Virus record (IMG/VR): IMGVR_UViG_3300027985_001671
Span: 1 to 26,098 of that record
DNA from: a virus
DNA length: 26,098 bases
Direction: 5' to 3' (one strand)
The notes under the pieces were generated by a model. It was given only the letters and a program-made list of their open reading frames with translations. It searched no databases and was not told where the DNA came from. A program made the position numbers and the translations under genes. Shown here piece after piece: positions 1 through 26,098 of the stretch; the stretch's first letter is position 1; the number at the start of each line of letters is the position of its first letter.

Positions 1-2
1 TG

Positions 3-734
3 CTTGCAAAACCCTATGCCGGTCAGAACCCGGTGGGCTGGATGATGAGTGAGAAGCTGGACGGCGTGCGCGCCGTCTGGGATGGGGCGGCGTTCAAGTC
101 GCGTAGCGGCAACACCCTGCAGGTCCCGGCGTGGTTCAGCGCCGGGCTGCCACCGGATGTGGTGCTGGATGGCGAGCTGTGGGAGGGGCGCGGCCAGTTC
201 CAGCAGAGCGTGGGCAAGGTGCGCTCGGGCAAGGGGGAGTGGAGCGGGATGCGCTTCATGATCTTCGATACCGTGTCCGACCAACCCTTCACCGCCCGCC
301 TGCACGCCCTGCAGGCGCTGGACCTCCCGGCCCACTGCGCCATCGTCGAGCATGTGCGCTGTGAATCCGAGGCGCACCTGGAGGAGTACGAGCGCACCGT
401 GCTCGCCCAGGGCGGGGAGGGCGTGATGCTGCGCCGGGCGGATTCGCCCTACCAGCACAAGCGCAGCGCCGACCTGCTGAAGCTCAAGCGCTTCCAGACC
501 GACGAGGCGGTGATCGTCGGCTACAAGGACGGCCTGGGGCGTAACGCCGGGCTGGTGGGCGCCTTTGTGTGTGAGTGGATGGGCAAGACCTTCCAGCTCG
601 GCGCCGGGCTCTCCGACCATGAGCGCGGCAACCCGCCCGCGCTGGGCAGCCGGGTGACCTTCTCGTTCTTCGACACCACCGATGGCTGCCTGCCGAGGCA
701 TCCGTCGTTTGTCGGGGTGCGGGACTACGAGTGA
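3..734 (+). CDS. ATP-dependent DNA ligase, small type (5' end outside window)
   Basis: The open frame runs from the window edge, so the N-terminus is missing; the GTG at 33 is inside the protein and not a credible start. The reading frame contains the nucleotidyltransferase motif KLDGVR with the AMP-accepting lysine, followed by a conserved DGELW (motif III region), GGEGVMLR (motif IV) and LLKLKRF (motif V). The C-terminal part has the OB-fold layout of small ATP-dependent ligases and ends with a PSFVGVRDYE-like tail. These enzymes seal nicks using ATP. About 244 residues are visible, close to the full size of minimal bacterial or phage ligases. Whether this is a chromosomal LigE-type enzyme or a phage ligase cannot be decided without the N-terminus (a signal peptide would favour LigE). 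A REP-like element follows the stop codon, which favours a chromosomal location. Confidence 0.88.
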   Translation, partial: LAKPYAGQNPVGWMMSEKLDGVRAVWDGAAFKSRSGNTLQVPAWFSAGLPPDVVLDGELWEGRGQFQQSVGKVRSGKGEWSGMRFMIFDTVSDQPFTARLHALQALDLPAHCAIVEHVRCESEAHLEEYERTVLAQGGEGVMLRRADSPYQHKRSADLLKLKRFQTDEAVIVGYKDGLGRNAGLVGAFVCEWMGKTFQLGAGLSDHERGNPPALGSRVTFSFFDTTDGCLPRHPSFVGVRDYE

Positions 735-743
735 GGGGCTGGT

Positions 744-774
744 GTAGCCCGGATGGAACGTAGTGGAATCCGGG
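744..774. repeat. REP-like palindromic element, copy 1
   Basis: GTAGCCCGGATG ... GGAATCCGGG begins 10 bases after the ligase stop codon. CCCGGAT (748-754) and ATCCGGG (768-774) form a perfect 7-bp inverted repeat. This GTAGCCCGGAT...AATCCGGG form is a familiar dispersed intergenic repeat of gammaproteobacterial chromosomes. A diverged relative is at 25339-25370, at the other side of the prophage. Such repeats usually sit at ends of transcripts. Confidence 0.6.
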
Positions 775-832
775 GGGCAACTCACCCGGTTCCGCATGTT
801 GATGGCACACATCACGGCAGGTATGTGCACGC

Positions 833-861
833 TTGACGATTATGTCCCCCGAAGACATAAT
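833..861 (+). promoter_or_regulatory. Sigma70-type promoter overlapped by a palindromic operator
   Basis: TTGACG (833-838) and CATAAT (856-861) are each one base from the sigma70 consensus and are 17 bp apart. The spacer and -10 box are exactly filled by a perfect 8-bp palindrome, ATTATGTC (839-846) and GACATAAT (854-861). A dimeric repressor bound there would block RNA polymerase. Downstream is what looks like the first codons of an Rrf2-family regulator (894 onward), so this was probably an autoregulated promoter. Confidence 0.55.
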
Positions 862-893
862 ATGACGCTTGAGCTCACAGTTTTAGGAGAACG

Positions 894-974
894 ATACAGC
901 TCACGCGCAACGCGGATTTCAGTGTAATCGCCATGATAATCAGAGACATAACTAATTGTAATCGCTATGAATAA
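894..974 (+). pseudogene. Remnant of an Rrf2-family regulator gene start
   Basis: After an AGGAG (885-889) the frame reads (ATA)-QLTRNADFSV-IAMII before losing similarity and stopping at 974. The stretch xQLTRNADFSV is the typical beginning of Rrf2-family winged-helix regulators (such as NsrR and IscR relatives). The start codon position has ATA instead of ATG, and only about 15 codons are recognisable. A strong promoter with a palindromic operator lies directly upstream, as expected for an autoregulated repressor gene. The rest of the gene seems deleted. The match is short, so this is a pattern-based call. Confidence 0.35.
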
Positions 975-976
975 TC
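923..976. repeat. Short direct repeat TGTAATCGCYATGA(A)TAATC
   Basis: Two copies, 923-941 and 957-976, start 34 bp apart and differ by one substitution and one inserted A. The first copy lies in the Rrf2-like remnant, so the second may be a local duplication that helped break it, or the pair may be binding sites in this AT-rich leader. Confidence 0.45.
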
Positions 977-1054
977 AAATGCATAAGTTAACAGTTAGGG
1001 TCTCAGCGCGTGAAGCACGGTTGGGACTCTCGTCACACACAGTGGAGTCCCACC

Positions 1055-1306
1055 ATGTATTACCTACTCAGCATCGTTCGAGATAGTCTATCGGACGTGT
1101 TAGCCAGCTTGCTGGAAACCAGACTACACGCGCTCCTCCCTGAGGCATGGGAGAGCAGTCTATCCTCGGTACTCTTGACCCTTGCAGTGACAGTTCTTGT
1201 TGCTGTCATTGCCAAATGGGGTTCTAAGCCTGTATCGAAAGCTGAGCGGCCCGAGCCTCAATGTTGCTGCTGTTGCTGCCAACGCAGAAAACGACGATGC
1301 AGGTAG
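1055..1306 (+). CDS. Small membrane protein with cysteine-run, basic C-terminus
   Basis: The ATG at 1055 has a GGAG (1043-1046) 8 nt upstream, so I prefer it to the GTG at 1010. The 83-residue product has an amphipathic N-terminal half, one hydrophobic segment (about residues 38-53, VLLTLAVTVLVAVIA-like) and a cytosolic-looking tail with six consecutive cysteines followed by QRRKRRCR. I do not recognise a family. The Cys run could bind metal or be acylated, but nothing here proves that. Codon use is less GC-biased than the neighbours, as in many recently gained genes. A competing frame overlaps its 3' half. The gene may be real but is not secure. Confidence 0.4.
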   Translation: MYYLLSIVRDSLSDVLASLLETRLHALLPEAWESSLSSVLLTLAVTVLVAVIAKWGSKPVSKAERPEPQCCCCCCQRRKRRCR

Positions 1307-1307
1307 A

Positions 1308-1362
1308 CTGAGCGATTCCTGCTCAGGCGTGGAGCCCAGGCGTAACCAGCTTGGGTTCCACG
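1308..1362 (+). terminator. Two hairpins after the small membrane protein gene
   Basis: CTGAGC (1308-1313) pairs with GCTCAG (1321-1326). An 11-bp stem with one G-T pair follows: CGTGGAGCCCA (1328-1338) with TGGGTTCCACG (1352-1362). There is no T tract directly after, so these could stabilise an mRNA 3' end or act in termination, but they are not a standard intrinsic terminator. Confidence 0.3.
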
Positions 1363-1464
1363 TCGCTTTACTCTTCCCACCTTATCATCTGGAAATGTGC
1401 CCTGACGCCGCACAGTGGACCTAGAGTGCATGCCCTTCAGGATGTCACGTTAGCGCCATTCGTG

Positions 1465-1917
1465 CTACTGGATATCACCCGTGCCGATCAGCCGGGCCAG
1501 GAACTCGACCTGGGTGCGGCTACCCTCGTCGGTCAGGCTGTGCACACCGTCCCGGCAGGCGTACTCCTCGTAGATGACGCTGCCTTCGTACATGGCGTCT
1601 TCCGCGTCGTCCCAGCCCATGGGGTTGGCGTACTTCACCCGGAGCACGCTGTCGCCGTTGCGGGCGTGGATGATGTCGGAGTCCTTGAAGCGCAGCAGGG
1701 GGCCTTGGGTCCAGGTCATGTAGGGCTTCTTCTCCTTTACCCGCTCTTCGAACTTGAGGTCGAGCGCATCGCGGAAGGCGTAGGTGACGTCGTAGGCCCA
1801 GTGGGGGTTCACCAGTCGGCCCTTCCCATCTTCATAGACCACGGCGTCCACGATCAGATCCAGACTCCGCTTGCTGCGTTTGGACCACATGGTCTTCAGG
1901 TGTTCGATCTCTTTCAC
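1465..1917 (-). CDS. Hypothetical protein, 150 aa
   Basis: The GTG start at 1917 has a purine-rich AGAGAGGGA about 4-5 nt upstream on the minus strand. The product is hydrophilic and highly charged, with a mixed alpha/beta composition (segments like SLDLIVDAVVYEDGKG, PLLRFKDSDIIHA) and no signal peptide or membrane segment. I do not recognise the family. It is oriented against the phage late block that starts 250 bp to its right, so it is either host DNA at the prophage edge or a cargo gene at the left end. The plus-strand open frame over the same bases has anticodon-shadow composition and was not taken. Confidence 0.6.
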   Translation of the reverse strand: MKEIEHLKTMWSKRSKRSLDLIVDAVVYEDGKGRLVNPHWAYDVTYAFRDALDLKFEERVKEKKPYMTWTQGPLLRFKDSDIIHARNGDSVLRVKYANPMGWDDAEDAMYEGSVIYEEYACRDGVHSLTDEGSRTQVEFLARLIGTGDIQ

Positions 1918-2088
1918 GACTTCCCTCTCTGAGATTCAACGGCTGGGCGCTGGGCGCGCTGGGTGAGGTTTGTGATGGTACACCAAGCTCAGAGGGTGTG
2001 CCGTGGCCACCTACTGCCCTGGATACGCGCACCCCATAGCCATGCTCCACTGCACCCTGTTGTCGCCGGCCACAGCCCATCACAGCGG

Positions 2089-2118
2089 AAATAGTGAAAT
2101 CCTCTGCCATGAGATTTC
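2089..2118 (+). promoter_or_regulatory. Conserved dyad element upstream of gpW (copy 1)
   Basis: AAATAGTGAAATCC begins a 21-bp block (2089-2109) that recurs with one mismatch at 3933-3953. In it GAAATC (2096-2101) and GATTTC (2113-2118) form an inverted repeat with an 11-bp spacer. It ends 49 bp before the gpW start. The shape fits a binding site for a dimeric phage regulator or part of a late promoter. No clear sigma70 -35/-10 pair is seen next to it. Confidence 0.5.
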
Positions 2119-2166
2119 CGGCCTCTTTGCATAGCCTGCTCCTCTACGCAATGAGGAGCGCTATTC

Positions 2167-2394
2167 ATGTCCAACGCCACCACCATGCTCGCCCAGTACC
2201 TGGCCGCCGAGTCTGCCCTGCTGCAGGGTAAGGAGATCACCTTCGAGGGCCGCCGCCTGGTGCGGGCGGACCTGCCCGACATCCGTAAGGGCCGCCAGGA
2301 GTGGGAGCGCCGCGTAGAGGCCGAGCGCCATGCCACGGCAGGCACGCCCACCGTCGGCGGCCTCGGCTACTCCGTGGCGAGGCTCGACCGCTGA
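2167..2394 (+). CDS. Head-tail joining protein, lambda gpW-like
   Basis: The 75-residue product matches lambda gpW in size (68 aa), in place (directly before the portal gene) and in pattern: an N-terminal helix rich in Ala and Leu, a beta-hairpin KEITFEGRRLVRADLPDIRKG, then a basic/acidic helix QEWERRVEAER. gpW sits in the head connector after packaging and makes the surface to which gpFII and the tail attach. The ATG is preceded by GAGGAGCG at 2153-2160. The stop codon overlaps the portal start (TGATG), showing translational coupling. In lambda the two terminase genes come directly before W. Here nothing like terminase is present; a minus-strand gene lies upstream instead. Confidence 0.82.
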   Translation: MSNATTMLAQYLAAESALLQGKEITFEGRRLVRADLPDIRKGRQEWERRVEAERHATAGTPTVGGLGYSVARLDR

Positions 2395-3938
2395 TGGCCC
2401 GCCAGCAGAAGCCCCGGGCCAACCGTCTCGACCGCATCATTGCCTACATCTCACCGCTGGCCGCGCTCAAGCGGGCACAGACCCGCCACGCGCTCGCCTA
2501 CTACGAGGCTGCGCGACCTTCGCGCCAGCGCAAGTTCCGCACCGACAACGCCGGGCCTAACACCCAGGCCGGGCAGGGCGCGGTTGCATTGCGCATCCAG
2601 GCCCGCCACCTGGAGCAGAACCACGACATTGCCCGTGGCATCCTCCGCACCCTGGTCAACAACATCATCGGTCCCAGTGGCGTCGGCATCGAGCCCCAGC
2701 CACGCCGTGCCGACGGCACCATCCATCAGGAGTACGCCAAGGCCTTACTCGAGGCCTGGCGCGACTGGAAGCGCCGCCCCGAGGTCACCCACCAGCACCA
2801 CTGGGCCCGCTGCCAACGCCTGCTGTGCAAGACCTGGCTGCGTGACGGCGAGGCCTTCGCCCAACTCCTCAGCGGCCCCATCCCTCAGCTTGACCACGGT
2901 ACCCGCGTCCCTCTCAGCCTGGAACTCTTCGAGCCCGACATTGTGCCCTTTACCCTCACCGACATCGCCAAGGGCATCGTCCAGGGTATCGAGGCCAACG
3001 CCTGGGGGCGACCGCGTGCCTACTGGGTGCACAAGCACCACCCGCACGACAACCTCACCCCCGGCAACGTCACCGCCCTCAAGCGCATCCCCGCCGAGCG
3101 CGTCATCCACATCGCCAGCACCGACCGCATCGGCCAGCGTCGGGGCGTCTCCGAGTTCGCCAGCGTCATCACCCGCCTGGAAGACATCAAAGACTACGAA
3201 GAGTCCGAGCGCGTGGCGGCCAAGATCGCCGCCATGCTCACCGCCTACGTCAAACGTCACGCCCCCGACGGCGTCGACCCAGACTCACTCCCCCGCGACG
3301 AAGAGGGCCATATCCTCCCGCGCGAGATCAGCCTGGAGCCCGGCGTCATCATCGACACCCTCCAGGTCGGCGAAGAGATCGACCTCATCGACTCCAAGCG
3401 TCCCAACCCCAACCTCGTCACCTTCCGCCAAGGCCAGCTCAAGGCCCTGGCCGCCGGTGTCGGTGCCAGCTACAGCTCTATCTCCCGCGACTACGATGGC
3501 AACTACTCCGCCCAGCGCCAGGAGATGATCGAACAGTGGGTGCACTACGCCACCCTCACCGACGAATTCGTCGGTGCTGTCGTCCAACCCATCTGGGAAG
3601 CCTTCGTCGACGCCGCTGACCTCTCCGGCGCCGTCCCCAGGCCGCCGGACGTTGCTCCACTTACCGCCGAAGACGCTCTGTACATCGGCCAGCAGATGCC
3701 CTGGATCGAACCCCTCAAAGAGGCCACCGCCTGGCTCAAACTCGCCCGCGCTGGCTTTGCCTCCGAGACCGAGATCATCCGCAAGCGCGGCGCCAACCCC
3801 GCCGATGTGCTGGAGCAGAGCGCCTCCTGGCGCGATCTGTGTGAGGAGCGCGGCGTCGTCTTCGACTCCAATCCAGCACAACGGACCACCGAAGGCACGC
3901 CGGTTGAACAACCGCCCGACGATGCCGAAGAAAAATAG
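2394..3938 (+). CDS. Portal protein, lambda gpB family
   Basis: Starting at the ATG at 2394, which overlaps the gpW stop, the product is 514 aa (lambda gpB is 533). Family hallmarks are AYYEAARPSR near residues 35-45, a LRIQARHLEQNHDIARG stretch, NNIIGPSGVGIEPQP, RDGEAFAQ, and the C-terminal GVGASYSSISRDYDGNYSAQR, equivalent to the gpB sequence where Ser-Tyr-x-x-hydroxyl-Arg-Asp-Tyr is conserved. The portal is the dodecameric ring at the capsid vertex through which DNA is packaged and ejected, and it docks terminase and later gpW/FII. A longer frame starts at 2301, but that would add a Arg/Pro-rich shadow of the gpW gene. The stop codon lies inside the second copy of the AAATAGTGAAATCC element. 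Confidence 0.95.
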   Translation: MARQQKPRANRLDRIIAYISPLAALKRAQTRHALAYYEAARPSRQRKFRTDNAGPNTQAGQGAVALRIQARHLEQNHDIARGILRTLVNNIIGPSGVGIEPQPRRADGTIHQEYAKALLEAWRDWKRRPEVTHQHHWARCQRLLCKTWLRDGEAFAQLLSGPIPQLDHGTRVPLSLELFEPDIVPFTLTDIAKGIVQGIEANAWGRPRAYWVHKHHPHDNLTPGNVTALKRIPAERVIHIASTDRIGQRRGVSEFASVITRLEDIKDYEESERVAAKIAAMLTAYVKRHAPDGVDPDSLPRDEEGHILPREISLEPGVIIDTLQVGEEIDLIDSKRPNPNLVTFRQGQLKALAAGVGASYSSISRDYDGNYSAQRQEMIEQWVHYATLTDEFVGAVVQPIWEAFVDAADLSGAVPRPPDVAPLTAEDALYIGQQMPWIEPLKEATAWLKLARAGFASETEIIRKRGANPADVLEQSASWRDLCEERGVVFDSNPAQRTTEGTPVEQPPDDAEEK

Positions 3939-3962
3939 TGAAATCCTTTGCCAAGCTATTTC
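3933..3962 (+). promoter_or_regulatory. Conserved dyad element upstream of the protease-capsid gene (copy 2)
   Basis: This is the second copy of the AAATAGTGAAATCC block (3933-3953), one mismatch from that at 2089. GAAATC (3940-3945) and TATTTC (3957-3962) again flank an 11-bp spacer, giving 5 of 6 paired positions. It overlaps the portal stop codon and ends 48 bp before the next ATG, almost the same distance as copy 1 to gpW (49 bp). Conserved spacing in two different genes suggests a regulatory site. Confidence 0.5.
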
Positions 3963-4010
3963 CAGGCTTTGTTGTTGTACTTGCTCGCAAGTCAATGAGG
4001 AGCCGTCATC

Positions 4011-6023
4011 ATGCCCACCCACAGCAACTTCCGCATCCAGGCCGCTGCCGACCCGCGCAGCGCCGAGGTCTTCATCTACGGTGACATCGGCGAGAGCTGG
4101 TGGGGCGATTCGGTCGAGGCCAAGACCTTCGTCAAGGAGCTGGCCGCGCTCGATGTAGATACCCTCACCGTGCGCATCATGAGCCACGGCGGCAGCGTCA
4201 CCGACGGCATCGCCATCTACAACGCCATCAAGCGCCACCCGGCCACGGTCACCGTCGAGATCGACGCCATCGCCGCCTCCATCGCCAGCCTCATCGCCAT
4301 GGCCGGTGACTCCATCCGCATGGCCGACAACGCCCTGTTGATGATCCACGCCCCCTGGGGCCACTCCGCCGGCAACAGTGCAGAGATGCGCCAGTTCGCC
4401 GACCTGCTCGACACCTACGCCGAGGCGATGAGCACCAGCTACGCCACCGCTACCGGCAAGGAGCAGGCGGAGATCCTCTCTCTGCTCACCGATGGTGAGG
4501 ACCACTGGTACACCGCCGAGGAGGCCTTGGCCGAGGGCTTCGTGCATGAGGTGACCGCCGCCATGCCGCTGGCCGCGAGCCTGGAGAAGACCTTCGACCT
4601 CAGCCGCTATCCCCGCTTCAACACTCAGGCATCCGCCACCCACAAGGAGCCCGCACCCATGCCCAAGCCCAACAGCCCGGCAGAGCCCTCAGCGCACAAA
4701 GAGAATGCCGCCGAGACCCCGGAACAGATCACCGCCCGCGTCCGCGCCCAGGAGAAGCAGCGCCGCGCGGACGTGGCCGCCAAGTTCGACATGATGAGCA
4801 AGCACACCGAGCTGCTCGCCACCCTGCGGACCGAGTGCCTGGAGGATATGGACTGCACCGCCGCCCAGGCGGGCGAGAAGATCCTCGCCAAGCTGGCCGA
4901 GGGGGCGACGCCCGTGATGGGCAACCTCTTCATCGTCGAGGAGGAGGCCGACCGCAAGCGCGCCGCCGCCGTGGATGCGCTGCTCGCCCGTGCCGGTGTG
5001 CCCGGCTACAAGGTGGACGCCGCGAACCCCTACCGTGGCCACAAGCTGCTCGACCTTGCCCGTGCCAGCGTGGAGCGTGGCGGGGTCAGCTGCGCCGGGA
5101 TGGACCAGCTCAAGGTGGTGGCCAACGCCTTCACCCAGTCCACCAGCGACTTCCCGCTGCTGCTGGAGGAGGCGATGCACAAGACGCTGCAGCAGGCCTA
5201 CGCCACCGCCTCGCTCACCTGGAGCCGCTTCTGCGCCATCGGCAGCGTGAGCGACTTCCGCAAGCACAACCGCTACCGCGTCGGCTCCCTGGGCAACCTG
5301 GACGGCCTCAACGAGCTGGGCGAGTTCAAGAACAAAGCGATCCCCGACGGCGAGAAGGCCAGCATCAGCGCCGCTACCGTGGGCAACATCATCAACCTCA
5401 GCCGCCAGGCGGTGATCAACGATGACCTCGGGGCCTTCATCGGCCTCTCCAACATGCTGGGCCGCTCCGCTGCGCGCACCATCGAGGCCCATGTCTACGC
5501 CCGCCTAGCCGAGAACAACGGCATGGGGCCGTTGCTGGAGGACGGTAAGGCGCTGTTCCACGCCGACCACGGCAACATCGGCGGGGCCGGTGCCCTCTCC
5601 GTGGAGCTGGTGGACGCTATCCGCATTCTCATGGCCAAGCAGAAGGACGTGAGCGGCAACAACTTCCTCGACCTGCGCCCCGCCATCTGGCTCGGCCCCA
5701 TGGGCAGCGGCTCCACCGTGCGCGTGCTCAACGGTGCGGAGTACGACCCGGAGACCGCCAACAAGCTGCACCGGCCCAACGTGGTGCGCGGCCTCTACCG
5801 CGACATCGTCGACACCCCGCGCCTGACCGGCACCCGCTTCTACACCTTCGCCGACCCCGCCGAGGCGCCGGTGCTGGAGGTGGCCTTCCTCGATGGCAAC
5901 CAGGAGCCCTACCTGGAGCAGCAGCAGGGCTTCGACGTGGACGGTGCGCGCTACAAGGTGCGCCTCGACTTCGGCGTGGGCGCCATCGACTACCGCGGCG
6001 CGGTCACCAACGCCGGGGCCTAA
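4011..6023 (+). CDS. Fused prohead protease (ClpP-like) and major capsid protein
   Basis: 670 aa with two parts. Residues about 17-185 are a ClpP/S49-type prohead protease: MSHGGSVTDGIAIYNAI, DAIAASIASLIAMAGD with probable nucleophile Ser90, LLMIHAPWG with His113, and TDGEDHWYTAEEALAEGF with probable Asp164. Residues about 217-300 are charged and helical, like a scaffold or delta domain. From about 340 to the end it is a Mu gpT-like, HK97-fold major capsid protein (for example TVGNIINLSRQAVINDD, LFHADHGNIGG). The protease would mature the shell by removing the scaffold part. The start has GAGGAG upstream. In lambda the protease (C), scaffold (Nu3) and capsid (E) are separate or nested genes; here they form one chain. 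An internal ATG with its own Shine-Dalgarno at 4659 may make protease-free capsid precursor. Confidence 0.92.
   Translation: MPTHSNFRIQAAADPRSAEVFIYGDIGESWWGDSVEAKTFVKELAALDVDTLTVRIMSHGGSVTDGIAIYNAIKRHPATVTVEIDAIAASIASLIAMAGDSIRMADNALLMIHAPWGHSAGNSAEMRQFADLLDTYAEAMSTSYATATGKEQAEILSLLTDGEDHWYTAEEALAEGFVHEVTAAMPLAASLEKTFDLSRYPRFNTQASATHKEPAPMPKPNSPAEPSAHKENAAETPEQITARVRAQEKQRRADVAAKFDMMSKHTELLATLRTECLEDMDCTAAQAGEKILAKLAEGATPVMGNLFIVEEEADRKRAAAVDALLARAGVPGYKVDAANPYRGHKLLDLARASVERGGVSCAGMDQLKVVANAFTQSTSDFPLLLEEAMHKTLQQAYATASLTWSRFCAIGSVSDFRKHNRYRVGSLGNLDGLNELGEFKNKAIPDGEKASISAATVGNIINLSRQAVINDDLGAFIGLSNMLGRSAARTIEAHVYARLAENNGMGPLLEDGKALFHADHGNIGGAGALSVELVDAIRILMAKQKDVSGNNFLDLRPAIWLGPMGSGSTVRVLNGAEYDPETANKLHRPNVVRGLYRDIVDTPRLTGTRFYTFADPAEAPVLEVAFLDGNQEPYLEQQQGFDVDGARYKVRLDFGVGAIDYRGAVTNAGA
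4644..4661 (+). promoter_or_regulatory. Internal ribosome binding site and in-frame ATG in the protease-capsid gene
   Basis: AAGGAG (4644-4649) lies 9 nt before an in-frame ATG at 4659, exactly at the junction of the protease and scaffold/capsid parts. Initiation there would give a 454-aa protein with no protease. Lambda makes its scaffold Nu3 by the same kind of nested start inside the protease gene C, and a shell needs far more capsid than protease copies. Confidence 0.5.
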
Positions 6024-6024
6024 G

Positions 6025-6039
6025 CCTGCCACGGGCAGG
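6025..6039 (+). other. Hairpin between capsid and decoration-protein genes
   Basis: CCTGCC (6025-6030) and GGCAGG (6034-6039) form a 6-bp stem with loop ACG, two bases after the capsid stop codon. No T tract follows. It could mark an RNA processing or stability site; weak evidence. Confidence 0.3.
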
Positions 6040-6078
6040 GACGCCCTCACCATCTGATTCAAGAGGAGCAAGCCAACC

Positions 6079-6414
6079 ATGGCTACCAACTATCAACAGC
6101 CTGGCAATGTACTCACCCTCACTGCCCCGGCGGGCGGGGTGCTCTCCGGTACTCCATACCTCATCGGCGGTCTGCTGGTCGTCGCCCTGCACAGCGCCGC
6201 CGAGGGCGCGAGCTTCGAGGGGCAGACCGTCGGTGTCTGGTCCCTGCCCAAGGTGAGCGCCCAGGCGTGGACCGAAGGCGCGGCAATCTACTGGGACGAC
6301 ACCGCCAAGGTGTGCACCACCGATGACGCCGCTGGGGCCAACCCGCTGGTCGGTCATGCCACCGCAGTGGCTGCGGACCCGAGCGCCACCGGCCTCGTGC
6401 GCCTGCGTCAGTAA
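6079..6414 (+). CDS. DUF2190-family capsid decoration-like protein
   Basis: 111 aa beginning MATNYQQPGNVLTLTAPAGG, then a GVWSLPKVSAQAWTEGAAIYWDDTA core and a closing ATGLVRLRQ. These three blocks are the standard pattern of DUF2190 proteins, small all-beta proteins encoded next to phage major capsid genes and considered head decoration or stabilising proteins (position of lambda gpD). The ATG follows AAGAGGAGCAAG. The gene sits directly between capsid and head-completion genes, which agrees with that role. Confidence 0.82.
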   Translation: MATNYQQPGNVLTLTAPAGGVLSGTPYLIGGLLVVALHSAAEGASFEGQTVGVWSLPKVSAQAWTEGAAIYWDDTAKVCTTDDAAGANPLVGHATAVAADPSATGLVRLRQ

Positions 6415-6424
6415 GGAGAGAGCA

Positions 6425-6712
6425 ATGAGCGACCCCAACAACCCGCAGCAGTGCAACCCTGAGCAGTGCCGCTACGCCAACCAGATCGTGCAGATGGCCA
6501 CCAAGCAGGCGCAGCACGACCTCTTCCATTCCCTGGGTATCGATGCTGACCGTCCTGAGCAGCTGGAAGAGCTGCGCAGTGACATGCGCTTCGGTCGCAT
6601 GATGCGCAAGGCGGCCAACAAGGGCTTTACCACGGCGGTCATGCTTGGTCTTACCGCCATCCTCGTGGCGGCGCTGATGTCCGTCTCCTCCAAGTTCGGC
6701 GGTGGCGGCTGA
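6425..6712 (+). CDS. Small protein with C-terminal membrane segment
   Basis: The ATG at 6425 is preceded by AAGGAGAG, 7 bases after the previous stop codon; a longer frame from 6323 would read through the DUF2190 gene and is rejected. The 95-residue product has a hydrophilic N-terminal part rich in Gln and Cys (QQCNPEQCRYANQ), a charged middle, and one hydrophobic segment near the C-terminus (VMLGLTAILVAALMSVSS), ending in KFGGGG. I do not recognise a named family. Its place in the head-completion cluster suggests a virion or assembly role, but a holin-like or other membrane function is also possible. The stop overlaps the start of the next gene. Confidence 0.65.
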   Translation: MSDPNNPQQCNPEQCRYANQIVQMATKQAQHDLFHSLGIDADRPEQLEELRSDMRFGRMMRKAANKGFTTAVMLGLTAILVAALMSVSSKFGGGG

Positions 6713-6987
6713 TGGACATGGCCGCCATCACCGCCGAGGCCTCCTTCGGGGCCTTCGCCGAGGAGGTGACGCTGAACGGCGTCACCGTGCGCGGCATCCC
6801 CGAGTTCGGCGTGGCCATGGTCGGCGAGTTCGACCAGGTCACCGAGCGCCGCACCCTGCTGAGCCTGCTCAAGAGCGAGTGCCCCGCCGTGGCGCGCGGG
6901 CAGTCGGTCACCCTGCGCGGTGAGGCCTACACCGTGGACCAGATCGAGAAGGACGACGGCGCCGTGGTGCGGGTGGTGTTGCGATGA
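6712..6987 (+). CDS. Head-tail attachment protein, lambda gpFII-like
   Basis: 91 aa, mostly beta: VTLNGVTVRGIPEFGVAMVGEFDQV, then a repeat of small strands (GQSVTLRGEAYTVDQIEKDDGAVVRVVLR). Size, composition and position match phage attachment proteins of the FII type, which close the head and bind the tail. The start codon overlaps the upstream TGA; an ATG two codons later (6718) is an alternative. The 3' end overlaps the next gene by ATGA. Confidence 0.7.
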   Translation: MDMAAITAEASFGAFAEEVTLNGVTVRGIPEFGVAMVGEFDQVTERRTLLSLLKSECPAVARGQSVTLRGEAYTVDQIEKDDGAVVRVVLR

Positions 6988-7592
6988 GCGCCGTTTCCCA
7001 AGCAGACGACCTCACCGTCGACCTGAGCTTCTTCCATGAGCTGCCCGCGCAGCTCCAGGCCATCGGCACCGCCGTGGTCAACGCCGCCGCCGTGCAGGGC
7101 CGCACCGAGGCGGTGAAGCTGATGCGCGAGTCGGTCAACCTCCCCGAGACCTACATTCGCGACAAGCTGCGCATCGTCAAGGCGACCCGTGGCGGCAACC
7201 CGGAGGCAGTCATCCGCGCCGAGCGCCGCCCGGTGCTGCTCTCCCGATTCGCCTCCCGCCAGCTGGTGCGGGCTGCCAAGCGGGCCAAGGGCGACCCGCT
7301 GCGCGGCATCGCCAAGGGCCGCAAGCAGGCGGGCATCTCGGTCAAGGTCAAGCGCAGCGGTGGCCGCGCCAAGATGCCCGGCGCCTTCTTCATCCCCATC
7401 CGCGCCAACAAGGTCGAGGGCGGCAACGGCATGGCGCTGGCCGTGCGCACCGGCACTGGCCGCGACGATTACGAAATCAAATACGGCCCCTCGGTCGACC
7501 AGATGTTCCAGTCCGTGCGCGACCAGGTCGGCCCGGAGCTGCTCGACCAGATGCTCGATGCGTTCCTCGCCCGACTGGAGAAGCTGGCATGA
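6984..7592 (+). CDS. Minor tail protein Z-like (tail completion)
   Basis: 202 aa, basic. It has the pattern of lambda gpZ family proteins: an N-terminal helix (FFHELPAQLQAIGTAVVNAAA), VKLMRESVNLPETYIRDKL, and a later RTGTGRDDYEIKYGPSVDQMF near the C-terminus. This family is needed for tail completion and correct placing of the DNA end in the tail. It lies between FII-like and U-like genes as in lambda, with 4-base overlaps on both sides. Confidence 0.8.
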   Translation: MSAVSQADDLTVDLSFFHELPAQLQAIGTAVVNAAAVQGRTEAVKLMRESVNLPETYIRDKLRIVKATRGGNPEAVIRAERRPVLLSRFASRQLVRAAKRAKGDPLRGIAKGRKQAGISVKVKRSGGRAKMPGAFFIPIRANKVEGGNGMALAVRTGTGRDDYEIKYGPSVDQMFQSVRDQVGPELLDQMLDAFLARLEKLA

Positions 7593-8035
7593 CTGAACCA
7601 CTGGACGAGCAGATCGTCACCGCCGTGGCCGCCGCCCTGGCTGAGATCACCCAGGCCAACGGCTACCACCACGACCTCGGCCCCGAGCGGGTCTTCACCG
7701 AGCAGGACGGCGTGGGCGAGGAGGGCGTGCTCGACCTCATCGTCTTCGACCGCTCGCTCACCTTCGACGAGCAGAACCGTGACCGTACCCGTGGCGTGCT
7801 GGAGCTGCTCATCGACTGCGCCCTGCCGCTGGCCGATGTACGCACCGCCCGGCGCACCGCGCGCCTACTCGGCGCCGATATCCGCCGTGCACTGCGTGAA
7901 CAGCCCGAATGGCCCGTGGGACTGCTCGAACTGACCCTGACCAACCAACTGACAACCGCCCGCGATCCGGGCGCCAAGCACATCCACCTGAACGTCAACC
8001 TCTCCGCCAAGTTCGCGGAGTCACACAAGAGGTAA
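7589..8035 (+). CDS. Tail terminator, lambda gpU-like
   Basis: 148 aa, acidic. Order and size match the tail terminator (gpU, 131 aa), which stops tube polymerisation and forms the head-proximal tail end. Visible traits are an N-terminal helix LDEQIVTAVAAALAEITQ, a strand-rich centre, RTARRTARLLGADIRRAL and a final beta region. Sequence similarity to U is weak by eye; the call rests mainly on gene order between Z-like and tail-tube genes. Confidence 0.65.
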   Translation: MTEPLDEQIVTAVAAALAEITQANGYHHDLGPERVFTEQDGVGEEGVLDLIVFDRSLTFDEQNRDRTRGVLELLIDCALPLADVRTARRTARLLGADIRRALREQPEWPVGLLELTLTNQLTTARDPGAKHIHLNVNLSAKFAESHKR

Positions 8036-8041
8036 ACCACC

Positions 8042-8776
8042 ATGGCAGGCATGATCCTGGCTGGAAACTCCTACCTGAACCGTAAGGCCGCCGATGGCAG
8101 CGCCACCGGCTACCTCGGCCCGATGAACGCCAAGAAGCTGGCCATCACCCCCAAGGGGGTCACCACCAAGAACCGCGTCTCGAAGATGCGCGACAACTAC
8201 GGCGAGGTGCTGCAGAGCGTCTCGCTGCCCAATGGCTCCGACACCTTCGAGCTGGTCATCGATGAGGCCGAGCGCGAGCACATAGCCATGGCCCTGATGG
8301 GCAGCGCCGCCGCCCTCGCCGTGAGTGCCGGCACCGTCACCGACGAACCGCTCACCGCCATCCATGACAGCTGGGTCCCCCTGGCCAAGGGCAACCTCAC
8401 CGCTGAGAGCGACGTCATCACCTCCGACGACGGCCTCACCACCTACGTGCGTGGCACCGACTACCTCATCGACACCGTCGCCGGTCTGGTGAAGGTGCTC
8501 TCCTCCGGCAACGTCGCCGACGGCGCCAGCCTGCTGGCGGACTACGGCCACGGCGCGGTCAGCGGCGGCGAAGTCGTCGCCGGTAATGGCCAGCCCTTCA
8601 CCGCCGCGCTGCTGTTCGACGGCAAGGACATCTACACCGGCAAGCGCGTGGTACTGCGCATCCCCGAGGCGGTGGTCTCCCCGACCGGCAGCCTCGACCT
8701 GCTTGCCGATGACTGGCTGCCGCTGACCCTCAAAGGGGAGATCGTCGGCACCTTCTCCATTGAGCATCACGACTAA
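8042..8776 (+). CDS. Major tail tube protein
   Basis: 244 aa, beta-rich, no long helices. It starts MAGMILAGNSYLNRK, with LPNGSDTFELVIDEAEREHIAMAL in the first half and GDxxYTGKRVVLRIPEAVVSPTGSLDLLADDWLPLTLKGEI near the end, as in siphophage tail tube proteins that stack as hexamers. It stands between terminator and tape measure genes. RBS CAAGAGG sits before the ATG. Confidence 0.8.
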   Translation: MAGMILAGNSYLNRKAADGSATGYLGPMNAKKLAITPKGVTTKNRVSKMRDNYGEVLQSVSLPNGSDTFELVIDEAEREHIAMALMGSAAALAVSAGTVTDEPLTAIHDSWVPLAKGNLTAESDVITSDDGLTTYVRGTDYLIDTVAGLVKVLSSGNVADGASLLADYGHGAVSGGEVVAGNGQPFTAALLFDGKDIYTGKRVVLRIPEAVVSPTGSLDLLADDWLPLTLKGEIVGTFSIEHHD

Positions 8777-8807
8777 ACACAACCGTACCCCATAAGGAGC
8801 ACATCCC

Positions 8808-8999
8808 ATGAGCGACGAGAAGAAGCCAGCCGAGGTCGACCCCGTGGCCGTGCCCGAGCCCAAGCAGGAGCCCAAGCGGGTGACCGTCACCCTCAAGCAG
8901 GCGCATACCCACAAGGGCACCGAGCACCCGGTCGGCGCCCGCATCGAGGTGCGCCAGGACCAGATCCCCTGGCTGCGCCAACAGGGCGTCATCGCCTGA
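8808..8999 (+). CDS. Small protein of the DUF7210 type
   Basis: 63 aa. The first 20 residues are charged and Pro-rich (KKPAEVDPVAVPEPKQEPK); the rest, VTVTLKQAHTHKGTEHPVGARIEV ... WLRQQGVIA, is a pattern seen in many phage mini-proteins (His-rich turn, then a Gly-Val at the end). AAGGAG precedes the ATG. It occupies the place of the lambda G/GT tail chaperones, but no frameshift extension was found. Function unknown. Confidence 0.65.
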   Translation: MSDEKKPAEVDPVAVPEPKQEPKRVTVTLKQAHTHKGTEHPVGARIEVRQDQIPWLRQQGVIA

Positions 9000-9005
9000 C
9001 CATCA

Positions 9006-9026
9006 GGCCCCGCCGCGCGCGGGGCC
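9006..9026 (+). other. Strong GC hairpin before the tape measure gene
   Basis: GGCCCCGC (9006-9013) pairs perfectly with GCGGGGCC (9019-9026), loop CGCGC. It lies 6 bases after the upstream stop codon and 28 bases before the tape measure ATG. With no T run it is not an intrinsic terminator. It may slow ribosomes or polymerase, or protect mRNA, to set the ratio of tube to tape measure protein. Confidence 0.55.
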
Positions 9027-9054
9027 ACTCCATACCCCACGGAATAGCTGACTG

Positions 9055-12000
9055 ATGGCCGACCTCAAGACCAAAGCCGTCGAACTCTGGCTGCGCGCCA
9101 AGGACCTCTTCACCGCGCCGACCAAGGCGGCAGGCAAGTCCGCCGCCGCCCTCGGCGAGGAGGCCCGCACCCTGCGCTCGCGTCTCTCAGAGCTGAAAAC
9201 GCTCGACGCAGAAGTGGGCTCCATCGTCAAACTCAAGGCCGCCACGGCTGACGCCGAGTCGACCCTGAAGGGACTCACCGAACAGCTCACCGAGGCACAG
9301 GCTGAGTCCGCCACCGCCGCCGAGGCCTACGTCGGTGCCACGCGCAAAGTCGAAGCGCTGCGTGAGGAGCAGGCGCGCCTCAAGGAGGCCCTCGGCGACT
9401 CGGCAGCCGCTCAGCGGCGTGCCACTGAGGTGAGCCAGCAGGCGGCGAGCGCCGCCCGTGAAAATCAGACTCAGCTCGACGCGGCCTGGCGGTCTGTGGC
9501 CAAGCTTGGCGACCAGACCGAGGCCGCCTCGATCAAGGTGCGTGCGATGCAGCGCGACCTGGATGCCCAGCAGCAGGCGATCACCACCCTGGGGCCGCGG
9601 ACGGCAGAGACAGCCAAGGCCCACGACAAACTCACAGAATCGATTGCATCGCTCAAGGGTAAGCTGGGCGAGGCGCAGAACAGTGCCAGCGGCCTGAGTG
9701 ACGCCTATCAACGCCAGGTGCAGCAGACGCGCGACCTCGGCCAGCGCCAGCTGGAGTTGAACCAGGGTGCCAAACAGGCGGCCCAAGCCGCCACCGATCA
9801 GCGTGCGGCTCACGCCGACCTCAAGAGCGCACTGTCCAGTACCGGTGCCGCCCTGCGCGAGGCCTCAGCAGAGGAGAGGGCCGCAGGCAAGGCCAGCAAA
9901 GAGGCCGACAAATCCGTCGCCGACCTAACCGCTCAGGTCGAAAAAGCGAACGTCGCCTGGATCGCCCAGCGTCGGGAGCTGCGTGAGGTCGAGGGCTCAC
10001 TCCAGCGCGCCGGGGTCGACCTCACCGACCTGCGCGCCGCTCAGGAGAAGGTCGGCGCCCAGACTGACGAGGCGCGAGAAGCCTTGGGCCGACACCAGAA
10101 GGAGCTGCGCGAAAGCGGTGAAGCCACTGCATCACTGACCACGCGCACGGGCGGTCTTGTCAAGGGCCTGCTCGCCACGGCGGCGGCTTACATCGGTCTA
10201 CGCGAGCTGGCAGGCTTCTTTACCGACAGCGTCAAAGAGGCCGCCGCCTTTGAGCAGCAGATGGACGCCGTGGCCGCCGTCTCCGGCGCCGTAGGCTCCG
10301 AGTTCGAAGCGATGGCCGCCGCCGCCCGCGAGGCCGGGGCCAATACCACCTTTACCGCCACCGAGGCGGCCCAAGCGCTGGAGAACCTGGCGCGTGCAGG
10401 TCTGAAGCCCAAGGAGTCCATCGAGGCGCTGAACCCCGCCTTGGCCCTGGCGCGCGGTAACTCGCTCGACCTCGGCGAGGCGGCCTCGTACCTGACCACC
10501 GTCACTGCCGCCATGAACCTGCGCTTCGAGGAGAGCGGGCGTGTGGCCGACGTGCTCACCAAGGGCGCCGCTTCGGCCAACACCACGGTCGAGCAGTTGG
10601 CCAACGCCTTGAGTTACGCCGGGCCGGTGGCCGTCACCGCCGGGATGAGCATCGAGCAGGTGACGGCCATCATCGGCGTCTTCTCGAACGCGGGCATCCA
10701 GGGTGAGCGCGCCGGTACGGCCTTCCGCTCTATCCTCGCCCAGATGAGTGACCCGGCGAGCCAGGCGAGCCGTGCCCTACGCGAGCTGGGGATCGCCACC
10801 GACGACCCGACCCAGGCGCTGATCCAGCTCGCCGAGAAGGGCGCCGCAGGGCAGAGTGCCGTGCGCGCTTTCGGCATGGAGGCCGGTCCCGCCCTACAGG
10901 CCGCTCTCAACCAAGGTACCGAGGCGCTTGAACGCCAGCTGCGCGAGATCGCTGCCCACAGCGGCGCCGCGCAGAACGCTGCCAACATCATGAACGATAA
11001 CCTCTCCGGGGCTGTGACCGCCTTGGGGTCGGCGTGGGATGCGCTGCGTGAGCGGCTGGTGCGGCCTCTGCTCAAACCGTTGCAGGGTGAGGTCGAGGGG
11101 CTGACTACCTACCTGCGCGACCTGGCGAAAGACCCCAGTGTTGACGAGTTCGGCAGGCGCCTGGTCGAGATGTTCAAGAACGGCGCTGCCGCCGTGAAGA
11201 GCTTTCTTAGCGGGTTCGACTTTGCTGGTGCAATGGATGCCACAAGTGAGTTCGGGAAAACGGCAAGCGAGTCATTCCGATCCATCAGCGCGGCAGCAAC
11301 CGGTGTAACAGCGGCGTTCAAGATCGTGTTCAACATGATCACCTCGAACGTCAGCCGGGTCGCGGGTGGCATTACAAGCATGGTGGCGACGGCGCTTGAT
11401 GGCGTATCCAAGCTGGCCGAATGGGCCGGTCGTGATGAGCTGGCGAAGTCCACCAGAGAAACAGCCGAGGTACTCAAGACGATTTCCGACGGGTATCGCC
11501 AGCAAGTAGAGCAGGACACGAACGACATAAAGGCCGCCTGGAACAGCCTGACCGAGACTCAAGAGACCTCGGCAAAGGTCGCTAAGGCCAGCGCGGATGA
11601 GCACAAAACCGCCGCCGAAACCCAACTCACCGCGACCCAGCAGCTCGCGGCAGGCACCGAAGCGTACGCCACCAAGGTCGAGCAGGCCCGCGCCAAGCTC
11701 GCCGACCTGGCCGCCTCCGGCACCGCCAGCGGCGCCGAGCTGGAGGCCGCCACCCGTGCCGTGGCTGCTGCCGAGGCGGAGCGCCAACAGGCCCTCGCTG
11801 TTACTGCCAAGTCCATGAGCGCCGCGCAGGCCGAGGAGAAGGCCGCCGCCGACAAGGTGGCCGAGGCCCGCGCCAAGCTCAACGAATTGGTGAATAGCGG
11901 TATCGCCAGCGCCGAGCAGCTCGCCCTGGCTGCCGCCAACGTCACCGCAGCAGAGGCCGAGCAGGAGAAGGTCGCCGCCCGCGTCGGCGCGGCCCTCGCC

Positions 12001-13473
12001 GAGGAGCAGGCCGCCACTCAGACCTTGGCCGAAGCCAAGGCGAAGCTGAGTGCATTGATGCTGGAGGGGATCAGCAGCAACGAGCAGCTGCTCGCCGCCC
12101 AAGAGGCGGTTACCGCCGCAGAGCAGCGCCTCGACGCCGCTCGCGTCCAGTCCGCCGAGAGCAGTCTGGCGGCCACCCAGCGCGCCACCGAGGCGAGCGC
12201 CAAGGCCATCGACGCGGCCCAGCAGCTTGGTGTGGACGTGGCCCTGGTCACCACCGGCATCAGCAAGGCCGGAGCCGAGGCCATCGGCCAGTTCAGCAAC
12301 GTGGCCTCAGGTGTGCTCAAGGGGTACGCAGGGGGTAGCGAGATCATCATCAAGGGCTTCGAGGCGGCCCTGGCCAAGATGAGCCGACCCAAGGAGGTCG
12401 CCGAGCTGGAGAAGGCGCTGGAGTCCGCCTTCAAGGCGGGCAAGCTCTCCGCCGAGCAGTACAAGAAAGAGGTGGAACTGGCCAAACAGCGCACCCAGGA
12501 GCTGGCCGCCACCGCCGACGATGAACTCAATCGCGCCTACGAGACCCTGAACGTCACCACCACGGCCATGCTCAAGGCCGCTGCCGCCAAGGCCGTCTCC
12601 GCCTACGAGACGATCAAGGCCTCCGGTACCGCCACTGCGGCGGACCTTGAGAAGGCGTGGCTGGCTCAGGCCCGCGCACAGGTCGAGGCCTACGGTGAGG
12701 TCAGGGCCGTAGGCCTTCAAGCGGCCGCCGACGTGATGGGGATCGGCGATGAGTTCCGCAAGCTCACCGAGGCGGTGCTGGGTACCGGGGACGCCGCCGA
12801 AGAGAGCGGCGACAAGATAACCGAAGCCAACGAGCGCACACGCCAAAGCACCCGCGACCTACGCGAGGAGATGCGTGGCCTCAGTGACGACATCCAGCAG
12901 GTGGAGGGGTCGCTGTACTCCATGGCCGCTTCTGCGGATACGGCTATCAGCCGCCTGCGCGATGGCGTGAGCGTCGCCAACACCCACGTCCAGGGCTTCA
13001 CCCAGGAGATGATGACCTACTACACCGAGCTGACGACCCGCTCCAACGCACTCACCTATTCCATCCAAGCCCAGCAGTCCCTCTGGGAGAGCGCCGCCCG
13101 CCAGACCCGTGAGCGCAATGCCCAAGAGCAGGCCGCCGCCGAGCGCCTCGATGCGCAGATGGACCGCACCCTCGCCTCGATTCAGGCGCAAATCACCGAG
13201 CAGCAGCGCCTCGCCGAAGTAGGCTCACTCACCGCTGGGCAGTTGGCGCAGCGCATGGCGACGCTCAACGCCCAGGCCGAGGCGACCCTGCGCACCTTCG
13301 AGCGCCAGATTACCAGCCTCAAAACCCTTGATAGCAGTTCACTCGCCTCACTGCGCTCCACCTTAGAGAGCCTCAAGCGCTCCCTGGCCACGGACCTGGG
13401 TAACGAGCTACTCGCCTCCATCGAGAGCGCCGCGCGCCTCTCCTTCTCTCACGCCTCCTCAGGATTCCGATGA
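9055..13473 (+). CDS. Tape measure protein
   Basis: 1472 aa, largest gene of the window. It sets tail length and leaves through the tube during DNA ejection. Residues 1-365 are almost continuous Ala/Glu/Lys/Gln-rich coiled coil. A hydrophobic segment near 366-390 (GLVKGLLATAAAYIGLRELAGFF) precedes a TP901-type core to about residue 640 (AAAFEQQMDAVAAVSGA, TTFTATEAAQALENLARAG, FSNAGIQGERAGTAFRSILAQM). Residues about 870-1050 hold three internal repeats. The C-terminal part has further coiled coil and some Trp/Tyr. At 1.5 Angstrom per residue for a helix, this length predicts a tail of roughly 220 nm; the value is an estimate. The stop overlaps the next start by ATGA. Confidence 0.95.
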   Translation: MADLKTKAVELWLRAKDLFTAPTKAAGKSAAALGEEARTLRSRLSELKTLDAEVGSIVKLKAATADAESTLKGLTEQLTEAQAESATAAEAYVGATRKVEALREEQARLKEALGDSAAAQRRATEVSQQAASAARENQTQLDAAWRSVAKLGDQTEAASIKVRAMQRDLDAQQQAITTLGPRTAETAKAHDKLTESIASLKGKLGEAQNSASGLSDAYQRQVQQTRDLGQRQLELNQGAKQAAQAATDQRAAHADLKSALSSTGAALREASAEERAAGKASKEADKSVADLTAQVEKANVAWIAQRRELREVEGSLQRAGVDLTDLRAAQEKVGAQTDEAREALGRHQKELRESGEATASLTTRTGGLVKGLLATAAAYIGLRELAGFFTDSVKEAAAFEQQMDAVAAVSGAVGSEFEAMAAAAREAGANTTFTATEAAQALENLARAGLKPKESIEALNPALALARGNSLDLGEAASYLTTVTAAMNLRFEESGRVADVLTKGAASANTTVEQLANALSYAGPVAVTAGMSIEQVTAIIGVFSNAGIQGERAGTAFRSILAQMSDPASQASRALRELGIATDDPTQALIQLAEKGAAGQSAVRAFGMEAGPALQAALNQGTEALERQLREIAAHSGAAQNAANIMNDNLSGAVTALGSAWDALRERLVRPLLKPLQGEVEGLTTYLRDLAKDPSVDEFGRRLVEMFKNGAAAVKSFLSGFDFAGAMDATSEFGKTASESFRSISAAATGVTAAFKIVFNMITSNVSRVAGGITSMVATALDGVSKLAEWAGRDELAKSTRETAEVLKTISDGYRQQVEQDTNDIKAAWNSLTETQETSAKVAKASADEHKTAAETQLTATQQLAAGTEAYATKVEQARAKLADLAASGTASGAELEAATRAVAAAEAERQQALAVTAKSMSAAQAEEKAAADKVAEARAKLNELVNSGIASAEQLALAAANVTAAEAEQEKVAARVGAALAEEQAATQTLAEAKAKLSALMLEGISSNEQLLAAQEAVTAAEQRLDAARVQSAESSLAATQRATEASAKAIDAAQQLGVDVALVTTGISKAGAEAIGQFSNVASGVLKGYAGGSEIIIKGFEAALAKMSRPKEVAELEKALESAFKAGKLSAEQYKKEVELAKQRTQELAATADDELNRAYETLNVTTTAMLKAAAAKAVSAYETIKASGTATAADLEKAWLAQARAQVEAYGEVRAVGLQAAADVMGIGDEFRKLTEAVLGTGDAAEESGDKITEANERTRQSTRDLREEMRGLSDDIQQVEGSLYSMAASADTAISRLRDGVSVANTHVQGFTQEMMTYYTELTTRSNALTYSIQAQQSLWESAARQTRERNAQEQAAAERLDAQMDRTLASIQAQITEQQRLAEVGSLTAGQLAQRMATLNAQAEATLRTFERQITSLKTLDSSSLASLRSTLESLKRSLATDLGNELLASIESAARLSFSHASSGFR
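11686..12160 (+). repeat. Three imperfect coiled-coil repeats inside the tape measure gene
   Basis: The motif ARAKLxxLxxSGxAS starts at residues 878 and 938 and in the form AKAKLSALMLEGISS at 994, so repeat lengths are 60 and 56 codons. Each is followed by a second helix (ELEAATRAVAAAEAE, QLALAAANVTAAEAE, QLLAAQEAVTAAEQR). DNA is also similar (GCCCGCGCCAAGCTC at 11686 and 11866). A weaker relative, ASGTATAADLEKAWLAQARAQ, is near 12621. Such duplication is a likely route by which tail length changes. Confidence 0.75.
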
Positions 13474-14564
13474 GCACCATCACCCTCTCCGACGGCACGA
13501 CTACCCTCGACCTTGGCGATATGCGCTGGCTCGACCGCCTCTGGTCGCCGGTGCGTCACGCCTCGGTCCCATCTCTCACCGGCGCGCTGCTGCTAGATGT
13601 GGCCACCCTCCAGGCCGGGCGCCCCATCACCCTGCAGGGCGGCGAGGGCTACGGTTGGCTCACCGGCGCCCAGCTCGAACAGCTGCTCGCCTGGGCGGCG
13701 CTGCCCGAGGCGTTCCTCACCCTGAGCCTCGACGGCCAAAGCCGAGAGGTGGTCTTTGACCACGCAGGGGAGGGCGCCATTCGCGGCGAGCCGCTCTTCC
13801 CCGCCATCGTCGACCCGGATGAGGCGCAGGACCAGCACCTGCTCACCCTGCGCTTCGTCGAGACCATCCCACCCAGTGTGCTCGCCGCTGCGGTAGAGCC
13901 CCTATGGTGGCTGCGCGCCAGTGACCTGGCGCTCGGTGGCGTGAGTGTCTGGCCGGATGCGGGCTCACTCGGTATCGCCCCCTATCAGGGCAGCATCGAC
14001 CTACAGCCACAGGCCGATGGGTCGACCGTATGGTTCGATGCAGTGGACGACGGACTCGTCATCCCACTGCTCAACGGTGCCGGGCATATGGCCGGAGCCG
14101 CGACCCTGTGCGTGACATTCGTCCTCAGCGTGCCGCAGCTTACCAACGCGCTGAACGTCCTACACGACAACATCGGCATGGCGCCTTGGTATCGCTACGG
14201 GTGCAGCATCAGCACGGCGGGCGCCATCACATTCAAAGTTGCCGACAGCCTTGCGGCACTCATCTCGGTGACATCGGCGGCGGGCGTCGTCACCCCTGGG
14301 CAGGTCATCGTGATATCGACTGTGCTCACGGCTGATGGATATCTACACCTCTACGCCAATCGCATCGAGGTCGGCCTCTCAGCGGTGGCCGCGACGGGCG
14401 GCATCCTCCCGGCCACGACGTTCAGCAGCGCGTCGCGGGTGCGCTCCGCATACGGGAGTTCGTCCCAGATGGCGCTCAAAACACTGCGCCAGTTCCCCAT
14501 CACGACCCTCGACGAGGCGATCGCCGAACACACGTCTATCTGCGATCAGGAGGGGATCGCATGA
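13470..14564 (+). CDS. Tail-tip protein with C-terminal lectin-like segment
   Basis: 364 aa. The N-terminal about 135 residues (TTTLDLGDMRWLDRLW, SLTGALLLDVATLQAGRPITLQGG, DEAQDQHLLTLRFVE) follow a pattern found in phage tail proteins encoded right after tape measure genes, the position of distal tail proteins. Residues about 170-345 look like a LamG/concanavalin-type jelly roll (STVWFDAVDDGLVIPL, TVLTADGYLHLYANRIEV), which could bind host surface sugars. Codon use in the second part (about 14080-14480) is visibly less biased than in the first, suggesting a more recently acquired domain. The gene overlaps both neighbours by 4 bases. Confidence 0.7.
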   Translation: MSTITLSDGTTTLDLGDMRWLDRLWSPVRHASVPSLTGALLLDVATLQAGRPITLQGGEGYGWLTGAQLEQLLAWAALPEAFLTLSLDGQSREVVFDHAGEGAIRGEPLFPAIVDPDEAQDQHLLTLRFVETIPPSVLAAAVEPLWWLRASDLALGGVSVWPDAGSLGIAPYQGSIDLQPQADGSTVWFDAVDDGLVIPLLNGAGHMAGAATLCVTFVLSVPQLTNALNVLHDNIGMAPWYRYGCSISTAGAITFKVADSLAALISVTSAAGVVTPGQVIVISTVLTADGYLHLYANRIEVGLSAVAATGGILPATTFSSASRVRSAYGSSSQMALKTLRQFPITTLDEAIAEHTSICDQEGIA

Positions 14565-14917
14565 GCCCCTTCGCGATGCACGTCGACGGCTCGTTGGTCG
14601 ATGCGGCCCGGCGCCTCTCCGCTGCCACGGGTTGGCCGCTGGCTTGGTCGGTCTGGCTCAGCCCCGACGGACACCCCCCGGCCATCCGCTTTGGCTGCAA
14701 CCTCGCCCATCCTCCCGCCGCGCTGCGCGAAGGGTTGCTCGCGCTCAAGGTGCTGCCACTGGCCGAGGCGCAGGCGCGCTATAGCGCCGTACTCACCGCC
14801 GAGGAGGTCGAGCGGCTCATCGCTGACGTGGCCATTGGCGATGGGCTGACCCTGAGCGCGCTGTGCGGCACCGCCCTCAAACCCATTGACCGCACGCACA
14901 ACCCCCTTGAGGAGTAA
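14561..14917 (+). CDS. Small tail-tip cluster protein, unknown function
   Basis: 118 aa. A Shine-Dalgarno AGGAGGGG lies in front of the ATG, which overlaps the preceding TGA. The sequence is Ala/Leu-rich with a short WPLAWSVWLSPDG stretch and a helical second half (AEEVERLIADVAIG). I do not recognise the family. Its tight coupling between two tail proteins suggests a tail assembly or tip component. Confidence 0.6.
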   Translation: MSPFAMHVDGSLVDAARRLSAATGWPLAWSVWLSPDGHPPAIRFGCNLAHPPAALREGLLALKVLPLAEAQARYSAVLTAEEVERLIADVAIGDGLTLSALCGTALKPIDRTHNPLEE

Positions 14918-14920
14918 CCC

Positions 14921-16588
14921 ATGCCCGACCTGGTCCTCTATCGGCCTGCCGAACTGAACGACACCTCCACCGGTGGGGGCGGCGCCACCGGCGAACTCAT
15001 CACGCCGGGTGAGCTGCGCAACCTCTTCTCCGACCTCGCCAGGCTCGACAGTGCCCAGGGCGACATCAGTCTGCGCAAGGCCTTCGCGGGCGTAGTGAGC
15101 GCCGACGCATCAACGCTGCTCGGCGCCATCGCCTGCATCCTCGCGCGCCCGGTGCACGCAGGCAGCGAGGTGCTGCTTTACGCCCGTGGCGATGCCTGGG
15201 ATACGCGTGCCGACCTCGCCGCGCTGCTCGCCAGTGAGACCCGTATAGAGGCTGAGCGGCCACCCCTGCGCGGCTACGGCATCGCCACGCTCGCCACCCT
15301 GGAGGCCGATGGTACCTATCAACTGCTCGAAGGGGCTGACGTCGACATCTGGCTAGGGGATATCCCGGTGGTGACACGCCCTGAGATCAGCGCCATCGAC
15401 CGCACCCATCTGGTGGGCCTGCGCGAGCCCATCGTCATGGCCGGAGACACTGTGCTTGCGCACCGTACGCGCCGTGAGGAGCTGCCTTCGACCCTGGTGG
15501 CCGGGCAGGTGGTGGTGCTCAACCAGAGCGACCTCGCCGCCCTGGTACTCACCGACCAGGACGGCGTCGAGGTCGACGCGGCGCACTACAGTATCGACCT
15601 CGACGCTGGCGCGCTGACCTTGAGTGACCCGCTCGACCTCAGTGGCTACACCGAGCCGCTCATCGCCAGCCACCGTATCGAGCATCTAACTATGGCCACA
15701 GAGCGTGTTTTCGAGACGCAGCGCTATCGCCTCAGCGATCTCTTCATGCTGGATGGCGGTGATAGCGCCGACCTGCTGCCGCTCTACTACGACAGTGCCA
15801 GCGGCAGCGGCGTGGAGGTGATCGAGGTGGTCGACAGTCTCGATGCGGTGCTCGATGAGGCGCTCTATACCATCGGCTTCGGGAGTGATGCGACCAACGG
15901 CCAGTATCCCATCCTGCGTATCCAGGAGGGCGCCGACCTCAGCGGTTACGCCCAACCCTTGAGTGTGTACTACCGCTACATCGACCAGGCGGCCGCGCGC
16001 TGGCCGCCGACGCCGGGTGTCGCCTCCTGGGTCGGACGTCCGGTGGGCCTGCGCCTGGCCTATCCACCCGACCCCCTGCGCTTCCCAGACCTGGCCGACG
16101 CTGAGGGTGAGCCGGTGCAGCTCTCCGCCTGTGTCGACCTCGGCGATATGCAGGCGAGCGTCACGCGCCTGTTCGACCAGTACACCTGGTCTGGCGTCTG
16201 GGCCGATGCACCTATCGGCGACAGCGCAAACGCCACCTTCAACGACACCCTTTACCCTGTTGCCGTGACTAATGCCGGGGCGATCACGGAGCGCTGGCTG
16301 TGTCGGTTCACCTCATCGAGCACCTACGAGGTCTACGCCGAGCGCTGGGGCTACATCGGCACCGGCCTGATCAGCGTCGACTACGCCCCGGTCAACCCAG
16401 AGACCGGCGAGGTGATGTTCACCCTCCCGGCGCTGGGGTGGGGCGGCGGCTGGGTCGCCGGTAATGCTCTGCGCTTTGACACCCAGGCCGCCCAGGCCCC
16501 GCTCTGGCTGCTGCGCGCTACGCGTATCGGCCAGCGCCTCACGGGCGAGGACGGCATCGCGCTGCTCTTCTCGGGGGATGGCGCGTGA
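14921..16588 (+). CDS. Tail-tip structural protein
   Basis: 555 aa, beta-rich, with several repeated short blocks of the kind SDLAALVLTDQDGVEVDAAHYSIDLDAGALTLSDPLDLSGYTEP and, further on, ALYTIGFGSDATNGQYPILRIQEGADLSGYAQP: both have a hub of x-YSI/YTI ... L-DLSGY-P followed by an I-x-YRY/RIE strand, so the protein contains at least two tandem beta domains. A C-terminal domain has WLCRFTSSSTYEVYAERWGYIGTG and ends near the start of a GTGA-coupled gene. Size, composition and location favour a tail tip or baseplate component; the exact lambda counterpart is not clear. Confidence 0.65.
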   Translation: MPDLVLYRPAELNDTSTGGGGATGELITPGELRNLFSDLARLDSAQGDISLRKAFAGVVSADASTLLGAIACILARPVHAGSEVLLYARGDAWDTRADLAALLASETRIEAERPPLRGYGIATLATLEADGTYQLLEGADVDIWLGDIPVVTRPEISAIDRTHLVGLREPIVMAGDTVLAHRTRREELPSTLVAGQVVVLNQSDLAALVLTDQDGVEVDAAHYSIDLDAGALTLSDPLDLSGYTEPLIASHRIEHLTMATERVFETQRYRLSDLFMLDGGDSADLLPLYYDSASGSGVEVIEVVDSLDAVLDEALYTIGFGSDATNGQYPILRIQEGADLSGYAQPLSVYYRYIDQAAARWPPTPGVASWVGRPVGLRLAYPPDPLRFPDLADAEGEPVQLSACVDLGDMQASVTRLFDQYTWSGVWADAPIGDSANATFNDTLYPVAVTNAGAITERWLCRFTSSSTYEVYAERWGYIGTGLISVDYAPVNPETGEVMFTLPALGWGGGWVAGNALRFDTQAAQAPLWLLRATRIGQRLTGEDGIALLFSGDGA

Positions 16589-17502
16589 GTAATCCAGACT
16601 TCAACAACGTCCGCCTGTTGATCAACGCGGATGGCAGCTACCAGGACCTGAGCACCTACGCTCACGCCGTTTCCAAGGTCGGCACGGCGGCCATCGCCTC
16701 CGGCGTGGTGAAGTACGGCGACGGTAGCCTGGCCGCTCCGGCGCTCGGCGATCGCTTCATCACCGCCGACCTGCCCGAGGTCGCCCTCGGCGCCAGCCCC
16801 TTCTGCCTGGAGTGTTGGCTCTACCTGACGGGCAATGAGAGCTACGGTCGCGTATTTCAGGGTGGCCCCTTCTGGCTGAACGCCAACAGCTGGGCGCTCA
16901 TCCCGCGCGATCTGGATGTGGGTGGGGTGCTCGCATTCTCCTGCTATAACGCCGTTGGCGCTGGGGTGCCAAACGGTCGCCTGCTCAAGGCCACTGCGCC
17001 GGTCCCCTATGGGGTATGGAGCCATTTGGCCGTGACCCGAGACGTCGACGGCGTGCTGCGCCTGTTCTTGAACGGCGTGCTCGAGGATGTGAACCTCGCC
17101 CATCCGACGCTGTTGATCGACTCGGGGATCAGCAATTTCATCGGACTCTTCGCCCCGGTCACCCCGAACGGCGCCGACCGCATCACTGGCTATGTGGACG
17201 AGGCGCGTTTGGTCATCGGCGAGCCGGTCTACACCACTGCATTCACCCCGCCCGATAAACTGCCTACCGCCGCAACCGACCACTACGTCGCCTCGCCCGG
17301 CGAGCCTGAAGGCTCGGCCCTGCCGGTGCGGGTGGTGGTTCAGCGGGCCGACACTTACGAGACCCTGGGCGAGACGTCGCTCATCGGCCCGACCGGTGCC
17401 TGGCAGGTCACCTTCGCCTACTCGGGCGCGGTCTACGTCATCGGTGAGTTCGCGGACGCTCGCGAGGCGATCCACGGCCCACTGCTACCCCTGGCCCTGT
17501 GA
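16585..17502 (+). CDS. LamG-domain tail protein, candidate receptor binding protein
   Basis: 305 aa, GTG start overlapping the previous stop (GTGA). Residues about 1-230 have the concanavalin/LamG pattern: SPFCLECWLYLTG, a central SWALIPRDL, YGVWSHLAVTRDVDGVLRLFLNGVLED, and DRITGYVDEARLVIGEPVYTTAFTPP. The W-S-H-L-A-V-T-R-D plus L-F-L-N-G pair is the most typical signature of this fold. The tail (residues 240-305) is a separate small beta domain (VRVVVQRADTYETLGETSLIGPTGAWQVTF). LamG domains in phage tails commonly bind glycans, so this is a good candidate for host recognition. Confidence 0.75.
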   Translation: MSNPDFNNVRLLINADGSYQDLSTYAHAVSKVGTAAIASGVVKYGDGSLAAPALGDRFITADLPEVALGASPFCLECWLYLTGNESYGRVFQGGPFWLNANSWALIPRDLDVGGVLAFSCYNAVGAGVPNGRLLKATAPVPYGVWSHLAVTRDVDGVLRLFLNGVLEDVNLAHPTLLIDSGISNFIGLFAPVTPNGADRITGYVDEARLVIGEPVYTTAFTPPDKLPTAATDHYVASPGEPEGSALPVRVVVQRADTYETLGETSLIGPTGAWQVTFAYSGAVYVIGEFADAREAIHGPLLPLAL

Positions 17503-19325
17503 GCTACACACCTCCGCCTGCCGATGCCGTGGTCTTTGCCGTCAGCTCGGGCGGCTACACGCCGCCGCCCGCCGACGCGGTGGTGTTTGGCGTGCCGCTC
17601 ACAACGCGACGGCGCCTCACGGTGGGGCTGGCGTGGGGGGTGGGCACCTCGCGTCGGGCTCAGTTCCGTCCAGGTTGGCGCGCGCGTGTCACCCACGCCT
17701 CCCAGGCGGCATTGGGCTGGGGCGCCGGGGCTGTCAGGCGCGAGGCGCTGGGGCTGCGCTGGTCACCGCGCATGCCGTGGAGTAGCACACTCACCGCGCC
17801 TTGGTCACCTCGGGCCTTGCACACCACTAGCGCCGAAACCCCTTGGAAGGAGGCGGCATCCCGACAGAGCGCCCCGCGCCTCGCCTGGCAGGGGGCGCTC
17901 GCCCAGGCCGAGCCCATCGCCTGCCCCGGCAGCGAGCCCACCGGTTACACCCCGCCGCCCTCCGATCGGGTGGTGTTCGCGGTCACCGCTGGGGGCTACA
18001 CGCCACCGTCCGCCGATGCCGTGGTCTTCGCCGTGCCGCTGGTCACGCCGTCGGCGCCGACCCCATGCAACGGCCCGGCGCGGGTGCGCCACCTCGCCGC
18101 AGCACTGGGCTGGGACAACCCGCAGGCCCGCTATGCCCAGCTGCCGAGCCGCTGGGCGGCAGGCTCCACGCAGTGCGCCGATCCGACCCTGCCCTGGGGC
18201 AGCGCCGGACAGTCACCGGCGAGCCGCCGCCCCGGTACCGCTGCGCCCCTCGGCCAGAGGCCCATCCTCATCCGCTACCCCGTCGAGAGCAGCACCCAAA
18301 CCATCCCGGTACTCAGGAGATACCTCATGCTCAACACCGTGGCCGTTACCCGCCTCACCGACGGCGCACCCATCGAGGCGGTCACCCTGCAAATCGGTAC
18401 CGACCGCGACAGCTGGGCGTGGTCGGGCTCCATGACCCTGCGCCGCAAACAGGACCTCGATGCGCTCTTCGCCCCAGACGGCTCGCCCCTCATCGAGGCG
18501 AGCGTCAACGGCTTCACCTGGCTGCTGGAGGCCGAGCGCTACCGCGAGCAGCGCCGCTTCAACCAGCGCACCTATCGGGTCGAGCTGCGCTCACGCTCCA
18601 TCGAGCTGGCCGCCCCACGCGCCGCGCTCAGCTCCGGCGTCCAGCTGGAGGCGCGCACCGCCCAACAGCTGGCCATCGAGGCGCTCGACCTCACCGGCTG
18701 GGTCATCGAGTGGGGCCTCACCGACTGGCTAGTCCCTGGCGGCGTGCACACCTGGGCGGACGCCGCACCGCTCGATAGGGTCGGGCAGGTGGCCACCGCC
18801 GCCGGGGCCATCGTCGCCACCTACCCGAGCGCACTCTCTCTCAGTATCCAGCCCCGCTACTCAGTGGCGCCCTGGGATTGGGCTAGCGCCCAGCCCCATG
18901 TCAGCCTGCCGCTCGACGTGGTCGAGGAGCTAGGGCGGGAGGTCAACCCCGGCCCCGGCTACACCGGTGTCTTCATCGCAGGCAAAGCCCAGGGCGTGCT
19001 CTGCCAGGTGCGGCGCAGTGGCACCCAGGGCGAGCGCCTCGCCCCGCAGGTCATCGACCCGCTCATCACCCACGCCGATGCCGGGCGCCAGCGCGGAACG
19101 GCGCTCCTTGGCGCCGCCCACATCCAGGGGCGCGTCACCCTCTCCCTACCCCTGGCCAAAGACCACGCCACCCTCCCGGCGCTGCTGGAACTCGGCCAAC
19201 TACTGGAGACCGTCGAGGGCACCGCCACCGAGCGCGGCCAAGTGGTGGGCGTGCAGGTGTCCGCAGAGAGCAGGCCCGACGGTGCCCTAATCGTCCGACA
19301 GAACGTGGAGGTGGAGTATGCCTAA
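17499..19325 (+). CDS. Tail-tip/hub protein with four YTPPPADAVVF repeats
   Basis: 608 aa, GTG start in a GTGA overlap. Residues 1-260 contain two duplicated units. Each begins with a pair of YTPPxxDxVVFxV motifs (residues 3-15 and 20-32, then 150-162 and 167-179) and continues with a Trp/Arg/Pro-rich linker (LGWG, LRWSP, APWSP; then LGWDN, SRWAAG, LPWGS). YTPP-x-DAV-type repeats are frequent at termini of phage tail proteins. The second half (from about residue 279) is a folded domain with TVAVTRLTDGAPIEAVTLQIGTDRDSWAWSG, and a last part rich in beta, comparable to baseplate hub proteins. It overlaps the next gene by 8 bases. Assignment as a hub is inferred from order. Confidence 0.65.
   Translation: MSYTPPPADAVVFAVSSGGYTPPPADAVVFGVPLTTRRRLTVGLAWGVGTSRRAQFRPGWRARVTHASQAALGWGAGAVRREALGLRWSPRMPWSSTLTAPWSPRALHTTSAETPWKEAASRQSAPRLAWQGALAQAEPIACPGSEPTGYTPPPSDRVVFAVTAGGYTPPSADAVVFAVPLVTPSAPTPCNGPARVRHLAAALGWDNPQARYAQLPSRWAAGSTQCADPTLPWGSAGQSPASRRPGTAAPLGQRPILIRYPVESSTQTIPVLRRYLMLNTVAVTRLTDGAPIEAVTLQIGTDRDSWAWSGSMTLRRKQDLDALFAPDGSPLIEASVNGFTWLLEAERYREQRRFNQRTYRVELRSRSIELAAPRAALSSGVQLEARTAQQLAIEALDLTGWVIEWGLTDWLVPGGVHTWADAAPLDRVGQVATAAGAIVATYPSALSLSIQPRYSVAPWDWASAQPHVSLPLDVVEELGREVNPGPGYTGVFIAGKAQGVLCQVRRSGTQGERLAPQVIDPLITHADAGRQRGTALLGAAHIQGRVTLSLPLAKDHATLPALLELGQLLETVEGTATERGQVVGVQVSAESRPDGALIVRQNVEVEYA
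17505..18035 (+). repeat. Intragenic duplication carrying paired YTPPP motifs
   Basis: Four motif copies in the order pair-linker-pair; the two pairs are 147 codons apart. DNA similarity is clear (GGCTACACGCCGCCGCCCG near 17552 versus GGCTACACGCCACCGTCCG near 17994). A duplication of about 440 bp inside the gene, followed by divergence of the Trp-rich linkers, explains the pattern. Confidence 0.7.
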
Positions 19326-19545
19326 CCCGTGGAGCCGATTTGAGGCGCTGGTGCCGCTCGCGCCGACCCTGGTTGGCACCGTCAGCGCACACAACGCCGA
19401 CGGCACCAGCGCCGTCACCCTGCCCGGTGGCGGGCAGATCACCGCCGAGGGCCAGACGGTGGCCGTCGGGCTACAGGCTTACATCAAAGAGGGGAGGGTA
19501 GTGGGCGAGGCGCCGAGCCTGCCGATAGAACTGATAGAAGTATGA
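19318..19545 (+). CDS. Small OB-like tail-tip protein
   Basis: 75 aa: FEALVPLAPTLVGTVSAHNADGTSAVTLPGGGQITAEGQTVAVGLQ... The pattern (short N-terminal helix, then five predicted strands with GTV, SAVTLPGGG and VGLQAYIKEGRVV) resembles the small OB-fold domain of baseplate spike or gpV-like proteins, and such a mini-gene commonly follows the hub gene in related phages. Its last 25 codons belong to a repeat unit that is copied 360 bp downstream. Confidence 0.6.
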   Translation: MPNPWSRFEALVPLAPTLVGTVSAHNADGTSAVTLPGGGQITAEGQTVAVGLQAYIKEGRVVGEAPSLPIELIEV

Positions 19546-19562
19546 ACCGCTGAAAAAAGTAA

Positions 19563-19593
19563 CCCCCACCGTCCTGCAAGACATCAGTGGGGG
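19563..19593 (+). promoter_or_regulatory. Leader hairpin of membrane-protein unit A
   Basis: CCCCCAC (19563-19569) pairs with GTGGGGG (19587-19593). Inside the loop GTC (19571-19573) and GAC (19579-19581 region) can form a small inner stem around CTGCAA. The hairpin is 63 bp from stem start to the ATG of the 56-aa gene. No T run follows, so a terminator is unlikely. Unit B has the same structure with a changed but still paired base. Confidence 0.6.
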
Positions 19594-19625
19594 CTCGTGA
19601 AGCAACGTCTAAAGGTAACTTCAAC

Positions 19626-19796
19626 ATGCAAGAGCATAGTCGAATCAAGATCAAATTCAAAGAGAGTTTCCTGATCCAGGTAACAACCAGTTCTGAAAAG
19701 GTCGCACACAAGGCGCTGTGGATGATCATCCTTGTCGTCATAGTGCTGGCGGGGGCCGATGTGGTCACCACGCTCATCGAGCACCTAGGCCCATAG
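19626..19796 (+). CDS. 56-aa single-span membrane protein (copy A)
   Basis: ATG at 19626 with AAAGGT 8 nt upstream; a GTG at 19587 in the same frame lies inside the conserved hairpin and is less likely. The product begins MQEHSRIKIKFKESFLIQV, a basic/amphipathic N-terminal part, followed by a single hydrophobic helix (ALWMIILVVIVLAGADVVTTL) and a short EHLGP tail. I do not recognise the family. Position after the tail genes fits a lysogenic-conversion 'moron', a superinfection-exclusion protein or a holin-like function, but none is shown by the sequence. It is too AT-rich compared with the tail genes to be part of the original block. Confidence 0.65.
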   Translation: MQEHSRIKIKFKESFLIQVTTSSEKVAHKALWMIILVVIVLAGADVVTTLIEHLGP

Positions 19797-19825
19797 GCTG
19801 CTCAGGCACAGGAGGCACATCGATC

Positions 19826-19911
19826 ATGTGCTACAGGGCTTACATCAAAGAGGGGAGGGTAGTGGGCGAGGCATAGAGCCTGCCGATAGAGCTGATAGAA
19901 GTATGAGTCCC
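19826..19911 (+). pseudogene. Duplicated 3' end of the 75-aa tail gene, broken
   Basis: The unit B copy of the end of the tail gene. A one-base insertion (ACAGGG for ACAGG) and a change of CGCCG to CATAG give a frame that stops after AYIKEGRVVGEA. An ATG (19826) with AGGAGG upstream opens a 16-codon frame into this relic, ending at 19876. It probably encodes nothing useful and is a by-product of the duplication. Confidence 0.6.
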
Positions 19912-19923
19912 AGAAATAAGTAA

Positions 19924-19954
19924 CCCCCTCAGTCCGGCAAGACATTCGAGGGGG
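19924..19954 (+). promoter_or_regulatory. Leader hairpin of membrane-protein unit B
   Basis: CCCCCTC (19924-19930) pairs with GAGGGGG (19948-19954). Compared with unit A, the A-T pair has become T-A on both arms, a compensatory double change, while loop bases have drifted. The inner GTC...GAC is kept. Distance to the start codon is 63 bp as in unit A. Pairing maintained through change argues that the RNA structure is under selection. Confidence 0.6.
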
Positions 19955-19986
19955 CTTGTGAAGCATCAAGCAAAGGTAACTTCAAC

Positions 19987-20157
19987 GTGCAAGAGCATAG
20001 TCGAATCAAGATCAAATTCAAAGAGACGTTTCTGATCCAGGTAACAATCGGTTCTGAAAATGTCGCGCACAAGGCACTGTGGATGATCCTTCTCGTCGTC
20101 CTGGTGCTGGCGGGGGCCGATGTGGTCACCACGCTCATCGAGCACCCCAGCCCATAG
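19987..20157 (+). CDS. 56-aa single-span membrane protein (copy B, GTG start)
   Basis: Same length and layout as copy A with the ATG changed to GTG. I count 17 base differences in 171. Amino-acid changes include S to T, T to I, S to G, K to N, two I to L, and LG to PS at the end; the hydrophobic segment is conserved as ALWMILLVVLVLAGADVV. The frame is intact and four synonymous changes are present, so the copy seems to have been kept functional after duplication. Same unknown function as copy A. Confidence 0.62.
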   Translation: MQEHSRIKIKFKETFLIQVTIGSENVAHKALWMILLVVLVLAGADVVTTLIEHPSP

Positions 20158-20254
20158 GGTGATCCGACGCAGGAGGCGCACAATCCAACTAAGGCAACGG
20201 CTCCAAACAAGGGTCTATAGCCGCCGCCAGGGTGCGCACGATAACCAGCAGGGG

Positions 20255-20282
20255 AAAAAAAAGGGCTACCTTGCGGTAGCCC
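20255..20282 (-). terminator. Intrinsic terminator of the minus-strand lysogeny operon
   Basis: On the minus strand GGGCTACC, loop GCAA, GGTAGCCC is followed by eight T residues (complement of 20255-20262). The 8-bp perfect stem is directly downstream of the GIY-YIG-like gene stop codon (20293). It would also separate this operon from the late genes transcribed toward it. Confidence 0.9.
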
Positions 20283-20292
20283 CCCGATGGCT

Positions 20293-20550
20293 TTAGCCAT
20301 CACTATCCTTGTTGTACTTGGGATTTTTCCCACCGTGGTTCCTACGGTAGGTATCGAGCTGCTGGGCTTCTTTCTTCTTTGCCCCTTCGCTCGTCATCCG
20401 CCTGGACGTAGGGGTCATGCTAGTAAATTGCTTACCAGCATCGCGGTGCTCCCTTTCGCGCCGTTCCAGGTCATTGGTGGTTCCACGGTACACAACCTCT
20501 CGGCCCTGCCGCAGTTCATAGGTCACAGTATCTCTAGGCTTAGACGCCAT
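20293..20550 (-). CDS. Small GIY-YIG nuclease-like protein
   Basis: The start is the second of two close ATGs: GGAG (complement of 20559-20562) is 2 nt from the ATG at 20556 but 8 nt from that at 20550. The 85-aa product has VTYELRQGREVVYRGTTNDLERREREH, which matches the GIY-YIG core (Y in the first strand, Y-x-G in the second, then the conserved Arg helix), and AKKKEAQQLDTYRRNHGGKNPKYN, with the metal-binding Glu and the final P-x-x-N. The first Gly of GIY is replaced. Single-domain proteins of this type may cleave DNA; the substrate is unknown. A terminator follows the stop codon. Confidence 0.65.
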   Translation of the reverse strand: MASKPRDTVTYELRQGREVVYRGTTNDLERREREHRDAGKQFTSMTPTSRRMTSEGAKKKEAQQLDTYRRNHGGKNPKYNKDSDG

Positions 20551-20583
20551 TTTCATGTCTCCAAGAAAAAACTAGGTTTAGGT

Positions 20584-20608
20584 GGCTGGACGGCTGAGCC
20601 GTCCAGCC
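20584..20608. other. 11-bp perfect inverted repeat between two minus-strand genes
   Basis: GGCTGGACGGC (20584-20594), loop TGA, GCCGTCCAGCC (20598-20608). It lies between the 48-aa gene stop (20616) and the GIY-YIG-like gene. On the minus strand the next T run begins about 11 bases after the stem, so termination is possible but not standard; it may instead protect the upstream transcript. Confidence 0.5.
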
Positions 20609-20615
20609 AGGTCAC

Positions 20616-20762
20616 TTACGCACGGACAAGAAAGGCCCAGCTCTCGTACCCATAATCATGGGCGTCGAGCACCTTGTTGCTGGAGCCCCTGACGCGACGA
20701 TAGCGGCAGAACACCCACTTGAAGCCTTTCGGGGCCGGTTTGGTTGCTACACTTTTAAGCAC
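20616..20762 (-). CDS. 48-aa basic protein, GTG start
   Basis: Not obvious by length. GGAGG (complement of 20771-20775) is 8 nt from a GTG at 20762. The product, beginning MLKSVATKPAPKGFKWVFC, is basic and carries a CRYRRVRGSSNKVLDAHDYGYESW block, a pattern that I associate with small phage-encoded proteins (aromatic residues plus a conserved D-A-x-x-Y-G-Y-x-x-W). Function unknown. Its Shine-Dalgarno can pair with an upstream CCTCC (20781-20785 complement) to form a 5-bp hairpin, so translation may be regulated. It is the middle gene between the ImmA peptidase and the GIY-YIG-like protein on the minus strand. Confidence 0.55.
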   Translation of the reverse strand: MLKSVATKPAPKGFKWVFCRYRRVRGSSNKVLDAHDYGYESWAFLVRA

Positions 20763-20804
20763 ATAGATCACCTCCTTTCCGGGAGGAGATTTTTACCTAG
20801 CCTT

Positions 20805-20832
20805 TTCTCGGAGCCATTTAATAGGCTATACT
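20805..20832 (+). promoter_or_regulatory. Candidate promoter for the small RNA
   Basis: TATACT (20827-20832) is a good -10 box. A poor -35 (TTCTCG, 20805-20810) lies 16 bp upstream; TTTTCT (20803-20808) at 18 bp is an alternative. Transcription would begin about 20839-20840 and run to the terminator at 20906-20939. No protein-coding frame fits this transcript. Confidence 0.4.
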
Positions 20833-20839
20833 TTTCTTG

Positions 20840-20939
20840 CACAGAAAAAGTTGAGGGGCTAGGAACGATGTCCTCCCGGTACCATCGTTTTTCGCTCTTC
20901 TAAGAACGGGTTCGAGCGCCAACTCGAATCCGTTTTTTT
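20840..20939 (+). ncRNA. Candidate small RNA with CCUCCC loop
   Basis: About 100 nt between two minus-strand genes. Stem 1 is AACGATG (20864-20870) with CATCGTT (20883-20889), enclosing the 12-nt loop TCCTCCCGGTAC, which is complementary to Shine-Dalgarno sequences (GGGAGGA). A T run follows stem 1. Stem 2 is the intrinsic terminator. The loop sequence TCCTCCCGG also occurs in inverted orientation at 20779-20787, in the leader of the 48-aa gene. Unpaired C-rich loops are a common mRNA-targeting element of bacterial small RNAs. No sequence family was recognised. Confidence 0.5.
20906..20939 (+). terminator. Intrinsic terminator, plus strand
   Basis: ACGGGTTCGAG (20906-20916) and CTCGAATCCGT (20923-20933) form an 11-bp stem with one G-T pair, followed by a run of seven T (20933-20939). 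No plus-strand gene ends here, so it is best explained as the end of the small RNA; it also stops plus-strand transcription from entering the ImmA gene antisense. Confidence 0.85.
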
Positions 20940-21477
20940 ATAGAAGTCTTTCTTTCTTCAGTTTTCTCCACCGCAGATCAGCGGCTTCCCATGAGACACC
21001 GAAGACAGTCATGATGTCGTGAGGCCCTGAGCAGTACTGTCTTACCAGCTCCACTGGCATCAGGAACTCAGCAGCGAACTGATTAGCCTGCCATTCGCTG
21101 TCTTCGTAGATCTCGTGAGGACCACTTCTCCTTGAGTACACAGGCTTGTGCTCCAGGAATAAGTGTCCGAATTCATGTGCCACCGTGAACCGTGCTCGAC
21201 CGTTGTCATCACACGCCTCCAAGTAGACATCCTCACGAAGCTCAATGGTTGTATGACTGGGATAGGTGTTCCCTTCCACATCCCCCATCTCGCTCTCCTT
21301 CAGGTACTCCCAGTCCACTCCGAACTTAGGTAGGACATGTTCCAGAAGGCCAATCACGTCGACCCACGGCCCGACCACCCCAAGCCTCGTGCGCATCAGG
21401 TTCGCTAGCGCCCTGATTTTTTGAATGCTTTGCGGGGCTACAGGTGTACCCTTGGGCTTGTACTTATTTGTCGGCAC
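20938..21477 (-). CDS. ImmA/IrrE-family metallopeptidase
   Basis: 179 aa. RFTVAHEFGHLFLEH gives the HExxH zinc motif (His101, Glu102, His105), and EWQANQFAAEFLMP (from Glu128) is the third-ligand region typical of ImmA/IrrE. These peptidases cut or are paired with XRE-type repressors to relieve lysogenic or stress-gene repression. The GTG start overlaps the 3' end of the upstream repressor gene by 14 bases and lacks a well-placed Shine-Dalgarno of its own, which suggests translational coupling. The pair XRE repressor plus ImmA is characteristic for phage immunity switching (as with ImmR/ImmA). Confidence 0.88.
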   Translation of the reverse strand: MPTNKYKPKGTPVAPQSIQKIRALANLMRTRLGVVGPWVDVIGLLEHVLPKFGVDWEYLKESEMGDVEGNTYPSHTTIELREDVYLEACDDNGRARFTVAHEFGHLFLEHKPVYSRRSGPHEIYEDSEWQANQFAAEFLMPVELVRQYCSGPHDIMTVFGVSWEAADLRWRKLKKERLL

Positions 21478-21835
21478 CTTTCTTTAACATCTCCCATAGT
21501 TCGTTTTTCTCCTCCTCGGACATGCCTGGCAGCTTTCGAGCGAAAGCCGTCATCAGCATGCGCGACTCTCCATCCAAGCTGCCCATGTCTACCGCGTCCT
21601 TCGACAGAGCAGCGGCATTGCGCAGCTCATCGCGAAAGCCGGGCTTCTGGAGCCCCTTGGCACCGAAGAACTCCTCGGTCCCATGCAGGAGCGCATCAGT
21701 AATGCGCTTCTTTCCTGTCTCAACCGCTGACAAGTAGGCAGCCGTAACATCCAGGTACTCAGCCATCTCTTTCAGTCGCACCTCGAGATCGGTCCTGTAG
21801 TTCCGCACCAATTTCCCGAACGGTGTCAGTTGCAT
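21464..21835 (-). CDS. XRE-family helix-turn-helix repressor
   Basis: The ATG at 21835 has AGGAGG 8 nt upstream on the minus strand; a longer frame from 21865 has none. 123 aa: FGKLVRNYRTDLEVRLKEMAEYLDVTAAYLSAVETGKKRIT is an XRE-type helix-turn-helix (recognition helix around VTAAYLSAVETGKK), followed by an acidic helical tail (MSEEEKNELWEMLKKGADK). With the co-encoded ImmA peptidase it is the likely lysogenic repressor or an antitoxin-like regulator. It faces the c4/antirepressor cluster across a 340-bp regulatory gap where its operators should be. Confidence 0.85.
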   Translation of the reverse strand: MQLTPFGKLVRNYRTDLEVRLKEMAEYLDVTAAYLSAVETGKKRITDALLHGTEEFFGAKGLQKPGFRDELRNAAALSKDAVDMGSLDGESRMLMTAFARKLPGMSEEEKNELWEMLKKGADK

Positions 21836-21865
21836 TTCTATACCTCCTGCCACGATGCCGCTCAT

Positions 21866-22039
21866 TTCACGGCCTTCCTAATGATGTTTAAGTGGTGGCA
21901 GCTTCTTCCTTTACGTGCCACTAGCGCTAAAGATAGTGTGGATCGGCCACCGCGTCAACCATTTTGGTTAATTTATTTTCTGCCAGGAAATCTATTCTGT
22001 ATCTGAGGTTATTTCAGTCGCCCCGCTGGGGAGTCCCGC
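21866..22039. promoter_or_regulatory. Divergent regulatory region between repressor and antirepressor
   Basis: AT-rich stretch with no gene. It contains an inverted repeat GTGGCA (21895-21900)/TGCCAC (21916-21921), AACCATTTTGGTT (21957-21969), and GAAATC (21987-21992) with TATTTC (22010-22015), half-sites resembling those of the dyads at 2089 and 3933 but with a longer spacer of 17 bp. These are plausible operators for the XRE protein. No good -35/-10 pair stood out. Confidence 0.45.
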
Positions 22040-22160
22040 TTGACAGATTTCCATCTCACTGCCACGCTTCAGTTACCGTCGCACATCGGCGGTCGGGTTT
22101 GACAGCCTGAAAGTTTCACAGGTGCGTAAGCGCCAACCTATCCGTTCGGGCGCTTTTTTT
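22040..22160 (+). ncRNA. c4-like antisense RNA of an antirepressor locus (candidate)
   Basis: The stretch TTGACAGATTTCC ... GGTTTGACAGCC ... GGTGCGTAAGCGCC followed by a terminator resembles, by my recollection, leaders that precede ash/icd-antirepressor genes in many proteobacterial prophages. In phages P1/P7, c4 RNA made from the same transcript blocks translation of icd and so of ant. Here TTGACAGA (22040-22047) is exactly complementary to TCTGTCAA (22233-22240) inside the downstream mini-ORF, and GGTTTGACAG (22096-22105) pairs with the same region less perfectly. The order c4, icd-like, ant is conserved. Confidence 0.5.
22128..22160 (+). terminator. Intrinsic terminator ending the c4-like RNA
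   Basis: AGCGCC (22129-22134) and GGCGCT (22149-22154) form the stem with a 14-nt loop, followed by seven T (22154-22160). It lies upstream of the antirepressor gene, so it would release a short leader RNA and limit expression of icd-like/ant genes. Confidence 0.75.
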
Positions 22161-22179
22161 GTGTCCGCCGGATGTTCCT

Positions 22180-22269
22180 ATGGTGGCGCGTGCGAGGAGG
22201 CCTTCGGGTCTGCCGGTTCCCTGTGACGCCGGTCTGTCAACCTTGTACGTGTCACCACCCTCTTTTTGA
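22180..22269 (+). CDS. Icd/Ash-like mini-ORF upstream of the antirepressor
   Basis: ATG at 22180, 29 aa, starting MVARARRPSGLPVPCDAG. The consensus MVxRAxxPxGxPVS is the N-terminus of Ash/Icd-type leader proteins in P1, P4 and many enterobacterial prophages, where it is translated ahead of ant or other lysis-lysogeny genes. The upstream ribosome binding site is weak (GGATG). It may act mainly as a translational control frame. An alternative 37-codon frame starts at 22172 in another phase. Confidence 0.45.
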   Translation: MVARARRPSGLPVPCDAGLSTLYVSPPSF

Positions 22270-22313
22270 CAGGGGAGGGCGGTGATTGGATGACCAGTCA
22301 CAGGAGACATGCT

Positions 22314-23171
22314 ATGGAAGCTTTCCCCTCTCTTTCGTCTTTCACCATCGGAGACGACACCCTCCCCACCGTCAACGCACGCGACCTGCATACCTTTCTC
22401 GATGTAGGCCGTGACTTCTCGACCTGGATGAAAACCCGGATCGATGAGTACGGATTCCAAGAGAATCAGGACTTTACGAGTTTTCCCCGAAATGGGGGAA
22501 AACCCCAAGGGGGGCGTCCTACAATCGACTACCACCTCACCCTCGACATGGCCAAAGAGCTGGCGATGGTCGAGCGCACCGAGCAGGGCCGCCGCGTACG
22601 CCGCTACTTCATCGAGTGCGAGCGGCGGCTGATGCAGCAGAGTGACCAACCCGTAGCCCTTACCGCCAGTGGCGCCACCGAGCGCACCCGCCTGAGTGAG
22701 CTGGTCGGCTACCTGTGCGAGCACCCGCAAGGAGTGGAGACCGACGTACTCCTGGCACACACCACCAGCCGCTACGGCCTCAAAACCTCCTCCGCACGCC
22801 GCCTGCTCTCCGCCCTGCGCAAAGTGCCGGGCGTGGTGCTGGCGGAGCTGGGCAAGGCCGTGGCCTACCGCGTCGTCGAAGGCGAGCTGGTGGACCCGCC
22901 CACCCTGGCACAACCCCTGGCCGACCTGCCCACCTTCAGCAAAGAGCAGCTCGAACACACCACCCTCGACCATCACACCCGTGTCGAACTCCACCGCCAG
23001 ATGGACCGCTTCTTCCACGAACTGCGCAGCGCCGGTGTCCAGTGCGAAGGCGTGCACCGCGTCTGGGGCGCCACCTACCACCAGCTGGTGAGCCTGCAGA
23101 ACCGCATCAGCGAGACCGCCCGCTTCCTCTCCCTGGGCAACCAGGAGCAGACCCCGCTCTGGCCGCAGTGA
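22314..23171 (+). CDS. AntA/AntB-family antirepressor
   Basis: The ATG at 22314 has AGGAG 7 nt upstream; earlier in-frame starts at 22266 and 22293 lie before that site. 285 aa. Residues about 18-88 are an AntA/AntB domain: VNARDLHTFLDVGRDFSTWMK, EYGFQENQDFTSF, IDYHLTLDMAKELAMVERT, then GRRVRRYFIECERRL, the usual domain-end helix. The remaining about 180 residues form a separate helical and beta region (GVETDVLLAHTTSRYGLKTSSARRLLSALRKV). In P1, Ant inactivates the C1 repressor and triggers lytic growth. Here it faces the XRE/ImmA pair and sits behind a c4/icd-like leader, so RNA control of its translation is likely. Confidence 0.85.
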   Translation: MEAFPSLSSFTIGDDTLPTVNARDLHTFLDVGRDFSTWMKTRIDEYGFQENQDFTSFPRNGGKPQGGRPTIDYHLTLDMAKELAMVERTEQGRRVRRYFIECERRLMQQSDQPVALTASGATERTRLSELVGYLCEHPQGVETDVLLAHTTSRYGLKTSSARRLLSALRKVPGVVLAELGKAVAYRVVEGELVDPPTLAQPLADLPTFSKEQLEHTTLDHHTRVELHRQMDRFFHELRSAGVQCEGVHRVWGATYHQLVSLQNRISETARFLSLGNQEQTPLWPQ

Positions 23172-23180
23172 GGGCCATGC

Positions 23181-23212
23181 CCGCGCTCTAAGTCCGCTCC
23201 GGGCGCGGTTTT
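23181..23212 (+). terminator. Probable terminator after the antirepressor gene
   Basis: CCGCGC (23181-23186) pairs with GCGCGG (23203-23208), followed by TTTT. The stem is short but GC-only and lies 10 bases after the stop codon. Confidence 0.5.
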
Positions 23213-23220
23213 GAACGAGA

Positions 23221-23239
23221 GTGGACTGCTAACGTCCAC
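23221..23239. promoter_or_regulatory. Short palindrome GTGGAC-N7-GTCCAC
   Basis: A perfect 6-bp inverted repeat just upstream of the ribosome-binding-site hairpin of the next gene. It could be an operator for the UDG-like gene or part of a leader fold. Confidence 0.35.
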
Positions 23240-23247
23240 CCTACTTA

Positions 23248-23290
23248 CAATCCCCTTCGTCTGCATATCACTACAGAGTGAAGGGGATTG
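23248..23290 (+). promoter_or_regulatory. Hairpin that hides the Shine-Dalgarno of the UDG-like gene
   Basis: CAATCCCCTTC (23248-23258) and GAAGGGGATTG (23280-23290) form a perfect 11-bp stem with a 21-nt loop. The right arm contains the Shine-Dalgarno AAGGGG (23281-23286), placed 6 nt before the ATG at 23293. In the folded mRNA the ribosome site would be closed, so translation should depend on opening of the stem. Confidence 0.6.
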
Positions 23291-23292
23291 GC

Positions 23293-23829
23293 ATGCGTAA
23301 ATTTATGCCATGGGTTGGCAGTCGGTACCACGAGGGGCTGTTCGGAACCAAGGTCCTGATCTTGGGCGAATCGCAGTACGGCTCTCGCGATGAAACGCTA
23401 CAGTTCACCAGCTATATCATTGAAAAATATGGCAAGAACAAGCGCAGCCGTTTCTTCACAGTGACACAGAGGCTTGTAACGTTGGACAAGAAGCGTGGAT
23501 ATATTCCGGCTGCCCAGCGAAGAGCATTCTGGGAAAAGGTGGCGTTTTACAATTATGTGCAGGAATTCGTCGGGACTAAGGCGAGGATGCGGCCAACAAG
23601 GGCGCACTGGTTGGCAGCACAGCAACCATTTCTGGAGACTGTCGAAGAGCTCAAGCCTGACGTGATCGTTGTGCTGGGAAAGGAGACCAAACGGAATCTC
23701 CCGAAGCCACTACCCTCTGGGAGATATGCCTATGTCTCGCATCCCTCGGGGCGTGGCTTCAGCTACAAGAAGTGGCAACCAGAGGTTGAGAAGGCTTTCG
23801 CTGCTGCTGGTGCAAATGTGGAGTTGTGA
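23293..23829 (+). CDS. Uracil-DNA glycosylase superfamily-like protein
   Basis: The ATG at 23293 is preceded by AAGGGG; a GTG at 23278 lies inside the hairpin stem. 178 aa, alpha/beta. Segments that fit the UDG superfamily layout are KVLILGESQYG (residues 20-30, place of the catalytic motif A), FYNYVQ (85-90), LKPDVIVVLGKETK (120-133, central strand) and VSHPSGRGFSY (148-158, motif B HPS). UDG enzymes remove uracil from DNA, leaving abasic sites. Motif A lacks the usual catalytic Asp or Asn (it is GES), so activity is uncertain. It is followed by an SRAP gene, which handles abasic sites. Codon use is more AT-rich than the phage late genes. Confidence 0.6.
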   Translation: MRKFMPWVGSRYHEGLFGTKVLILGESQYGSRDETLQFTSYIIEKYGKNKRSRFFTVTQRLVTLDKKRGYIPAAQRRAFWEKVAFYNYVQEFVGTKARMRPTRAHWLAAQQPFLETVEELKPDVIVVLGKETKRNLPKPLPSGRYAYVSHPSGRGFSYKKWQPEVEKAFAAAGANVEL

Positions 23830-23885
23830 GTCAGGGTGGCAGTAAGGGGCCATTGCTGTTATAGCGCTAGATAAGAAGCTGAACC

Positions 23886-24566
23886 ATGTGCGGTCGCTAC
23901 ACCCTAGAAAACGAGAGCGGAGATCTCTTCAGCCACTTCGACCTCGACGAGCCACCCACCCACTGGCAAGCGCGCTACAACGTGGCGCCGACGCAGCAGG
24001 TGCCGGTGATCTGCTCGGTGGAGGGTGTGGGGCGCCACTGGTATCTCATGCGCTGGGGTCTGATACCCGCCTGGGCCAAGGAGACGAGAATCGGCAACCG
24101 GCTCATCAACGCCCGCAGCGAGTCGGTGGCCGAGAAGCCCGCCTTTCGCACCGCCATCCAGCGGCGGCGCTGCCTGATACCGGCCACTGGCTTCTACGAG
24201 TGGCGCGGCCAGCGTGGTCACAAGCAGCCTTACTGGATCGGCCACCAAGCCCGCCGCCCCATCGCCTTCGCCGGTATCTGGGAGAAGTGGCGTGACCCGA
24301 ACGGGGAGCAGGTGATTCAGAGCTGCACCATTCTCACCAAGCCCGCCAACCAGCTGGTGCAACCCATCCACGACCGGATGCCGGTCATCCTCACCCCGGA
24401 CGACTACGGCCTGTGGCTGGACAAGATGGCTCTGCTGGAGGCGCTGCCGCCGCTCTATACCCCGCAGGAATACGACTGGCTGACGCTCTATCCGGTCTCG
24501 GCTGATGTGAACTCGCCCGGTGTGGAGGGGAGGCATTTGGCTGAGCCGGTGCCGGGATTGGTTTAG
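23886..24566 (+). CDS. yedK: SRAP-domain abasic-site protein (YedK/HMCES family)
   Basis: 226 aa, the usual length. MCGRYTL puts the catalytic Cys2 at the N-terminus after removal of Met. RYNVAPTQ (Asn32), LINARSE (Asn75, Arg77), GFYEW (Glu105) and IHDRMPVIL (His162) are the conserved active-site elements. SRAP proteins form a covalent thiazolidine link with abasic sites in single-stranded DNA and so protect them. Bacterial homologues are often in SOS-linked or phage operons. The upstream UDG-like gene would produce such sites, so the two could work together. No clear LexA box was found upstream. Confidence 0.95.
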   Translation: MCGRYTLENESGDLFSHFDLDEPPTHWQARYNVAPTQQVPVICSVEGVGRHWYLMRWGLIPAWAKETRIGNRLINARSESVAEKPAFRTAIQRRRCLIPATGFYEWRGQRGHKQPYWIGHQARRPIAFAGIWEKWRDPNGEQVIQSCTILTKPANQLVQPIHDRMPVILTPDDYGLWLDKMALLEALPPLYTPQEYDWLTLYPVSADVNSPGVEGRHLAEPVPGLV

Positions 24567-24618
24567 TCTCTAGGACGGACGTTTAATCAACGGCCCTAGC
24601 GGGCGCATGGAGGCAACG

Positions 24619-24834
24619 ATGAGATCATCTGCGTACAACGGCATCATGTTCGATGTGTTCAACATGGAGCTTCGTGAGGGTCATCTGTGGAGCTGCAGAT
24701 GCAGAATCCACATTCCGTCACTGGGAGATATGCCTCCCCACGAGTTCAAGTCTGAGTTCATGGCATCTAGCGAGCGGATGGCGTATGCGATGGCTCTGGA
24801 TGCTTGTCATCGGTGGATTGATGCGAACCTCTGA
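24619..24834 (+). CDS. Hypothetical protein, 71 aa
   Basis: GGAGG (24609-24613) is 5 nt upstream of the ATG at 24619; an ATG at 24607 lies on top of that site, so I prefer 24619. The sequence has YNGIMFDVFNMELREGHLWSCRCRIHIP and ends with SERMAYAMALDACHRWIDANL, a strand-strand-helix arrangement without membrane segment. I do not recognise a family. Its last 68 bases overlap a minus-strand gene tail to tail. Confidence 0.55.
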   Translation: MRSSAYNGIMFDVFNMELREGHLWSCRCRIHIPSLGDMPPHEFKSEFMASSERMAYAMALDACHRWIDANL

Positions 24835-25030
24835 TGTGCTCTTCGAGATGTTTGGCTAGGTCCAGAATGTCGTTGGCGAAGAACCTCGACTCTGGGGTGA
24901 GATGCTCGGTGTATTTGATGATGATGGTCCGCTCTTTGTGGTCAGCGCTCAGCGAGTAGAGTTCCTTCACTGAACTCGTGTCGAGTGATTTCAGGTCGAT
25001 GCCTTGGGTGATTTCGTCTAGTGAGTGCAT
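24767..25030 (-). CDS. Hypothetical protein, 87 aa
   Basis: ATG at 25030 with a GGAG about 10 nt upstream on the minus strand. The product is acidic, helix-rich, with SSVKELYSLSADHKERTIIIKYTEHLTPESRFFANDILDLAKHLEEHI and a Ser/Pro/His-rich tail. No family recognised. The 3' region overlaps the plus-strand gene; because both have reasonable starts, both are listed, but the tail past residue 68 may be non-essential extension. Confidence 0.5.
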   Translation of the reverse strand: MHSLDEITQGIDLKSLDTSSVKELYSLSADHKERTIIIKYTEHLTPESRFFANDILDLAKHLEEHIRGSHQSTDDKHPEPSHTPSAR

Positions 25031-25074
25031 ATTTTTTGGGCTCCATTTTGTTCCAGAGTATTCAGGCTCTTTGC

Positions 25075-25147
25075 TGTCCCATAGGCGCTTAGCCGGGGAC
25101 AGAAAATCAAGGAATTAGGCGCGGTTGGTGTGACCGCCTATGGGACA
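25075..25147. repeat. 13-bp inverted repeat TGTCCCATAGGCG flanking 47 bp
   Basis: TGTCCCATAGGCG (25075-25087) and its exact complement CGCCTATGGGACA (25135-25147). A further TTGTCCCGTAG is at 25303 and a GTGGGACGG at about 25328. Possible explanations are integrase arm-type sites near the attachment site, or ends of a miniature transposable element. Neither can be chosen from this sequence. Confidence 0.55.
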
Positions 25148-25205
25148 ATTTTTGAGGGTGAAATTCCAGGCGTGAGAGTGGCTTAGGGCACACAGGGAGT
25201 CTCTC

Positions 25206-25250
25206 TACGAACCAGGCGGTCGGAGGTTCGAATCCTTCCATGCGCGCCAA
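25206..25250 (+). tRNA. 3' fragment of tRNA-Arg(ACG), probable prophage right attachment site
   Basis: CTACGAACCAGG is the anticodon loop (ACG) and 3' anticodon stem; CGGTCGGAGGTTCGAATCC is variable loop plus T-arm; CATGCGCGCCA is the 3' acceptor strand, discriminator G and CCA. The 5' half of the tRNA is absent. Tyrosine-recombinase phages often integrate at this site and leave such a fragment. With the tRNA on the plus strand, the fragment marks the end of an element that lies to the left, with the intact tRNA expected at its other end. It is not a functional tRNA gene. Confidence 0.85.
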
Positions 25251-25265
25251 ATAGCAATAAAAATC

Positions 25266-25299
25266 AGGCCCTTACGATGCGTCGTGAGGGCCTTTTTTT
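25266..25299 (+). terminator. Intrinsic terminator after the tRNA fragment
   Basis: AGGCCCTTACGA (25266-25277), loop TGCG, TCGTGAGGGCCT (25282-25293), then seven T. The 12-bp stem has one G-T pair. It presumably was the terminator of the original tRNA gene. Confidence 0.92.
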
Positions 25300-25338
25300 G
25301 TCCTTGTCCCGTAGAATGTCAGTTTAGTGGGACGGTAT

Positions 25339-25370
25339 GTAGCCTGGATGACGCAAAGCGTAATCTGGGG
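25339..25370. repeat. REP-like palindromic element, copy 2 (diverged)
   Basis: GTAGCCTGGATGACGC ... GTAATCTGGGG is a variant of the element at 744-774 (GTAGCCCGGATG ... GGAATCCGGGG). Both copies lie outside the phage gene block, as expected for chromosomal repeats. Around it, 25031-25485 has no gene apart from the tRNA fragment. Confidence 0.5.
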
Positions 25371-25485
25371 AGAACGTAGCCACACTCCCTGACTGCGCCA
25401 TGTACTGCCCACACAACGCAACTGGCCCCAAACCACCCAAAGAGCTATATCCAGCCCCAAATAGTGGTCACATCAAGCCAGCCCC

Positions 25486-25732
25486 ATGCAACAGATCCTC
25501 GCCGCACTCAGCGCCAGCATCTCTGAACTCAAGCGCAACCCCACTGCCCTCATCAATCAGGCGGAGGGCGCGCCGGCGGCCATCCCACAACGTTCCCGCC
25601 GCCTACCTCATCCCTGCCGAGACCTACGAGTGCCTCTTGGAGCGTCTGGAGGACGCCTGTAGTGGCAAAATGGACAAGCAGCGCGACCACGAACAGCCCG
25701 ACGCCATTGAGATGAATCTGGATGACCTATAG
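25486..25732 (+). pseudogene. stbD: stbD-like antitoxin (Phd/YefM type), frameshifted
   Basis: From the ATG at 25486 the frame reads MQQILAALSASISELKRNP then TALINQAEGAPAAIP, the typical N-terminus of StbD-type Phd/YefM antitoxins. Near 25583-25588 about 5 bases are missing compared with the usual AILNHNVPAAYLIP sequence; the continuing part (HNVPAAYLIPAETYECLLERLED) is in another frame. The end MNLDDL and the overlap with the next start are as in intact stbDE pairs. The protein cannot be made full length, so the antitoxin is lost. Confidence 0.8.
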
Positions 25733-25945
25733 GGTCAAGTTCATCCCCACCGCCCTCAAGGCGTAGAACAAGCCGACCTCACCATCCAGCTCAGGTCAAG
25801 AAGAAGCTCAATGCTCGCACCGAGCAACCCCAACAACCCCAACAACCCCAACAACCCCAACAACCCCGCCAGCCAGCTACGCGGCTGCCACAACACCCAC
25901 AAGATCAAACGCCGACGGCAGGCTATCCCCCTGTATCAGGATAGT
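25722..25945 (+). pseudogene. stbE: stbE-like toxin (RelE type), degraded
   Basis: The ATG at 25722 overlaps the stbD end. MTYRVKFIPTALKA is the StbE start, then a TAG at 25764 interrupts where Glu-Trp is normal. Further pieces are in other frames: QVKKKLNARTEQP (near 25798-25830), NPASQLRG and THKIK (near 25862-25910). A 9-bp repeat expansion disrupts the middle and an IS begins just past the end. The toxin is inactive, consistent with loss of its antitoxin. Confidence 0.75.
25825..25867 (+). repeat. 9-bp tandem repeat (CAACCCCAA), about 4.8 copies
   Basis: Four full units and a partial fifth of CAACCCCAA inside the stbE relic. In frame it would code for Gln-Pro-Gln repeats. Probably slipped-strand expansion in a gene free of selection. 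Confidence 0.9.
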
Positions 25946-26000
25946 TGTCGCCTCCCCTTGATTTGAAAAACCGCAGGCAGGGGGCGGTGGAGAGAAAGGA

Positions 26001-26098
26001 ATGGGTCGCTACTCAACAGAGCGTCGCGAGTGGGTGCTTCGGCAGATGATGCCGCCGCAGAGCCGCTCGGTGAAGGATCTTTCGGAAGAAACAGGGAT
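26001..26098 (+). CDS. IS transposase OrfA-like protein (3' end outside window)
   Basis: ATG at 26001 with AAAGGA directly upstream (25995-26000). The 32 visible residues start MGRYSTERREWVLRQMMPP and continue QSRSVKDLSEETG, the pattern of the N-terminal helix-turn-helix region of IS3-like OrfA transposase proteins (RYSxERKxxVLxKMxPP ... VxxLxxEEGI). The protein runs off the window. The left end of the IS must be between about 25935 and 25990; I could not fix its terminal repeat. The IS seems inserted at the end of the stbE relic. Confidence 0.65.
   Translation, partial: MGRYSTERREWVLRQMMPPQSRSVKDLSEETG

Follow-up and report, generated by a model that had tools for sequence, protein, structure and literature searches.

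A small RNA gene that, on comparison with its relatives, looks real and conserved was found in a prophage, which we analyzed as a window of 26,098 nucleotides (IMG/VR record IMGVR_UViG_3300027985_001671). We estimate a probability of about 0.6 that it encodes a cis-encoded antisense RNA which, through competition with an activating pseudoknot, controls translation of a neighboring 48-amino-acid (48-aa) protein, as in the rep control of IncI and IncB plasmids. A stretch of 6-9 nt in the sRNA hairpin loop recurs in the 48-aa leader, close to the Shine-Dalgarno (SD) sequence, and both copies change together among relatives. At the level of sequence, the conserved layout and this coupled variation are clear.

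Results

Candidate sRNA gene and its neighborhood

The candidate antisense sRNA of about 100 nt is located on the plus strand (20838..20940, start approximate), between a peptidase gene and the 48-aa gene. The minus strand carries an HTH regulator (21464..21865), which is weakly CapH-like, an ImmA/IrrE-type M78 peptidase (20938..21477), which is CapP-like (Pfam 2.8e-17; PADLOC capP 4.7e-21), the 48-aa gene (20616..20762, GTG start) and a GIY-YIG-like gene. We propose that the hairpin and leader discussed below are carried on the transcript of the peptidase gene.

The sRNA promoter has a good -10 box (TATACT, 20827..20832) and a poor -35 box, and a simple sigma-70 scan reported no promoter at this site; relatives carry TTGnnn, 16-18 nt and TAnnnT at the same place. 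Hairpin 1 (20864..20889) consists of the 7-bp stem AACGATG/CATCGTT (20864-20870/20883-20889) and the 12-nt loop TCCTCCCGGTAC (20871-20882), and in the predicted fold an outer stem (20853-20859/20894-20900) surrounds it. An intrinsic terminator (20902..20939) follows, with a 15-bp stem (20902-20916/20923-20937), the hexaloop CGCCAA (20917-20922) and a T run to 20939, and this terminator is antisense to the stop codon of ImmA. The original prediction had placed the -10 box, the stem with its 12-nt loop and the terminator at these positions, and all of them are present. The 104-nt RNA folds at -42.8 kcal/mol, compared with -24.95 +/- 3.37 kcal/mol for shuffled sequences (z -5.3). The same prediction had described the RNA as having no coding frame; an 81-aa plus-strand ORF (20658-20903) does overlap it, but on inspection this ORF looks spurious.

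The first nine bases of the loop, TCCTCCCGG (20871..20879, plus strand), which we call element X, are identical to a stretch of the 48-aa leader on the opposite strand (20779..20787, minus strand), immediately 5' of the SD sequence, as had been claimed. TCCTCCCGG occurs three times in the window, at 20871 (+), at 20779 (-) and at 14404 (+) inside a late gene, where 0.47 occurrences are expected and three were reached by 1 of 100 shuffles. From the window alone, the shared 9-mer could be near chance; the comparison of sequences across loci rules chance out.

The 48-aa protein (phrog_33859, no function assigned) matched no NCBIfam or Pfam family at threshold. It is strongly conserved, with the consensus KPAPKGFRWVFCRYRKVRGNSxKVLDAHDYGYEAWxFLVR, and by inspection it is basic and not membrane-like. 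Its structure model shows a compact, globular beta fold (pLDDT 89.9, pTM 0.60), and this predicted fold had no recognizable match in the PDB. Elsewhere in the window, a gene for a small membrane-like protein is duplicated in tandem, giving two near-identical short plus-strand ORFs (MQEHSRIKIKFKE...; 19587-19796 and 19987-20157) with repeated flanks.

Distribution of the module

Near-identical DNA was found neither in phage or E. coli collections nor in 55 relatives of the host genome, and the exact sRNA hairpin had no match in IMG/VR. Since the RNA diverges too fast for a DNA search, we used the 48-aa protein as the query. It matched 35 viral contigs in a first scan and 65 viral loci, overlapping those contigs, in an alignment search, together with 32 plasmid records and 34 genome loci. 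Homologues are present in prophages of gamma-, beta- and alphaproteobacteria, and in small plasmids; the host genomes include Escherichia, Vibrio, Photobacterium, Xenorhabdus, Acinetobacter, Psychrobacter, Pseudomonas, Dyella, Sulfuritalea and Phenylobacterium. For comparison, 108 loci, a few of them partial or doubtful, were grouped into 49 clusters.

In most clusters, the strand opposite the leader has a -35/-10 pair with 16-18 nt spacing, followed by a hairpin and a terminator. At nearly all loci an ORF on the same strand ends upstream of the 48-aa gene, mostly 110-220 nt before its start, and this ORF usually encodes an M78 peptidase. The position of the sRNA, its promoter, hairpin and terminator, and the link between loop and leader thus recur in diverged relatives, which bears out the prediction of a plus-strand sRNA gene whose loop is tied to the 48-aa leader. 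The module of two E. coli prophages is situated close to a prophage end or an integrase, away from the main repressor genes. Three 4-9 kb plasmids of Klebsiella and E. coli (L148, L149 and L150) carry the 48-aa gene after a 61-aa ORF, with the HTH-ImmA genes divergent; their sRNA layout is similar, and the loop sequence AGATGA or GGATG is common to the leader.

The 48-aa cassette is also found behind other defense-like genes. At locus L052 (1248-2342), the preceding ORF encodes a protein like the TIR effectors of the CAP12/Pycsar type and not ImmA, and at L129 (1202-2353) a STAND/AAA ATPase replaces ImmA. At another locus (L044, 2871-4735), a relative of the 48-aa gene is followed by an AAA ATPase gene resembling the PtuA/AriA defense ATPases, and a C4 RNA lies upstream. 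These CapH/CapP-like, TIR, STAND and PtuA-like neighbors suggest a role of the 48-aa protein in defense or stress response. In the freely accessible literature searched, we found no description of the sRNA or of the module.

Coupled variation of loop and leader

The loop sequences are mostly specific to one cluster, for example CTCTTGG, CTCAGTA, GGCTCCA, CGGTTAC and CCATCC, where the window has TCCTCCCGG. In an automated permutation test with a fixed window, the mean longest same-sense match between loop and leader was 6.16 nt against 5.20 +/- 0.14 for permuted pairs (z 6.7, 0 of 20000 permutations), and complementarity between them was at chance in the same test (z -0.07). The signal was weaker in an earlier permutation test whose leader window was broad, in our guess because it took in promoter sequence. 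When loops were picked by hand from the folded hairpins, a choice that can favor the result, identity reached z 11.7 over 41 clusters; as the clusters are partly non-independent and such figures are inflated, a diverged subset of 21 clusters was built to limit this, and it gave z 10.1. Loop and leader had at least 6 nt in common in 30 of the 41 clusters, compared with 11% of mismatched pairs; the other 11 fell below 6 nt, some of them from one mismatch or indel (L020, L034 and L046). Hairpin loops contain the shared pieces more often than expected by chance (p 2.4e-5).

The hand-picked set was made without seven poorly fitting loci, namely L051, L065, L069, L129 and the Pasteurellaceae-type L039, L040 and L072. 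The latter three, from Mannheimia and other contigs, carry a UUGGCG/CGCCAA hairpin within a different, multi-hairpin RNA, and their loop-leader identity is not clear. This RNA is possibly a different version of the switch.

With sRNA and mRNA encoded on opposite strands, any sequence that the sRNA loop has in common with the leader makes the leader complementary to a hairpin loop within the read-through mRNA. Opposite sRNA hairpin 1, the mRNA would form a putative hairpin (20864..20889, minus strand) whose loop CCGGGAGGA (20879-20871) is complementary to leader X, and we propose that the two form a pseudoknot. In the window, the helix between them would have 9 bp and -18.9 kcal/mol, as calculated for the isolated duplex only. 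Among 18 alignable enterobacterial-type loci, 10 of the 14 pairs in the mRNA hairpin stem and the loop-leader helix showed changes on both sides, with a covariation score of 0.290 against 0.160 +/- 0.018 when shuffled and at most 0.10 with slid partners. The stem of hairpin 1 covaries on the mRNA strand in these relatives.

Leader structure and access to the Shine-Dalgarno sequence

As predicted, CCTCC (20786-20782, minus strand) in the leader is able to close GGAGG (20775-20771, minus strand), and the resulting hairpin (20771..20786) would hide the SD sequence of the 48-aa gene. Covariation of this CCTCC:GGAGG type of masking stem was looked for in the relatives and not found, and comparison of the masking hairpin with permuted leaders gave p 0.03/0.10. 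In the window, predicted access to the SD sequence rose from 0.17 to 0.59 when X was engaged elsewhere. Over 28 clusters, mean predicted access rose from 0.30 to 0.43 with X masked (p 0.0095 against the free leader and 0.043 against masking of other stretches), with no predicted rise in several loci. Since X can mask the SD sequence and mean access rises when X is engaged, the most likely reading of the direction of control is that the pseudoknot activates and the sRNA represses.

Discussion

We propose the following mechanism. A read-through mRNA from the upstream gene, here HTH-ImmA, would carry the hairpin opposite the sRNA, with its loop CCGGGAGGA complementary to X. Left alone, X would fold onto the SD sequence and mask it; paired with the hairpin loop, it would free the SD sequence for translation. 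Being complementary to the mRNA hairpin and bearing a copy of X in its loop, the sRNA would occupy that hairpin and prevent the pseudoknot, so that the 48-aa protein is kept off. Initial contact between the two RNAs may be aided by the second sRNA loop, CGCCAA. Production of the 48-aa protein would be expected whenever the read-through mRNA outruns the sRNA, for example once the ImmA-like protease has inactivated the HTH repressor. In this scheme, we infer transcription of the RNAs, formation of the pseudoknot, the off direction of the sRNA and the expression step triggered by the protease.

The loop had originally been thought to pair with SD sequences, either across many phage mRNAs or in competition with the cis hairpin. 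When the window was scanned for sites that form 8 or more pairs with the loop core, the sole one on the plus strand was the sRNA's own upstream region, and the others fell on the minus strand, in most cases opposite late genes of the plus strand, so that broad targeting of phage mRNAs found no backing. It also seems unlikely that the loop pairs directly with the SD sequence or start region of the 48-aa mRNA, with leader X as a second, cis-acting anti-SD. Such pairing can form in the window (-8.7 kcal/mol) and is good in some relatives (-13.9 kcal/mol at L030 and -11.2 kcal/mol at L045), but the loops fit their own ribosome binding site no better than those of other loci (z 0.34 over 41 clusters; z -0.63 over 21 diverged clusters), and the coupled changes reach into parts of X outside the pairing with the SD sequence. 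A dedicated anti-SD or multi-target sRNA is therefore unsupported. Of the idea that the sRNA competes with the cis hairpin, the link between leader and hairpin is upheld, whereas two competing anti-SDs describe it less aptly: what the sRNA and the leader have in common points rather to mimicry, by the sRNA, of one pseudoknot arm in the read-through mRNA.

The same-sense identity would also arise if the sRNA loop and the copy of X in the leader each bound a third partner, RNA or protein, one RNA being a decoy for the other, and a few loci (L020 and L046) keep the identity despite one would-be A:C mismatch in the pseudoknot. We regard this as still less likely than direct pairing. The window has no second loop site at gene starts, a complementary partner is already available in the read-through mRNA, and X changes freely while most 48-aa proteins stay 60-80% identical, which makes a protein partner unlikely. 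Plain antisense action or transcription interference, in which a full duplex with the read-through mRNA is cleaved by RNase III and no pseudoknot is needed, would leave unexplained why the leader repeats the loop with coupled changes outside the antisense region; the proposed mRNA and the sRNA are fully complementary over about 100 nt, and even so we give this explanation little credence. Similarly little weight falls on a DNA inverted repeat, that is, regulator binding sites flanking the sRNA promoter: the copies are indeed inverted about 80 bp apart around the promoter and adjoin an HTH gene, but the units are 6-9 bp, non-palindromic and placed in hairpin loops, and the hairpin stem covaries as RNA.

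Competition with an activating pseudoknot is known from ColIb-P9, where repZ is activated by a pseudoknot that is blocked by Inc RNA (review PMC8383071). In our control analysis of ColIb-P9, the 7-nt sequence TCCGCCA occurs in the same orientation in the Inc RNA loop and in the repZ leader, so the signature of the present loci matches that of an established pseudoknot/antisense switch. As in IncI-alpha repZ/Inc RNA and I-complex/IncB RNAI, an antisense RNA lies opposite a leader hairpin; the sequence signature likewise indicates a hairpin loop complementary to an element near the ribosome binding site, and in this layout the antisense loop consequently repeats the leader element. A UUGGCG/CGCCAA loop occurs in both systems; the target RNA of ColIb-P9 carries UUGGCG as its loop motif, to go by the title of Asano et al. 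1998 (cited in PMC10724649). In our loci, UUGGCG or CGCCAA forms a hairpin loop in 16 of 46 clusters including the window, mostly in the terminator hairpin rather than the pseudoknot loop, with a further match outside any loop at L036. In the background, 5 of 838 hexaloops had either sequence, and some background loci carry the sRNA themselves.

On the other hand, the present system differs from IncI-alpha in several respects. It controls the 48-aa protein and not a replication initiator, it is located in prophages behind peptidase or other ORFs, the second hairpin of its sRNA is the terminator carrying the hexaloop, its pseudoknot loop varies, and no leader-peptide gene is defined. The Rfam models PK-repZ (RF01087) and PK-repBA (RF01089) gave no match in the window at gathering, none at E up to 5 in 20550-21000 and none at E up to 0.5 in 8 relatives, whereas Rfam recognizes ColIb-P9 with 194.5 bits. 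The present loci and the IncI switch are alike in design and not demonstrably related.

CopA of IncFII-type plasmids is not known to act by competing with an activating pseudoknot. It is similarly an antisense RNA with stable stem-loops that acts on a leader, and its model (RF00042) had no Rfam match in the present loci. A further related system is timP/TimR, in which an sRNA destabilizes a leader pseudoknot required for timP translation (PMC11228461). It is of the type I toxin-antitoxin class, whose antisense RNAs inhibit translation of small toxic, usually hydrophobic peptides. A small protein and a predicted leader pseudoknot acted on by an sRNA are common to both, but timP encodes a membrane toxin and the 48-aa protein is predicted to be globular. 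C4 (RF01695), known from P1-type antirepressors, is likewise a phage antisense RNA, and the window carries one 1.3 kb away, at 22176-22262 (plus strand, 80.9 bits), directly before the AntA/AntB antirepressor gene (22266-23171, plus strand) in an ordinary P1-type arrangement. This is the sole RF01695 match; C4 is a separate RNA whose target is ant, and the sRNA itself does not match the model. The BjrC68 sRNA (RF02353) scored 20.5 bits against a gathering threshold of 39 and resembles the sRNA in general two-hairpin shape only, and other weak Rfam matches to the sRNA were below threshold.

In terms of biology, switches in which an antisense RNA blocks a pseudoknot have been known from the control of plasmid copy number and, more recently, from a single toxin gene. 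Single-stranded DNA is sensed by CapP, which cleaves CapH, upon which CapH and CapP activate neighboring immune operons (PMC13373217). More tentatively than the mechanism itself, we suggest that these loci may form an undescribed, widespread family of antisense RNA/pseudoknot switches outside plasmid replication control, which would act as a second lock on a conserved small protein of DNA-damage-sensing, defense-associated mobile modules of the CapH/CapP-like type, with an unchanged architecture and a loop that varies in the manner of an immunity type. That the loop changes so fast hints at type-specific control. If this is true, the same layout before one small protein family in many prophages and small plasmids would be a general lock on genes of mobile DNA, and it would provide natural covariation data for studying a pseudoknot/antisense switch. 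It would also mark the 48-aa protein as one that is costly for the host to make freely.
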